From: an uncultured Clostridia bacterium
GTDB lineage: Bacteria; Bacillota; Clostridia; Lachnospirales; Lachnospiraceae
NCBI GenBank assembly: GCA_947174885.1
Contig: CAMWKO010000006.1
Coordinates: forward strand, 47,210 to 111,209
DNA: 64,000 nt
Direction of reading: 5' to 3'
Part shown: positions 1-64,000 of the stretch, one piece after another
Position numbering within the stretch: the stretch's first letter is position 1
Layout of the letters: every line of letters starts with the position of its first letter
Position numbers and translations under genes: made by a program
The notes under the pieces: generated by a model
Seen by the model: the letters and a program-made list of their open reading frames with translations, nothing else
Databases searched by the model: none
What the model was told of the DNA's origin: nothing

Positions 1-187
1 AAGTACCATTGCTTTCCACTTTCATCATAACAATTAAACCATTAACAGAGTCTACACTCACTTTAAGAGCATTTGCAGATACTTTGCTATCAACAATATA
101 CCATGCAAATATGGCACTTGAGACAAATGCTGTCATAACTAACGAAATAAATATGAACTTTTTATGCTTTGTGATTAATTTTTTCAT
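1..187 (-). CDS. Partial (truncated by window edge) single-pass protein with SipW/TasA-like N-terminus
   Basis: Reverse strand reads MKKLITKHKKFIFISLVMTAFVSSAIFAWYIVDSKVSANALKVSVDSVNGL...; starts 2 nt after the stop of the upstream ORF; N-terminus resembles that of 3207..4040. Confidence 0.65.
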   Translation of the reverse strand, partial: MKKLITKHKKFIFISLVMTAFVSSAIFAWYIVDSKVSANALKVSVDSVNGLIVMMKVESNGT

Positions 188-189
188 CC

Positions 190-1452
190 TTAATCCTCTT
201 TGCGTTCTGTACTGGTCTTAAGCTTCTGATGTTTTCTTGCTTCTCTTTCTGCCGCCTTTTTTCTCTTTTTTTCCATTTTTTGCACTCTTAATACTTCATT
301 GTTACGCTTATTCTGCAAATCTACAAGCTCCTTTGTAACAATTTTTCTCAAGGTAGTATCCGGCATATTTGTATATTTAACGATTTCATTTAATAGCTGA
401 CGAATCTGGTCTATACCAAAATCTCTTTTTTGTTTTTTCTTTTCTTCGTCAATATAAAGTGGAGTTTCCACCTGATTCTGAAGCATTATGTAATTCCAAA
501 TCATGGAATTATACATATCCTTCTCAAACTGTTTACTTATAATAGGCTCCTGCTTTACTATTTCAACCTTATATCCAATCTTTGTATATGAGTAGATAAA
601 GTTCCAAAGCTTATGACACGCTTTATAGTATTTGTTTTTACCTATAACATTAGTCTTAATAATAGGATGTTTAACCATTGGAAGACTACGCATAGCATTG
701 ATGAACTCTGTATTTACAAGGCTGTTTACATCTCTATGAATTTTGATAATTCTTTTGAAAATATCATCATTTTCTGTTTCATTATAAACATCTGTCTGCT
801 TATCTCTGATTTTAATCTGTGTTCTAAATTCTACCATCTCGGTATTGCTATCCACACGGCTTTCGTATTCATAGAAAGTACCTATTTCATCCTTACTGGC
901 TTCAAACAGTACATTATATCTTTTATTTACAAACATCTGAAGCTCTGCCAGTAATGTGCATATAAATCTATTTTCGTATATATTGTAGCTTTCTTCCTTA
1001 AATACATTTAATATTCTGTTTGGAATTACAGTTCCGTCCTTTTCATCAAACTTATCAATCATATTACTATGCTGAATAAGATGCCTTAAAGATTCAGAGG
1101 TAATATTTCTTGCCATGGCTATATTTACGATTTCCCTCTCCTCTTCAATGAATTTTCTAGGATTCATAACCGTATAATATAAAGAAGGAAGTGCTTCTTC
1201 AATGGCATTTACCCAGTCTTCATCTACAGTCTTTACAAGTCTTATATTTGTAAAATTACAATAGTTCATACTATTTTGAAGCAAATTATAGTAGTAATTG
1301 TAAAATTCATCATCATCTAGTTTTTCGCCGCCAAAGCTATTCATATTGTTATAAGTTATATTTAGTAACGTACCCTTTTTTTCAAGTACATTATCTGTAT
1401 TATCCATTTTAGTATTATCAGCGGCATTTGACATATTATCCACATCTTCCAC
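190..1452 (-). CDS. DUF2357/McrC N-terminal-like protein, no recognisable nuclease domain
   Basis: ORF 420 aa; 'YNIYENRFICTLLAEL' and 'NKYYKACHKLWNFI' segments resemble DUF2357/McrC-N; Lys/Arg-rich C-terminus; directly follows a McrB-like AAA+ gene. Confidence 0.6.
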   Translation of the reverse strand: MEDVDNMSNAADNTKMDNTDNVLEKKGTLLNITYNNMNSFGGEKLDDDEFYNYYYNLLQNSMNYCNFTNIRLVKTVDEDWVNAIEEALPSLYYTVMNPRKFIEEEREIVNIAMARNITSESLRHLIQHSNMIDKFDEKDGTVIPNRILNVFKEESYNIYENRFICTLLAELQMFVNKRYNVLFEASKDEIGTFYEYESRVDSNTEMVEFRTQIKIRDKQTDVYNETENDDIFKRIIKIHRDVNSLVNTEFINAMRSLPMVKHPIIKTNVIGKNKYYKACHKLWNFIYSYTKIGYKVEIVKQEPIISKQFEKDMYNSMIWNYIMLQNQVETPLYIDEEKKKQKRDFGIDQIRQLLNEIVKYTNMPDTTLRKIVTKELVDLQNKRNNEVLRVQKMEKKRKKAAEREARKHQKLKTSTERKED

Positions 1453-1489
1453 CTCCCTTTCTGTATATTAATTTAGTAATCCTATATCA

Positions 1490-3178
1490 TTATTCGGTGC
1501 TGGCACCGGACATTCTCTTCAATCTCAGGAGATATGCTTTGCTTATCTTGAAGTTTTCTTTTCCAAATGTGGTATCAAGATATAAAATCAATCCATCTAA
1601 CTCATCTCTGATAAAACCAATACCTAGCGATTCAAACTTTCTAAGAATCTTCTTTGCAAACATAAAGTCAACGCCGTCCAGCTCAGTTCCTCCACAGCCT
1701 ACATAACATGGTACAAATGCTTTAATCTGGCGAAGAATACGGTTACCAAAGGTAATTCTAAAGTGATCAATTAAGTATCTGTCAAGTTTTTCAAGCTCCA
1801 GTATCATTTCCTCTGATATTGGATGATTTGCCTTAGCTTCTTCGTACAACTTAGACATATGATTGTAACTGATTCTCATAGGCGGTGTATCAGGTGCCTC
1901 AAACGGCTCCGCCTTATCATCCAGGTCAATCGGAATAGCACGGTCGTATACCTTATCAGATACAGCAAATGTAGAGTCATCATTGTTGATTGTTCCTACA
2001 TACCATACATTTGAAGGAATCCAAACCTTACCCTCTTTCATTTTAATCGGATCATTACCTGCTTCTGAAGAAACCACCGAGAAATATCTTTCATCTTCTC
2101 TTGGCATTTCAAGCAAAGAAAGCATCTCCGCAAAATAATACTCAACTCTGGCGATATTCATTTCGTCGAGAATAACTACTCTCATATCTTCATAGTAATG
2201 AGCTTCATATAAAGTCTTTAAAAATTCTGTTTCTGTATATTTCTTTGTAAAGTCATTGTAATATCCAAAAAGCTCTGTTCTGTCTCTCCAAGACGGCTGT
2301 ACTGAACAGATAAGACTTGGATTCTGAATAAACTGTCCGAATGCATATGGAAGAGAGGTTTTACCTGTACCGGAAATACCCTGTAAGATAAGCATTTTAG
2401 CTGCACCAAATGTAGCTATTACCTGCTTCATTATCTCTAAATCATAGTAAAGTCCAAGTCTTGAAGCCGCAAAATTTCTAAACTGTACACAGACTTCTTC
2501 AAGTGTAATATTGTTGTCATATACAGGTGGCTGATACTCCGGAGAAGCATATAGCCTGTCTACAAGACTAAGTCTTGGGAATCTAGGCTCAGAGGTATCT
2601 ACTGTTTCAATCTTTTCCTCCTCGTCTCCGCTAATCTCTCCACCGACTGCTACTACACCAAGACCTGCACCGGCATCTGCTACATCTGCAGAAGCTGCAA
2701 TATCTGCATTTGGCTCTGCCACTTCAATCCCTGCTTCATTAGCAGATTCCTCGTCTATTTTCTGTAACCTGCTTTCAAGTAATTCAGGGTTTAACTCCAT
2801 ATCCATTTCTGATATTTTCATAGCAAGGATCTTATCCTTTTCATAGTTAGCCTTCATAATTTCCCTTTTAAGCTTAACCACTTCATCCTTCATCTGCTCA
2901 TACTTGACAACAGGCACTTTAAATCTGAATAATACCTTTAATCCCTTTAATATCAGATAAATTATCAAAACAAACAGAACCAGTAATAATATGTGCATTA
3001 TAATAGCTGCAATCCACCCCAGAGGTGACATTTCCGGATAGTATGTATTAAAAAGCTCAATATAATATTTGATATCTAATAAACCAACTATGCAGTCTCT
3101 TACCGCTATAAATACATTATAAACATTCTCAAATATTGATCTCAAAAAGTTATATGAATAATAGAAAAACGCATTCAT
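1490..3178 (-). CDS. Membrane-anchored McrB-like AAA+ ATPase
   Basis: N-terminal TM helix (WIAAIIMHILLLVLFVLIIYLIL), coiled coil, Ala/acidic linker, Walker A 'GISGTGKTS', Walker B 'VVILDEMNIARVEYYF', sensor 'WYVGTINNDDSTFAVSDKVYDRA'. Confidence 0.8.
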   Translation of the reverse strand: MNAFFYYSYNFLRSIFENVYNVFIAVRDCIVGLLDIKYYIELFNTYYPEMSPLGWIAAIIMHILLLVLFVLIIYLILKGLKVLFRFKVPVVKYEQMKDEVVKLKREIMKANYEKDKILAMKISEMDMELNPELLESRLQKIDEESANEAGIEVAEPNADIAASADVADAGAGLGVVAVGGEISGDEEEKIETVDTSEPRFPRLSLVDRLYASPEYQPPVYDNNITLEEVCVQFRNFAASRLGLYYDLEIMKQVIATFGAAKMLILQGISGTGKTSLPYAFGQFIQNPSLICSVQPSWRDRTELFGYYNDFTKKYTETEFLKTLYEAHYYEDMRVVILDEMNIARVEYYFAEMLSLLEMPREDERYFSVVSSEAGNDPIKMKEGKVWIPSNVWYVGTINNDDSTFAVSDKVYDRAIPIDLDDKAEPFEAPDTPPMRISYNHMSKLYEEAKANHPISEEMILELEKLDRYLIDHFRITFGNRILRQIKAFVPCYVGCGGTELDGVDFMFAKKILRKFESLGIGFIRDELDGLILYLDTTFGKENFKISKAYLLRLKRMSGASTE

Positions 3179-3206
3179 TTGTTTTACCTTCCTTTATTGT
3201 ATTTTA

Positions 3207-4040
3207 TTAATTACCCGAAGCATTTCTTAAACTGATAGAAGAAAATTCAAAATGTCCTATTAAGTCATCTAACTCTATCGAATTAGCACAATCCTTATCC
3301 TTGCCTTCTATCCAGATTCTCATAGTAACTAATTTGTCTGTATTTGCCGGAATTGTAAATAAATATTCTGAATCATTTCCATTACCACTATCCGCAAATA
3401 TTCCTGAAGAAATTTGCTTTACAGTGGAATAGCTGTTATACCCACCCTGAAATACCAAATCCTCTGCAATCTCATTGCTCTTATTATCACCATCAAAATT
3501 TGGTTCATATACAACAGTTTCACCATCTATGGTAAAACTGATTCTAATTGCATTTGCTGCTGTATCCTCTGAACTTATTACTGCATCCTTTACATAAGTT
3601 CCTCTGTCACCTGCATTGGACGTAAGATAAATATAATAATCATCCTCACTACCTCTACCCTCACAATCCACTTTCAGGTAAAACTGTTTTTCATATATAT
3701 ACTTCGTTGTAAGCTCCTGCATATCTGTAATCTTCTCTACGCTGACCACTCTGCTGCCGGAATATACGGGAGAATAAAACTCTCTGCCTTCAAGTGTTGT
3801 AACAGGATTTAATATAGCATTTGCATCATTAGATGTTGTTAGATCTATTTCACTACCATATGTACCGGGTACATTACCATTTACGTTGGCAATCAGAAGA
3901 TCTCCCTCCGTTCCTGCCGACAACGCCAAATTATTTACATTTGCTTTATTCCTGACTGAAAACCAACCATATGCAATAGTAGAAACAAGTAATACTAATA
4001 TAGCTACTACAACTATTTTTTTAATATTTTTCTTCTTCAT
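3207..4040 (-). CDS. Secreted/membrane-anchored protein with SipW-cognate/TasA-like N-terminus
   Basis: MKKKNIKKIVVVAILVLLVSTIAYGWFSVRNKANVNNLALSAG...; beta-rich ectodomain. Confidence 0.6.
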   Translation of the reverse strand: MKKKNIKKIVVVAILVLLVSTIAYGWFSVRNKANVNNLALSAGTEGDLLIANVNGNVPGTYGSEIDLTTSNDANAILNPVTTLEGREFYSPVYSGSRVVSVEKITDMQELTTKYIYEKQFYLKVDCEGRGSEDDYYIYLTSNAGDRGTYVKDAVISSEDTAANAIRISFTIDGETVVYEPNFDGDNKSNEIAEDLVFQGGYNSYSTVKQISSGIFADSGNGNDSEYLFTIPANTDKLVTMRIWIEGKDKDCANSIELDDLIGHFEFSSISLRNASGN

Positions 4041-4056
4041 ATGTTTCTTCTCCTAT

Positions 4057-4950
4057 CTAATAGTTAAATTTCATAAACAACTCAACCCAGCCTCCTAATA
4101 TGTCATCAACACATTCAGGATCTTCGCCCTCATACCAGATTACAACTGTATATTTATCATATTCATTAGTTTCAATGCCAAGTCTGTTTCCACTGCATAC
4201 TATTCTATCTGTTTCAAACGGTACAGTTGTAAGTTTATTAATTGTGTCATAATTGAAGACTCCGATATAATCCTCTGCATTTTCTCCCAATTCTTCAATT
4301 CCGACCTGTTTGTACTGTGTTTCTCCTATTTCACTTGCATCCGTAAAAGGAAACTGCGATACAGAATACTGTGTTTCAGCTTCACCATTTGCTCCCTGCA
4401 TGGCATAAGTTATCTGCTTATCATTTTTGTAAAACATTACCCACATTGCCTTATCAGCTCCCTTTGCGGAATTTCTGATTTCAAGTGAATAGTGATAATC
4501 CCTTGTTTCTTTCCCAAAGTAGCCTAAATAGAAGGTATATGCTACATAGTTTCTTCCATTGTGCTGTCCGTTTACCTCAGCTACATTTAAAGCAATATCA
4601 AATACATTTATGTTATTTGCATTAATAACCGCATCACTGTTTAAGGTAATCAGCCTTTCGCTAAAATCAGTAGTTTCTGACAAATAGAAGCCGTCATCTG
4701 CCATATTGCTGTCAATATTAATTACAAATTCTCCTGATTCAGTATAAATAGCTGCAATCATAAAATATATAGTCAGAATTATAACTATAATTATAATTGT
4801 CTGCCTTGCAGCCTTAACCCTGAAAAGACTTCTGGTGACACTTACGCCACCCATATACCAGTGTTTAAATCTGTTTATCCAATCAAACCGGCTTACTAAA
4901 GTTCTTTTAGGAATATTATTTTTTATTTCTTTATCCTTATGTTTCTTCAT
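4057..4950 (-). CDS. Single-pass membrane protein with extracytoplasmic domain
   Basis: Internal N-terminal TM (TIIIIVIILTIYFMIAAIYTESGEFVI), operonic spacing, C-terminal 'VVIWYEGEDPECVDDILGGWVELFMKF' resembles C-terminal 'MRIWIEGKDKDCANSIELDDLIGHFEF' of 3207..4040. Confidence 0.6.
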   Translation of the reverse strand: MKKHKDKEIKNNIPKRTLVSRFDWINRFKHWYMGGVSVTRSLFRVKAARQTIIIIVIILTIYFMIAAIYTESGEFVINIDSNMADDGFYLSETTDFSERLITLNSDAVINANNINVFDIALNVAEVNGQHNGRNYVAYTFYLGYFGKETRDYHYSLEIRNSAKGADKAMWVMFYKNDKQITYAMQGANGEAETQYSVSQFPFTDASEIGETQYKQVGIEELGENAEDYIGVFNYDTINKLTTVPFETDRIVCSGNRLGIETNEYDKYTVVIWYEGEDPECVDDILGGWVELFMKFNY

Positions 4951-5593
4951 TTTCGCTCATCACAATCCATTCTTTAAATCTATCATATAACCATGGGTCA
5001 AACTGACTTCCTCTGTCACGTTCCATTATCTCAACTGCCACCTTTTTACTAATCTGACTGGCCCTATAGGGTTTCCAGCTGGTAATACCGTCAAGAGTAT
5101 CTACCAATGCACAGACTCTTGCACAAAACGGAATATTTTCCCCCTCCAGATTTTCAGGATATCCTCTGCCATCATATCTCTCGTGATGATATAATGATAT
5201 TTTAAATAAAGTCATCATTATTTCATCAGGAAAGGGATTTTGATATATTGATTCAATAGCCTGAATAGCATATGTAGTATGATTTTTTATAATCCTCATT
5301 TCTTCATCTGTCAATTTTTCAACTTTATTCAATATTGATACAGGAATGAAACTTCTCCCAATGTCATGATAACAGAAAACCTCTTTAGAATAGAGTGGAA
5401 ACTCCTTTCCGAACTCTCTGTCAATTAATTCAGCATCTGTCTGTCTTAAATACCGATAAAAGGAATCACCATATTCCGATACTCTTTCCATATGACCACG
5501 CGTAGAAATTGGCAGAATACTATATAGCCCTTTAATAGATGAATATTTTCCCTTTTGTGCAGGTGAAATTAAATTTCTGTCTTTCGTAAACAC
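4937..5593 (-). CDS. HD-GYP-like domain protein
   Basis: 'YHDIGRSFIPVSIL', 'HTTYAIQAIESI', 'YHHERYDGRGYPENL'; overlaps next ORF by 14 nt. Confidence 0.85.
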   Translation of the reverse strand: MFTKDRNLISPAQKGKYSSIKGLYSILPISTRGHMERVSEYGDSFYRYLRQTDAELIDREFGKEFPLYSKEVFCYHDIGRSFIPVSILNKVEKLTDEEMRIIKNHTTYAIQAIESIYQNPFPDEIMMTLFKISLYHHERYDGRGYPENLEGENIPFCARVCALVDTLDGITSWKPYRASQISKKVAVEIMERDRGSQFDPWLYDRFKEWIVMSENEET

Positions 5594-5810
5594 GCTCTTC
5601 TCCTTAATTGAATATATACAACCAATTCATATTTTTTGAAAATAGAATTTGAAAATTCATTTTCACTTCGCATTTTATATCTCAAATATTTACTCTTCTA
5701 TTCTAGTACTTATTACCTATATTGTCAATAAAAGCAGTTATAAATAATAAATAAAAAGCAAGTATTTATTACTATTTTTACAATTATTTTACAAAATATT
5801 AATTGTTTTT

Positions 5811-7232
5811 TTATACATGAAAAATACTAATGAGTAATGCCCATGCCAGACCATAGTATGTTGTTGCTGCGACAAAATCATTTATTGTACTGATAAGAGG
5901 ACCTGATGCAACCGCAGGGTCCTTCTTCAGTTGTTTAAATATCATCGGAATAACTGTTCCTGTAAAGCTTGAAATCGTCATTGCAACAAGCATTGAAATT
6001 CCAATACAGCCTGATACCAAAAAGCTGGTTGATGCACTATATCCCTTTACAAATAATATATATGCGCCTATAAATGCAAATGATAATGCCCCCAGCAATA
6101 AACCATTACAAAATCCTATTCTTACCTCTCTGCCAATAAGTCCCCATTTATCTTTGGCTGACAGATTCTCATCCATCAGTACTCTGATAGTAACAGCAAG
6201 TGACTGTGTGCCTACATTTCCTGCCATACTGAGAATCAATGATTGAAAAAATACTATAATCGTAAGTCCTGAAATTACATTTTCAAACATTCCGATAACC
6301 GATGATACACAAAGCCCAAGAAATAGCAGAATCACAAGCCATGGTAAACGTTTACGCATGCCTGTAAATATAGATTCACCCAAATCACTTTCTTCGGTCA
6401 TACCGGCAAGCTTTGCATAATCCTCACTCATTTCATCATCTACAACCTCAACTATGTCATTGGCTGTTATTACACCTATAAGTACATCTTCATTATTAAG
6501 AACAGGAATCGAATCCTCTGAATAATCCTTTAACTGTTCTATACATTCCGAAATGGTTTCCTCTGCATAAAGACGGGGATATGAGGTCTGTATTATCTCA
6601 TCAAGCGGTGTACCCTCTCTTGCTACTACCAAATCTCTAAGTTCTATAGCACCATAAAATTTTTCATTATTATCTACAGCATATATTGTAGTAATATTAT
6701 CATTGTCTGCCGCCTGCTCTACCAATGATTTCATTGCCTGCTTTACAGATGAATTTTTGTGAATATAGACATAATTGGTACTCATCATGCTACCAATCAT
6801 ATCGTCATCATAGGACTGAATAAGATTAATATCCTTTTGAGCATCATCATCCAAAAGCTGCATGATTTCTTCTCTTTTTTCTTCTTCAAGCTCCTCTAAC
6901 AAATCTATGGCATCATCTGCATCCATTTCTTCAATAATGTCAGCGGCTTTTTCTGCATCCAGTTCTTCAATATAATCTTCGACATTATCTAAATATGCAA
7001 AAATATCCGATATTTCTTCTGCTCCTATAATCCTGTAGAATTTTTTTCTTTCCTCTGCAGTTAAGTCCTCTAAAGCCGAAGCAATATCATTATCATGGTA
7101 ATCCTGTATTAAATCTTTAATTTTTTCTTCATTCTGACTGCTTTTGATAATATCAATAATCTCATTTTTGAAATTACGCTTAGAAAAATTGGTATCTTTT
7201 ATTTCTTCATTTTCTAATTCTTTTTCTTCCAT
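5811..7232 (-). CDS. mgtE: Magnesium transporter MgtE
   Basis: MgtE N domain, CBS pair, TM domain; 'FFQSLILSMAGNVGTQSLAVTIRVL'. Confidence 0.95.
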   Translation of the reverse strand: MEEKELENEEIKDTNFSKRNFKNEIIDIIKSSQNEEKIKDLIQDYHDNDIASALEDLTAEERKKFYRIIGAEEISDIFAYLDNVEDYIEELDAEKAADIIEEMDADDAIDLLEELEEEKREEIMQLLDDDAQKDINLIQSYDDDMIGSMMSTNYVYIHKNSSVKQAMKSLVEQAADNDNITTIYAVDNNEKFYGAIELRDLVVAREGTPLDEIIQTSYPRLYAEETISECIEQLKDYSEDSIPVLNNEDVLIGVITANDIVEVVDDEMSEDYAKLAGMTEESDLGESIFTGMRKRLPWLVILLFLGLCVSSVIGMFENVISGLTIIVFFQSLILSMAGNVGTQSLAVTIRVLMDENLSAKDKWGLIGREVRIGFCNGLLLGALSFAFIGAYILFVKGYSASTSFLVSGCIGISMLVAMTISSFTGTVIPMIFKQLKKDPAVASGPLISTINDFVAATTYYGLAWALLISIFHV

Positions 7233-7421
7233 GGTCTGCCTCCGTTTTCATTAGGGAATTGCTTATGATATTAATCTTAAGCGACAATTAGTATTATAAC
7301 CTATTTGAGGAATTGTGAAAACAATAATCTTATTTAAGTTTCATTATTTTTATTTTGAAATCCATAAGACTTACAATTTTAAAAATACAAAAAAACTCCG
7401 GTACTTTTAATTATTAAATAG

Positions 7422-8738
7422 CTAATTCTGTTTTTCTACAGTTCCACTAATATAGTTTATAAACTGCTTTGCAGTTCTGCCTGAGATACCTCCATGGCTT
7501 AACTCCCATGCATTTGCTTTATTACACAGTTCCTCATCTGACATAGATATATTAAGTTTATGCGCCATTTCCTTTACTATTTCAAAATATTCTTTTTGAC
7601 TAGGCTTTGAGAAATTTATAGTTACACCAAATCTATTTACCAGAGATAATTTTTCCTGCATTGTATCTGATTTGTGCATACCGTTTTCCACTTCCATATC
7701 ATTTCTGTCATTCCAGGTTTCTTTGATCAGATGTCTTCTGTTAGAGGTAGCATAAATCAGTATATTATCAGGTTTTGTTTCCACACCGCCTTCTATTACA
7801 GCCTTTAAAAACTTATATTCGGTTTCAAATTCTTCAAAAGACAAATCATCCATATATATAATAAATTTGTAATTCCTATTCTTTATAACAGAAATGAGAT
7901 TTGATAAATCCTTAAACTGATGCTTATATATCTCTATCATTCTAAGACCTTCTTCATAAAACTCATTAACAATAGCCTTTATACTTGTCGACTTACCCGT
8001 ACCACTGTCACCAAATAGAAGACAGTTATTTGCCTTTCTGCCCTCAACAAAGGCTTTGGTATTATCTACCAGCTTCTGCTTTTGAATTTCATAGCCAATT
8101 AAGTCATCTAATACAACCTTGTCCATATTGTTGATTGGTAAGAAGCTGATATCTCCATTCTCATTACTCTTTATTCTGAAAGCCTTGTTAAGTCCGAACA
8201 TACCAATACCATAATCCTTGTAAAACGAAGTAATAATATCAAAAAAATCATTTTCATCCTTTGCCAATTCCAGTTTTTCGCTTAATCCTCTTACCTTCTC
8301 ACTTACATTTTTGTTGTACATAAGCTCCGGTTTTACAATTGCATGATAATCGGTAATAACAGAAAAGCAGTCAATGCCAAGCTTTTCTTCTATATACGAA
8401 AAATCATAATCAAATAGCTGCTTAAAAATTTTAAAATCACTTTTGGCAAATAAATTTACACTGCCCTCTTTTGCCCCTGCTTTTTCGCAGGTAATTGTAA
8501 ACGGGTTTTCATTAGTTATGAGCAGATATGTAAGATAATTATGCCATAAATTCTTATCAAACGCATAGTCTGTAGCTGTCTCCAGAAGTTTTTTAATCTG
8601 CTTATATATGTTTGTAACTAAAATGTCTTTCTCAAAGTTTTCTTTTTTAACTTCCCTGCAAATGTTACACAGCTCCATTAAAATACTATTCTCATCCATA
8701 TCTCCATATAATAAAAGCTTTGAAACTATATCATTCAT
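7422..8738 (-). CDS. DUF815-family ATP-binding protein
   Basis: Walker A 'LLFGDSGTGKSTSIKA', 'FIIYMDDLSFEEFETEYKFLKAVIEGGVETKPDNILIYATSNRRHLI'. Confidence 0.9.
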   Translation of the reverse strand: MNDIVSKLLLYGDMDENSILMELCNICREVKKENFEKDILVTNIYKQIKKLLETATDYAFDKNLWHNYLTYLLITNENPFTITCEKAGAKEGSVNLFAKSDFKIFKQLFDYDFSYIEEKLGIDCFSVITDYHAIVKPELMYNKNVSEKVRGLSEKLELAKDENDFFDIITSFYKDYGIGMFGLNKAFRIKSNENGDISFLPINNMDKVVLDDLIGYEIQKQKLVDNTKAFVEGRKANNCLLFGDSGTGKSTSIKAIVNEFYEEGLRMIEIYKHQFKDLSNLISVIKNRNYKFIIYMDDLSFEEFETEYKFLKAVIEGGVETKPDNILIYATSNRRHLIKETWNDRNDMEVENGMHKSDTMQEKLSLVNRFGVTINFSKPSQKEYFEIVKEMAHKLNISMSDEELCNKANAWELSHGGISGRTAKQFINYISGTVEKQN

Positions 8739-8820
8739 AAATATGCCTCCTAAAATGTCATTTTATTTTACAAGTATAATCTTTTTTTTAATTAAATCAA
8801 TATCTGTACTTTATAAATCC

Positions 8821-8917
8821 GGAATTTCCGTATTTTTTATTTTTTGCGCAAGATGTCTATGTTGCCTTTGGCAGCAAGGCTTTTTAAAGTCAAAAATAAA
8901 AAATACGGAAACTTAAG
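8821..8917. repeat. Dispersed palindromic intergenic element, copy A
   Basis: Terminal inverted repeat TTTCCGTATTTTTTATTTTT(T)G / CAAAAATAAAAAATACGGAAA; core TATGTTGCCTTTGGCAGCAAG. Confidence 0.85.
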
Positions 8918-9071
8918 AATATATTGAATTTATTGCAAAATATTTTATTTTGTAATATTATTGATTAAGTTGTCAAAAAACCTTTTGGAAGATATATTTA
9001 TAAGAACGGCTTTTGACACTTTAATAATCATTATGGCTTATACACAATCTATATAATTTATAGGAGATATT

Positions 9072-9731
9072 ATGAAACGCAATATTGACCTTGCCGAAAT
9101 TTCAGACGGAAAATTTTATACAACAAATGACCTTGCAAAGCTTGGCTGTAACGACTGTATCGGATGTTCTAAATGCTGTGAGAACATGGGAGTTTCTATT
9201 ATTTTAGACCCCTTGGACATCCACAGACTTACTATTGCTACAGGCTTAACCTTTGAACAGCTTCTTATTGATAAAATTGAATTAAATATAGTAGATGGTG
9301 TTATATTACCTAATATAAAGATGAATCAGAAAAATATCTGCCCTTTTTTAAACGAAGAAAATAGATGTTCAATACACGAACACCGTCCGGGCTTTTGCAG
9401 AATTTTTCCTCTGGCACGCATCTATGAAAACAATGATTTTAGATACATTTTACAAATACATGAATGCCAAAAAGAACAGAAAACCAAGTTAAAAATCAAG
9501 AACTGGATATGTACAGATGATATAAACAGAAATCACAGTTTTATTAACAACTGGCATTATTTCCTGCTATCCGTCAGTCAGAAATTATCTGCTGAAAGTG
9601 AAAGCAGTATTAAACAAATCACTATGTTTATTTTAAATATGTTTTATCTCACTCCGTTTAGAAAGGATATAGATTTCTATGACATCTTTAATGAAAGACT
9701 TAAAAATGCAAGATCCGCTTTGGATATATAG
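9072..9731 (+). CDS. YkgJ family cysteine cluster protein
   Basis: 'CNDCIGCSKCCENMGV', 'CPFLNEENRCSIHEHRPGFCRIFPL'. Confidence 0.9.
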   Translation: MKRNIDLAEISDGKFYTTNDLAKLGCNDCIGCSKCCENMGVSIILDPLDIHRLTIATGLTFEQLLIDKIELNIVDGVILPNIKMNQKNICPFLNEENRCSIHEHRPGFCRIFPLARIYENNDFRYILQIHECQKEQKTKLKIKNWICTDDINRNHSFINNWHYFLLSVSQKLSAESESSIKQITMFILNMFYLTPFRKDIDFYDIFNERLKNARSALDI

Positions 9732-9840
9732 CTTTTAAAAATGAAATATCTTTTTGTACATAGTGGATGAATTTTCAATATTCATGGAAAGGAAAATACT
9801 TAAACGCATACTTTTTTGTGTTTAACAAACAGGTAAATAT

Positions 9841-11190
9841 ATGCAGGAACGAAATAAATTAGGCGAATTAAAAGAATCCAAGCTCCTTATGCAATTTGCT
9901 ATTCCAAGTATTATTTCAATGCTTGTTATGGCTTTATATAATATTGTTGATCAGTTCTTTATCGGGAGAAAAATCGGTGAATTAGGCAATGCAGCTACAA
10001 ATATTGTTTTCCCACTCAGCACCTCGTGTATTGCTTTAGCTTTACTCTGTGGTATTGGCGGTGCAGCTGCCTTTAATATTACACTTGGCAGGAATGATAA
10101 AAACAAATCCATGTACTATGTCGGCAACGCATTATCACTTATGGCTATTAGCGGTGCCGTATTACTTTCTTTTGTTGAAATATTTTTACCTCAGATGCTG
10201 AATATTTTCGGCTGTCCGGCAGATGTATATGGATATGCAGTGGAATATACCCGTATAGTTGCCATAGGCTTTCCGTTTGTTATCATTTCAAGCGGAGGCA
10301 GTAACCTTGTAAGAGCTGACGGCAGTCCCACATATTCTATGCTTTGCAACTTATCCGGTGCTATTGTAAACACAATATTAGATCCGATTTTTATATACGG
10401 CTTTGATATGGATATGTCAGGTGCCGCCCTTGCTACAATTATCGGTCAGATAGTTTCGGCAATAATGGTATTTGCATATCTCATGCGTTTTAAAACTGCC
10501 AAGATTTCTTTAAAACATATCATACCCAAATTTGAATATGTTAAAAAAATTGCTTCTCTTGGTGCTACTCCATGCTTTAACCAGCTTGCAATGATGATTG
10601 TCCAGATAGTCCTTAACAAATCCCTGACCTACTATGGTGCTAAAAGCAGCTATGGTGAATCAGTACCGCTTGCCTGTGCAGGTATTATTTCAAAAGTAAA
10701 TCAGGTATACTTTTCCTTTATTATAGGTCTGGCACAAGGTACACAGCCAATTATAAGCTACAACTATGGTGCAAAAAAATATGACAGAGTTAAAACTACA
10801 TATAAATACGCCATATTTACAGGTCTGGCAGTATCCATTATAGCCTTTATGGCTTTTCAGATATTTCCGGAACAGATTACCTCCATATTTGGAGACGGCA
10901 GTGATGAATATTACAGATTTGCTATAAGCTATTTCAGAATATATCTTTTTGGTACGTTTATAAACTGTATACAACCTCTGACCTCTAACTTTTTTACAGC
11001 TATAGAAAAGCCAAAGAGAGGTATTTTCCTATCTCTCACCAGACAGATTATATTCCTGCTGCCACTTATTATAATTTTCCCATTATTCATGGGTATCGAT
11101 GGTATAATGTATTCAGGTCCTGTAGCAGATATTACCGCCGCTTCTATTTCAGTAGTTATGTTTATGAAAGAAAGGAAAAAGCTTTGCTAG
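9841..11190 (+). CDS. MATE family efflux transporter
   Basis: 12-TM pattern; 'ALYNIVDQFFIGRKIGELGNAA', 'PIISYNYGAKKYDRVK'. Confidence 0.93.
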   Translation: MQERNKLGELKESKLLMQFAIPSIISMLVMALYNIVDQFFIGRKIGELGNAATNIVFPLSTSCIALALLCGIGGAAAFNITLGRNDKNKSMYYVGNALSLMAISGAVLLSFVEIFLPQMLNIFGCPADVYGYAVEYTRIVAIGFPFVIISSGGSNLVRADGSPTYSMLCNLSGAIVNTILDPIFIYGFDMDMSGAALATIIGQIVSAIMVFAYLMRFKTAKISLKHIIPKFEYVKKIASLGATPCFNQLAMMIVQIVLNKSLTYYGAKSSYGESVPLACAGIISKVNQVYFSFIIGLAQGTQPIISYNYGAKKYDRVKTTYKYAIFTGLAVSIIAFMAFQIFPEQITSIFGDGSDEYYRFAISYFRIYLFGTFINCIQPLTSNFFTAIEKPKRGIFLSLTRQIIFLLPLIIIFPLFMGIDGIMYSGPVADITAASISVVMFMKERKKLC

Positions 11191-11201
11191 TGTAATGTAC
11201 A

Positions 11202-13994
11202 CTAGTCCCTGCCTAATCGTATCCTTTCCAGATATTCCCTGAATTCCTTATCCAGGCTGTCAAACAGATATGACTTTCCACCACTTCTTTTTGCACAAAA
11301 TTCTTCTTTCGCAGCCTGTAAGGAATTCTCTATTTCTTTCTTCAGTTCTCTGGAGGATAACAGCAGGCAGCCTGCTCCACGTATTATTATCTGCTCCATT
11401 CCGTCAGAGGTTGCTACTGTAATCTTATATTTTTTGGCATTGTCATGGGCAAACTTTTCTATATATGCGTCCGCAGTCTGACTCTCCTTTGTATAAACCA
11501 CATATATATTATGATATCTGTTCATGCTTCCGGTATTCCCCTGAACTTTATATGCATCAAACACTACCATAAGCCTGCATTTTTTAATCCCCTGATAGTT
11601 GCATAAAATATCCATAAGCTTATCTCTTGCTGCATCAATATTCATCTTTGCCAGTTCACTTAATTCCTCCCATGCAAATATAACATTATAACCGTCTACC
11701 AATAAATATTCCTCTGTTTTGACGTTTTCCTTTCCATACTTTCTTTCATTGTTTCTGTTATTATACTTATTGTCAATAAATCTGTTTCCAAAAGAATTAC
11801 CTGCTCCCACAGAATTATTGCTTTTCAAATTGTCCGCATAATTATTTGTTATATAATCTGTATTTTCCTGATTATATTTTCTGGATTTTTGTTTACCATA
11901 TGTTCTTTCAAAAATTGCTTCCAGTTCTCTATCTAATATTCCATAATCATTAGCCTTATCATATGAATTTAAACTTCCTCCTTTATATTCTTTTAAATTA
12001 CTGCCAATATTTATATGCCCGTTAATTGGAGTATTTATAATTTCACCTTCTGAAGCCGCCTCATAGCTGTTAATTTGTATAAAATCTTCTACTTTATCAT
12101 AGCTTACCACATATCCTGCTCCATTGACACAGAATATGGAATGCGGTGTATTTTCTATATCAGCTAAAGCGTCATATCCTATCCTTTCTACTACCTCGGA
12201 TTGATTATGACACTCCTTATATCCGCATACGCTGACATTAATTCTTCCCTTTCCCTTAGAATATGCTGCAAGCTCCATAGGATAATTCATCATGGTTTCT
12301 ACCGGTGCTATACCTGTAATAATTGTACTTTCCTTATCTATCACAGGAGGCTCAAACCTTGCACTAAGCCTTTCCAAATCCGTCATAGCCCTGCCTGTAT
12401 ATTCGCTTGGAATTTCAAGCACAAAATCATACACAGGCTCCAACAGAATACTGTTTGCCTTCATCAATCCCTGTCTTATTGCTCTATATGTTGCCTGTCT
12501 GAAATCACCGCCCTCTGTATGCTTTTTGTGTGCTTTACCACCTATAATTACAATTTCTGCATCTGTCAGCTCACTGCCCGTCAATACTCCCTTATGTGAT
12601 TTTTCTTTAATATGTGTAGCTATAAGTTTTTGCCAGTTTATAGCTAATCTGTCAACACTCACCTCTGAAGATACCTTTATACCGCTTCCCCTCTCAAGTG
12701 GTTTTATCATTAAATGTACCTCTGCATAATGTCTTAACGGCTCATAATGACCTACACCTGTAACACTCTCTGAAATTGTTTCCTTATATACGATATTCCC
12801 CTTTCCAAACTCCAACTCTATATCAAATCTTTCCCTGATTATACTCTTTAATATTTCTGTCTGAATCTGCCCCATCAGTTTTATTTCTATTTCCTTTAAT
12901 GTATCATTCCAGCCTATTTCAAGCGAAGGGTCTTCTTCATTTAATATCTTAATTGTGTTATATACCTTTAGTGTATCCGCACCCTCCGGTAATTCTACCT
13001 TATAGCTAAGTACCGGCTCAATATCCATGGATGTATCTGACTTTTCTTTTCCGATGCCCATTCCGGCATATGATTTACTCAGTCCGGTAACTGCTACTAC
13101 CATACCGGCTTTTGCTTCATTAACCATTACATATTTTGTACCTGAATATATTCTTATCTGATTAATCTTTTCACTCATATCCTCGCTAAAGTCTATTACT
13201 TCTTTAGCCTTTAGGCTTCCACCTGTTATCTTTATGTGTGTAAGACGGTTTCCCTGCTCATCACCTGATATTTTAAACACTTTACCTGATAATTCTTTTT
13301 CTCTTTCTATAGATGTATACTTTTCAATTCCCTCTAAAAGCTTGTCCACCCCTGACAGTTTAAGTGCCGAGCCAAAATAACAGGGGATTATTTTTCCTGA
13401 TTTGATTACTTCCGATATCTCTTTATCTGATATTTCTTCCTCTGCAAAATATTTTTCCATTAAAGCTTCTTCGCATCCGGCAATATTTTCAAAAAACAGA
13501 CTGTCGGTATCCGTAAAATCTACAAAGCTTCCCTTTAATTTTGTACTTAGCTCCTCTAATATTTCTGCTTTATCCCTATATGTCATATCCATTTTATTTA
13601 CAAAAACAAAAGTAGGAATACTATATTTCAAAAGCAGTCTCCACAATGTAAAGGTATGACTTTGCAGTCTGTCACTGCCGTTTATTACAAGTATGGCATA
13701 ATCCAGAACCTTTAGCGTCCGTTCCATTTCAGCACTGAAATCTGTATGACCAGGTGTATCTAAAAGATACATATTTGTGTCCTTATAGCTGATTAATGCC
13801 TGCTTTGAAAATATAGTTATTCCTCTTTGTTTTTCAAGGGAATGCGTGTCTAAAAACGCATCCCCATGATCTACCCTGCCTACTTTTCTAACACTTCCAC
13901 TTATATATAGCATAGCCTCTGACAATGTGGTCTTTCCTGAATCCACATGAGCCAGAACTCCTATTGTAATATTCTTCTTTTCCATATTATTCAT
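11202..13994 (-). CDS. TetM-like/EF-G-family translation GTPase fused to C-terminal YacP/Rae1-like NYN RNase domain
   Basis: G1 '[10 protein letters not shown]', G3 'DTPGHTDF', G4 'NKMD', EF-G domain III-V; Asn-rich linker; C-terminal '[16 protein letters not shown]...[11 protein letters not shown]...[18 protein letters not shown]...[17 protein letters not shown]'. Confidence 0.9.
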
Positions 13995-14994
13995 TTGAAA
14001 GAGCTATAAACTCATTAAGTCTGTTAAGTGCTGCCTTACTGTCGATTAATTCTTCCGCAAGCCTCATTCCCTCTGCCAATGAAGCAGCGGCACCTCCTAC
14101 ATAAAGTCCTGCACCGGCATTCATGACCACCGCAGTTCTTCTTGCTCCCTTTTCACCATTTAAAATATTTTTTGTAATTTCGGCATTTTCCTGTGGTGTT
14201 CCGCCAACAAGCTCCTCTTTACTGCATCTATCATATCCAAAATCCTCAGGAGTAATTACATAGGTCTTAAATTCACCATTTTCAAACTCACATACTGTTG
14301 TAGGTGCACTGGCTGAAATTTCGTCCAGACAGTCCTGTCCATAAACTACCATACCCTTTTTTACTCCGAGATTTGACAGAACCTTTGCCAACGGCTCAAC
14401 TAATTCTTCACTAAATACACCCATAACCTGTAAATTTGCCCTCGCCGGATTTGAAAGCGGTCCTAATATGTTAAATACGGTGCGAATCCCAAGTTCTTTT
14501 CTGACAGGCCCAACATATTTCATGGCTGTATGATACTTCTGTGCAAATAAGAAACAGATATTAATCTTCTTAAGCAATTCCTCGCTCTTTTCCGGCTCAA
14601 TATTAATATTTATACCTAATGCTTCTAAGCAGTCCGCTGCACCGCTATTTGAAGAAGCAGCTCTATTACCATGCTTTGCTACAGGCACTCCACCTGCCGA
14701 AATAATCACGGATGAGGTTGTAGATATATTAAAAGAATTGGACTTATCTCCACCAGTACCTACAATTTCAAGTACATCCATATCATGCCTTAAGCCGGTA
14801 CAATGCGAAATCATGCTCTCTGCTGAACCTGTAATCTCATCAATAGTCTCACCCTTGTAAGACAGTAATGAAAGATATGCCGACTTTTGAACATCAGATG
14901 CCTCTCCGGTCATAATTTCATTCATTACGGCTAATGACTCATCATAAGTCAAATCTTTTTTGTTGCTAAGTTTAATAATTGCTTCTTTAATCAT
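13987..14994 (-). CDS. trpD: Anthranilate phosphoribosyltransferase
   Basis: '[22 protein letters not shown]', '[21 protein letters not shown]', '[14 protein letters not shown]'. Confidence 0.92.
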
Positions 14995-15312
14995 TTTTTT
15001 AATCCTTTCATATAAACCTTAAGTAAACCTTAAGCTGATTGCTGTTTTTATTTCCTGCTCTATAAACTTTATCGTGCGGTCAAAATATTTTACCTCTGTC
15101 AACGATTTACTTTTTTTCTCACAGCTTACAGTATAGCACAATTCACTCTATGTAGAAATATAATATTTTTTGATTTTATATTTCTATTTTTGAATTTCCT
15201 TATTTTATATTTTTAGGTTTATCAAATCTTACTACCCTTCGTCAGAATATATATAGAAAAGTTGACTTTTCGTTACAGTTTTTGTATGCTTTTGGTATAA
15301 TATGGGTTATAT

Positions 15313-15349
15313 TATAAAAATAATTACTCCTGGAGTTATTATTTTTATA
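15313..15349. repeat. Near-perfect palindrome upstream of degV-family gene
   Basis: TATAAAAATAATTACTCC / (T)GGAGTTATTATTTTTATA, one mismatch. Confidence 0.7.
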
Positions 15350-15375
15350 CTTAAAATGCCGGAAAGGACTTTATT

Positions 15376-16227
15376 ATGGTTAAAATAATTTCAGACAGTA
15401 CCTGTGATTTGTCAAAAGCTTTGCTTGACAAATATGATATCTCAATACTTCCGCTTCATATTCTGCTGGGCGATGAAGAATATGAGGATGGTGTAAATAT
15501 CACTCCTGATGAGATATATGCCTGGTCAGACAAAAATAAAACCACACCTAAAACCTCTGCCCCCTCTTTGGATGCAGCTGTTTCACTATTCAAACCATTT
15601 ATTGAGCAGGGTAACGAAATAGTATGCTTTTCTATTTCAAGTAAGATGTCCACCTCATGTAATGTTATGAAAATTGCCGCCGAAGAATTAAATGCCCCTG
15701 ATAAAGTTTTTGTAATTGATTCAGCAAACCTGTCTACGGGTATTGGCCTTTTAGTAATAGAAGCTGCCATTATGGCAAAAAACGGAATCAGTGCAAAAGA
15801 AATTGCCGAAAAAACAGAAGCTCTAAAGCCTTATGTACGGGCAAGCTTTGTAGTAGATACTCTCACATATCTTCACCGCGGAGGAAGATGCAGTTCTGTA
15901 GCAGCACTTGCCGGAAGCGTCTTAAAGCTTCATCCCAAAATAGTAGTTGAAGACGGTAAAATGGAAGCTACAAAAAAATATCGTGGTAAAATCGACAGTG
16001 TTATATTATCCTATGCTAAAGATTTAGAGGCTGATTTAAAAAATGCAAAATCGGCCAGAGTATTTATCACGCATTCCGGTTGCGGGGAAGCAATTATAAA
16101 CAGTGTTAAAAATTATTTGAAAGAATTAAATATTTTTAATGAAATACTGGTAACCAGGGCCGGTGGAGTAATTTCCTCACACTGCGGATACGGGACACTG
16201 GGTGTACTGTTTATTACAGAAAAATAG
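15376..16227 (+). CDS. DegV family (fatty-acid binding) protein
   Basis: 'IISDSTCDLSKALLDKYDISILPLHILLGDEEYEDGV'. Confidence 0.95.
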   Translation: MVKIISDSTCDLSKALLDKYDISILPLHILLGDEEYEDGVNITPDEIYAWSDKNKTTPKTSAPSLDAAVSLFKPFIEQGNEIVCFSISSKMSTSCNVMKIAAEELNAPDKVFVIDSANLSTGIGLLVIEAAIMAKNGISAKEIAEKTEALKPYVRASFVVDTLTYLHRGGRCSSVAALAGSVLKLHPKIVVEDGKMEATKKYRGKIDSVILSYAKDLEADLKNAKSARVFITHSGCGEAIINSVKNYLKELNIFNEILVTRAGGVISSHCGYGTLGVLFITEK

Positions 16228-16250
16228 CTTTATCTGTTCTTTACTGCAAC

Positions 16251-16292
16251 GAGCCAAGGTCAATCAATTCTGACCTTGGCTCGCTTATTTTT
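16251..16292 (+). terminator. Rho-independent terminator after degV-family gene
   Basis: GAGCCAAGGTCA-atcaattc-TGACCTTGGCTC followed by gcttattttttt. Confidence 0.9.
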
Positions 16293-17362
16293 TAATTCAT
16301 AATATTCTGCGTATTAGCAATTATTTCATCCTTTGCCAATTCAAAACATTCTAACAGCTTAGGTGAAAATGTACCACACTCTCCTGCATTAATCATTCTG
16401 ATAGCCTCTTCAATACCATATGCATCTTTATAGCAACGCTTACTTATCAATGCATCATATACATCTACTATAGATACAACCTGTGCCCAAATAGGAATTT
16501 CATCTCCCGAAAGCCCATCAGGATATCCTTTACCGTCATATCTCTCATGATGATATCTGCATATATCATAGCAGTAACGATAAAACTCATTTTCCTCCTG
16601 ATTAAACTTTTCAAGTAATTCGCATCCATATATGGTATGCTTTTTCATTTCTTCAAATTCTTCCGGAGTAAATCTGCCCGGCTTTAACAAAATACTATCA
16701 GGAATAGCGATTTTACCAACATCATGCAAGGCACTGGCATTTACAATCAAATCTACCTGTTCCTTTGTAAGCTTATATTCCGGAAAATGCTTTCTTATAT
16801 AGTTGAGCAGTATCTTAGTAAACTCTTTTACTCTTTTTATATGATCTCCTGACTCAAGACTTCTAAATTCTACAACTGAACTAAGTGCGTTTACAAGGAA
16901 ATCATTACTTTTTTCCAGCTTTTCCCTGCTTTCAATTAATTCCCTAGTTCTTTCCTCAAGCTGTCTTTCTACATCTATTCTATGCTCGAACAGCTCGATA
17001 ATATTTGTTGTTCTTCTCATAACAACTCTTGGTGCAAAAGGCTTATATATAATATCTGATGCACCATATTCATATGCTTTCTCATCACTTTCAGCAGTTG
17101 CTTCACCGGTAATCATAATAACAGGGATTATATCTATTAAATCCTTATCATTCATATACTCCAAAACATCTAAACCTGATTTTTTAGGCATCATTAAGTC
17201 TAGGAAAACAAGAGAAAGCTTTTCTTTATTTTCCTCTATTTTGGAAATTGCTTCTTCTCCGTCTACTGCCATAATAATGTTAAACGTTCCTTCAAAAATG
17301 TAGTTCAATATGTCTCTGTTGATTTCAGCATCATCAGCTATTAATACCGTCTTCTTTTCCAT
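16292..17362 (-). CDS. Response regulator REC + HD-GYP phosphodiesterase
   Basis: N-terminal REC 'VLIADDAEINRDIL...LVFLDLMMP'; 'LHDVGKIAIPDSILLKPG', 'YHHERYDGKGYPDGLSGDEIP'. Confidence 0.95.
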   Translation of the reverse strand: MEKKTVLIADDAEINRDILNYIFEGTFNIIMAVDGEEAISKIEENKEKLSLVFLDLMMPKKSGLDVLEYMNDKDLIDIIPVIMITGEATAESDEKAYEYGASDIIYKPFAPRVVMRRTTNIIELFEHRIDVERQLEERTRELIESREKLEKSNDFLVNALSSVVEFRSLESGDHIKRVKEFTKILLNYIRKHFPEYKLTKEQVDLIVNASALHDVGKIAIPDSILLKPGRFTPEEFEEMKKHTIYGCELLEKFNQEENEFYRYCYDICRYHHERYDGKGYPDGLSGDEIPIWAQVVSIVDVYDALISKRCYKDAYGIEEAIRMINAGECGTFSPKLLECFELAKDEIIANTQNIMN

Positions 17363-17681
17363 ATTTCCTCCATATCATTAATATGTATTTTCATCTATTA
17401 TCTGCTATATTTTTAATATTCAACTAACTAATCTATTCATTAATCTTTCTTTATATTCCACCGAGTTAAAAATATTAGCAAGACGTATCCCTGTTACTCT
17501 TCTAAAGTTTAAGATATATTGCTCTCTTCCGAAAATTAAATAAATTCCGGAGACAAGCTCTACTCTTTAAATACTATCAGGCTAAATGCAATTTTCAGTA
17601 TATATGCTTTTGTATTTTTACTAACCAATGTATATCATATGCAGTCATTTAAAAAATGTGAATTTTACATACAAGAAATAT

Positions 17682-18029
17682 TTATAACAACTTAATTGCT
17701 GCTATTGCTTCATCATATGCTTTTTTTACATCTGCCAGAAGAGGCGTAATATCAATATCAGGCTTTCCTCCTCTTAACGCTTCGCATAATATGTCACTGG
17801 TCTTATGAACATTTGTAAGTGAAAGATTAAGTGCAACGCCTTTTAAATTGTGTACATTTCTAAAGGCATCCTCCCATTTTTCCTCTGCTAATGTTTCTTC
17901 AATCAACGTATAATAATTTCCATCAGCAAATTTTAATACATACTTTTCTACTCTTGCATCTGTCATTAAACGAGATATAACCTCCTGATAATTTGCTCCC
18001 ATTTTTTCATAACATTCTTTAATTGTCAT
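17682..18029 (-). CDS. HPt domain protein
   Basis: 'AFRNVHNLKGVALNLSLTNVHKTSDILCEALR'. Confidence 0.85.
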   Translation of the reverse strand: MTIKECYEKMGANYQEVISRLMTDARVEKYVLKFADGNYYTLIEETLAEEKWEDAFRNVHNLKGVALNLSLTNVHKTSDILCEALRGGKPDIDITPLLADVKKAYDEAIAAIKLL

Positions 18030-18392
18030 ATTTGCCTCCTAATGCTTCAATTGGAGGTGAATTCACTTCCAGTTGAAGTACATACTTAAATTTGAAAGCT
18101 TCTTTCAATATTATTTCTCCAAAAGTATACTTTTTAATAACTTCTTCAAAAATTATTTTTATTTTAACATATACTGTCGCTAAATATCAATATAATGATA
18201 CTTAAGTTTTATCATTTTTATATAAATTTTTTCAGAATATTTCATTATAATTTTGAATATAAAATTTTATTTTTTGAATATCTTATTAATATGCAGTTAT
18301 AATAATACCAGATTAACAAACCGTAAATATTAATTTGGGAAAATACCTGCTGTTATCATAATATTAATCTTATGTAAAGGAGTATAAATAAA

Positions 18393-18899
18393 ATGAATAA
18401 GCTAAGAAGAAATGAACTGATAAGCTATATAATTGCAGGAATTTTGGGTGCCGTTTTTCATTTTGTATATGAATTTACGGGAAATAATCCGTTTATAGGT
18501 CTGTTCTTTCCTATAAACGAATCTACCTTTGAACATTTAAAGCTCATATTTTTCCCTATTATAATCGTATCTGTATTTGAATATTACTGTCTGAATGTAC
18601 AATCAGAAAACTATATTGCTACTAAATTTTTATCTGCAATTATCGGAATGATATCTACCATTGTACTTTTCTATACATATATTGGAGTTTACGGAAAAAA
18701 TGTTGATGCCGTAAATATTGCAATTTACTATATTGCAATGGCTATATCATATATATTCAGCTACTTCAGTATCAAAAACAACTGGAGCTTTTATTTTAGT
18801 GAACGTACATATTTTATACTTTTTTGTATAACGACACTACTGTTTATGTACTTTACGGTAAATCCCCCATCAATTCCACTTTTTATTTCACCTGTTTAA
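18393..18899 (+). CDS. DUF6512-like integral membrane protein
   Basis: Multiple TM segments; 'HFVYEFTGNNPFIGLFFPINESTFEHLKLIFFPI'. Confidence 0.65.
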   Translation: MNKLRRNELISYIIAGILGAVFHFVYEFTGNNPFIGLFFPINESTFEHLKLIFFPIIIVSVFEYYCLNVQSENYIATKFLSAIIGMISTIVLFYTYIGVYGKNVDAVNIAIYYIAMAISYIFSYFSIKNNWSFYFSERTYFILFCITTLLFMYFTVNPPSIPLFISPV

Positions 18900-19369
18900 T
18901 TATCTGACCTATAGCTCTCATAAGCTTCTATAAGCTTGTCACCCTTATATCTCAGCTTTAAAGAAAAATAATTATCTGTTTTATTTAAAAGCTCTAAGAA
19001 AATTTTATCTCCCTCCCATAAATTTAAAGATAGAATTTCCTCCTTTGGTATCCATTTCAAAGTGCCCTCATTACATTCTGTCAGTTCTCCGGCAAATTCA
19101 GATACCGTATAGAGATGCATATATTCTACTATATTTCCCTCTGACACAAAGGTTATCAGTCCTCTGTATCTGTATTTTAAAACACTCAGACCTGTTTCCT
19201 CCAGTATTTCCCTTTTCATACATTCCTCCGGTGTTTCACCCGTTTCAAATCTCCCACCAACACCTATCCACTTACCCTCATTTAAATCGTTTTCCTTTTT
19301 ATTTCTATATAGCATAAGATATTTATTATCCTTTTCTATATAACAAAGTGTTGTTAATTCTATCTTCAA
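18896..19369 (-). CDS. NUDIX hydrolase (MutT/8-oxo-dGTPase-like)
   Basis: Nudix box 'GGRFETGETPEECMKREILEETGL'. Confidence 0.92.
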   Translation of the reverse strand: MKIELTTLCYIEKDNKYLMLYRNKKENDLNEGKWIGVGGRFETGETPEECMKREILEETGLSVLKYRYRGLITFVSEGNIVEYMHLYTVSEFAGELTECNEGTLKWIPKEEILSLNLWEGDKIFLELLNKTDNYFSLKLRYKGDKLIEAYESYRSDN

Positions 19370-19391
19370 CGAATTCTCCTTTACCTTGAAA

Positions 19392-20078
19392 TCAGCGTAT
19401 TTTTAATGTTTTAAGATACTTTTTATTTTCATCACTTATTCTTCTGCTTTCAACAGCCTTTTGTATGGACTTATTATGTGTCCATACATCCATAGATGGC
19501 TTTTCAAAATATTTTAGTGAAATATCATATTGTTTTACCAACGCCATGCTAAAATACCATGCTCTTGCCATATTTATATAATAATCCTCTGATTTTATAT
19601 TAAGGATAAGCTTAAGCATCTCTTCCTTAAATTCCTCCTCTAAAAAGTAATTCATAAGAGTAACTATTCCAAATCTTACAGTATATGTTTTATCGCTTTT
19701 TACCCATTTCTCAATTTTTTTATAAACTAAAGGTAAATTTTTCTTAAATATCTTAAAGGACATTAAATCACAGGTCGCCCAGTTATCCACATAAGGTAAA
19801 AACTTTTCCAGATTACAGAAGCATTCTTCTATATCTTTTTTATATATTAATGCCAATAATTCACCATGCAGATTATTTTCTTCATAGTACTTATGTGGTA
19901 ATTCTTCTAAAAAATCCTTTGCATAAGGCTCTTTTGCAACTCTCTTTGCATATGCTCTAAGATTGGGTGTTCTTACTCCTATTATTTTTTCTTTATCTAT
20001 TTCAGGAATCAGCTTTGAATTAAAGTCTCTATACTTTAAATCCTGCATTTCAAATAGTTCATTTACAATGTTTTCCAT
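19392..20078 (-). CDS. DNA alkylation repair protein (AlkD-like HEAT repeat)
   Basis: 'IIGVRTPNLRAYAKRVAKE', 'VDNWATCDLMSFKIF', 'FGIVTLMNYFL'. Confidence 0.92.
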   Translation of the reverse strand: MENIVNELFEMQDLKYRDFNSKLIPEIDKEKIIGVRTPNLRAYAKRVAKEPYAKDFLEELPHKYYEENNLHGELLALIYKKDIEECFCNLEKFLPYVDNWATCDLMSFKIFKKNLPLVYKKIEKWVKSDKTYTVRFGIVTLMNYFLEEEFKEEMLKLILNIKSEDYYINMARAWYFSMALVKQYDISLKYFEKPSMDVWTHNKSIQKAVESRRISDENKKYLKTLKIR

Positions 20079-20232
20079 AAATAATACTTCTCTATCCTTT
20101 ATAAAATGCTTATATGTAATATTTATATCAATTCTATTATTTTATATAATGCTTTATTATGATGCCAATGCTAATCTATATAACATATTTTTATCTTATA
20201 TTTTCAATTTTATTATGATGTCAAAGGCTAAT

Positions 20233-20751
20233 CTATATAACTTCTATTTGACACATTTTCATGGCTGAAAGTGCATTTTTGTGACTTTCTACAGTAACTC
20301 CCGCACAGCAGTCCTCTCTTACAGCTACCAGAACCTCCGGAACAAATGCTTTTATTAGAAGTGCATTTGAAATAACACATATATCCGTGCAAAGTCCTAC
20401 AACCTCAACCTCTCTTAAATCCTGCATTTCCTTTAGATATGCGCCTAACTCCACTGAGCCGAATGTCAGCTTGTCAAAAATTTTCATATCCGGCTTTCTG
20501 GTTTCTTCTATTAATCTGTCAAGCTGCCATCCGTCTGTGTTTCTTATACAATGTGGCACAGGCAGCTTCTTTCCCTCACTTGTATCCATATAATTTTCAA
20601 AATGTGTATCTCTTGTAAATACAACCTCTCCCTCAAACTCTTTTATTCTTTTTGCTACATTTCCCACAATAGCTACAGCTTCACTTGTTCCCAATGCACC
20701 ATCTATAAAATCCTTTTGCATATCTACTACAACTAATACCTTTTTACTCAT
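20233..20751 (-). CDS. Cysteine hydrolase (isochorismatase/nicotinamidase family)
   Basis: 'VLVVVDMQKDFIDGALGTSEA', 'EVVGLCTDICVISNALL'; start chosen at MSKKVL inside the ORF 20233..20772. Confidence 0.9.
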   Translation of the reverse strand: MSKKVLVVVDMQKDFIDGALGTSEAVAIVGNVAKRIKEFEGEVVFTRDTHFENYMDTSEGKKLPVPHCIRNTDGWQLDRLIEETRKPDMKIFDKLTFGSVELGAYLKEMQDLREVEVVGLCTDICVISNALLIKAFVPEVLVAVREDCCAGVTVESHKNALSAMKMCQIEVI

Positions 20752-20792
20752 AATATTTTTCTTTCCTTTCAATATTTTAATTTAGTTAAGCT

Positions 20793-21341
20793 CTACTTAA
20801 AATCATACTCAAGCAGATCACAGTTATCTATTCCAAAGTTCGCATATTCATCATTGCTCATATCCTTAAAATACGAATTGACTACTCTTGCAATACCATT
20901 ATGTGCTACTAAAAGATAAGTTTTACTATAAGAGCTTTCTTTTAAGTCATCCAGCAAGTTGTAAATTCTCTGTGCCATTTGAAGCATTGTTTCTCCACCT
21001 TCAAAATGATTAACAAACTGTGATTTTGCCTGTTTAAACTCCTCGCCATTTCTGGCTGTTCCCTCATATTTTCCAAAATTCTGTTCCTTTAGCCTCATTT
21101 CTTCCCTGCACGGAATACCTGTTATTTCGGAAATATGCTTTGCCGTATCAGCAGCTCTCATAAGCGGAGAATATAGTATTTCATCAATATGAATTTTTTC
21201 TTCTAATATTCTCCTCCCCAGCTCTTTTGCCTGATTATGTCCTAAATCTGTAAGTGCTATATCTGTAGCACCACATATTTTCTTTTCCACGTTCCAAATA
21301 GTTTCTCCATGTCTTGTAAAATAAAGTTTTCCCATATACAA
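20793..21341 (-). CDS. Histidine phosphatase family protein
   Basis: 'LYFTRHGETIWNVEKKICGATDIALTDLGHNQAKEL'. Confidence 0.93.
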   Translation of the reverse strand: MYMGKLYFTRHGETIWNVEKKICGATDIALTDLGHNQAKELGRRILEEKIHIDEILYSPLMRAADTAKHISEITGIPCREEMRLKEQNFGKYEGTARNGEEFKQAKSQFVNHFEGGETMLQMAQRIYNLLDDLKESSYSKTYLLVAHNGIARVVNSYFKDMSNDEYANFGIDNCDLLEYDFK

Positions 21342-21388
21342 CTCCTTAATATGCAGATTTTATTCTTTAGTTTCTGATATTGATATTT

Positions 21389-21616
21389 TTATTTTATAAT
21401 TTCTTTCAATTCATTAAATAATTCTAAATCAGATTGTAATACTTTCATATTGGTTGTAATCGGATTTTCATTTGGCTTTGTCACTGTGATTTCTATTATA
21501 GTTCCCTCTTCAAGCTTACTTGAAAATACCATCTGTAAAAATGCAGCAAACCTTGGATGATTATTTGTAAACTTATCTTTTGCTTTCATTATCTTAATAA
21601 TAGATGCAGGGTTCAT
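21389..21616 (-). CDS. Small conserved hypothetical protein
   Basis: 75 aa ORF in a co-directional cluster. Confidence 0.55.
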   Translation of the reverse strand: MNPASIIKIMKAKDKFTNNHPRFAAFLQMVFSSKLEEGTIIEITVTKPNENPITTNMKVLQSDLELFNELKEIIK

Positions 21617-21659
21617 AATATCTTCTCCTTTTTAAATAGTTTTGTATATAATAAAATTT

Positions 21660-22334
21660 TTACTTTTTCATAATATTATTTATGGGATTTAACAGTTTTT
21701 TAGAAAACATTCCAACTATACTTCCTGTTAATAACGCCGCTATAATAGTTCCCTCCCTGGTACCCTCAATGGTAAAATTGAAAAATAGCAAGGACAATAA
21801 AACAGCAACTACCACACAGCTTATATCAAAAATAGTTTTTATTTTTCCGAAATCCCTATGTATTGTATCTGAAATTGCTTTGACAAATGCTTCTCCTGAA
21901 TTCATTATAACATCTGCTATAACAGATAATGCTATTCCAAATCCCAGAACAATTGTGCCTATTATTATCATTGCCAATCGTATCGGATAAGCTTCTATTT
22001 CAAAATGAGAAACAATCCACATAGAAAAATCCGTAAAATATCCAAACAAAATTGACAACGGCAGCTGTAATAGCTGTATCCATTGGAATTTCTTTCTTAG
22101 TAATATAATTTGTCCTAAAATAAGAACAGCATTCCATGCAATCAGCCAATTTCCCAATGATAATGCACTAAATTTTATACTTAATACATTGGCAACTGAG
22201 GATATAGGTGATACACCTAACTCTCCTTTTTTTGTTATTGCTACTCCCAAAGCGGAGAAAAATAAACTTATTATAAACAGAATATATCTTTTAGTAATTT
22301 CTTTGTGTGTTCTTTTGTTTTCCTGTTCTGCCAT
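21660..22334 (-). CDS. YczE/YitT family membrane protein
   Basis: 'SLFFSALGVAITKKGELGVSPISSVANVLS'. Confidence 0.8.
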   Translation of the reverse strand: MAEQENKRTHKEITKRYILFIISLFFSALGVAITKKGELGVSPISSVANVLSIKFSALSLGNWLIAWNAVLILGQIILLRKKFQWIQLLQLPLSILFGYFTDFSMWIVSHFEIEAYPIRLAMIIIGTIVLGFGIALSVIADVIMNSGEAFVKAISDTIHRDFGKIKTIFDISCVVVAVLLSLLFFNFTIEGTREGTIIAALLTGSIVGMFSKKLLNPINNIMKK

Positions 22335-22598
22335 TTCCTTTCCTTCTTTCTTTACTATATTTAATTTTACTTAAAATATTGTTGTTCGTATTTATACCAT
22401 TATACTTTTCGGAAATTACATATCTATACACAATATGTTTATGATATACAAGGCTGGAGGAATTCACGAAATCAAAGTCAAATATACCCACAGCAGGCTT
22501 GCAGCACAGCAAAGCTGCAGGGTATTTTTATTTTTTGAATAATAGAGGTTTTACATTTCCAACTTATAATAAATCTCATCTGCTACATTGTCAATACT

Positions 22599-23156
22599 CT
22601 ACAGAACACCTAATCCATCTATCAATATCTTTATGCCAATTAATATTAAAATGGCACCTCCGCAAAATTCTGCTTTTGCCTGATATTTTGTTCCAAATAT
22701 ACTTCCTATCTTAACACCCACTGCTGAAAATATAAAGGTAATAATGCCTATAAAGGAGACCGCCGGTACTATTTGAACTTTTAGAAAAGCAAAAGTTACT
22801 CCTACTGCTAACGCATCTATACTGGTGGCTATAGCCAATAAAAGCATATTTTTAGCATTCATATCTGCATCTACCTTTTCTTCTTCTCCAAAGGCTTCCT
22901 TTATCATATTTCCACCTATAAGCAGTAATAACACAAATGCAATCCAATGTGCATACTTTGTAATCATATCAGCCAAAAAGCTTCCTAACAAGTATCCTAT
23001 AAGTGGCATCAAAGCCTGAAAAGCACCAAACCATGCACCTGCAATACACATATGTTTTGCTTTTATCCTGCCTAAAGATAATCCCTTGCATATTGATACA
23101 GCAAAAGCATCCATTGACAAGCCTACTGCCAGAATAAATAATTCAATAATACCCAT
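22599..23156 (-). CDS. mntP: Manganese efflux pump MntP
   Basis: 'AVGLSMDAFAVSICKGLSLGR', 'IATSIDALAVGVTFAFL'. Confidence 0.93.
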   Translation of the reverse strand: MGIIELFILAVGLSMDAFAVSICKGLSLGRIKAKHMCIAGAWFGAFQALMPLIGYLLGSFLADMITKYAHWIAFVLLLLIGGNMIKEAFGEEEKVDADMNAKNMLLLAIATSIDALAVGVTFAFLKVQIVPAVSFIGIITFIFSAVGVKIGSIFGTKYQAKAEFCGGAILILIGIKILIDGLGVL

Positions 23157-23402
23157 AACTTTCTCCTTTTTCGTAAATCGCTTAATCTGTCTATAATTTA
23201 AAGGTTTTTAATTTTTCCAAATATATATTTATTTAATTATTATAACCATTTTGTATTATATTTCCTTTTATATTTGTGTCCGTACATTGTTCTGCATTTT
23301 TGTATCAGCTTCCTGTTCTCTAATAAGATATTAATTATGCAGCTGTATTTATTTATAGTGTTGATTTTTATGATTTTAAGTCCAAAATAACTTTTTATTT
23401 AT

Positions 23403-23535
23403 ATAAAAAGACTCACGGGCAACTAAAAAAGTTGCCCATGAGTCTCATCGTCTATAGTATTACCGGGTAATAGTACCATTATGTCGATATATACTACATA
23501 TTATATAATATGCCGATTACTCCCTCTTGGGAATT
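23403..23535 (-). ncRNA. Probable yybP-ykoY (Mn2+) riboswitch with intrinsic terminator
   Basis: Minus strand: ...AAGAGGGAGTAATCGGC...ATCGACATAATGGTACTATTACCCGGTAATACTATAGACGATGAGACTCATGGGCAACTTTTTTAGTTGCCCGTGAGTCTTTTTATAT; conserved-type GGGAGTA and GACGATGAGAC elements running into a terminator, about 250 nt 5' of mntP. Confidence 0.72.
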
Positions 23536-23723
23536 AATGGGATTATATTAGCACAAATGATAAATATTATCAACCTTTATTTTACTTGAATTTTCCCTCT
23601 CCCTTTTTGATATTGTTTTACTGCTGAAAACAGATTATAATTATGCTGATAAACTGGATTTAATGTTCTAGTTAGAACCATTTATTAGTAAAACTGTTAG
23701 ACCAATCTGCAAAAACTATTCCT

Positions 23724-24385
23724 TTGGAAAGCAAAGAAATAATTAGTGAAATAAATAGCAACGAAATAATTATTCTGGGCTATCCAACTCAGTTTTCCAA
23801 TGCCCCTATTATGGTTCGGAATTTTATTAATTCAAATGATATTTGGGAAAATAAGAGAGTTTTATGTGTCACAACAATGGGCGCTTTCAGCAGTGACGGT
23901 GCTGGCTGTACTGCAAGGCTTCTAAAGAAAAAGGGAGCTGTAATCTTGGGTGGCTTGCAAATTCATATGCCTGATTCCGTATGTGATAGTAAAATGTTAA
24001 AAAAGACTGTTGCAGAAAACAGAAAGATTGTTGTCGAAGCGGATAAGAAGATTGAAAAGGCAGCGCGTGATATTCAAAACGGTAATTGTCCTAAAGAGGG
24101 AATTAGTTTCTTTTCGCATATCATTGGTCTCTTTGGTCAAAGGCTGTGGTTTTATAACAAAACAAGTCATTATTCAGATAAATTGAAAATTAACGATAGC
24201 TGCATTGGTTGTGAACTGTGCAGCCGAATTTGCCCAATGAACAATATAACAATCGAAAATAAAAAGCAGTTGCGGGAAATATGTGTACAATGTGTTATCG
24301 GTGTATCAGTCGTTGCCCGAAAAAAGCAATTACGTTAATCGGAAAAACAGTTCAAGAGCAATGTCAGTTTTCAAAATATATAGAA
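23724..24385 (+). pseudogene. Degraded EFR1-family flavodoxin/ferredoxin protein
   Basis: ORF 23724..24338 lacks the flavodoxin N-terminus; after the first CxxCxxCxxxCP cluster the frame is lost, and the second cluster CTMCYRCISRCPKKAITLIGKTVQEQCQFSKYIE* continues in another frame. Confidence 0.8.
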
Positions 24386-24608
24386 TAAACAAACCGAGAA
24401 TATTGAAAATTTGAGGTTTCTGAAAAGGACTTAGATTCTATGGCGTATTAAAGACATATAATTTTATTTAGTACCAAATGAGCTTTGCGTTTTTCTGCGC
24501 GGCTCGATTTAATTATATATCTTTTTTATAATTTTTAAAATAATTTCTGAATTTAACTATCCAACCCCTATCCTCAACTGTCTATATTATGGACAAGGAG
24601 GTGTAACT

Positions 24609-24734
24609 GTGTGGTTAATAAAATATTATTTGAAGCTACAGGCAAATCGAAAAACCATGTCTGATAAAAGTTCAAATAAGCTTTGGAAAAGCATTAATAA
24701 GAAATTGAAATCGGAGGTAAAAAATGAGAACTGA
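24609..24734 (+). CDS. Small GTG-start ORF translationally overlapping the sigma factor gene
   Basis: SD AAGGAGGTG; V/M-WLIKYYLKLQANRKTMSDKSSNKLWKSINKKLKSEVKNEN*; stop overlaps the downstream start (ATGAGAACTGA). Confidence 0.4.
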   Translation: MWLIKYYLKLQANRKTMSDKSSNKLWKSINKKLKSEVKNEN

Positions 24735-26229
24735 CTTAACCGAAATAGTCAAGGCGGCGCAAAACAGCAACCAGCGAGCGTTTGAAGCGCTTTATAATTT
24801 AACGAAGGATTCGTCTTACTTTGTAGCGTTCAGCATTACACAAAACGAAAACGATGCGCTGGATATTATGCAGGACAGCTATTTAAAGGTGTTTAACAGT
24901 ATTCAACAGTTAAAGAATCCTGACGCTTTTGAAAGCTGGCTTAATCGTATTGTCGCTAACACGGCAAAGAACTATATTGCGAAGAAAAAACCGATGTTGT
25001 TTGATAATATCGGAGCACTGTCAAATGAAGCGTTTGACGAAGCAGAGTTAAATCAAGACTATTTACCAGAGCAATCGGCAGACAGTAAGGAAACAAGTCG
25101 ATTGCTGATGAAGATTATCAACAGGCTGTACGAAGAAAAACGTCTGTGCATTTTGATGTATTATTATCAGGAAATGTCTGTCGGAGAAATCGCTGAAGCC
25201 CTGCAGCTGCCGGTTACTACTGTGAAATACAAGCTGCTTGCCGCGCGGGCTGACATCAAAAAGGAAGTTGAAAAACTGGAAAAGGACGGTACAAAGCTCT
25301 ATGCTCTTTTTCCGTTTGCTCTGTTTTCTGCTCAGTTCAAAAGTTTAGCAAAAGAATTTTCGACAATACATACTGCGCCTGCCTACAGCGCAGTGCATAG
25401 CGGCGTAGCGGTTTCCTCTGTGTCTGCCGCTGCTACGGCAACCGCAACGGTAAAAGCAGGTTTTTTCACTACGCTTGCGGGTAAGGTTGTAATCGCTGCG
25501 GCATCGGTTGTTCTTATCGGTGGCGGTATCACCGCGGCAATATTGGCAAATTCCAATAGCCAAAAGCCGACAGCACAAAATGAGAATCCCACCACCATAA
25601 GCACACCAAGCGCCCAATCCGACAGCAACACCGAATTGCTCACAACGGAACAGGCAATTGAGAAAATGAAAACAGTCGGCACGGACGATGCGACCTTTGT
25701 GCTCGACGGTGTGGTATACACACTGCCCTGTCCGTTGCAAGCCTTTCTTGATAACGGCTGGGTGAATGCGCGGGGTGACGAAGATTACTTCGCAAAGCAG
25801 ACCACAGGGTCGGGCAACGGTACGACGGTTCATTTGAAAAAGGCTGACGGTACCAGCGCGGATTCCAAGCTGAAAATGAATATAAAAAATACGACGCAGG
25901 ATGGCGCTTTTCTCAAGGATTGCGAGGTGCGTTACGTTGACGTGGAATTTCATATTCTTGAGCCTAATCAAGACGCGTCCGAGTTGATTCTCAGCGGCGG
26001 GCTGGTGTTTAATCATGCCGTAGATACAGAATCTATTTTGCAAGCCTGTAGCGATCCGGTTGAAAAAACAAATGTAGTGTACAACACAAGTGATTTACCG
26101 GGTGTGGAAACCGATTATACACAGTTGAGCTATCCGACGTTGAAGCTGAAGGTAAACTCCACACCAAATGACGCTGAAAAATACAATTATCACATGTGCA
26201 CGATTTTTCCGAAGGAAGAAAGGAATTGA
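24724..26229 (+). CDS. ECF-like sigma-70 factor with C-terminal TM helix and extracytoplasmic domain
   Basis: Sigma r2 'DALDIMQDSYLKVFNSIQQLKNPDAFESWLNRIVANTAKN', r4 'MSVGEIAEALQLPVTTVKYKLLAAR'; TM 'VVIAAASVVLIGGGITAAIL'; about 230 aa outer domain. Confidence 0.88.
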   Translation: MRTDLTEIVKAAQNSNQRAFEALYNLTKDSSYFVAFSITQNENDALDIMQDSYLKVFNSIQQLKNPDAFESWLNRIVANTAKNYIAKKKPMLFDNIGALSNEAFDEAELNQDYLPEQSADSKETSRLLMKIINRLYEEKRLCILMYYYQEMSVGEIAEALQLPVTTVKYKLLAARADIKKEVEKLEKDGTKLYALFPFALFSAQFKSLAKEFSTIHTAPAYSAVHSGVAVSSVSAAATATATVKAGFFTTLAGKVVIAAASVVLIGGGITAAILANSNSQKPTAQNENPTTISTPSAQSDSNTELLTTEQAIEKMKTVGTDDATFVLDGVVYTLPCPLQAFLDNGWVNARGDEDYFAKQTTGSGNGTTVHLKKADGTSADSKLKMNIKNTTQDGAFLKDCEVRYVDVEFHILEPNQDASELILSGGLVFNHAVDTESILQACSDPVEKTNVVYNTSDLPGVETDYTQLSYPTLKLKVNSTPNDAEKYNYHMCTIFPKEERN

Positions 26230-27044
26230 TGAAAATGAAAAGACGAATCGCAATTTTAACAGTAACTGTAATGATGATTTCTGCATTTGCGGGTTGCTCG
26301 CAAAGTGCTGATACTGCGTCCAAAGAAGATAATGCCGAAGGTCAAGCAGCTGAAAGTCAGCTTGTCAACGACAATCCTATTCAAGCCAATGTGAATGAGA
26401 TTAAGCCAGCCGTTGAATATTTCAACGAGCACGCATATACATCGGATTTCACCCTTAATGAACACCAGCCTAACTTAAACAGCTATTGGGTGTACAAAGA
26501 AGATAACGAACGCAGAAAAGTAACGCTCGACAATAAAATGACGGTAGATGATACCTTAACAATCGTAGCGGGTGATGATTTAACAGAAATATTAAAAACC
26601 GATTACCTCACAAATTATGAGTCGAATGACCTCGACAGAACACTGAACAGCAACGACACAAGTATGCTTTACGGCACCACTGCTGACCACAATGATATCT
26701 TTACGGTAGATGTAAAGAATTTCAGTGAAAACGAGCAGTCGGTCAAAGACTGTACGATATATCGCTTCGGAACCGGATATTACGGCGAGAGCTGCGAATA
26801 TATGGGACTGCATAAGGGTGATTCGCTCGACAAGGTAATAGACACCATCGGAAGTCCCAACCAATATTTAGATTTTGATAAGAGGGGTGCGTTTGAGTAC
26901 CGCATTGTTATGAGATATGTTGACGCGGTAAACGAGCGCACAGTGCAGGTGAATATCAAGCTGACGATTGATGGCGATGATAAAGAAGCGATTGTTGACG
27001 GTATCTTTCTTTTCGACGTTATTGAGGATAATATAGCTCATTAA
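26229..27044 (+). CDS. Putative lipoprotein
   Basis: MKMKRRIAILTVTVMMISAFAGCSQSAD lipobox AFAGC; start chosen inside ORF 26196..27044. Confidence 0.75.
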   Translation: MKMKRRIAILTVTVMMISAFAGCSQSADTASKEDNAEGQAAESQLVNDNPIQANVNEIKPAVEYFNEHAYTSDFTLNEHQPNLNSYWVYKEDNERRKVTLDNKMTVDDTLTIVAGDDLTEILKTDYLTNYESNDLDRTLNSNDTSMLYGTTADHNDIFTVDVKNFSENEQSVKDCTIYRFGTGYYGESCEYMGLHKGDSLDKVIDTIGSPNQYLDFDKRGAFEYRIVMRYVDAVNERTVQVNIKLTIDGDDKEAIVDGIFLFDVIEDNIAH

Positions 27045-27067
27045 ACCCAAAACACTCAGTTGAAAGG

Positions 27068-27497
27068 ATGGAAAATGATGCCGTTAAAAGCAGATATGGC
27101 GAGCTTTACAGCCGCAACTTTTACGTTGAGGTCACCGAGAATGACCGCCAATATTATGAGGTCTATTCTCTGCCAATCACCGAGGAAGTCCCTGACGGTT
27201 ACAAGCCAATCGCTCTTGTGTGTCTGCGACCTGATGGCACATTTGAATCGTCGAGCACAGTGGGAACCGTGTGCAGAGCGATCCGAAAAAAAGGTTGAGG
27301 ATTTGGAGAACTTCCACTTTCATATGCTCCGTCACACATTTACAAGCAATCTGCTGTCAGGCGGCGCAGCGCCAAAAGACGTACAGGAGCTACTCGGACA
27401 TTCCGACGTCAGTACCACAATGAATATTTACGCTCACGCTTCGAGAGAAGCAAAGCGCACCTCAGCCCGACTGCTTGACAAGGTGGTCGGAGAATAA
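27068..27497 (+). pseudogene. 3' remnant of a tyrosine integrase (Tn916/Tn1549-like family)
   Basis: 'YYEVYSLPITEEVPDGYKPIALVCLRPDGTFESSSTVGTVCRAIRKK' in one frame, then 'VEDLENFHFHMLRHTFTSNLLSGGAAPKDVQELLGHSDVSTTMNIYAHASREAKRTSARLLDKVVGE' in another; N-terminal part absent. Confidence 0.88.
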
Positions 27498-27561
27498 AAA
27501 CTTTCCTTATTTTACAAGGCTTTCAGAGCCTTAAAGCATGAGCTTGTATATATTTCCCCTT

Positions 27562-27578
27562 GTTTTTGCCCTTACGAG
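27562..27578 (+). repeat. 17-bp direct repeat, copy 1
   Basis: GTTTTTGCCCTTACGAG, identical to 29158..29174. Confidence 0.85.
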
Positions 27579-27932
27579 CAACTTACAGGGGAAAATTTTT
27601 TATTGCCCACAACCTTGTACAGAAGCTTTACGGAAGTCCGTTTTTTTCCCTTGTTGCGTGAGCGTAAGCAGAATTCCGAACAGACTTACATAAGCAGAAA
27701 TAAAGGGACGAGATGAACGCCCTCTGCCACAAGAAATGCCCTATCCACACACAATACGGATAGAGCATTTAAATATACGAAATATACACAAAACTGAAAG
27801 TTTCGAGTGTTATGCCAAGTTAGAAACAATCAGCATAAGAAAAAACAATTAATGGGCCTAAAAAAATAGCAATATCTAAGCATAACCCTAGACTAATTCA
27901 TCACATCGTGCTGCATATGCTTTGCTTGTAAA

Positions 27933-28901
27933 TTAATACCCTTTACTGAAATCAATAATATTCTTTTTAGGCTCATTATTTCTATCTCGCTTCATATTTT
28001 CGCAGAATATATCTAAAATTCTCTTTCTTGTAAACTTATTTTCTCCCCAACTTATTCCTGAAATATGCGGAGTCAATAACACATTTTCCATATATCTGAG
28101 AGGATGCTTTTCAGGTAAAGGTTCAGGATCTGTAACATCAAGAACTGCACCTCTGAGTAATCCTTTCTGCAGAGCATTTGTTAATTCGTCCGTATTCACA
28201 ACAAATCCACGTCCGACATTTACGAGTATGGCGTTTGCCTTCATCTTTTTTATTCTTTCTGCATCAAACATTCCCGCTGTTTCTGCTGTACCCGGAAGCG
28301 TGATAATAACCACATCAGCACTTTGCAATTGCGCATCAACACTGTCTATTGTATATATTTCATCAAAAGGCAAATGCTTATTGTTTGGAGTACGACATAT
28401 TCCAACAGTATAAGACCCAAAACATCTAAGCTTTTTGGCAGTTTCCTGTCCAATATTTCCTGTTCCTAAAATAAGTACTCTTTTCCCCTCTAATGTATCA
28501 TAACCCTCAATTTTGTTCCAACCACCACTTTTCATTTGCGCACGATATGAGAACAGATTTTTATATAATGCAAGAATTCCGGAAACAATATATTCAGAAA
28601 TAACACATCCGTAAGCACCTGAAGCACCGGTAAGAATAATATTATCAGGAAAATCCGGAGCAGACGTGTATTTATTGGCACCTGCCCAAGTCATTTGAAT
28701 CCATCTAAGATTTTTCATAAAATGAATCGTACTGTATTCAGGCTCACCAAATACAATTTCTATATTTGCATAATCCTCGCTTTTAAGAAGTTCCTTCTCA
28801 TTATCAAAAAACAAAACCTTATCCTCTTTTTCAACTGATGATAAAATAAGTTTTTTCTCACATTCCAAACATTTTTTGATTATAGCAATAATTCGCATCA
28901 T
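27933..28901 (-). CDS. D-2-hydroxyacid dehydrogenase family protein
   Basis: NAD motif 'VLILGTGNIGQETAKKLRCFG', 'NVGRGFVVNTDELTNALQKGLLRGAVLDVTDPEPLPEKHPL'. Confidence 0.92.
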   Translation of the reverse strand: MMRIIAIIKKCLECEKKLILSSVEKEDKVLFFDNEKELLKSEDYANIEIVFGEPEYSTIHFMKNLRWIQMTWAGANKYTSAPDFPDNIILTGASGAYGCVISEYIVSGILALYKNLFSYRAQMKSGGWNKIEGYDTLEGKRVLILGTGNIGQETAKKLRCFGSYTVGICRTPNNKHLPFDEIYTIDSVDAQLQSADVVIITLPGTAETAGMFDAERIKKMKANAILVNVGRGFVVNTDELTNALQKGLLRGAVLDVTDPEPLPEKHPLRYMENVLLTPHISGISWGENKFTRKRILDIFCENMKRDRNNEPKKNIIDFSKGY

Positions 28902-29157
28902 TTTTCCCTTTCTATTCTCACTAGTATTCTCTGCTTAAACTTTAAAGTTTCTTTTTATTTTATCACATCAAGTTCAGATATTCTATCATCCTTTCATAAA
29001 AATCAAAAAACAAAAACTTATTGATAAAATCACCAAATATCCAAACTATCAATCTCATCTTATCTGTCCTTTCCTGTAAAATCTAAAAAGCATTTTAATC
29101 AGTTCACACAGTCCGTTCATATTGTCTTATAATGTATTATGTGATTTTGCTTCCCTC

Positions 29158-29174
29158 GTTTTTGCCCTTACGAG
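29158..29174 (+). repeat. 17-bp direct repeat, copy 2
   Basis: GTTTTTGCCCTTACGAG. Confidence 0.85.
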
Positions 29175-29584
29175 TGTTTATAAATCCTTGTGGTAAGATA
29201 TAACACAATAGATAACATAATGTAAAGTTCACTTATATAAAAGTTAGTATTTATAAGGGTTTGGCGAGAATTTAATAATAAATTGTAACAGGTAATGTAC
29301 CCCTTAAATTATATAATTTCACAACTCCGCTTTGTTGTGAAGCTGAATAGAGAAAAAACCGAGATTCGATGAAAACAGAGCTGGAAATTTGATTGCATAG
29401 AATATTAAGAAATATAAAATTGGGAACTTTGGGCTGTTGTTTTGAAAGAAACAAATGAATTGATTGATGACTTCGGTAATACTATGTAAAATATAAATGG
29501 CAGTATAAAACCGCAAATCGTCTATCACATCTAATATATATTTTCATATAATATTTTTAAAGCTTTGTATTATGGATTTTATAT

Positions 29585-30091
29585 ATGAATAATAAAAGAA
29601 CAACTCTACAAAATACCTTTTTAAATATTTTAAATAAATGCGAGCCATCCGCATATGCAAAAATATCCGGCAATACAGGTTATCCACAGCTTCACGGAAC
29701 TGCTTATTTTTTCTGTGTTCCATTTGGTGGTGTACTTATAGAGATAGAGGTTTTCGGTTTACCTGATAATACCATAAACCACACAGGCTTTTTTGCTACA
29801 CATATTCATGAAACAGGCAACTGTACTCCTCCATTTGATAAAACAGGTAGTCACTATAATCCTGCAAATATGTCTCATCCCGAACACGCAGGCGACCTGC
29901 CACCGCTTTTAGGTAATGACGGATACGCCTATTCCTGCTTTTATACAGACAGATTTAACATAAGCGATATTATTGACAGATCTATAATAATTCATAAAAA
30001 TACTGACGATTTTGCTACACAGCCTTCCGGCAATGCAGGAGATAAGATTGGGTGTGGTGTAATTTTGAAAAACAGATTGTATTATAAATAA
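29585..30091 (+). CDS. Cu/Zn superoxide dismutase-like (SodC family) protein
   Basis: 'ATHIHETGNCTPPFDKTGSHYNPANMSHPEHAGDLPPLL', 'SIIIHKNTDDFATQPSGNAGDKIGCGVI'; no signal peptide. Confidence 0.88.
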   Translation: MNNKRTTLQNTFLNILNKCEPSAYAKISGNTGYPQLHGTAYFFCVPFGGVLIEIEVFGLPDNTINHTGFFATHIHETGNCTPPFDKTGSHYNPANMSHPEHAGDLPPLLGNDGYAYSCFYTDRFNISDIIDRSIIIHKNTDDFATQPSGNAGDKIGCGVILKNRLYYK

Positions 30092-30186
30092 GACTTATCA
30101 TTGGAGGATATTACTAATCTGATTTCTGTTTAAAATTCAGTCCGTCAGTTAAAACAAGTAAAACAGTTATTGATATTGTAGTAATT

Positions 30187-30228
30187 GACATAAATATCTC
30201 TCATTGGAATGTTAGAGATATTTATGTC
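30187..30228. repeat. Perfect 15-bp inverted repeat
   Basis: GACATAAATATCTCT-cattggaatgtt-AGAGATATTTATGTC. Confidence 0.9.
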
Positions 30229-30359
30229 TGCACTTAATTTTGAACTTGTTTTTCTATTTAAATTGGTATTATTCCATTATCACAACCCGACTGTTTAATT
30301 ATCTGGTACTAATTTGTCTATGAACACTATTACAAATGCCGGTTTGCAAGCTTTCTTAT

Positions 30360-31124
30360 TTATTCTCTCACAAACTCCACTGCGTGTTTTCTCATCCATA
30401 ACGGAAACATATTTCTCTGGCATTTATAATTTTCTCTTTGCTTTATTCCAATGGTATCGAAGAAAACCGTCCATAGCTTCCTATAGCTGTCCTCATATAT
30501 CTCCGTAGCTTTTAGTACATCCATTTCAGCATCGCTTAAATTACTAATATACATATCCTCATTCTTTGGATGAATAACCGCTAGCTTTCTCACATCATCT
30601 ACTATAATCCAATGCTCTGAAGGCATTCTGTCCGCAAAATGCTCGCCCACCATATAGGCTGTATTATTCTTCGGTTCAATATGACACACATATACCTTAC
30701 CATCTATTGAATTAAATCGGGCAAACTCCCTGAAGAAATGGATTTCATTGCCTACATTTCTTTTGCTTTCCATCATTTTTATAACTGAAGCCTCAGTAAG
30801 CATTGATGTAACTCTTCCTCCTACCCTAAACCCAAGCCTCAAAAATCTATATATATCATCTAATGTGTCATCACAGGAAAGTGTAGCATAGTAAACATAA
30901 ATATAAGCTCCCTTGGAAATCTTTTTTATAATGGAGTTTGTAACCTTTGATGCTTTTTCATTATCAGGTTCTACATGAATATATTCATCAAACAATGACT
31001 GCTGTAAAACAGGCTCTTTCATAAGTTTAACATTATCATGTCCGTTTTTTAACGCCCACTCCCATGCAACATAAATACAGGTCATCATATCTTCGTAATT
31101 ATCTTTACAGGTGTATATTCTCAT
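30360..31124 (-). CDS. TIGR03915-like putative DNA metabolism/repair protein
   Basis: Pattern 'GKVYVCHIEPKNNTAYMVGEHFADRMPSEHWIIVDDVRKLAVIHP'; next to the radical SAM partner. Confidence 0.82.
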   Translation of the reverse strand: MRIYTCKDNYEDMMTCIYVAWEWALKNGHDNVKLMKEPVLQQSLFDEYIHVEPDNEKASKVTNSIIKKISKGAYIYVYYATLSCDDTLDDIYRFLRLGFRVGGRVTSMLTEASVIKMMESKRNVGNEIHFFREFARFNSIDGKVYVCHIEPKNNTAYMVGEHFADRMPSEHWIIVDDVRKLAVIHPKNEDMYISNLSDAEMDVLKATEIYEDSYRKLWTVFFDTIGIKQRENYKCQRNMFPLWMRKHAVEFVRE

Positions 31125-31199
31125 AAGCTTCTCCTTTTAAGCTTTAACATCTATATTTTTATGTTTCATAAAATTTATAATAAAAAATTCAAACGTCCA

Positions 31200-32818
31200 T
31201 TAAGAAATTCCAAAATCATCAAATAATGACATTTGTCTGCTATCACTGTTCTGATGTTTTATCTGCCAGTTTTCTTTTTCATTTGTAGAGACTAACTGCC
31301 TTGTAATGTACTGTTCTTCTATAGGTATCCTGTACATCATCTTTCCGCCACAGGTAATAAAATAATGTGCCCGCTTTAATACAACACCCATTTTTTTAAG
31401 ATTATCAAAATCAATTCTTCCATATCTTCTCGCACTCATAATCCTTTTAGCAGACCTTGGTCCTATGCCCGGAACCCTAAGTATCATATCATAGGAAGCA
31501 GTTTGTACTTCAATAGGAAATAATCCTAAATGTCTTAATGCCCAATCACACTTAGGGTCTATCTGTTCGTTGAAATTTGGTCTGTCGTCCGACAGTAATT
31601 CATCTGCACTAAAGCCATAAAATCTCAACAGCCAGTCTGCCTGATACAGTCTGTGTTCTCTTAAAAGAGGTACGGCAGTATCCAATGATGGCAAGGCACT
31701 GTCTTCATTTATAGGTATATATGCAGAATAAAATACTCTTTTTAAATCATACGTCTGATAAAGCCTTTGAGTAGTTTTAATAAGGTTGAAATCAGTTTCA
31801 TCCGTAGCACCTATAATCATCTGAGTACTCTGTCCTGCAGGTGCAAATGGTCTTGTAAGATTTTTTATATCTGACGTATTTAATATACCGGGTATATTAC
31901 CTCTATCTGATACATTCACTGCACCTGATATGTTTCCTGTATTTGACATATTCAATTTACCTGATATATTATCTGTGTTTGACGCATTTGACATATTGTT
32001 TGTATCTGGTATATTTAATGTACCCTTTAAATTACTATTGGATATACCTGCCATATCTGATGAAATATTCACATCTGTTTCAAAGGAATTATTTTTATTA
32101 GCTTCAATAAGATTTTTCTTTGAAAATATACTGCCCGATAAGTACCGATTCACTTCACTTCTCTCCATACGGGCATCTTTTCCTATAGCAAGTCTGTGCT
32201 CTGCTATAGTGTCGCTAATCTTTTTCATCGGCTTAAGAATAGTATTGAAATTTTTATTTGGTGCTAATTTTTTCAGACTTTCTGCTGTAGGCAGTTCAAG
32301 ATTTACACTCATACGGTCAGCTAAATATCCGGCCGTAGCCAAAAGCTCATCAGGTGCGCCGGGAATAGTCTTTACATGAATATATCCGTTAAATTTATAT
32401 TTATTCCTCAGTAAAAAAAGTGTCTGGCACATTTTTTCCATTGTATAGGTCGGATTTTTAAGAACTCCTGAGCTTAAGAACAACCCTTCAATATAATTCC
32501 TTTTGTAAAATTCTATTGTAAGCTCACATATCTCCTCCGGTGAAAACTCGGCACGTGGTACATCATTTGATACACGATTAACACAATACTTACAATCAAA
32601 AACACAATAGTTTGTCATAAGTATCTTTAAAAGTGAAATACATCTCCCATCTGCTGCAAAGCTATGGCAGATACCGCATGCCCTGGCATTTCCAAGAGCT
32701 CCTTCCTTTCCCTTTCTGTCAACGCCACTTGATGTACATGCAACATCATACTTAGCTGCATCAGCTAATATATGCAATTTTTCCTGAATTGAAAGCTGTG
32801 TTTTTATATCGAACATAT
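31200..32818 (-). CDS. TIGR03916-like putative DNA repair radical SAM protein
   Basis: 'LMTNYCVFDCKYCVNRVSND', 'VPGIGPRSAKRIMSARR'; start chosen at MFDIKTQLS; contains a 36-bp-period repeat insertion. Confidence 0.88.
31866..32050 (-). repeat. Degenerate 36-bp tandem repeat inside the radical SAM gene
   Basis: Protein: SNTDNISGKLNM / SNTGNISGAVNV / SDRGNIPGILNT / SDIKNL. Confidence 0.8.
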
Positions 32819-32868
32819 GTTCATTATACTGCGATACATAGAATATTTCAATAGAAAAATTTAGAAAT

Positions 32869-33270
32869 TTGAGGTCATCCTGTGGAAATAAAGCAGTCAG
32901 TATTAAAAATCCTTCTATATTCGAGGGTGCATTAATTAAAGAGAGCATAGACGATGAAAACATATTAGATTATATTTCAGTACACAAAGTTGAACTATGG
33001 AATACCGGTGGGAAGCCTAAATACTGGACTGTTATATTTTTCACTTCTGCATTTCCTGATTTTCCGAAATTAGTTTCAAAAGTAATTATTTCAGATAAAA
33101 ATCGTGGCGGGAACTGGTTTGTCGATTTCAAACAGGAAAATACCAAATTTGTTGTATTTAGAAACAAAATACTCAAATATGAAATCGGAAATTCCCAAGA
33201 AAAATCCCTTGTTTTAGATGAATGTCGCAAATTAGGAATCACGGATAAAGAAATGAACTGGCAGGAATAA
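32869..33270 (+). CDS. Hypothetical protein (paralogue of next ORF)
   Basis: C-terminus 'FVVFRNKILKYEIGNSQEKSLVLDECRKLGITDKEMNW'; start uncertain. Confidence 0.5.
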   Translation: MRSSCGNKAVSIKNPSIFEGALIKESIDDENILDYISVHKVELWNTGGKPKYWTVIFFTSAFPDFPKLVSKVIISDKNRGGNWFVDFKQENTKFVVFRNKILKYEIGNSQEKSLVLDECRKLGITDKEMNWQE

Positions 33271-33297
33271 TATATAAATTAAAAAAGGAGATTTCTA

Positions 33298-33690
33298 ATG
33301 GAAAACAAGGTGTATTTAGGCTATATAATAGATAAAAGCCAAAAAGATAAATCTGTATTTAATACTTTAACAATAACAAATAAAAAAAGCATATGGTTTG
33401 GACTGATTACAATTTATGAAATTCAGGTAAATGAAGAAAATATAACTACTGTAATTGATCGTTTGCAAAAAAATATGGCAGACCATATTGGATTTATAAG
33501 GCAGGAGTTTTATTTTCATTTTTATTGTGGAAATGAACTGATTATAGTTTATAAAAATAGAATATTTCATGCAACTGCTAACAAATCAACCTGGAAATCT
33601 GCCTATGCTTACGGAAAAAGTCTGGGAATTAAAGAAAAACAACTGGATTTTTTAACTCCCGTTGAAAATCATAAACGCTATTTTAAGTGA
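33298..33690 (+). CDS. Hypothetical protein
   Basis: SD AAAGGAG; C-terminus 'IIVYKNRIFHATANKSTWKSAYAYGKSLGIKEKQLDFL'. Confidence 0.6.
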   Translation: MENKVYLGYIIDKSQKDKSVFNTLTITNKKSIWFGLITIYEIQVNEENITTVIDRLQKNMADHIGFIRQEFYFHFYCGNELIIVYKNRIFHATANKSTWKSAYAYGKSLGIKEKQLDFLTPVENHKRYFK

Positions 33691-33795
33691 CTACTCCAAT
33701 ACTCATTATAGCAATATTTAATTAGAACAAATACCATAAACAGCACACAAAAACTTGTGTATACATTATTCAGACTTATTTAAAGCTTTCTAATA

Positions 33796-35046
33796 CTACA
33801 GCCAGTTCAACTTATTTTCAAATACTATCTTTCTGTCTCCTTTTTTAATTGTTCCAATTTCATAACAGTCATAGTATTTGCCAATATGTTTCATAACCAT
33901 ATCCTTATCCTTGTAAGATACAACAATATTAAATCCCACACCGCAATTAAATGTACGCAGCATCTCATCATCGCTGATATTACCACTATTCCTAATGTAC
34001 TTAAATATAGGTAACACCCGTAATTTGGATAAATCAATTCCTGCACATAATCCATCAGGAATCACTCTGCATAAATTACCCTCAATTCCTCCACCGGTAA
34101 TATGGGCCATTCCATGTATAATATCTTTTTCAAACAATCCCTTTAATGCTTTATAGTATGGTGTATGCGGCTTCATTATCTGCTCTATAAATGTTAATCC
34201 GTCTATTTTATCCAGCTTTATTTGTGGCATTTTATCCATAAGCAGACGAACTAACGAGTATCCGTTTGTATGCAGACCATTTGAAGCAATTGCCAAAACA
34301 ACATCACCCTCTTTGATTGCTTGTCCATCAATTACTTTTGATTTTTCTACAATACCGGCAATGCTTGATGTCAAAACATATACTCCGTAATCTACCACCA
34401 ACGGTTGTATAGATGTTTCTCCACCTACCAGTGAACATTCATTTTCTTTGCAGGCATCAGATACTCCCTTAACAAGACTTTTAATAGTATCCTTTTCGGC
34501 GTTCCCGCAAACAATAGTATCTAATACTGCCAATGGCTTTGCTCCCATTACTGCTATATCATTTACGAGGTGATTAATCATATCATGGCAAATTGATTCT
34601 GTATAACCATACTCCATTGCAAGCTTTTGTTTAGAGCCGGGCTCTTCCGATTTTAATACCAAAACGGGATTTTTAATATTGGGGAAATTAATATCATACA
34701 AAGAAGCAAATGCACCCAATCTGTTTAAAACTCGCTTGTCGTCTGTTTCCAAATGTTTAGACATTTCCTTCTTAATTGTATCCGTATATGTAATATCGAT
34801 ACCTGCTTTACTATATGATAACCCTTCAACATCCCTTTCACTACCGGATAAAATTTCATCTGCCGATACCTCTAATACTGTCGCCAAATCTTTTAGTATC
34901 TCAATACTTGGATATGTACTTCCGTTCTCCCACTTAGATATTGCCTGAAACGAAACATTTAACTTATCTGCGAGCTGTTGTTGAGTTAATCCAAGTCCTT
35001 TACGTCTGTTCATTATAAAATTACCTATTTTAATACTGTTAAGCAT
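33796..35046 (-). CDS. XRE/HTH_3 domain fused to AIR synthase (PurM-like) domain
   Basis: HTH 'NRRKGLGLTQQQLADKLNVSFQAISKWENGSTYPSIEIL'; PurM 'YSKAGIDI', 'HDMINHLVNDIAVMGAKPL', 'LVGGETS', 'IASNGLHTNGYSLVR', 'HITGGGIEGNL'; start at ATG 35046 with SD CGGAGG. Confidence 0.9.
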   Translation of the reverse strand: MLNSIKIGNFIMNRRKGLGLTQQQLADKLNVSFQAISKWENGSTYPSIEILKDLATVLEVSADEILSGSERDVEGLSYSKAGIDITYTDTIKKEMSKHLETDDKRVLNRLGAFASLYDINFPNIKNPVLVLKSEEPGSKQKLAMEYGYTESICHDMINHLVNDIAVMGAKPLAVLDTIVCGNAEKDTIKSLVKGVSDACKENECSLVGGETSIQPLVVDYGVYVLTSSIAGIVEKSKVIDGQAIKEGDVVLAIASNGLHTNGYSLVRLLMDKMPQIKLDKIDGLTFIEQIMKPHTPYYKALKGLFEKDIIHGMAHITGGGIEGNLCRVIPDGLCAGIDLSKLRVLPIFKYIRNSGNISDDEMLRTFNCGVGFNIVVSYKDKDMVMKHIGKYYDCYEIGTIKKGDRKIVFENKLNWL

Positions 35047-35077
35047 ATGAAATACCTCCGTTTTTATTTTATAATAC

Positions 35078-35100
35078 CATAAATCACAAAGTGATTTATG
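35078..35100. promoter_or_regulatory. Perfect dyad, candidate operator
   Basis: CATAAATCAC-AAA-GTGATTTATG, 32-54 nt upstream of the HTH-PurM start. Confidence 0.65.
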
Positions 35101-35155
35101 TATAAAAACATAATACCTTGTACTTAAGATCTTAAGCAATAACCGTACAATAGAA

Positions 35156-35470
35156 TTTGCCGGTCTGATTCAACCTTTGGTTTAATCAGACCGGCAAACC
35201 ATACCAATGCCCCAACATCGGAAAACGGTGTATCGGAATAATCTGTAACCTCACAAACCCTTATTTCATCTGCACCAAAGGTTTACACACAAACCTTTAC
35301 ATTTGATGCATACCATTCCGTAACTGTAGTCAGATTATATGGGTGATTGAAGGACAAAAGAACCTCTCCGCCTCCGGTATCAATATCAAGTATCTTCACT
35401 TCAGGCTTTAAGAAGTTTCTTACAATTTTATTGTAATCCCAAGACAATTTATCCATATATTTTGTATCAA
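35156..35470 (-). pseudogene. Remnant of a class I SAM methyltransferase
   Basis: Minus strand: MDKLSWDYNKIVRNFLKPEVKILDIDTGGGEVLLSFNHPYNLTTVTEWYASNVKVCV*TFGADEIRVCEVTDYSDTPFSDV...; in-frame stop and lost C-terminus. Confidence 0.75.
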
Positions 35471-35591
35471 ATCACTACCAAATAATGCATTGCCATCATT
35501 CATAAGTTTTTCTTATTGCAATTCTAACTGATTTAAAACATTTTTTACGGTAATATAAGTAATAGTATTTCTTGGTAATATTTATTTAGTA

Positions 35592-36530
35592 TTACAAAAA
35601 TATACTTGTTTGCTCATTTTTCAAAGATTTTACTTTTCGCTCACTTACCTTATCTTCTTTTGATATTGTTCCACACAATATCGGGGATGCCGGGTCGTAT
35701 TTATTACAATTCTTTGCAACACTTTCTGCGCTGTAATTAGCATAACAGTACCTGCAACCGTTTTTACAGGTATTATACGCTCCTATATCAATACTTTCCA
35801 TACATCCGCACTCACTCCTCTGATTTTTATCCTTATGAGCATTTATTTCATAACCGATAATATTTTCTATTAGCATTTTATCAATACAGCAATTATGCTT
35901 TATACCATATTGTTCTAAATCTGCATTTTCTGCACAGCTAAAAACAGACATTCCATTATCCCCTGCTATCTCACTGATTTTTCCTGCAAATTCCCTCAAT
36001 TCAATTCTATCAATATCATAAGCTCCAATTATTTTCATATTGTTCTTATTCTTTGCATATATGTCAACAAAGCTGATTACACATTGATTGGTATATCCTT
36101 TCAAAGCTGCTGATATCTGCTCAAATGCCTTTAAATGGTATTCTAAGTTATATGTCTTAGAAAAGATAACCGGGTCATATCTCCATATGATTTTCCTGCT
36201 GCCTATTTTGTCAGAAAGTCTTTTAAATATCGGTATCATTCTGTCTTTTTTATGTGGAATATTACACTCTATATCCTTTCCGTATCCTGTTAGTGTAAAT
36301 TGAAAATAGTATTTATAAGCTGATAACTCCTCCAGCCTGTCCATCATCGGCTCAGGATTCTTTGTCCAAAAGACAATGCAGTCAATAGCTTTTGGAGACA
36401 AATCTATTCTGCTAATCTGATGGATATTCATAGGATTTCTGACATATAAAAAGCCTTCTTTTATTCGATTATAAAACCAGTCTGAATAATAATTGGGGAT
36501 ATCTGTTCTTCGGCTTGCACTTAAAATCAT
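35592..36530 (-). CDS. DUF1848 family protein
   Basis: 'MILSASRRTDIPNYYSDWFYNRIKEGFLYVRNPMN', 'NTCKNGCRYCYANYS'. Confidence 0.9.
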   Translation of the reverse strand: MILSASRRTDIPNYYSDWFYNRIKEGFLYVRNPMNIHQISRIDLSPKAIDCIVFWTKNPEPMMDRLEELSAYKYYFQFTLTGYGKDIECNIPHKKDRMIPIFKRLSDKIGSRKIIWRYDPVIFSKTYNLEYHLKAFEQISAALKGYTNQCVISFVDIYAKNKNNMKIIGAYDIDRIELREFAGKISEIAGDNGMSVFSCAENADLEQYGIKHNCCIDKMLIENIIGYEINAHKDKNQRSECGCMESIDIGAYNTCKNGCRYCYANYSAESVAKNCNKYDPASPILCGTISKEDKVSERKVKSLKNEQTSIFL

Positions 36531-36795
36531 TAATGTTTAACCTCGGTAATTTTTTGTTGGTATGGCTACAGTTTAGTTGCACATATATAGTTAATAGTTT
36601 AGTTTGATATTTACTTTCTATATATTTTTCATAATTCACTTTATCTTCCTATATTGACCTATGCCAAGAAATTCAATAAAACCTATATCCCGAAGAAACT
36701 GAAGCTGCTGCCTGATTTTTGCTTCAATGCTATGCTTCTTCCCAATATATGTATTTTTGATTATTCTCAGAAACTTATATCTGCTTAAAATAGGA

Positions 36796-37683
36796 TTAGC
36801 TGTGGGTTTTGACTATTTCTTTGGCATCCTTAGGCAAATCACGAACAATATTCAAAAAATCCATACAGGCATTTTCTTCTTTAGAATCATATTCATAACC
36901 TAATTGTTCTGCCACATACCTTGCTTCGGTTTCAAATAAATTTGTCATTTTAAATACTGACTGCCAGCAATCACTTGTATTTCCTTTTGCATATGTGGAC
37001 AAATACGCATTGTACTCTTCTTTTTCCAACCATTTATACATATATTTTGAAGATTTTCCTACACTGACAGAAAAATCTGTTTTTATGCCTATCTTCCATG
37101 ATAAAATCTTTTCTAATTGTTTACGCACACAAAAATTCATCATATCCTGCACATACAGGATTTCTTCTCTCCAAAGCCCCTTTGCCACATTATTAAGACA
37201 CCACCAAAACTCCGTGCATGTACATAAAAATTGCTTTTTAGTCGGTTTCTTTACATAATAATCTTCATCTGTAGAATTCGGTATATTTGGCAAAATATTA
37301 TCTTTATCTAATAATATTTTACATAATTTGTCATCAAGTATATGTTCCCTTGCGTGTTTAATAGATTCCACATGCAAATCTATTCTATTTCCATCTTCAA
37401 ATTGCATCAGCCATCCATAGAAATTTGCCTTGTCACTTGGGTAATCCGGATGTTCATCTGGATATTGCATGAACCAGATCTTACCAAATTTATTTATCCA
37501 TTCTTTCTCATCTATAAAAGGTTTTGTATCAGTTACAACATATACTACATCATAATCTTGAAAAATATCTTTTTCTACATTTTTATTAGTTCTTGAACCA
37601 TTCATATATACAGCCTTAATACGTTCATCCTCCCGGGCAATTTGCAAGAGCATACTGTACATTTCCTTCTCTGTTCTCAACAC
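36796..37683 (-). CDS. ANT(6)-like aminoglycoside 6-adenylyltransferase family protein
   Basis: 'VYMNGSRTNKNVEKDIFQDYDVVYVVTDTKPF', 'IDLHVES', 'DEDYYVKKPTKKQFLCTCTEFWWCLNNVAKGLWREEI'. Confidence 0.88.
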   Translation of the reverse strand: MLRTEKEMYSMLLQIAREDERIKAVYMNGSRTNKNVEKDIFQDYDVVYVVTDTKPFIDEKEWINKFGKIWFMQYPDEHPDYPSDKANFYGWLMQFEDGNRIDLHVESIKHAREHILDDKLCKILLDKDNILPNIPNSTDEDYYVKKPTKKQFLCTCTEFWWCLNNVAKGLWREEILYVQDMMNFCVRKQLEKILSWKIGIKTDFSVSVGKSSKYMYKWLEKEEYNAYLSTYAKGNTSDCWQSVFKMTNLFETEARYVAEQLGYEYDSKEENACMDFLNIVRDLPKDAKEIVKTHS

Positions 37684-38448
37684 TGCACCTCCATAACTGC
37701 ATCAAATGCTAATTTCATAGCATATCCGAAATGTTCATTTCCCCAATTTCTTTCATTATGTTCTTCGATATTAGCCAACGAATCTGCAGTAAACAATAGT
37801 TGACCAAATATAACACCTCGCATCTTAGCACATGCTGCCATCGACGCACACTCCATCTCCACCACAGAATACCCCTCTTCTTTTCGATATAAAACCATCT
37901 CTTTCGTCTCCCGATAGAAACCATCTGTAGTCCATGTTTTGCACTTTCTATAAGACTTATTATTTTTTATCAATGCTTTCTCTATAGCTTTAACTGCCCT
38001 TTCATCAACCTCTACTTCTCTTGCAGGTGGCAAATAATGATATGAAGTACCTTCCTGCCTAAGTGCTTTTGTCGGCACAAAAAAATCTCTTTCTACATCC
38101 TCTACCAATGCTCCACAACATCCTGCTGCAATAATCTCATTTACTCCACCTGCAATTAACTGTTCCATTATCTGAACAGCTCCCGCTCCCCCTAAAGGTG
38201 CCTGACAAAATGTAATTTCAACACCGTTATGTAATGTCTTATATACAAAGAACGTTTTTGTCACACTCTCAAACTTACCAATTATCTCGCATCTATTATT
38301 TGACACATACTCTTCAATTTCAGGTTCCATAAAAAGCATTACTGCCTTTTTTGTAAACCTGTAATCCAATCCGCATCTTGGCATTAATACTGCCTGTGCT
38401 TCTGAATCAAATTCTAATATCGGTATTTCGTTTTTTATCAGTGCCATA
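37677..38448 (-). CDS. Nucleoside phosphorylase
   Basis: 'GGAGAVQIMEQLIAGGVNEIIAAGCCGAL', 'VVEMECASMAACAKMRG'; start chosen at MALIKNEI. Confidence 0.88.
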
Positions 38449-38581
38449 AAACCTCCTCTATAGTTTATGAATTTTTCTAACACCATTTCTCGAAATAGTA
38501 TAATCAACCTAATTTATTCATGGTAGTATAACTTTACATCATAGCACATATTGAAATCAACTGTTCTCACATATTTTTTGA

Positions 38582-38791
38582 TTAAAATTCCTCCCAATCT
38601 ATGTAATTCTGATTATTATCAGAGACTTGTATTTGCTTAAAAATCATATTTGCATCTGATAATACAAATTCACCGTTTTTATATTTCTCAACAGCAATTT
38701 TATATGCTTCATCTGCATTTTCTGCAACAACCTTAAAGGTTTGGCTTATTGTTTCTTCAATAGTAACTTTATATTCTGTATTTTCCTGCAT
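38582..38791 (-). CDS. DpnD/PcfM family protein
   Basis: 'YKVTIEETISQTFKVVAENADEAYKIAVEKYKNGEFVLSDAN'. Confidence 0.75.
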   Translation of the reverse strand: MQENTEYKVTIEETISQTFKVVAENADEAYKIAVEKYKNGEFVLSDANMIFKQIQVSDNNQNYIDWEEF

Positions 38792-39125
38792 AAATAGCTC
38801 CTCAATTTAGATAACTGTCTGTATTTTGCTATAATAAAACTCCTTTTTAGTTTTTCATAATGCTACTTGTCATAAGCTTTCCGTTTTTGTATTTCCATAT
38901 ACCATTTCTTTCGTTAATTCCATATTGATTTGACAATACAAAATTATCACACAAAACTAAGTATGTTACTTCTTTTTTGGATGATGTCCAAATTAGCTGT
39001 ATAATACCTGTTTTATCTTTTATGATAGATCAAATACAAACTTTAATGAAAATACTTGTGGATTTTAAAATGCTTTATTATAAAAAATTAGTTACATTAG
39101 TTTTTGTATAAATGGATTTACACAT

Positions 39126-39478
39126 TTATCTATGCTTAACAATAGAACTGATTTTTTCTATTATAAATTTGTATAGGTAAAGATGTAATGTAGAGTAACC
39201 AAATCCTCCAATTAAACCTGTTACAAATCGGCGTTTGTTTGTAGATTCTTTAATATTTATATATTGTATAAACCAATCAAAAAACATAATTCCAAACATA
39301 AATATACATAATTTCTTTGATGGCTTCTTTTTAATAAAAATAAAAAAGCTAAAAAAGATGATACTATAACATCGGTGCATCTCGCGCAAACCGGAAACTT
39401 ATACCCTTTGTAAAAAAACTTCTCTGAGGCATCTAAAGGCATCCAAGATGCTCTCCTGCCTGAATTAACTTTAACCAT
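39126..39478 (-). pseudogene. Frameshifted DUF2085-like membrane protein
   Basis: 'SEKFFYKGYKFPVCARCTDV' in one frame, continued by 'FFSFFIFIKKKPSKKLCIFMFGIMFFDWFIQYINIKESTNKRRFVTGLIGGFGY' in another; T6/A-rich switch region. Confidence 0.75.
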
Positions 39479-39488
39479 AAATTATCAG

Positions 39489-39692
39489 TCATTTGTCATA
39501 CCTTGAATTTATTTCCGCAATAAGAACAAACCCCATAAGCAGTATTGTTGATTTTTTTCCTTTGCCACATGCACCACATAAAATACCTATTGGTCCAAAT
39601 AAAATAGCACCACAACATCCTTTGCTTGCTGAAAAAGCTTTTCCTGAACTATCTGTTTCTGTAATAATCTGACAGTTCTCATTGCCACACAT
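39489..39692 (-). CDS. Small Cys-rich protein, C-terminal frame altered
   Basis: Annotated frame ends GKKSTILLMGFV...; alternative frame after an A7 run gives KKINNTAYGVCSYCGNKFKV*, a zinc-ribbon-like tail. Confidence 0.55.
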   Translation of the reverse strand: MCGNENCQIITETDSSGKAFSASKGCCGAILFGPIGILCGACGKGKKSTILLMGFVLIAEINSRYDK

Positions 39693-39757
39693 ACTATATA
39701 TTTATAATATGTAGTGATCGTATTCTGAGAATATCCCTGCCTTGAAAGAACTATCTA

Positions 39758-40273
39758 TTACCAACTTTCCAACACTTCATTACCACATTCTTTTCCATTT
39801 ACATCATTCCATTTAATAATAACTTTATATTTTTTTGAACTCTGCATATGTATTACAACATGTTCCTCAAAATTACATCCTGGATTTAATATTTCAAATG
39901 GTGTGACTTCTTTCATATAAACAATTTGATATTCATCTGGAATTTCATAATCAACATTATATGCAACACCTTGTCCACAATTATACACTTTAATTTTATA
40001 TTTTCCATCAGAGATCTTATATATTCTTGCTCTCACATCTGCCTTATTTTTTAGTTCGATTTCTTTCTGTTTTTCTTGTCTTTCACTTTCAATTTTCTCA
40101 ATTTCATATTCTTTTAGGCGCAAATCATATTCTTTAAGCTTATTTTCAAGTTTAGTAACTCTACGCGATTTGTGTAAAGATATAATTGATATTCCAAGTG
40201 CAGCAATTGGAACAAAGTAAAGAGCTACATCTTTAATTATATCTTTTGTCACAATTAATATTTCTTCATGCAT
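39758..40273 (-). CDS. Hypothetical membrane protein with coiled coil
   Basis: N-terminal TM then charged coiled coil. Confidence 0.5.
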   Translation of the reverse strand: MHEEILIVTKDIIKDVALYFVPIAALGISIISLHKSRRVTKLENKLKEYDLRLKEYEIEKIESERQEKQKEIELKNKADVRARIYKISDGKYKIKVYNCGQGVAYNVDYEIPDEYQIVYMKEVTPFEILNPGCNFEEHVVIHMQSSKKYKVIIKWNDVNGKECGNEVLESW

Positions 40274-40278
40274 AATTG

Positions 40279-40545
40279 TTACCTCAATTTTCTAAACATT
40301 TTTTTGAGTTCTTTTTTAATCTCATTCACCACTTCTTTTTTTACATCTTCTATATTGGCATTAATTCTCTCTTGATTTTCTTCTATCAATACAGCTTTTG
40401 TTACAATTCTTCCACAATCTGAGCATTTGATCCGAGTTTCGTCCGAAGTTTCACTAAGATTATCTAAATCACAATCAATGGCTGAAAATTGGTAATTTCC
40501 ACATAAAGGACATATCATTGATACATTTCTATTAATATTTCTCAT
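40279..40545 (-). CDS. Zinc-ribbon hypothetical protein
   Basis: CPLCG...CSDCG. Confidence 0.55.
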   Translation of the reverse strand: MRNINRNVSMICPLCGNYQFSAIDCDLDNLSETSDETRIKCSDCGRIVTKAVLIEENQERINANIEDVKKEVVNEIKKELKKMFRKLR

Positions 40546-40612
40546 TCCATACCTCGCTTTCTATATTGTTCCATAGACCTATCATCATTGAGTTACCCTA
40601 AACATCTCTACA

Positions 40613-42205
40613 TTAGTTTTTATAAGAAGTATTGCAATACAAATGAGTTACCTGCCCATTACTTATAGCATTAGAACCACCGTCTTGCTTTCGCTGAATA
40701 TGATCTATCGATATAGAGCTACTACATATATATCCACCACAAATAGGACACTTTGGCAATGCCTCAACAAATGTATTCATTTTTATTTGTTGCTTCTTCC
40801 CACGTGAGAAATTACTTTTTACAGACACCTCTTCGTTATCCACTATTTCAGTTTGTAAGTATTTAAATCTATCATCTTTTCTTACTTCTTCGACAATCTT
40901 TTCCACCTCATATTTAGGATATTCATGTATCACATCAACTAACAATGAAAAATATTCTTTTATTGAAGAATACGCTCTCTTACTCTGTCTATCTTTTCTC
41001 ATTATCTGTTGAACCAAGAAATTGTACTGATAAATTACTTTCTCAAATTTACTTCTAGCCTCAATAAATTTATCAATTTTCTTCTTTTCTATAAGTTCTT
41101 TAACAAACATCAGAAAACCGTAATAAGAACCTATTTTATGTTTCCCGATTCCCGAATAGAAATAAACAAACGGATGCACTCCTAATGAATACTGCTCTTT
41201 AGAATTAATATACTGCAAAATAATCAAGGTATTCTTTAGATATGTAATTACTTCTTTAGCATCACCCAATGTCGTTTTTGTTTTTCTATCTATGCCATTA
41301 CAAATTCGTACAGTCTGCGTTACCACATCTAATGTTAACGATGAATTTAACGGTCCACCAATTGGCAATGAAGTGATATCGTCTTTATCAACATTTCCAA
41401 TTCCAAACATTATCTGATGAATTTTCTTCGATAATGCTACTATAAGTTCTTGATCACTTTTCTCATAAGCAGACCAATACTTATATCCTTTTCCTGCACG
41501 CACAATTGCACGTGCAGCAATTGCATAAGAATGCTCTCTATTCTTAATCAAATCTAACTCTGCATCACTAATTTTAGTTGCAGACTGATTTATTTTTAAA
41601 AAAGAATCTTCCGCTTTGGACGCATTACCAACTACCCACTGTAATTGTATCGCTAATGCCCCTAAATTTTTTGCTATTTCATTCTTTACTTCTTCCTCTG
41701 TCGTTAATCGATTCCTTGATATTGCTTCAATCTCTTTAAACGAACCTATTCTTTTATTTACAAGTTCTCTTGTTTTCTCTGCAATCTTTCTTTGTTCTTC
41801 GGAAATGTAATTTCCGTAATAATTAACTGAAATTTGTCCATCACCATAATCATCATTAATCCAAGCCCCAAGACTACTCAATCTATGTGCACCATCAATT
41901 ACAAAAATGTAGCCACCTTGGTTTCTCCACAAGATTATTGCTGGAACCAATTCATCATTAACAAAACTTTCTATCATAGCACAAACTTTTTCCGCATCCC
42001 ATTCATTTGTTTCTCTTTGAAATATCGGTTTTCTCAGTGCACTAAAAAAGAAAGAATCATATTTCAAATCTTCTATTGAAAGTGTTGATTTGTTCCTTGT
42101 ATTACCACTACTACCAGTAGAAGATAAAATATTAAAATCTTCTCTTGGTATCAATGCATCTAATGTAATTGTTTGCATTTTATCACTAATCCTTCCCAAA
42201 TGCAT
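40613..42205 (-). CDS. DUF262/ParB-like NTPase with C-terminal HNH nuclease motif (GmrSD-like)
   Basis: 'VPAIILWRNQGGYIFVIDGAHRLSSLGAWI'; C-terminal 'CPICGGYICSSSISIDHIQRKQDGGSNAISNGQVTHLYCNTSY'. Confidence 0.8.
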   Translation of the reverse strand: MHLGRISDKMQTITLDALIPREDFNILSSTGSSGNTRNKSTLSIEDLKYDSFFFSALRKPIFQRETNEWDAEKVCAMIESFVNDELVPAIILWRNQGGYIFVIDGAHRLSSLGAWINDDYGDGQISVNYYGNYISEEQRKIAEKTRELVNKRIGSFKEIEAISRNRLTTEEEVKNEIAKNLGALAIQLQWVVGNASKAEDSFLKINQSATKISDAELDLIKNREHSYAIAARAIVRAGKGYKYWSAYEKSDQELIVALSKKIHQIMFGIGNVDKDDITSLPIGGPLNSSLTLDVVTQTVRICNGIDRKTKTTLGDAKEVITYLKNTLIILQYINSKEQYSLGVHPFVYFYSGIGKHKIGSYYGFLMFVKELIEKKKIDKFIEARSKFEKVIYQYNFLVQQIMRKDRQSKRAYSSIKEYFSLLVDVIHEYPKYEVEKIVEEVRKDDRFKYLQTEIVDNEEVSVKSNFSRGKKQQIKMNTFVEALPKCPICGGYICSSSISIDHIQRKQDGGSNAISNGQVTHLYCNTSYKN

Positions 42206-42227
42206 TTTAATTAAAATACTTGTTTAC

Positions 42228-42752
42228 CTATTCATTCCATCCTTCTTCATAACTCTCACGAATACGATTTATTTGGGTGTTTGTGTACCCTGTATATGTC
42301 AAATAATTCTCTAATACATTCCAAACACTATCAAAAGCATTTTTTACAGGTGGAAAAATATCTACAGTTGTGTATCCTCTGTATCTTTTCTCCACAAACC
42401 CAAAATCATGCACTAATGAATACATATAATCATTAGAATTAACTCGATATGATATATTACCTATTCCTGCACTCTTAGCAGCATACCAATTTACAAGTCT
42501 CGATGACAAATAAGATTTTGTTCCGTAATAATGAATTCTTCCCTCTTTCCCCCATGCTCCCTGTACATCATTACTTTCAAAATGAAGTTCGATTAATCCA
42601 CTATCATATTTGTTTCTGTAATGTATCTCATTTGCCAAATATCCAAGTGCAAAAGCAAATTCTTCCCACGAACCATATTCTATACCCGAAATACCCCACC
42701 GAGGATTATTTGTTCTATAATCTAATTTAATCATAACTAGCCTCCTACTCAT
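42228..42752 (-). CDS. Hypothetical protein in restriction island
   Basis: 174 aa ORF, co-directional, 8-nt overlap with upstream HNH ORF. Confidence 0.5.
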   Translation of the reverse strand: MSRRLVMIKLDYRTNNPRWGISGIEYGSWEEFAFALGYLANEIHYRNKYDSGLIELHFESNDVQGAWGKEGRIHYYGTKSYLSSRLVNWYAAKSAGIGNISYRVNSNDYMYSLVHDFGFVEKRYRGYTTVDIFPPVKNAFDSVWNVLENYLTYTGYTNTQINRIRESYEEGWNE

Positions 42753-43488
42753 TATATTCTAATATCTGTTTCAATTCTTCAATTGTTACTATATATTTCT
42801 TAAATATATATAACATTCTATGACAGTTTGAACATACACATATCAAATCTGTTACCGGATCTATAACAATTTCCTCTTCTAATTCTGCCAACGGTTTAGT
42901 ATGATAAACTTCTATATATCCTTTCCCTAATTCACCATACTTTTCTTCAAAATCAAATCCACATATCATACTTTTAGTACCATGTATACAAATTGCGACC
43001 TCTCTATTTACAGGGTTGCGTTCATACTTTGTTGTATAATATAATTTTTTCTTTCCCTCAGTATATCCATAAACTCCTTCATGTTGAGTTTCATCATCCC
43101 AACTTATATAATGATTTACAATTTGATGTACATGCTTTATCACTTTACAATTCCAATGATAACCTTGATAAAAATCATTTTCATATTCTTCTAGAAATGT
43201 TTCAATCACTTTTTCAATCGTTTCTTTATATATTCTTTTTGTAAAACCACTTCCTGTTGAATCAACTTCTTTTGTAAAGCTATGATTCTCATTAAGATTT
43301 CTAACATAACGAGTTTCACTAATTCTTCCATCTGCACTTGTTTCAAATGCATTCATCAATGCTTCTGGCAAAGAATCTATACTGACATTACGCAAAGACA
43401 TTCTACCTTGTCCTTCCCATGCCTCAGCTTTATCATTACTCTCTGTATACACTCGAATAAACTCTTCGTCTTTAGCTAAAAATCCCAA
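42745..43488 (-). CDS. HNH endonuclease (McrA-like)
   Basis: 'CGFDFEEKYGELGKGYIEVYHTKPLAELEEEIVIDPVTDLICVCSNCHRMLY'. Confidence 0.85.
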   Translation of the reverse strand: MGFLAKDEEFIRVYTESNDKAEAWEGQGRMSLRNVSIDSLPEALMNAFETSADGRISETRYVRNLNENHSFTKEVDSTGSGFTKRIYKETIEKVIETFLEEYENDFYQGYHWNCKVIKHVHQIVNHYISWDDETQHEGVYGYTEGKKKLYYTTKYERNPVNREVAICIHGTKSMICGFDFEEKYGELGKGYIEVYHTKPLAELEEEIVIDPVTDLICVCSNCHRMLYIFKKYIVTIEELKQILEYNE

Positions 43489-43561
43489 TGTTTAATAATA
43501 TTCTTTTTCGCTATTAAAATTCAGTAAATTGCCCCAATTAAGCTCTAACATCCAATACCTC

Positions 43562-44779
43562 CTACACATAATATTTTTCAAGTCTATTTAGCAATCCCTC
43601 AAAATCTATTTCCTGAACCTCAAAAAATTCTTCTGTATTCAATCCAATATTTAACACTATCTGATACAAATAGAAATCATATATTATTGGACTTTCAGTT
43701 CGCCCTAACAAATTATCTCTAATCGCTCCAGTCTTTGCTATCAAACACAAATATTGATAGTCTTTATCCACATACTGCGTATTATTATTGGGATGTGCAT
43801 ATGAATAATGCTGTGTCGGTGTCAATGCAATTAAATTCTCCAAATAATCTGCAATCATCGGAAACTCATTAGATGGGAATATATGATGGATTTGAGTCGC
43901 TGGGTCAAAAATATGTCTTTCATCAAACAACTCTGTTTTTCCATCTCTATACAAGTCATTATATCTACGCAAGTTTCTTTTTGCACGATTAATACGATAT
44001 GTAGTCATATAATCATCATCTGTTCTTGGCAAAGTTATTTCATAATCAACCCTAGTCATATCCTTAGGTTTTTCTGACAGAATATCTCTCCAATTCCTTT
44101 GATTATACATAATCATATCTTGTGTAATAATATCTTTTGACAGATGTCCTCTTTCTGTACCACGCTTCTTATACTTACACGCCAACGGATTTAATACTTT
44201 AGTGAAAATGCGCCCACATTCAGTAGCACCATTTATAGGAGTATTATTAATTGTAAAGTTGGTATATGCATCTTTCAACGCTTTAAAACTGTTCTTATCC
44301 TGCATTCTAAAAAAATTCTCAAACATTCTATAAATACCACTGTCTTTAAGTACTTTTTCAATATAAAGACAAAGAAAATTATAGCTATTTCTTTCTCTGA
44401 AACTTATATACTCCAACAGTTCCTTATTAACAATCGAATAAGTATATCCTCGTCCATTCTTTTCTCCTCGAATAATTCCAGCAGCATCCAACAATTTAAT
44501 TGGCTGACCAAAGTATTTATCGTACTCATTTGAAGCTTTCTCAGTAGGATCTGGCTTACTAAAAATCTGTTGAACATTATCTACAGTATAATCACTATAC
44601 CAAATATCATTTACCGTAAATGTCTTATCTGGCTTATTACTTATATATTCCACAATACAGTCTGATACCAGACACACAACATCCATTGTACATTTTTGAT
44701 CTATCCAACGTCCGTTATGTGTTTTTCTCACATCATAGTCACGCTCATCTAAAAATTTTTGTATTGTTGCATTATCCAT
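43562..44779 (-). CDS. Putative HNH-type type II restriction endonuclease
   Basis: 'HIFDPATQIHHIFPSNEFPMIADYLENLIALTPTQHYSYAHPNNNTQ'; overlaps the MTase 3' end by 8 nt. Confidence 0.72.
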   Translation of the reverse strand: MDNATIQKFLDERDYDVRKTHNGRWIDQKCTMDVVCLVSDCIVEYISNKPDKTFTVNDIWYSDYTVDNVQQIFSKPDPTEKASNEYDKYFGQPIKLLDAAGIIRGEKNGRGYTYSIVNKELLEYISFRERNSYNFLCLYIEKVLKDSGIYRMFENFFRMQDKNSFKALKDAYTNFTINNTPINGATECGRIFTKVLNPLACKYKKRGTERGHLSKDIITQDMIMYNQRNWRDILSEKPKDMTRVDYEITLPRTDDDYMTTYRINRAKRNLRRYNDLYRDGKTELFDERHIFDPATQIHHIFPSNEFPMIADYLENLIALTPTQHYSYAHPNNNTQYVDKDYQYLCLIAKTGAIRDNLLGRTESPIIYDFYLYQIVLNIGLNTEEFFEVQEIDFEGLLNRLEKYYV

Positions 44780-47294
44780 TACAACACTCCTTTAACACTC
44801 CATAAAAAAATACACTTGTCGCATCTACATTCAAAGAACGAGTTTGGAAATTTCTTGCAATCTGGTAAAATTGTCTATACTCATCAGATGAAAAGTATTC
44901 CATCTGTTCTTCTGTCAGTTCTATATCTTCTTTTGGTATCAACACAGCAACAGAACCATTCACTATCACATTCTCTGTGTTACGCATTACTCTTGGCTTA
45001 TAAGTCATATTAGGAGTCAAATACACATTCTGATTATTAACATACTTATAGGCACTTAAAACCTCCGCCTTATCCTTTTTGATATAGGAATCATATCCTG
45101 GTATATCAACAATTTTTTTTCCATCATCACTAATATTTCTAGACTTAATTACACGTAAACATTCTTTTCCTTTCTCCTGTGTTGTATTCGAATTTGTAAT
45201 CTGTCTGTCTCTAAAAACAATAAACTTATCAAAATCAAGTTTCTTGGAAATACTATCAAAGAAATCATCCCTGTAGATTATCCAATAGGGATACGTTTTA
45301 TCCGTAATATATTTTTGATTTTGGATAATACTTTTCTTTAATGTCATAGATTCCACTTTTGTATCTTTCGGCTGACCAAGTGTATCAATAAACAAACATA
45401 TCGTTTCAATAAGTACACCTTTAAAACCATTTTCGCCGTAATCCTGAATACAATCTATTTTCTTTTCAGAAAGTAATTCTCTAGTTACATTAAACTCTGG
45501 CGTATTTAATACTGCCTTAGGCATTATCATCACAACATAATCCGCAATAGATATTGCTTTTTCTAAAAAGAATTCAAATGTATTAGTTGTATCCTTATTA
45601 ACATTGTTTTTCAAATATTTTGTTGCTTCTTTCGCTTTCAATTTTGAAAATGGCGGATTGCCGATTACTAAATCATACCTTTTCTTAAAATTATGCAACA
45701 ATGTATCTGCATGAATAAAATTCAATTTTACATTGGATGGTATTCTTTGCTTTTGCAACATTAATTCAAGAATCTGTAAATTCTTTTTATCAATATCCAC
45801 TACATCGATATTAACGCTCTTAATTCCCTCATACTTCTTGAATATAAATGGTAAGAAATTACCAACCCCAACCGATGGCTCCAATACACTAATTTCGTCT
45901 TTCTCAAAATCAGGAATCTGCTTATAAATTTCATTCAAAATAAATTTATTGGTATAGTATGCGGCATTATTATCTCTTTTAGAGTTTGTTAATTCTGCTA
46001 TCAATGCCAACGAAGCTGCACCCAAGTTGAGTGGATTATCCACTATAAACTTCATCAAATTCTCAACTTTCAACAACTTATACTCTTCTATCGTTTTACT
46101 AATCGTTGTATTTGTTAAATGCTCCTGCTCCATAAAATCCTTTATATTACAAGCAATTTGGAAGAATATCTCTGTAGGAACAGCCTCGCCAATACTCTGT
46201 CTAATCTTTATTTCTTCTTTTTTAAGCAATATACTTTTATTCGTTTCTGACAAAGCATTAAGTTCTTCTAACGACTTATCAATCCATCTAAAATCACTTG
46301 GAATAGTCATAATTTTCATAAGTTCACGAATAGAAAATACTCTATCTTCTTCTGGATGAATCGTATTCTGACTTGCAAGTTGGTCATTTCTTGTATGAAT
46401 ACATGGTGCAACCTTATCCCAATATTGACGTGTATACTTGTCCCCATTCTTCTGAATATTAGGTACAACTTTACCATCCACAATCTTATGCGGACGATTC
46501 AATTCATCTTCATTATCAAAGGCACACTCACCCTCTTTTAAATCATGAATCCAACAACGCATTTTTTCCGGATATATTCTAAATGCATGATAAAAATCTG
46601 TTGGGCATATTTCCCCCCATTCAAGCTTAGGCATATTACCAATTACTTGTTTCAAATTCATTTCTTCTACATAAGTAGGAAACAATTCAATAGGTGCAAC
46701 ATATTCAGATATTTCTTTACTCACACCAATAACAACTGTACGTGTTCTAGATGAATTTGAACCATAATTTTTAAAATTTAGAATTCTGCTAACAATTATA
46801 TATTTGTTGCTCAATTCTTCATAAATCACATCAGCTATTGATTTAATTGTTCCATCTGGTGCTGTACATACAGTTTTCATAAATGCAGCTACATTTTCGA
46901 AAATGAAAAATCTTGGATTTATCTTTTGTATTAAATGTACAGACTCTACCACTAAACTATTTCTTACAATCTCATTTTCGGTCTTTTTATGATTAGCAAC
47001 GGACATACCCTGACAAGGTGGTGTAGCAACTAAAACATCCACTTTATCATTTCCCAATTTTTCCCATCTCTTTATTTCCTCAAAAATTTTGTCCTTAGTT
47101 TCATCCTTAGTTATATCATCACAAATATATCCTGACTCATATTTACACTTATTATTAAATTTTTGAACATTCAATCTTCTTTCTATTAACTCATTTGTAG
47201 CTATACACTCAAAGCTTGCTTTCTTAAATCCAAAACAACCAACTCCTGCGCAGCTAAATAGACTTATATATGTTAATGTTTTATCTTTTAACAT
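44772..47294 (-). CDS. Fused DNA methyltransferase: N-terminal C5-cytosine MTase + C-terminal N6-adenine MTase
   Basis: C5 motifs 'LFSCAGVGCFGF', 'VATPPCQGMS', 'FIFENVAAF', 'SSRTRTVVIGV'; adenine MTase motifs 'VLEPSVGVGNFLPFIF' and 'LVIGNPPFSKL'. Confidence 0.93.
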   Translation of the reverse strand: MLKDKTLTYISLFSCAGVGCFGFKKASFECIATNELIERRLNVQKFNNKCKYESGYICDDITKDETKDKIFEEIKRWEKLGNDKVDVLVATPPCQGMSVANHKKTENEIVRNSLVVESVHLIQKINPRFFIFENVAAFMKTVCTAPDGTIKSIADVIYEELSNKYIIVSRILNFKNYGSNSSRTRTVVIGVSKEISEYVAPIELFPTYVEEMNLKQVIGNMPKLEWGEICPTDFYHAFRIYPEKMRCWIHDLKEGECAFDNEDELNRPHKIVDGKVVPNIQKNGDKYTRQYWDKVAPCIHTRNDQLASQNTIHPEEDRVFSIRELMKIMTIPSDFRWIDKSLEELNALSETNKSILLKKEEIKIRQSIGEAVPTEIFFQIACNIKDFMEQEHLTNTTISKTIEEYKLLKVENLMKFIVDNPLNLGAASLALIAELTNSKRDNNAAYYTNKFILNEIYKQIPDFEKDEISVLEPSVGVGNFLPFIFKKYEGIKSVNIDVVDIDKKNLQILELMLQKQRIPSNVKLNFIHADTLLHNFKKRYDLVIGNPPFSKLKAKEATKYLKNNVNKDTTNTFEFFLEKAISIADYVVMIMPKAVLNTPEFNVTRELLSEKKIDCIQDYGENGFKGVLIETICLFIDTLGQPKDTKVESMTLKKSIIQNQKYITDKTYPYWIIYRDDFFDSISKKLDFDKFIVFRDRQITNSNTTQEKGKECLRVIKSRNISDDGKKIVDIPGYDSYIKKDKAEVLSAYKYVNNQNVYLTPNMTYKPRVMRNTENVIVNGSVAVLIPKEDIELTEEQMEYFSSDEYRQFYQIARNFQTRSLNVDATSVFFYGVLKECCNG

Positions 47295-47479
47295 TCAAAT
47301 ACACCTCGTTTACTATGATTGTTTTTCTAGCATCCACAGGTTTTTCTGAATCATATGGAATAAGCCATGTTTTTCCTTTTTTCACAACCCATGCTATTCG
47401 GACCTGTTCGCACAAAACAGCAATTCTTATTGAGGAGATTTCCCACCTTTTTGACATCTCTATTGTTATTAAATATTCC
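47281..47479 (-). CDS. Small HTH DNA-binding protein (excisionase/MerR-like)
   Basis: 'MEYLITIEMSKRWEISSIRIAVLCEQVRIAWVVKKGKTWLIPYDSEKPVD'; start chosen inside ORF 47281..47586. Confidence 0.7.
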
Positions 47480-47632
47480 ATGTCACTCCTCCTTATCCCA
47501 TACATATCATTATATTCATTTATTAGAATAATTGCAAATACTTTTGCAGCAATTATTCTTTTTCCCTTAATATGTAGCATAGGCAAGTCACTTGGTTTGC
47601 AACTTTCCCATTTTCTATCATCTCACAAAATT

Positions 47633-47764
47633 TTACCCATACTCTTTACAAATAACTCTATTATTAAGAAGATTGTAGGACACCTGGGTGATATGACACT
47701 TAGATAAAAAGTGTATACCCACTTTGATATAAAAGAGCTCGTAGATGCGATTAATAAAATTTAA
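47633..47764 (+). pseudogene. C-terminal remnant of tyrosine integrase
   Basis: Plus strand NNSIIKKIVGHLGDMTLR*KVYTHFDIKELVDAINKI*; GH...VYTH...L..AI..I pattern with an in-frame stop. Confidence 0.7.
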
Positions 47765-47802
47765 ATTAAAAAGGACATTCCCAGATTTCTCTGAAAATGT
47801 CC
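47765..47802 (-). terminator. Terminator of rplM-rpsI operon
   Basis: Minus strand AGGACATT-ttCAGAgaaaTCTGgg-AATGTCCT-TTTTAATTTAA. Confidence 0.75.
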
Positions 47803-47822
47803 TATAAATATCATTGATATTC

Positions 47823-47855
47823 GTGTTGCATACTTGTTGCATATGTGTTGCATAC
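47823..47855. repeat. Three 11-bp tandem iterons
   Basis: GTGTTGCATAC TTGTTGCATAT GTGTTGCATAC. Confidence 0.85.
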
Positions 47856-47947
47856 CATTTGAAATCCAGCACATCTGCCAACTTTCCACAACCTCTGTAA
47901 CCCTTGTAAAATCGGTTTTTTCTTGAATCTTGCGCATTGACCGCAAA

Positions 47948-48346
47948 TTATCTCTTCGAGAACTGTGGTGCACGTCTCGCAGCCTTTAAACCGTACTTCT
48001 TTCTTTCCTTCATTCTTGGATCTCTTGTTAAGTAACCGGCTTTCTTTAATGTTGGTCTGTAATCAGAATCAACCTGTAATAAAGCTCTTGAGATACCATG
48101 TCTTATAGCACCTGCCTGACCTGTATATCCGCCACCGTGAACGTTTACAAGTACATCAAACTTATCAGCTGTTTCTGTTGCTGTAAGTGGCTGACGAACT
48201 ATAACCTTTAATGTTTCAAGACCAAAGTATTCATCAATACTTCTCTTGTTTATTGTAATATTACCTGTACCAGGTACCAAATATACTCTTGCAATACTCT
48301 TTTTTCTTCTACCTGTTCCGTAGAACTTTCCTGCTGTTTTAGCCAT
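47948..48346 (-). CDS. rpsI: Ribosomal protein uS9
   Basis: '[33 protein letters not shown]...[16 protein letters not shown]'. Confidence 0.98.
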
Positions 48347-48371
48347 TGTAATTTCCTCCTTCCAGTCCTAA

Positions 48372-48800
48372 TTAAAATGTTAATGTCTCAGGCTTCTGAG
48401 CTGCGTGCGGATGTTCAGCACCAGCATATACATGAAGCTTTGTGTACATCTGTCTTCCTAAAGGTCCCTTTGGAAGCATTCCTTTAACTGCGAATTCAAT
48501 TACTCTTTCAGGATGTTTAGCGAGCATTTCTTTAAGTGTTGTTTCCTTTAAGCCGCCAACATAATCTGAATGATGATAATACATCTTCTGATCTAATTTC
48601 TTACCTGTTACTTTAATCTTATCTGCATTGATTACGATTACATAATCGCCTGTATCAATATGTGGTGTATAAGTAGGCTTATTCTTACCTCTTAAAACCT
48701 TAGCTACTTCTGATGATAAACGTCCTAATGTACATCCATCAGCATCAACTACATACCATTTTCTTTCGATTTTTTCTGGACTTGCCATAAAAGTCTTCAT
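48372..48800 (-). CDS. rplM: Ribosomal protein uL13
   Basis: '[49 protein letters not shown]'. Confidence 0.98.
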
Positions 48801-48814
48801 GGATTTTTCCTCCT

Positions 48815-48985
48815 GTTTGATGATTAATACTATTCTTGGCTTCTAAAATTCATATCCGGGTTTTGAAATGAATAATAAAAACCCGAGCCATGTACCGGCT
48901 CCTCTAGCTGTCTGCTTATACAGACTTAAGATTTATGAACGCCATATAAACAGATAATCAGTCTGCTTATGGGCTGTCACAATTA
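48815..48985 (-). promoter_or_regulatory. Structured rplM leader (possible L13 leader/attenuator)
   Basis: Adjacent overlapping stems on minus strand: GAGCC-ggtacat-GGCTC and CGGGTTTT...AAAACCCG upstream of rplM. Confidence 0.55.
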
Positions 48986-49019
48986 AACATTATAACTTAA
49001 TTAAATAACACTGTCAACC

Positions 49020-49224
49020 GGAATATTTCTTAGAGTTTCCGTATTTTTATTTTCAGCTTCAAAAACTCTTGTTGCCAAAGGCAACATAGACATCTTGCAC
49101 AAAAAGTTGCAGATGAGAGTGAACTTTCATCTGCAACTTTTTGTGCAAGCTGCTTACATTGTTATGATTATGTAAGCTTTTTGAAACTAAAAATAAAAAA
49201 TACGGAAACTCAAGGAATATTTCC
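49020..49224. repeat. Dispersed palindromic intergenic element, copy B
   Basis: About 45-bp imperfect terminal inverted repeats GGAATATTTC..GAGTTTCCGTATTTTTATTTT..; nested perfect 23-bp inverted repeat. Confidence 0.9.
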
Positions 49225-49226
49225 GA

Positions 49227-51584
49227 CTACTCCATATTCAACAGCTCCATACCCACCTTCTTTATTTTCCTTGAAGAAATATATGCAAATAACATAAACA
49301 ACACAGTTACAACCACTGACGGAACTATTGTATCAATAACACCTAATGATGTGCTAAATCTGCTTATTCCGCACATTTTCATTATTATAAGAACAATAGC
49401 ATCCGTACATAAAGCACTTAAGACTATGCCTATTACCGAACCTATAACCGAAGCTATACCAAATCTTAATGCAAATGTCATTCTAAGCTTTCTTATATTA
49501 AAGCCCAAAACCTTATATATACTTAGGTCGTATTTTTCCTTAAACAGTATTTTACTGCCTGTTAAAGCTACTACTACTAATACGAATATAACTACCACTA
49601 TATATATTAATACTACCAGTGATTCCACTGACATAACAAGCACATCATAGCCCTGCCAGTTTCTTCCGCTTAGATTTACATCTATATTTTCTCCAAATTT
49701 TTCTAACAGCTCACCGGTTATTATATCTGTTTTTTCACTGTCTTCTAATATATAAACTTTATACGTTTTTATATTATCCGCAATTCTTTTAATACCCTCA
49801 TAGCTTACTGCAAAGTTATATCCCATATCATTAATATTTTGATACAGACCGCTTACAATATATTCCGCCGAATTCTCTCCGAAGGATACTGTTACAGTAT
49901 CTCCAATACCTATTCCCAATTCCTCTGACATAAACTCAGTAATAAGTACTTCATTATTGTATGCACATGTTCTTCCTTCCAATATATAAAAATACTCCGG
50001 TGCTCCTGATATACTGCAATTATAATTTATTCCGTTTAACATAATATGATATCCCGCATAATCATACTCCGCTTCTATTTCCGTATGTCTGTTAATAATT
50101 TCTAATGCTTCTTCCCTGTCTTCATCATTATAATATTTAATTCCCAAATCATATCTGATATTTGAAAACAGATCTAAAAGTCCCTCCTTATCACTTATCC
50201 ATACATTCATCCTGGTTGCCAGCATTACAACAAATACCAGTAATGTCACGATAAACGTAACACCAATGTACCCTCTTATACCTGAAACAAACTGTCTCAA
50301 TGCTAAAAAGAAATTCATTCCTTTTTTATAGATTGGCATTTTGGCTCTTGAAGAAAAATATATCTCATCTTTTCCGTTTCTAATTGCTTTAATAGGTGTA
50401 TTATTTTTTATCTTAATTGTCTTTATAAAAATAAATGCTATAAATAATATAAGTATTGTAATTAATACCGACAGGCACTCCAAAAACGGAATTTCAGTAG
50501 GTATAAGGATACTTGTAACCGTAATCATGCTTTGATTCATTATACTAACTCCAAATCCCAATACACTAATTCCTGCTATCATTCCTATAAATATCGAAAG
50601 CATATACTGTGCTATCTGCAATATTCTCAAATGATGCTTTGTAAAACCTACTGCCTTTAGTATCCCCATATTAACATAATCCTGCTCTATGGTTGTACTT
50701 ACATTATGTCCTATTATAATCAATGCAACTGTTAATAATATTACGACAAATGCCAGCAGAAATCCGGAAAACAGATTTTGCAGTAATAACATAAATCCCA
50801 CCATAGCATTTCTTGAATAAGCATACTCAGTATATTCTCCCAAAATAGTTTCATTATTTATAACATTCTGAAAATCATTTTCAGAAAGCTTACTCTCTGT
50901 GTTCTTATAAGTATGTATCATTCCTACATTACTTATATTGTCATAATCAATTCCATAATCACCATCGAGCCACTCACATATTTCCTCATAATCATCATTA
51001 GAAATTAATACCACCTTCATTCCCATCATTGCTCCACCCATTATAGGATCTTCAATATATCCTGCAATTTTAAAGGTGATTGCTCCGGGCTCGCCAAGCT
51101 CAATAACCATTTCATCTCCTATCCTGCAATCATATAATTCACAGAAAGCCGGAGATATCAGTATCTCTCCCTTTTTAAGCTTACTGTCCCCCTCATAAAC
51201 CCCTGTCATTTCAGGGTTTAATCTTTTATATTTTAAATTAATTCCTTCATATGGCATTAAAAATACCTTAGGATCACTGCTTATCTCTCCGTTAATGAAA
51301 TATTCATTAACATCTATGGCATTTCTTATTTCTACCCTGTCGACATTCTCATTTCTTTCTAAGTCCCTGGCTATTTCATCTAAATAGTCAGTTGCGTATA
51401 TCCAGCTTGTATAATCACCAAATCCGATTCTGTCAATTTCACTTTCCACATATTTTTTTGAATTGACACATAAGGTAATGGTGGAGCATACACATACTGT
51501 CACTAAAAATATAATTACCATTATGCCAATAAAGCTTCCCTTTTGGCGTTTTATATTTGCTTTTAACAATATTAAATATTCCAT
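49227..51584 (-). CDS. ABC transporter permease (FtsX/MacB-type)
   Basis: Two FtsX-like TM blocks; 'DYVNMGILKAVGFTKHHLRILQIAQYML'. Confidence 0.9.
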   Translation of the reverse strand: MEYLILLKANIKRQKGSFIGIMVIIFLVTVCVCSTITLCVNSKKYVESEIDRIGFGDYTSWIYATDYLDEIARDLERNENVDRVEIRNAIDVNEYFINGEISSDPKVFLMPYEGINLKYKRLNPEMTGVYEGDSKLKKGEILISPAFCELYDCRIGDEMVIELGEPGAITFKIAGYIEDPIMGGAMMGMKVVLISNDDYEEICEWLDGDYGIDYDNISNVGMIHTYKNTESKLSENDFQNVINNETILGEYTEYAYSRNAMVGFMLLLQNLFSGFLLAFVVILLTVALIIIGHNVSTTIEQDYVNMGILKAVGFTKHHLRILQIAQYMLSIFIGMIAGISVLGFGVSIMNQSMITVTSILIPTEIPFLECLSVLITILILFIAFIFIKTIKIKNNTPIKAIRNGKDEIYFSSRAKMPIYKKGMNFFLALRQFVSGIRGYIGVTFIVTLLVFVVMLATRMNVWISDKEGLLDLFSNIRYDLGIKYYNDEDREEALEIINRHTEIEAEYDYAGYHIMLNGINYNCSISGAPEYFYILEGRTCAYNNEVLITEFMSEELGIGIGDTVTVSFGENSAEYIVSGLYQNINDMGYNFAVSYEGIKRIADNIKTYKVYILEDSEKTDIITGELLEKFGENIDVNLSGRNWQGYDVLVMSVESLVVLIYIVVVIFVLVVVALTGSKILFKEKYDLSIYKVLGFNIRKLRMTFALRFGIASVIGSVIGIVLSALCTDAIVLIIMKMCGISRFSTSLGVIDTIVPSVVVTVLFMLFAYISSRKIKKVGMELLNME

Positions 51585-51595
51585 AATATTACCTC

Positions 51596-52357
51596 CTACC
51601 AGTTAAGTGAGGTAAGCCATGCGTTAACCTGTGCTTCTCTGGATTTTGCATCCTCACTGCTGTACCTGTTCAGCTTCATCTCTCCTATTACCCTGCCATC
51701 CTCCAAATATAAAAGTCTTGTGGCACGAATGGCAGCCTTCAAATCATGAGTAACCATTAAAATACTCTGTCCCCTCTCATTTATATCCGTCATAAGATTT
51801 AATACATCTGTTGTGTTACTCTTATTTAAAGCACCTGTCGGCTCGTCGGCAAATATAATTTGCGGATGATTTATTAAAGCTCTGGCAATAGCACATCTTT
51901 GAGCTTCGCCACCTGATACCTGTGAAGGTAATCTGTCCTTTGCCTCATTTACATTCATCATCTCTAACAGCTTATCTGCCTCATCATTTACTTCCTTATA
52001 TTTTCTGTCCTTTGAAAGATAGCCTGTTACTGCTACATTTTCAAACAATGTAAGGTTGCTTACCAGATGTGCCTGCTGAAATACAAAGCCAAAGTCATTA
52101 GCTCTGATTGCTGCCATTTTTGTCTCATTATATCTACTGATAACCTCCTCCTTATATATAACCTCTCCACTTGTAATCCTGTCCATCCCGCTAAGGGCAT
52201 ATAGCAATGTAGATTTTCCTGAGCCCGACCTGCCCATTATAACCGTGAAATCCCCCTCATATATTTCTATATTGAGCATATTAAGAACATGATTCTGCCT
52301 GCCGTTATTGGCGAAGCTTTTACATATATCTTTACCTTTTATTAAAACATCAGCCAT
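51596..52357 (-). CDS. ABC transporter ATP-binding protein
   Basis: 'VIMGRSGSGKSTLLYALSG', 'QVSGGEAQRCAIARALINHPQIIFADEPTGALN'. Confidence 0.96.
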   Translation of the reverse strand: MADVLIKGKDICKSFANNGRQNHVLNMLNIEIYEGDFTVIMGRSGSGKSTLLYALSGMDRITSGEVIYKEEVISRYNETKMAAIRANDFGFVFQQAHLVSNLTLFENVAVTGYLSKDRKYKEVNDEADKLLEMMNVNEAKDRLPSQVSGGEAQRCAIARALINHPQIIFADEPTGALNKSNTTDVLNLMTDINERGQSILMVTHDLKAAIRATRLLYLEDGRVIGEMKLNRYSSEDAKSREAQVNAWLTSLNW

Positions 52358-52426
52358 ATTGCTAACCTCCTAAGTGTTGAAAAGCTCTTTACTTAAAGTT
52401 ACGCATAAACTATAACATTTTAATTA

Positions 52427-53569
52427 TTAAGAAATCTTTAAGAACTTTAAAATTATTTCCAATCCCTCTCTGCTGTTATTCAGCTCCACATCTGCATCCA
52501 TCTTCTCCATAATGTATTTAACAATATAAAGTCCCAGTCCTGAGCCCTCAATGTTTTCTGTGTTTTTTCCACGATAAAATTTATTAAAAATAAACGGTAC
52601 ATCTTCATCAGGTATACCATTGCCACCATCCTTAATATGAATTTCATAAGTATCTTCTTTAATAACCGTCCAAATTCTTACCTCATATCCTCCTGCATAT
52701 TTTTTTGCATTGTTTAATATATTCTCAATTACCTGTGCCATTCGCTTTTTGTCAATAAGAGCATATGCCTCATGTATAGGTTCTTCAATTTTTACCATAT
52801 CATAATTCATATCTCTTACTGCTTCTTCTATGACATTTTTCAAATTACAGCTTTTTATATTAAATTCAAGCTTATCAAGCTCCGATAAAGAGTGCAGTAC
52901 CAAATCATTAGTCAGCTTTGTAACTTCGTCACATTTTCTTATAATAGTACCTGTATATTTCACTCTTTTTTCATAGGAATTATCAATAGCTGCCTCTAAT
53001 CCCTCTGCATAAGCTCTTATTGATGCTATCGGAGTTTTAATATCATGGGATAATGTTGCAATTATAAGTTTATTTTCCTCTACTGCCCTGGCCTCATTTT
53101 TCCTTGCTCTTACAATCTCACCTCTCATATGGTCAAAGCACCAGGTAAATGCACCAAAAAAGTTTTTTCTCTCATATTTTAAATCAACATCAAAATTACC
53201 CTTTGCCAGCTCTCCTGCGTATTTCTCCAGCTTTCCAAAGGGTTTTATTATCCTTAAATAAATATATAAAAATGCAGCAAAAATATACACCGCATCAAAA
53301 CAGATGTAAAATACAATTATTTTTGTTACATACTCTTTTCTATCCTTTTCATAGTTTGATTCCTTTTGTATTAAAATCTCTAACTGCTCTTTTGCTATAT
53401 TTTCTCCGTCCTCATCTGTTGTTAATGCTTTAATTTCATTTAAAAGCACCAGACTGTTTTTGCTCTCGTCTTCCTTTAAACTTCTTTTTATATATACAAA
53501 AAATATCCCTGAAATTATAAGCAATAAGACAAGAAAAAATATCAGTGTTATTATTAATTGCTTTTTCAT
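52427..53569 (-). CDS. Sensor histidine kinase
   Basis: HAMP, 'LSHDIKTPIASIRAYAEGLE', 'IHIKDGGNGIPDEDVPFIFNKFYRGKN', 'GSGLGLYIVK'. Confidence 0.95.
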   Translation of the reverse strand: MKKQLIITLIFFLVLLLIISGIFFVYIKRSLKEDESKNSLVLLNEIKALTTDEDGENIAKEQLEILIQKESNYEKDRKEYVTKIIVFYICFDAVYIFAAFLYIYLRIIKPFGKLEKYAGELAKGNFDVDLKYERKNFFGAFTWCFDHMRGEIVRARKNEARAVEENKLIIATLSHDIKTPIASIRAYAEGLEAAIDNSYEKRVKYTGTIIRKCDEVTKLTNDLVLHSLSELDKLEFNIKSCNLKNVIEEAVRDMNYDMVKIEEPIHEAYALIDKKRMAQVIENILNNAKKYAGGYEVRIWTVIKEDTYEIHIKDGGNGIPDEDVPFIFNKFYRGKNTENIEGSGLGLYIVKYIMEKMDADVELNNSREGLEIILKFLKIS

Positions 53570-53597
53570 AATATATTAAGCCTTTCTTTTACTTCCG

Positions 53598-54293
53598 TTA
53601 AATACTTACGCCGGTAAGCTTATATCCTACTCCCCACACAGTTTCAATAATTTCCGGCTTTGCAGGATTAGCCTCCAGCTTTTCCCTTAGCCAGCGTATA
53701 TGAACTGCTATCGTTGCAATTTCCACATCCGAAAATGCACCCCATACCTTATATAGAATTTCCTCTTTGGTCACGATTTTTCCTGCATTTTCACATAAGA
53801 TTTTAAGAATATCAAATTCCTTGAGTGACAGCTTTAATAAAGTACCCTCCTTTGTCACTTCCCTCGTAGTTGCATTTACTTCTATTTCAGCCCTTTTTCC
53901 AAGCTTATAAATTTTTTCTTCTTCCTCTCCGTAAGTTCTTCTTATAATCGCTTTAATCCTATAAAGAAGCTCCTTTAGAGAATACGGCTTTGAAATATAA
54001 TCATCTCCGCCAATATCCAGTCCTGTAATTTTATCGTCCTCACTTGTCCTTGCGCTGGCAAATATAACAGGTACTTTTGACACCTTACGCAACTCTTTGC
54101 ACACAAAAAAGCCTGTTTCATCAGGCAGATTAATATCCAGTAATATTAAATCAAATTTATTTTTTTCCAGTATACTGAAGGCTTCATCACTGCTTACTGC
54201 AAGCTTTACCTCATAGCCGTAGCCGCAAAGCATATCCTTTGTGATTTCCATCAGGTCTGTATCATCATCTACAATTAAAATTTTATATGCCAT
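53598..54293 (-). CDS. OmpR-family response regulator
   Basis: REC 'ILIVDDDTDLMEIT' plus winged helix 'VAVHIRWLREKLE'. Confidence 0.95.
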   Translation of the reverse strand: MAYKILIVDDDTDLMEITKDMLCGYGYEVKLAVSSDEAFSILEKNKFDLILLDINLPDETGFFVCKELRKVSKVPVIFASARTSEDDKITGLDIGGDDYISKPYSLKELLYRIKAIIRRTYGEEEEKIYKLGKRAEIEVNATTREVTKEGTLLKLSLKEFDILKILCENAGKIVTKEEILYKVWGAFSDVEIATIAVHIRWLREKLEANPAKPEIIETVWGVGYKLTGVSI

Positions 54294-54294
54294 A

Positions 54295-55053
54295 TTATCC
54301 TACCTTTTTCTCCTCCTCATACTCAATCCCCACAAGTGTAAGTCCACATGCCGGTGCCTTTGGTCCTGCAGCATTTCTGTCCCTTGCAGCTATGATTTCT
54401 TTTACATGCTCAGGCGGATATACCCCCAGTCCTACCTTCATAAGTGTTCCTACTATAATACGAACCATATTATATAAAAACCCGTTTCCCGAAATAATAA
54501 TATGTATCATATCCCCTGTCTTTGTTATATCTAAAGAATAAACAGTTCTTACCGTGTTTTCTATCTGCGTTCTTGCAGAGCAAAAGCTCTTAAAGTCATG
54601 TTCTCCCAATATGTAGCCTGCTGCCTGTTTCATTTTTTCCGTATCCAGTGGCATATACACAAAATGAGAGTATAATCTCTCTGTAGGCATTGGGAATCTG
54701 CAGTTAAAAATCTTATATTCATATGTCTTTATACTGTTACAGTATCTTGGATGAAAATCAGCCTCCACCTCATAAGATTCTCTAATCCTTATATCCTCCG
54801 GCAATCTCTGATTTAGTGCAAAAGATATTTTCTCAGCCGGTATTTTTGTTTCTGTATCAAATACTGCCACATTGGCGATTGCATGAACACCGGAATCAGT
54901 TCTGCTTGCACCTATTACTGCAATATCTTCCTTCAAAAGAGCTGACAATTCCCTGTTAATAATTTCTTCCACTGTAATACCGTTAATCTGAATCTGCCAT
55001 CCGCAATAATTTGTACCATCATATGCAATTTTAAGAAAAACTCTTTTACTCAT
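54295..55053 (-). CDS. truA: tRNA pseudouridine synthase A
   Basis: 'YDGTNYCGWQIQ', 'GASRTDSGVHA', 'NGFLYNMVRIIVGTL'. Confidence 0.95.
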   Translation of the reverse strand: MSKRVFLKIAYDGTNYCGWQIQINGITVEEIINRELSALLKEDIAVIGASRTDSGVHAIANVAVFDTETKIPAEKISFALNQRLPEDIRIRESYEVEADFHPRYCNSIKTYEYKIFNCRFPMPTERLYSHFVYMPLDTEKMKQAAGYILGEHDFKSFCSARTQIENTVRTVYSLDITKTGDMIHIIISGNGFLYNMVRIIVGTLMKVGLGVYPPEHVKEIIAARDRNAAGPKAPACGLTLVGIEYEEEKKVG

Positions 55054-55091
55054 AAAATCTCCTGATTTACATTATGTTTGTAGTTGTTCCT

Positions 55092-55196
55092 CAACTCGGT
55101 GTTATTATACTATAATCCCTATCACTACGGCCTCATGGATAAAATCAGAGATTTTATACATGAGGCACACCGAGTTGATTCTCAACTCGGTGTTAT
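55092..55196 (-). promoter_or_regulatory. Three-copy inverted/direct repeat forming alternative hairpins
   Basis: CAACTCGGTGT at 55092, ACACCGAGTTG at 55167, CAACTCGGTGTTAT at 55183; inner hairpin GCCTCATG...CATGAGGC. Confidence 0.75.
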
Positions 55197-56024
55197 AAAT
55201 CCATATATATTAATATCTAATATGTCCCATAATATATTACCTGCTATCACAACTGCTAACAGGGCAAACAGACATAAATATCCTGCTATATCTTTATGCT
55301 TATATATAAGCGGTTTCATTTTTGTTCTTCCCTCTCCACCCCTGTAGCACCTTGCCTCCATTGCCATCGCTAAATCCATGGCTCTTTTGATGGAGGATAT
55401 AACGAGTGGAATAATAAGAGGCATCATTGACTTTGCTTTTTTTATAATACCACCATTTTCAAAATCCGCACCTCTTGCCATTTGTGCTTTCATAATTTTA
55501 TCGGTTTCTTCTATTAAAATCGGAATAAATCTGAAAGCTATTGACACCATCATAGCTATATCATGAACCGGCACTTTTATCTTCTTCAAAGGTGAAAATG
55601 CCTTTTCCAGTCCGTCGGCAATATCTGTAGGCGTAGTAGTATAAGTAAGGATTGACATTCCCATTATCATCAGAGAAAGTCTTGCCATTAGTTTTATACC
55701 CTTTACCAGTCCCTGTGCCGTGATATTAAATAATTTTAAATCCAAAAGTACTGTACCGTCTGTAAATATTACCGAGAAAATAACACTAAACAGCAATAAT
55801 ATTACTATTGTTTTTAGTCCTTTAAAAATAAATTTAAAAGGTACCTTTGATATTTTTATTGTAACATACAAAAATATTGCTGCCAGCGCATACCCGATAA
55901 TATTGTCCGCCAAAAATAATGCTATCATATAGCAGACTGAGCCAAACAGCTTTACTCTTGGATCTAAGCTGTGAATATTCGATTGTTCTTCATAGTATTG
56001 TCCTATTGTAATATCTCTAAACAT
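55182..56024 (-). CDS. ecfT: ECF transporter T component
   Basis: 'YYEEQSNIHSLDPRVKLFGSVCYMIALF', 'MARGADFENGG', 'AMEARCYRGGEGRT'. Confidence 0.92.
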   Translation of the reverse strand: MFRDITIGQYYEEQSNIHSLDPRVKLFGSVCYMIALFLADNIIGYALAAIFLYVTIKISKVPFKFIFKGLKTIVILLLFSVIFSVIFTDGTVLLDLKLFNITAQGLVKGIKLMARLSLMIMGMSILTYTTTPTDIADGLEKAFSPLKKIKVPVHDIAMMVSIAFRFIPILIEETDKIMKAQMARGADFENGGIIKKAKSMMPLIIPLVISSIKRAMDLAMAMEARCYRGGEGRTKMKPLIYKHKDIAGYLCLFALLAVVIAGNILWDILDINIYGFITPS

Positions 56025-56034
56025 AACATTCCTT

Positions 56035-57837
56035 TTATAAGCTGTCCAATGCTGTTTCGTAAATTATATCTGCAGCCTCTTTTGAAGTAATGGCTGTATT
56101 TTCTGACACCATTCCCTTTTTCTTCAATCCCTCAACTATATATACAGGCTGTGGTGCAGATAATCCGATTTTTTCCAGTTCCTTATATTCCTTAAATACA
56201 TTTCTTGGAGAATCATTATAAATAAGCTTTCCTTTACTCATAACCAAAAGTCTGTCTGCAAACTTTGCCATATCCTCCATACTGTGTGATACAATAATAA
56301 TGGTAAGACCGTTTTCCTTATTCAGCGACTTTAACATATTTAATATTTCATCTCTGCCCTTTGGGTCTAATCCTGCTGTAGGCTCATCTAAAATCAAAAC
56401 CTCAGGATTCATCGCCAAAACACCGGCTATCGCCACACGCCTTTTCTCACCGCCTGAAAGTTCAAATGGTGAACGGTTATAAAATTCTTCACCTATTCCT
56501 ACCATTTCCAAAGATTTTTTTGCTGTTTCTACAGCCTCACTCTTTGTACTTCCGGTATTTTTAGCACCAAAGCAGACATCCTCTAATACTGTGTTTTCAA
56601 ATAACTGATATTCCGGATATTGGAATACTATTCCTATATGCTTTCTAAGCTCACTTAAGCTTTCTTTTTTATCATATATATTTCTCCCCTTATATTTCAC
56701 CACTCCATCCGTTGCTTTATTAAGCCCGTTTAAATGACAGATAAGCGTGGACTTTCCTGAGCCTGTATGCCCTATAATACCGACTATTTCTCCCTGTCCT
56801 ATATTGAAGCTTACATTATCAAGTGCCTTTTTTTCATAGCTTGTATCTTTGCTATATACATAAGAAAGTCCTGATACCTCCAGCAATGTTTCTTTTCTGT
56901 CTCCGGTTCTGTCATTTATTTTATTTGTAAGACTACTTCTATCTTCACTATCGGTTTTATGTATACTGTTTGATTTGTTTTCAATATATCCCCTGCGAAG
57001 AAGTTCCTCTATCAACTCCTCATTTGTAAGTATTCCCCTGCCTATATCAATTCCACGTTTCTCCAGTAAATAAGCTACCTCCGTAGCATGTGGTACATCA
57101 AGTCCTATTTCATATATCTTTTCAGGATGTGAAAATACTTCCTTTGGAGTTCCCGATACAGCTATCTTTCCCTTATCCATTACAAACACGTAATCCGCAT
57201 CTATAACTTCGTCCATATAGTGGGTCACTAAAATAATAGTCACGCCCTCTTTTTTATTCAGTTCTTTAATAGTATTAATAACCTCACATCTTCCGTTTGG
57301 GTCCAGCATAGCTGTAGGCTCATCTAATATGATACACTTTGGCTTCATTGCCAATACACCTGCTATTGCCACTCTCTGCTTCTGACCTCCTGAAAGCTTA
57401 TTAGGTGAATGCTTTCTATACTCTGTCATTTCTACATCTGCCAAAGCCTTATTTACTCTCTCCCAGATTTCTTCTGTAGGCACACCAATATTTTCAGGAC
57501 CAAAGCCCACATCCTCCTCTACTACTGTGGCAATAATCTGGTTGTCGGGATTTTGAAACACCATTCCTGCATTCTGTCTGATATCCCATATTTTACTGTC
57601 CTCCTCCGTATCCATATCATCAACATATACCTTACCCTCTGTAGGCATAAGTATGGCATTTAAATGCTTCGCAAAGGTGGATTTTCCCGAACCGTTATGA
57701 CCAAGCACGGCAATAAACTGTCCCTGCTTCACTTCAAGCGACACATCATCTATTGCCATCTTTTCACTGATTACACTGCCCTCCTCATCCCTGTCTATAA
57801 ATCTGTGCTTTAAATTCTTTATACTAATAATACTCAT
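56035..57837 (-). CDS. ECF transporter ATPases EcfA1-EcfA2 fused in one polypeptide
   Basis: Two full ABC cassettes: '[19 protein letters not shown]'/'[18 protein letters not shown]' and '[18 protein letters not shown]'/'[18 protein letters not shown]'. Confidence 0.93.
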
Positions 57838-58025
57838 ATTACTTCCAAATTCTATATAATTTATTGATTATACACACTTCAAATCTTAAATGTAAATATA
57901 AAAATCAACTTTTGCCGATGCTTCTTTCAAAGTAATTGAAGCTTTCTTAAATGTAAATATAAAAAATAGCATTGGTTGACAATTACTAATTCTAACTGAT
58001 AAACATATATATTTCAAGAAGTTTC

Positions 58026-58148
58026 AACTTGAGTCTCCATATTTTTATTTTAGCTTCAAACCTTACATTACCATACTAATGTATATGTTGCCTTTGGCAA
58101 CAGTACCTTTTGTATCTGAAAATAAAGAATACGAAATATCAAAGCTCA
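58026..58148. repeat. Dispersed palindromic intergenic element, copy C
   Basis: CTTGAGTCTCCATATTTTTATTTTAGCTTCAAA...TATGTTGCCTTTGGCAACA...CTGAAAATAAAGAATACGAAATATC. Confidence 0.75.
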
Positions 58149-58295
58149 AACATTCATTTACTATTATTCGGAAGCTCAGGTAATCTTTTAATTGTAATCT
58201 TCATAATCTCATGGTAAAATATTATTGATGTCCATTCATTCTTATTTGTAACATATTTATAATGATTATTATTTTAAAGCAGGAGGTGAAAAATC

Positions 58296-58394
58296 ATGGA
58301 CGGTTGTGATAGTTGTAATGTTATGGAACAAAATACCTGTTTTGATGATATAAAAATTTTAGGATTAATACAACTGTCTGTGATTTTTTACTAA
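58296..58394 (+). CDS. Small Cys-containing leader-type ORF
   Basis: SD AGGAGGTG; MDGCDSCNVMEQNTCFDDIKILGLIQLSVIFY*. Confidence 0.45.
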   Translation: MDGCDSCNVMEQNTCFDDIKILGLIQLSVIFY

Positions 58395-58419
58395 ACTGTA
58401 CTTTTTCCGTTTATATATC

Positions 58420-58492
58420 ACCAATAAGGATTTTCTATACTACATTGTAACATCCAATTATATATTTTTAAAATCCTTGAATTGGTGTATTT
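58420..58492 (+). promoter_or_regulatory. Hairpin/possible attenuator between small ORF and mgtE
   Basis: ACCAATAAGGATTTT ... AAAATCCTTgaATTGGT followed by GTATTTTT. Confidence 0.5.
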
Positions 58493-58528
58493 TTATGCCC
58501 TTTTTTAGGTAGAAAATTAGGAGGCAAA

Positions 58529-59923
58529 ATGGAAAAAGTAATGTTAAAAGAAGCAAATTTCGTTGTTGAGCTGTTGGAGCTTATTCACAGTAACCTTTCT
58601 AAGGAAGTGTTACTCGATAAATTATCTGATTATCATGAAAATGATATTGCCGATGCTTTAGTACAATTAACCGCTGAGGAACGTAAAAAATTATATCCTC
58701 TTCTTGGTGAAAAAAAATTATCTGAGATTTTTTCTTATATTGAAGATGTTGACTTATACATTAGTGAACTGGATTTGGAAATTTCTGCAAAAGTTATTTC
58801 CTGTATGGACTCTGACGATGCAGTAAATGTATTAGAAGAAATGGATGATACTACTCAGCAGAAGCTGGTTAGTATGCTTGACGATGAATCCGGTAGAGAT
58901 GTCCGTCTGATATTATCATATGATGATGATGAAATTGGCAGTAAAATGACAACTAATTACATTGTTATCCAATGTGGACTTACTATCCGTCAGGCAATGC
59001 ATGAATTGATTAAACAGTCAGGAGAAAATGATAATATTTCTACTATTTATGTAGTTGATTCCCAAAATCATTTTTATGGTGCTATTGATTTAAAGGACCT
59101 AATCATTGCCAGAGAGCATCAGAATTTAGAGGATTTAATAAGTACATCTTATCCGTATGTTATGGACCACGAAAAGGTTAGCGATTGTATTGAAAAAATT
59201 AAAGACTATGCCGAGGATTCCATTCCAATACTCTCAGGTGAAGGATGTATTTTAGGTGTTATAACTGCTCAGGATATTGTTGAGGTTGTTGATGATGAGA
59301 TGAGTGAGGATTATGCAAAGCTTGCAGGTATGACCTCCGAATCCGATTTAAAGGAAACTACCCTTCAGAGTATGAAAAAACGATTACCATGGCTAATAGT
59401 ACTGCTGTTTCTTGGAATAGGTGTATCATCGGTAGTAGGTATTTTTGAGACAGTAGTTGCAACGCTCCCTATTGTTATATGTTTCCAGTCTTTAATTCTT
59501 GATATGTCCGGAAATGTAGGTACACAGTCGCTTGCTGTTACTATCAGAGTACTTATGGATGAAAACCTGACTCCAAAACAAATACTGCATCTTATCGGAA
59601 AAGAAATACGTGTTGGTTTTGCAAATGGTCTGTTTTTAGGAATCATGGCATTTCTATTCATAGGATTTTATACATTTATACTTAAAGACACTCCTATTGA
59701 AAACTCTTTTCTTATTTCAGGATGTGTTGGTGTTGCACTTATGGCGGCAATGGTAATCTCAAGTATGGTCGGAACTCTTATACCTTTATTCTTTCATAAG
59801 ATTAAAGTAGACCCGGCAGTTGCTTCCGGACCGCTCATTACAACCATAAATGATCTTGTTGCAGTTGTAACGTACTATGGACTGGCTTGGATATTATTAA
59901 TTAATGTTCTCCAAATTACCTAA
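58529..59923 (+). CDS. mgtE: Magnesium transporter MgtE (second copy)
   Basis: Paralogue of 5811..7232; 'SEDYAKLAGMTSESDL', 'GNVGTQSLAVTIRVLMDENL'. Confidence 0.95.
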   Translation: MEKVMLKEANFVVELLELIHSNLSKEVLLDKLSDYHENDIADALVQLTAEERKKLYPLLGEKKLSEIFSYIEDVDLYISELDLEISAKVISCMDSDDAVNVLEEMDDTTQQKLVSMLDDESGRDVRLILSYDDDEIGSKMTTNYIVIQCGLTIRQAMHELIKQSGENDNISTIYVVDSQNHFYGAIDLKDLIIAREHQNLEDLISTSYPYVMDHEKVSDCIEKIKDYAEDSIPILSGEGCILGVITAQDIVEVVDDEMSEDYAKLAGMTSESDLKETTLQSMKKRLPWLIVLLFLGIGVSSVVGIFETVVATLPIVICFQSLILDMSGNVGTQSLAVTIRVLMDENLTPKQILHLIGKEIRVGFANGLFLGIMAFLFIGFYTFILKDTPIENSFLISGCVGVALMAAMVISSMVGTLIPLFFHKIKVDPAVASGPLITTINDLVAVVTYYGLAWILLINVLQIT

Positions 59924-59958
59924 CTGCATTTTTATTACGGAAAATACTTAAATAGGCG

Positions 59959-60050
59959 GTCGCACTAATAGAAAATCTATAGTATATAATTATTTTTGAC
60001 AAAGCATAGGCTATATCCTGCAGATTTTCTCTTAATGCGACAGTTTTTTT
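59959..60050 (+). terminator. Long-stem terminator after mgtE
   Basis: GTCGCACTAATAGAAAATCT ... AGATTTTCTCTTAATGCGAC-AGTTTTTTT. Confidence 0.85.
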
Positions 60051-60136
60051 ATATTATTGATATTCCGGGTTTCTCTAATCTTTGCAGCAACGCTGTTTTT
60101 TCCAAATTAATATACGTTTTTCATTTTTCATATAAA

Positions 60137-60982
60137 CTACTTTCTACGGCACAGCTGCCAAAATGCAACTGCACTGGCAGCAGCCACATTTAATGAATCC
60201 ACTCCATTTGACATCGGAATACGGACCGTATAATCACTGTCTGAAATTGTACTGGAGGTTAATCCGTCTCCTTCAGTACCTAATATAATCGCAAGCTTCT
60301 CCTCCTCTAAAAGCTTTGGATTATCTATGCTTACTGAATTTTCGCTAAGTGCCATTGCTGCTGTTTTAAAGCCCATACTATGTAAAACATTTATTCCCTC
60401 CTGCTGCCATGATATATGACTGTCAAAAAATGTCCATGGTATCTGAAATACCGTACCCATACTTACCCTTATTGCACGGCGGTATAACGGATTGCTGCAA
60501 TCCGGTGTAAGTAATACCGCATCAATATTAAGTGCAGCGGCAGAACGGAATATCGCTCCTACATTTGTAGGATTTACAATTTCCTCCAGTACGGCAATAC
60601 GCCTTGCCCCACAGCATATCTCCTTTATATCCGGCAGCTTAGGACGGACAAAAGCACACAACATTCCCCGTGTCAGCTTAAAGCCCGTCAGTCTTGTAAG
60701 AACTTCAAATTCTGCCGTATAAACCGGAATATCCTTACATCTCTCTATAATTTCTTTTGCCTGATCCTCCAAATGCTTATGCTCCACTAAAAAGGATATA
60801 GGAACACAGCCTGCATCAAGTGCCCGCTCAATTACCTTTGGGCTTTCTGCAATAAAAATCCCCTTATGAGGCTCATGTCTGTTTAACAGCTGTGTCTCCG
60901 TACATCTGGCATATATATCAAGCTCCGGTGCTTCAAAATCCGTTATTTCTATAATATTTGGCATATAAAATCTCCTGTTCAA
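60137..60982 (-). CDS. TrmH/SpoU family RNA 2'-O-methyltransferase
   Basis: 'VLEEIVNPTNVGAIFRSAAALNIDAVLLTPDCSNPLYRRAIRVSMG', 'AIILGTEGDGL', 'IPMSNGVDSLNVAAASAVAFW'. Confidence 0.94.
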   Translation of the reverse strand: MNRRFYMPNIIEITDFEAPELDIYARCTETQLLNRHEPHKGIFIAESPKVIERALDAGCVPISFLVEHKHLEDQAKEIIERCKDIPVYTAEFEVLTRLTGFKLTRGMLCAFVRPKLPDIKEICCGARRIAVLEEIVNPTNVGAIFRSAAALNIDAVLLTPDCSNPLYRRAIRVSMGTVFQIPWTFFDSHISWQQEGINVLHSMGFKTAAMALSENSVSIDNPKLLEEEKLAIILGTEGDGLTSSTISDSDYTVRIPMSNGVDSLNVAAASAVAFWQLCRRK

Positions 60983-61080
60983 TATTGAGTTTATATTATT
61001 TTTCTTTACTTAAATATACTATAACATTTGAAAATTTTGTTATAAAATATTATAAGCTAATTTAGCACTATTGTCTTATA

Positions 61081-61176
61081 GATTTCACATTTTTATTTTT
61101 AAATATAAACATTATTTATACTGACTTTTTGAAAAATATCTTTTGAACTGAAAAATGAAAATACATAAGCTCAAAG
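61081..61176. repeat. Degenerate candidate copy D of the palindromic element
   Basis: GATTTCACATTTTTATTTTT...GAAAAATGAAAATACATAAGCTCAAAG; GTTGCC core lost. Confidence 0.35.
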
Positions 61177-61283
61177 AACTCCGGCTATTGCCACATTTAA
61201 AAATCTATACTATACTTTAATATGTGCTTTTATCACATATAATAAAAACTACAAAATTAAAACTGCAAAAAGAGGATTAATAT

Positions 61284-62048
61284 ATGAAATATAATTTAAA
61301 ATATTTATTGTTGCTGTCTGTCAGCCTGTTGTCATTATCGCTTTTGGGCTGCAATTTAACCTCTGACAGTGAAACTGCTAAATCTACTTCTGTTACATCT
61401 GATACTACTATGGCAGAAATAACTACTCCTGTCGAAACTACTACCGAAGAACCGACTACTGTATATAATAATGACGGTACAAGACCTGATGTAGTAAATT
61501 TTTATATATTTCATGACAATACCGGTACAAGAGATAAATTAACCGAATTTTACGGACCGTTTACAGAGGGAGCGGATATTAGAACCTTTGCCGCCTTTAC
61601 CAGCTCTGATTCATCTGTATATGGCAGCCGTTTTGCAGATATGTGGTTTCCGCAATGGGAACGTTTTTCAAACAGCAGTGAATGTAAAATCGGATATAAG
61701 ATACACATCTACTTAACTGACGGAAATATTATAGAAAAAAACATTCTGTCTCCTGATGATGTTGTTTATGACTACACACAATATGTAGAAACCTGGATAT
61801 ATGACGATGTACACCACGCAGCAGGCGAGTGGTACAGTCATTTAACAACGGCTGATATGAAAGAGGATACTGTTATTACCTCTGTCAAGCTTACCTGTGG
61901 ACCTCGTATTAACGAAGTAGATTATATTATTCTTGATACCTTTGTCTATACCGGCAATGAACAATTTAATGAAAACGGTGATTATATCGGACCTGTTAAT
62001 GCCAGTGTCAAAGTCAGCCGAGGTGAAACGGAAAGTTATATTCCGTAA
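61284..62048 (+). CDS. Putative lipoprotein
   Basis: MKYNLKYLLLLSVSLLSLSLLGCN lipobox LLGC; Thr-rich linker. Confidence 0.8.
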   Translation: MKYNLKYLLLLSVSLLSLSLLGCNLTSDSETAKSTSVTSDTTMAEITTPVETTTEEPTTVYNNDGTRPDVVNFYIFHDNTGTRDKLTEFYGPFTEGADIRTFAAFTSSDSSVYGSRFADMWFPQWERFSNSSECKIGYKIHIYLTDGNIIEKNILSPDDVVYDYTQYVETWIYDDVHHAAGEWYSHLTTADMKEDTVITSVKLTCGPRINEVDYIILDTFVYTGNEQFNENGDYIGPVNASVKVSRGETESYIP

Positions 62049-62191
62049 TATTGATAGTCACTACTTTTTATTAGCGACTATCAGCAAATCTTATATCATT
62101 TTTGTGAGTTTACACAAAACTTGAAATTTTCTCTTTTATTATATATTTTTAAGTATATTTGTTTTAGTTTTATGCCATATACTCTTCTACT

Positions 62192-62231
62192 AAAAAACCT
62201 GAGTATATATTTTCTATATACTCAGGTTTTT
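62192..62231. terminator. Bidirectional terminator
   Basis: AAAAAACCTGAGTATATA-ttttc-TATATACTCAGGTTTTT between convergent genes. Confidence 0.88.
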
Positions 62232-62306
62232 CATATTTATTTTATCCTCCCAATCTGTTATAATAAGAGCTTTCTAAATATTTGCTTATATTATACTCTA
62301 TAATTA

Positions 62307-63746
62307 TCATTTAGAGTTTTTTCTTTTCTTTCTTCTCTTCTTCCTCTTACTTACCACACGCATTAACAGAATAAAATACAGTATCATAACTGCCACAACA
62401 ATTCCTGCAATTACAAGAATCACATTTCTCACTGTCCTGCCACTATTCTGTTTTCTCTCCTCTTCTGCTTTAATACTCTCCTGTTCACGTCTGCTTTCTT
62501 CCTTAAGGCTTTCTGCTTCTGCTATGGATTGACTTTCCCTGATGCTTTCCTCTTCTTTTCTTTTTTGCTCCTCCTCGTATTGTGTTTTATAATCAGTTAT
62601 ATTCTCCATAATATCATTAGTAGTATCCACACCTACTGTTGTTCTGTAAAGACCGTATTTTGCACAGCTATACTCATATTCATCATCTACATAGAACCAG
62701 CACCATTGCTGTGAAACATGCTTTTTATAGCTTTCTGCTGCCACCTCCAGTGTGGTCTTTCCTCCAAAATGACTTAACGGACTTCTGCAATCAAGCACTA
62801 TCTCATTTTCTCCATACAGATGAAGATATGTTTTAGGTACGTCCCACACACCATACTTATTTGCAGACTCAGGATAACTAGTTTCCTCCATACTGATTTC
62901 CACTGCTTTTTTCATTGCAAGAGAGGTCAGCATATGTGTTCCGTGTCCATATTCTCCGTTTTCATCCTGTGCAACTGCAATCTGTGGTTTAAAACGTCTA
63001 AGCATCTCCACTACAAATTCAACCGGCTTCTCCTCTCCAAATAACTGAATCGCAGCCTCCAGGTTATCTGCATAAAGATCCATAAAATCACCTGTATATG
63101 GATAATGAGTGACACCTGCGTGCCATAATCCGTCCAGTTTTTCATGCTCTCTTATATTTGCACCTGTCCAATATTCAGAAAAATATACTACCTGTACTTC
63201 ATATCCCATTTCACCTGCATAATAAGGTAATATTCCACCAAAAAACAATATTTCATCATCTGCATGTGTAGAAAGCAGAAGAATATCTGCCTTTTCACAC
63301 ATAGGCTCCCAAACCTGTACATCTTCAGGTAATTCACCTTTACTGTAACAGTATATATCCGTCAGAGTATTTCCACTATCTGCAACTATCGTAAATTCAC
63401 TGATTTCTGTTTCAAATTCTATATATTCATGAAGAAACCCGTTATTTCCTCTCTTTTCTTCTTTATCACCAATCTTAAGTGTCCATTCCTCTACCGGTTT
63501 TCCCCATATAATATATACGCCCATTGCAGGAGTATTAAGCGACACTGTCACAGTGTCACCTGAATTTAAAGTCACAGATGTATCGTAAGAACCATCTGAC
63601 ACATTATAGCTGCTGCTGCCATTTGATATTACAACATTACAATCTAATTCTTCTGCCGTATCTGCTTTTACATTAATATTTCCAATCATACAGACAGATA
63701 TAAAAGTTGCTGTAAGCATATATATTTTATTTATAAATCTTTTCAT
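62307..63746 (-). CDS. Secreted, C-terminally membrane-anchored PIG-L family deacetylase
   Basis: Signal peptide; 'LLLSTHADDEILFFGGILPYYAGEMGYEVQVVYFSEY', 'ENGEYGHGTHMLTSLAMKKAVE'; C-terminal TM + RKKRRKKRKNSK. Confidence 0.9.
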   Translation of the reverse strand: MKRFINKIYMLTATFISVCMIGNINVKADTAEELDCNVVISNGSSSYNVSDGSYDTSVTLNSGDTVTVSLNTPAMGVYIIWGKPVEEWTLKIGDKEEKRGNNGFLHEYIEFETEISEFTIVADSGNTLTDIYCYSKGELPEDVQVWEPMCEKADILLLSTHADDEILFFGGILPYYAGEMGYEVQVVYFSEYWTGANIREHEKLDGLWHAGVTHYPYTGDFMDLYADNLEAAIQLFGEEKPVEFVVEMLRRFKPQIAVAQDENGEYGHGTHMLTSLAMKKAVEISMEETSYPESANKYGVWDVPKTYLHLYGENEIVLDCRSPLSHFGGKTTLEVAAESYKKHVSQQWCWFYVDDEYEYSCAKYGLYRTTVGVDTTNDIMENITDYKTQYEEEQKRKEEESIRESQSIAEAESLKEESRREQESIKAEEERKQNSGRTVRNVILVIAGIVVAVMILYFILLMRVVSKRKKRRKKRKNSK

Positions 63747-64000
63747 TAGAATACATTACCTTTCCTTTAATTTAAAATATGCTAAAATAGAAATTTTGCA
63801 TAGTCTGTATATAGCTAAGATACTATTTTAAAGATTATATATAATTAAAATAAAATTCTTAATAGTCAATATCCGGCTTAAATACCATTATTAACAATTC
63901 ATATGAAACTAATATGATATTTTAATCTTTATATACAAACAAAATATGATTCTTAATAATTTGTATAATGCTAATATTCTATTTCAATTACTTTACATAT

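Follow-up and report, generated by a model that had tools for sequence, protein, structure and literature searches.

The locus described here raises the question of what an McrB-like AAA+ ATPase does when it is tethered to the membrane, paired with a partner that lacks a nuclease and encoded among secreted proteins. The window of analysis, a stretch of 64,000 nucleotides from a gut-type Clostridia genome (G000:C6:47210-111209), captures one part of the gene cluster in question. A preliminary description of this DNA had presented the cluster as an undescribed system, possibly repurposed for a process in the cell envelope.

Layout and conservation of the operon

Six contiguous genes span positions 2..5593 on the minus strand, exactly as first described. 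The HD-GYP gene overlaps that of ecto1 by 14 nt, and the following genes are separated by 16 nt (ecto1/ecto2), 28 nt (ecto2/AAA+), 37 nt (AAA+/DUF2357) and 2 nt (DUF2357/ecto3). Extension to the left, a check proposed in the preliminary description, shows that the operon runs beyond the window edge to about C6:32,095. In total it comprises ten genes over ~17 kb, in the order HD-GYP, ecto1, ecto2, TM-McrB, DUF2357, ecto3-5, a secreted protein of 3,695 aa and a degenerate GGDEF-EAL protein, with ecto4, ecto5 and the last two genes located left of the window. The six-gene picture was correct for its part of the operon, but it missed the giant secreted protein, the presence of a c-di-GMP enzyme at each end and the peptidase of the relatives. 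Within the window, the operon is flanked by housekeeping genes (leuCD, mgtE). Its occurrence is patchy, as only one out of eight genomes of the genus carries it, and a congener has the same flanking genes with the operon absent.

A candidate promoter, TTGACA-17-TAGAAT, occupies the intergenic stretch separating mgtE from the HD-GYP gene (5700..5728, minus strand). With 11/12 matches it has the top score on this strand, tied with a site inside the AAA+ gene. Its assignment as the operon promoter is only suggestive, since the overall number of such sites equals the shuffle level. Rfam scans of 13 loci detected no c-di-GMP riboswitch upstream.

A neighborhood survey of 62 related Clostridia loci with available flanks offers a broader view. 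DUF2357 adjoins McrB in all 62 loci, a SipW-type peptidase is found near McrB in 61, ecto1 is present in 56, and two or more ectoproteins occur in 50; some Ruminococcus loci encode a single one in the vicinity of McrB. At 32 of the 51 evaluable loci, the gene immediately upstream of ecto1 encodes an HD-GYP or EAL protein. The association is conserved in 58 McrB clusters (identity below 90%), which rules out chance. TM-McrB, DUF2357, the ectoproteins, the giant protein and c-di-GMP phosphodiesterase-type proteins are co-conserved as one Clostridia operon, and the co-conservation with surface proteins anticipated in the preliminary description, whose absence would have spoken against it, is strong. 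The same 200 genomes also contain ten soluble McrB relatives, which have neither a TM segment nor peptidase or ectoprotein neighbors. Distances of McrB correlate with those of DUF2357 and ecto1 (r about 0.87), as anticipated for genes inherited together, and we do not take this as proof of interaction.

The membrane-anchored ATPase and its DUF2357 partner

The AAA+ protein (1490..3178, minus strand; 562 aa) is identified as a membrane-anchored McrB-like NTPase by its motifs and profile matches. A TM segment at residues ~ 55-80 is followed by a charged, conserved helix at ~ 93-125, a coiled-coil candidate, for which Pfam lists no DivIC/FtsB match at E<=1. The McrB catalytic motifs are all intact: Walker A (G267ISGTGKT), Walker B (LDEMN at 337), the signature GTINNDDS at 395 and arginine-finger-type residues (DR at 412-413). 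The NxD signature is apparent from the gap-free alignment of GTINNDDSTFAVSDKVYDRA with GTVNIDETTYHFSDKVLDRA of other NxD McrBs. Although the AAA_5 score of 19.8 bits is slightly below the cut-off of 22, the family profile finds E. coli McrB as its sole match in the PDB (E=2.9e-6). Among the homologues, the TM segment precedes Walker A in 94/94 and the GT[IA]NNDDS signature occurs in 95/95, and the TM-McrBs form one side of a tree branch with 100/99 support. These features bear out the membrane-tethered McrB-like ATPase proposed earlier. The AAA+ domain also matches the candidate-defence model PDC-M26A (E=8.7e-40).

The adjacent gene (190..1452, minus strand) encodes a DUF2357 (McrC N-terminal-type) protein of 420 aa, in which a helical tail takes the place of the nuclease. 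DUF2357 (PF09823; 35.6 bits, cut-off 23.3) is the sole meaningful Pfam match across 29 partner proteins, namely the window protein and 28 relatives, and Pfam detects no nuclease domain in any of them. In the positive control, PDDEXK_7 was recovered in 5/7 scanned partners of the soluble McrB relatives. The nuclease-less partner of the preliminary description is therefore upheld, and the nuclease that would have contradicted it was looked for and not found. A PDDEXK_7 search of the organism's own genome was silent, but its controls were silent as well. A low-confidence model of the protein (pLDDT 63; built from 11 sequences), rejected as a basis for structural conclusions, is helical after residue 305, ends in a long, highly charged helical tail (365-419) and yields no fold match; the DUF2357 proteins of relatives range from 380 to 1,026 aa and carry very long charged tails. 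PDB profile searches with DUF2357 alignments returned chance matches only, and a match to TFIID was rejected as a charged-helix artefact. The DUF2357 partner displays no PDC-M26B match.

McrC is established to stimulate McrB through an inserted basic residue (PMC7680126). Profile-profile comparison of DUF2357 with nuclease-bearing partners gives a weak match (probability 11.7%, E=0.0025) restricted to the YENRF/NR region, and because of this divergence the McrB-activating Arg/Lys is not placeable.

Surface proteins and c-di-GMP enzymes

The single-TM ectoproteins mostly carry an xAWF/xAWY motif behind a hydrophobic segment. This motif type occurs in 159/177 homologues of ecto2, ecto3 and ecto4 and in none of 54 other window ORFs. 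Ecto2 (3207..4040, minus strand) has an N-terminal hydrophobic helix ending in AYGWF, followed by a mostly-beta ectodomain. Its AlphaFold model (pLDDT 87.4, pTM 0.86) weakly matches donor-strand pilins in Foldseek, with FimA at E=1.4e-3, a P. calidifontis bundling pilin at E=1.5e-2 and TM-scores of 0.43 or less. Ecto3 is cut by the window edge, leaving 62 N-terminal residues out of 267 (2..187, minus strand) with IFAWY after the hydrophobic segment; the remainder lies at L002:15594-16397.

Ecto1 (4057..4950, minus strand) is a membrane protein of different character, with a basic cytosolic tail of ~ 47 aa, a single TM segment and a conserved ectodomain, and with no Pfam or NCBIfam match. As the AWF motif is mostly absent (present in only 6/71 homologues), ecto1 is probably an uncleaved anchor. 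A conserved cytosolic docking tail is not supported, since conservation is lower in the tail than in the ectodomain. The giant protein contains 20 GG-hydrophobic-G motifs, compared to 0.5 in shuffled sequences.

The preliminary description had called the surface proteins SipW/TasA-like, which holds for their architecture only. Homology to TasA or to SipW-cognate families was rejected, as the ectoproteins have no match to any Pfam or NCBIfam family and no sequence hit in the PDB. The term filament hence rests on architecture, given the absent family matches and the low TM-scores of ecto2. The peptidase of the relatives matches both SipW and TIGR02228 (84.9 bits, cut-off 51.85). No SipW-type enzyme is encoded in the window genome, which carries just ordinary signal peptidase I genes outside the operon.

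At the head of the operon, the 218-aa protein (4937..5593, minus strand) is of the HD-GYP c-di-GMP phosphodiesterase type, as suspected earlier, with an HD_5 match at E=2.7e-24 and the motifs YHDIG and HHERYDGRGYP. In relatives, this first position is filled by HD-GYP, EAL or HD-GYP+EAL proteins. A search for the catalytic motifs of EAL and HD-GYP found them missing from the c-di-GMP-domain proteins of many relatives.

A proposed restriction-type ring among surface-protein genes

The McrB clade is not new. Bell et al. (eLife 2024, PMC11090510) named it CoCoPALM in one passage, deferring its analysis, and described TM/coiled-coil McrBs linked to signal-peptidase "pilus assembly" genes; the claim of an undescribed system falls in this respect. 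The window locus shares with CoCoPALM, as characterized in that passage, the NxD-type McrB and the DUF2357 partner. Its N-terminal TM segment and charged helix may correspond to the FtsB-like TM plus coiled coil of the CoCoPALM McrB, and the charged helical tail of its DUF2357 protein to the coiled coil fused to DUF2357 in that clade. The operon is linked to a signal peptidase in nearly all relatives but not here, and we treat the window locus as a variant within the clade that lacks the peptidase rather than as a typical member. The main-text passages on CoCoPALM mention no c-di-GMP enzymes, AWF ectoproteins, giant protein or nuclease loss, and the operon-level evidence from 62 Clostridia loci is new relative to the naming.

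Classical McrBC (E. coli, T. gammatolerans) shares the AAA+ fold, the catalytic motifs and an adjacent DUF2357-type activator gene. In contrast, the window system is membrane-anchored, has no nuclease and no detected DNA-binding N-domain, and sits in another operon context. CoCoNuT systems and PADLOC PDC-M26 share the NxD signature and the AAA+ domain match, but the soluble relatives from the surveyed genomes are TM-less and several have a PDDEXK_7 partner, unlike the window system. The Bacillus subtilis tapA-sipW-tasA operon is comparable in its working only: it pairs a dedicated SipW-type peptidase, which on the Clostridia side is confined to the relatives, with secreted proteins that may polymerise, and it has no AAA+ ring; SipW-processed TasA polymerises by donor strand (PMC9674648).

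The nuclease-less McrB/DUF2357 pair sits among secreted filament-like proteins, a giant protein and c-di-GMP enzymes, which indicates that a restriction machine has probably been redirected to the construction or control of a structure on the cell surface. This agrees with the envelope role suggested in the preliminary description. We lean toward a CoCoPALM-type operon whose McrBC-derived NTPase ring is adapted to a surface-structure role. In such an apparatus, about six McrB subunits would form a ring on the cytosolic side of the membrane, where the positive-inside rule would also place the catalytic domain. DUF2357 would insert into the ring as McrC does and stimulate NTP hydrolysis, which would drive or gate export or assembly of a filament built of AWF-type ectoproteins; ecto1 would serve as its anchor and the giant protein as its decoration. 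Cleavage at the AWF site may fall to the SipW-type peptidase in relatives; in the window genome, this step could be lost or performed by ordinary signal peptidase, or the subunits could remain anchored. HD-GYP and EAL proteins might couple the apparatus to c-di-GMP. More tentatively, and with rather less than even confidence, we propose that the ring is the assembly motor of previously unrecognised c-di-GMP-linked surface filaments of Clostridia, doing a job like that of PilB in type IV pili and no longer acting on nucleic acid.

A fairly unlikely alternative is a MoxR/NorQ-type remodelling chaperone that extracts, folds or quality-controls membrane-anchored precursors without powering assembly. 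Such AAA_5-clade ATPases are described as remodelling client proteins (PMC9976466), and the basic tail of ecto1 could act as a client or provide a docking site; however, the poorer conservation of this tail, the DUF2357 partner in place of a VWA protein and the sequence similarity specifically to McrB speak against it. We consider it unlikely that the locus is a membrane-anchored defence against phage of the type IV restriction or CoCoNuT-like kind, in which McrB would detect nucleic acid entering the cell or a membrane signal triggered by phage, with the surface genes as effectors or mere neighbors. The patchy occurrence, the PDC-M26A match and an NxD clade that, according to the passage of Bell et al., includes CoCoNuTs (PMC11090510) would fit, but neither McrB nor DUF2357 displays a nuclease or other effector domain, the partner escapes PDC-M26B, the flanks are housekeeping genes, and the constant companions are a signal peptidase and ectoproteins. 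This constant peptidase and the multiple ectoproteins are also left unexplained by a regulatory switch, in which ring and c-di-GMP proteins would respond to a signal from the envelope or a nucleotide and control only whether the giant protein is expressed or released. The c-di-GMP-domain proteins at both operon ends, receptor-like in the many relatives that lack the catalytic motifs, would suit such a switch, but with neither a DNA-binding domain nor a riboswitch found we regard it as improbable.

Annotation routinely assigns McrB relatives to restriction or defence, and the window McrB itself matches a candidate-defence model. With an McrB-type ring tied to cell-surface genes, automatic defence calls would mislead for the TM-McrB clade. 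If the motor model is true, an unrelated ATPase family would join the builders of bacterial surface structures, and gut and rumen Clostridia would possess a surface structure that can be searched for directly.

Operon extent and accessory status

Re-reading of the window ORFs recovered the six minus-strand ORFs of the preliminary description, coordinates included. The contig is 111 kb long and the window opens at its base 47,210, leaving sequence to the left for following the operon, and the leftward extension proposed there reveals four more genes past ecto3, the third of its single-TM or secreted ectoproteins: ecto4 (253 aa, AYGWF motif), ecto5 (352 aa, ALAKYY motif), a giant secreted protein of 3,695 aa and, at the far end, a 525-aa GGDEF-EAL protein. 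From HD-GYP to EAL the operon spans about 20 kb. A strong promoter-like site (TTGACA-17-TAGAAT, 5728-5700, minus strand) lies immediately upstream of the HD-GYP gene, such sites being overall no more numerous than at shuffle level; an Rfam scan found no riboswitch near the operon. A second HD-GYP protein (16292..17362, minus strand, 356 aa), which matches the profile built for the operon's HD-GYP at 130 bits, is unlinked to it.

The system occurs in one of eight genomes of the genus. In congener G197, the flanking Ada/MGMT-like gene and mgtE are kept in the same order and strand; the interval between them, about 3 kb, holds unrelated genes and no trace of the operon. Hence, the operon is accessory, its genes having been gained or lost together as one block. 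The corresponding ~3-kb stretch (L170, G197:C54:3167-5953) includes a putative DegV-family protein and, by eye, a protein of 405 aa whose N-terminus may be nuclease-like. Two other minus-strand window genes were also inspected by eye: a 930-aa EF-G-like GTPase (11202..13994) that looks like a ribosomal-protection protein and carries a YacP/NYN-like segment at its C-terminus, and a 438-aa AAA+ protein (7422..8738), DUF815 type in appearance, with only weak matches to defence models (mad8 and IetA).

The membrane-anchored McrB and its partner

The membrane tether ascribed to the McrB-like ATPase (TM-McrB) is borne out by one clear TM at residues ~55-80 of 562, with few basic residues on its N-terminal side and many on its C-terminal side, followed by a charged conserved helix and the AAA+ domain. 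Its AAA_5 match (19.8 bits) falls under the Pfam cut-off of 22; against all PDB sequences, a 16-sequence TM-McrB profile matched solely E. coli McrB (E=2.9e-6). Walker A, Walker B (LDEMN), the signature (GTINNDDS) and the DR after it are invariant or nearly so across the family. In an alignment with ten other McrB relatives, every column of the signature agrees with the NxD form, that of the clade which main-text passages of Bell et al. 2024 define for CoCoNuTs and CoCoPALMs (PMC11090510). TM-McrBs fall on one side of a branch in a tree of McrB relatives (support 100/99), where long branches leave the placement of their nearest neighbours unsure.

The system can no longer be called undescribed, as those passages name the clade CoCoPALM, for an FtsB-like fusion and signal-peptidase association, and defer its analysis. 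The c-di-GMP genes, AWF ectoproteins, giant protein and nuclease loss were not found in them, and a full-text literature search found no other treatment of CoCoPALM.

The partner protein matches DUF2357 above the curated Pfam cut-off. That such partners lack a nuclease holds more widely: by Pfam, DUF2357 was present in 20 of 29 and a nuclease in none, while in a positive control PDDEXK_7 was matched by 5/7 partners of soluble (TM-less) McrBs.

Conservation of the neighbourhood

At E<=1e-10, 24 of 200 genomes of the same family have an McrB-protein match; reading of the loci assigned 15 of these to the TM type, two of which have a tandem two-McrB arrangement, and 9 to soluble relatives. Scanning a species-representative collection added 80 loci from Lachnospiraceae, Ruminococcus/Oscillospiraceae and other Clostridia. 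The TM type was present in 21/388 genomes of a class-wide sample; in a phylum-wide sample, TM-McrB appeared at that level in the window genome only, the two other matches (about 145 bits) lying within the soluble-relative range.

The recurrent gene order is HD-GYP or EAL, ecto1, ecto2, sometimes a SipW-type signal peptidase, McrB, DUF2357, peptidase, further ectoproteins and the giant protein. Neighbours were counted in 62 loci with at least 4 kb on each side, picked by McrB similarity and mostly metagenome-assembled, with the window locus excluded and one duplicated contig (L121 = G131) removed. This survey, suggested in the preliminary description, places DUF2357 beside TM-McrB in all 62, with the peptidase nearby in 61, ecto1 in 56 and two or more ectoproteins in 50. 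Directly upstream of ecto1, 51 evaluable loci have HD-GYP in 15 and EAL in 17. The soluble relatives, taken as a control, lack this context, with no peptidase or ectoprotein genes nearby.

In one sub-branch (L066/L067, G073:C9:5397-9785; L068/L069, G189:C6), a pair of TM-McrB genes adjoins a DUF2357 gene, alongside large single-TM ectoproteins, and neither peptidase nor AWF proteins were detected at the loci. Tandem McrB matches also occur in G533, G547, G551, G568 and G392. In many Ruminococcus loci (e.g. L142:7717-8475, L144:7484-8335, L087:3213-4664), the first operon gene encodes an EAL or HD-GYP+EAL protein in which a search for the ExLxR or HHExxDGxGYP motif found none, and which therefore may bind rather than degrade c-di-GMP.

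The relatives' peptidase scores above the TIGR02228 cut-off and is similar to SipW. Just 2 nt separate DUF2357 from ecto3 in the window operon, and a search of the 97.5% complete genome found no SipW-type peptidase; the only signal peptidase genes it gave were two for ordinary signal peptidase I, on contig C12. Either the window locus is therefore a variant without the peptidase, or the gene falls in sequence missing from the assembly.

Surface proteins and the possible role of the ring

A small residue-W-[FYLI] motif ends the N-terminal hydrophobic segment in 159 of 177 ecto2/3/4 homologues, compared with 0/54 other window ORFs under a similar rule. Just 6 of 71 ecto1 homologues carry it, and ecto1 may therefore serve as an anchor that is not cleaved. 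The predicted structure of ecto2, of good confidence (pLDDT 87.4, pTM 0.86), pairs an N-terminal helix with a mostly-beta domain. FimA pilins (E=1.4e-3) head its fold matches in the PDB, with a TasA-like bundling pilin of Pyrobaculum placed lower (E=1.5e-2); at TM-scores <=0.43, these matches are no more than suggestive. None of the ectoproteins matched a named family in Pfam or NCBIfam. The giant protein contains 20 GG-hydrophobic-G motifs (0.5 in shuffles) and no LPxTG, and its C-terminal end (FIFT-x-x-x-LKTDM type) is common to its closer Lachnospiraceae homologues.

In McrBC, McrC enters the McrB ring, repositions the signature asparagine and stimulates hydrolysis (PMC7680126). Because the DUF2357 domain and its place beside McrB are kept and the nuclease is absent, the partner would act like McrC, inserting into a TM-McrB ring and stimulating hydrolysis. 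Surface proteins and the peptidase are TM-McrB's sole constant partners besides DUF2357, which argues that the energy would be spent on the co-encoded surface proteins. Such a ring might remodel surface-protein precursors, which we regard as unlikely; a defence system seems rather improbable, and gating of a switch more doubtful again. The role we favour, as somewhat more likely than not, is that a membrane-anchored TM-McrB ring would power assembly of a surface structure.
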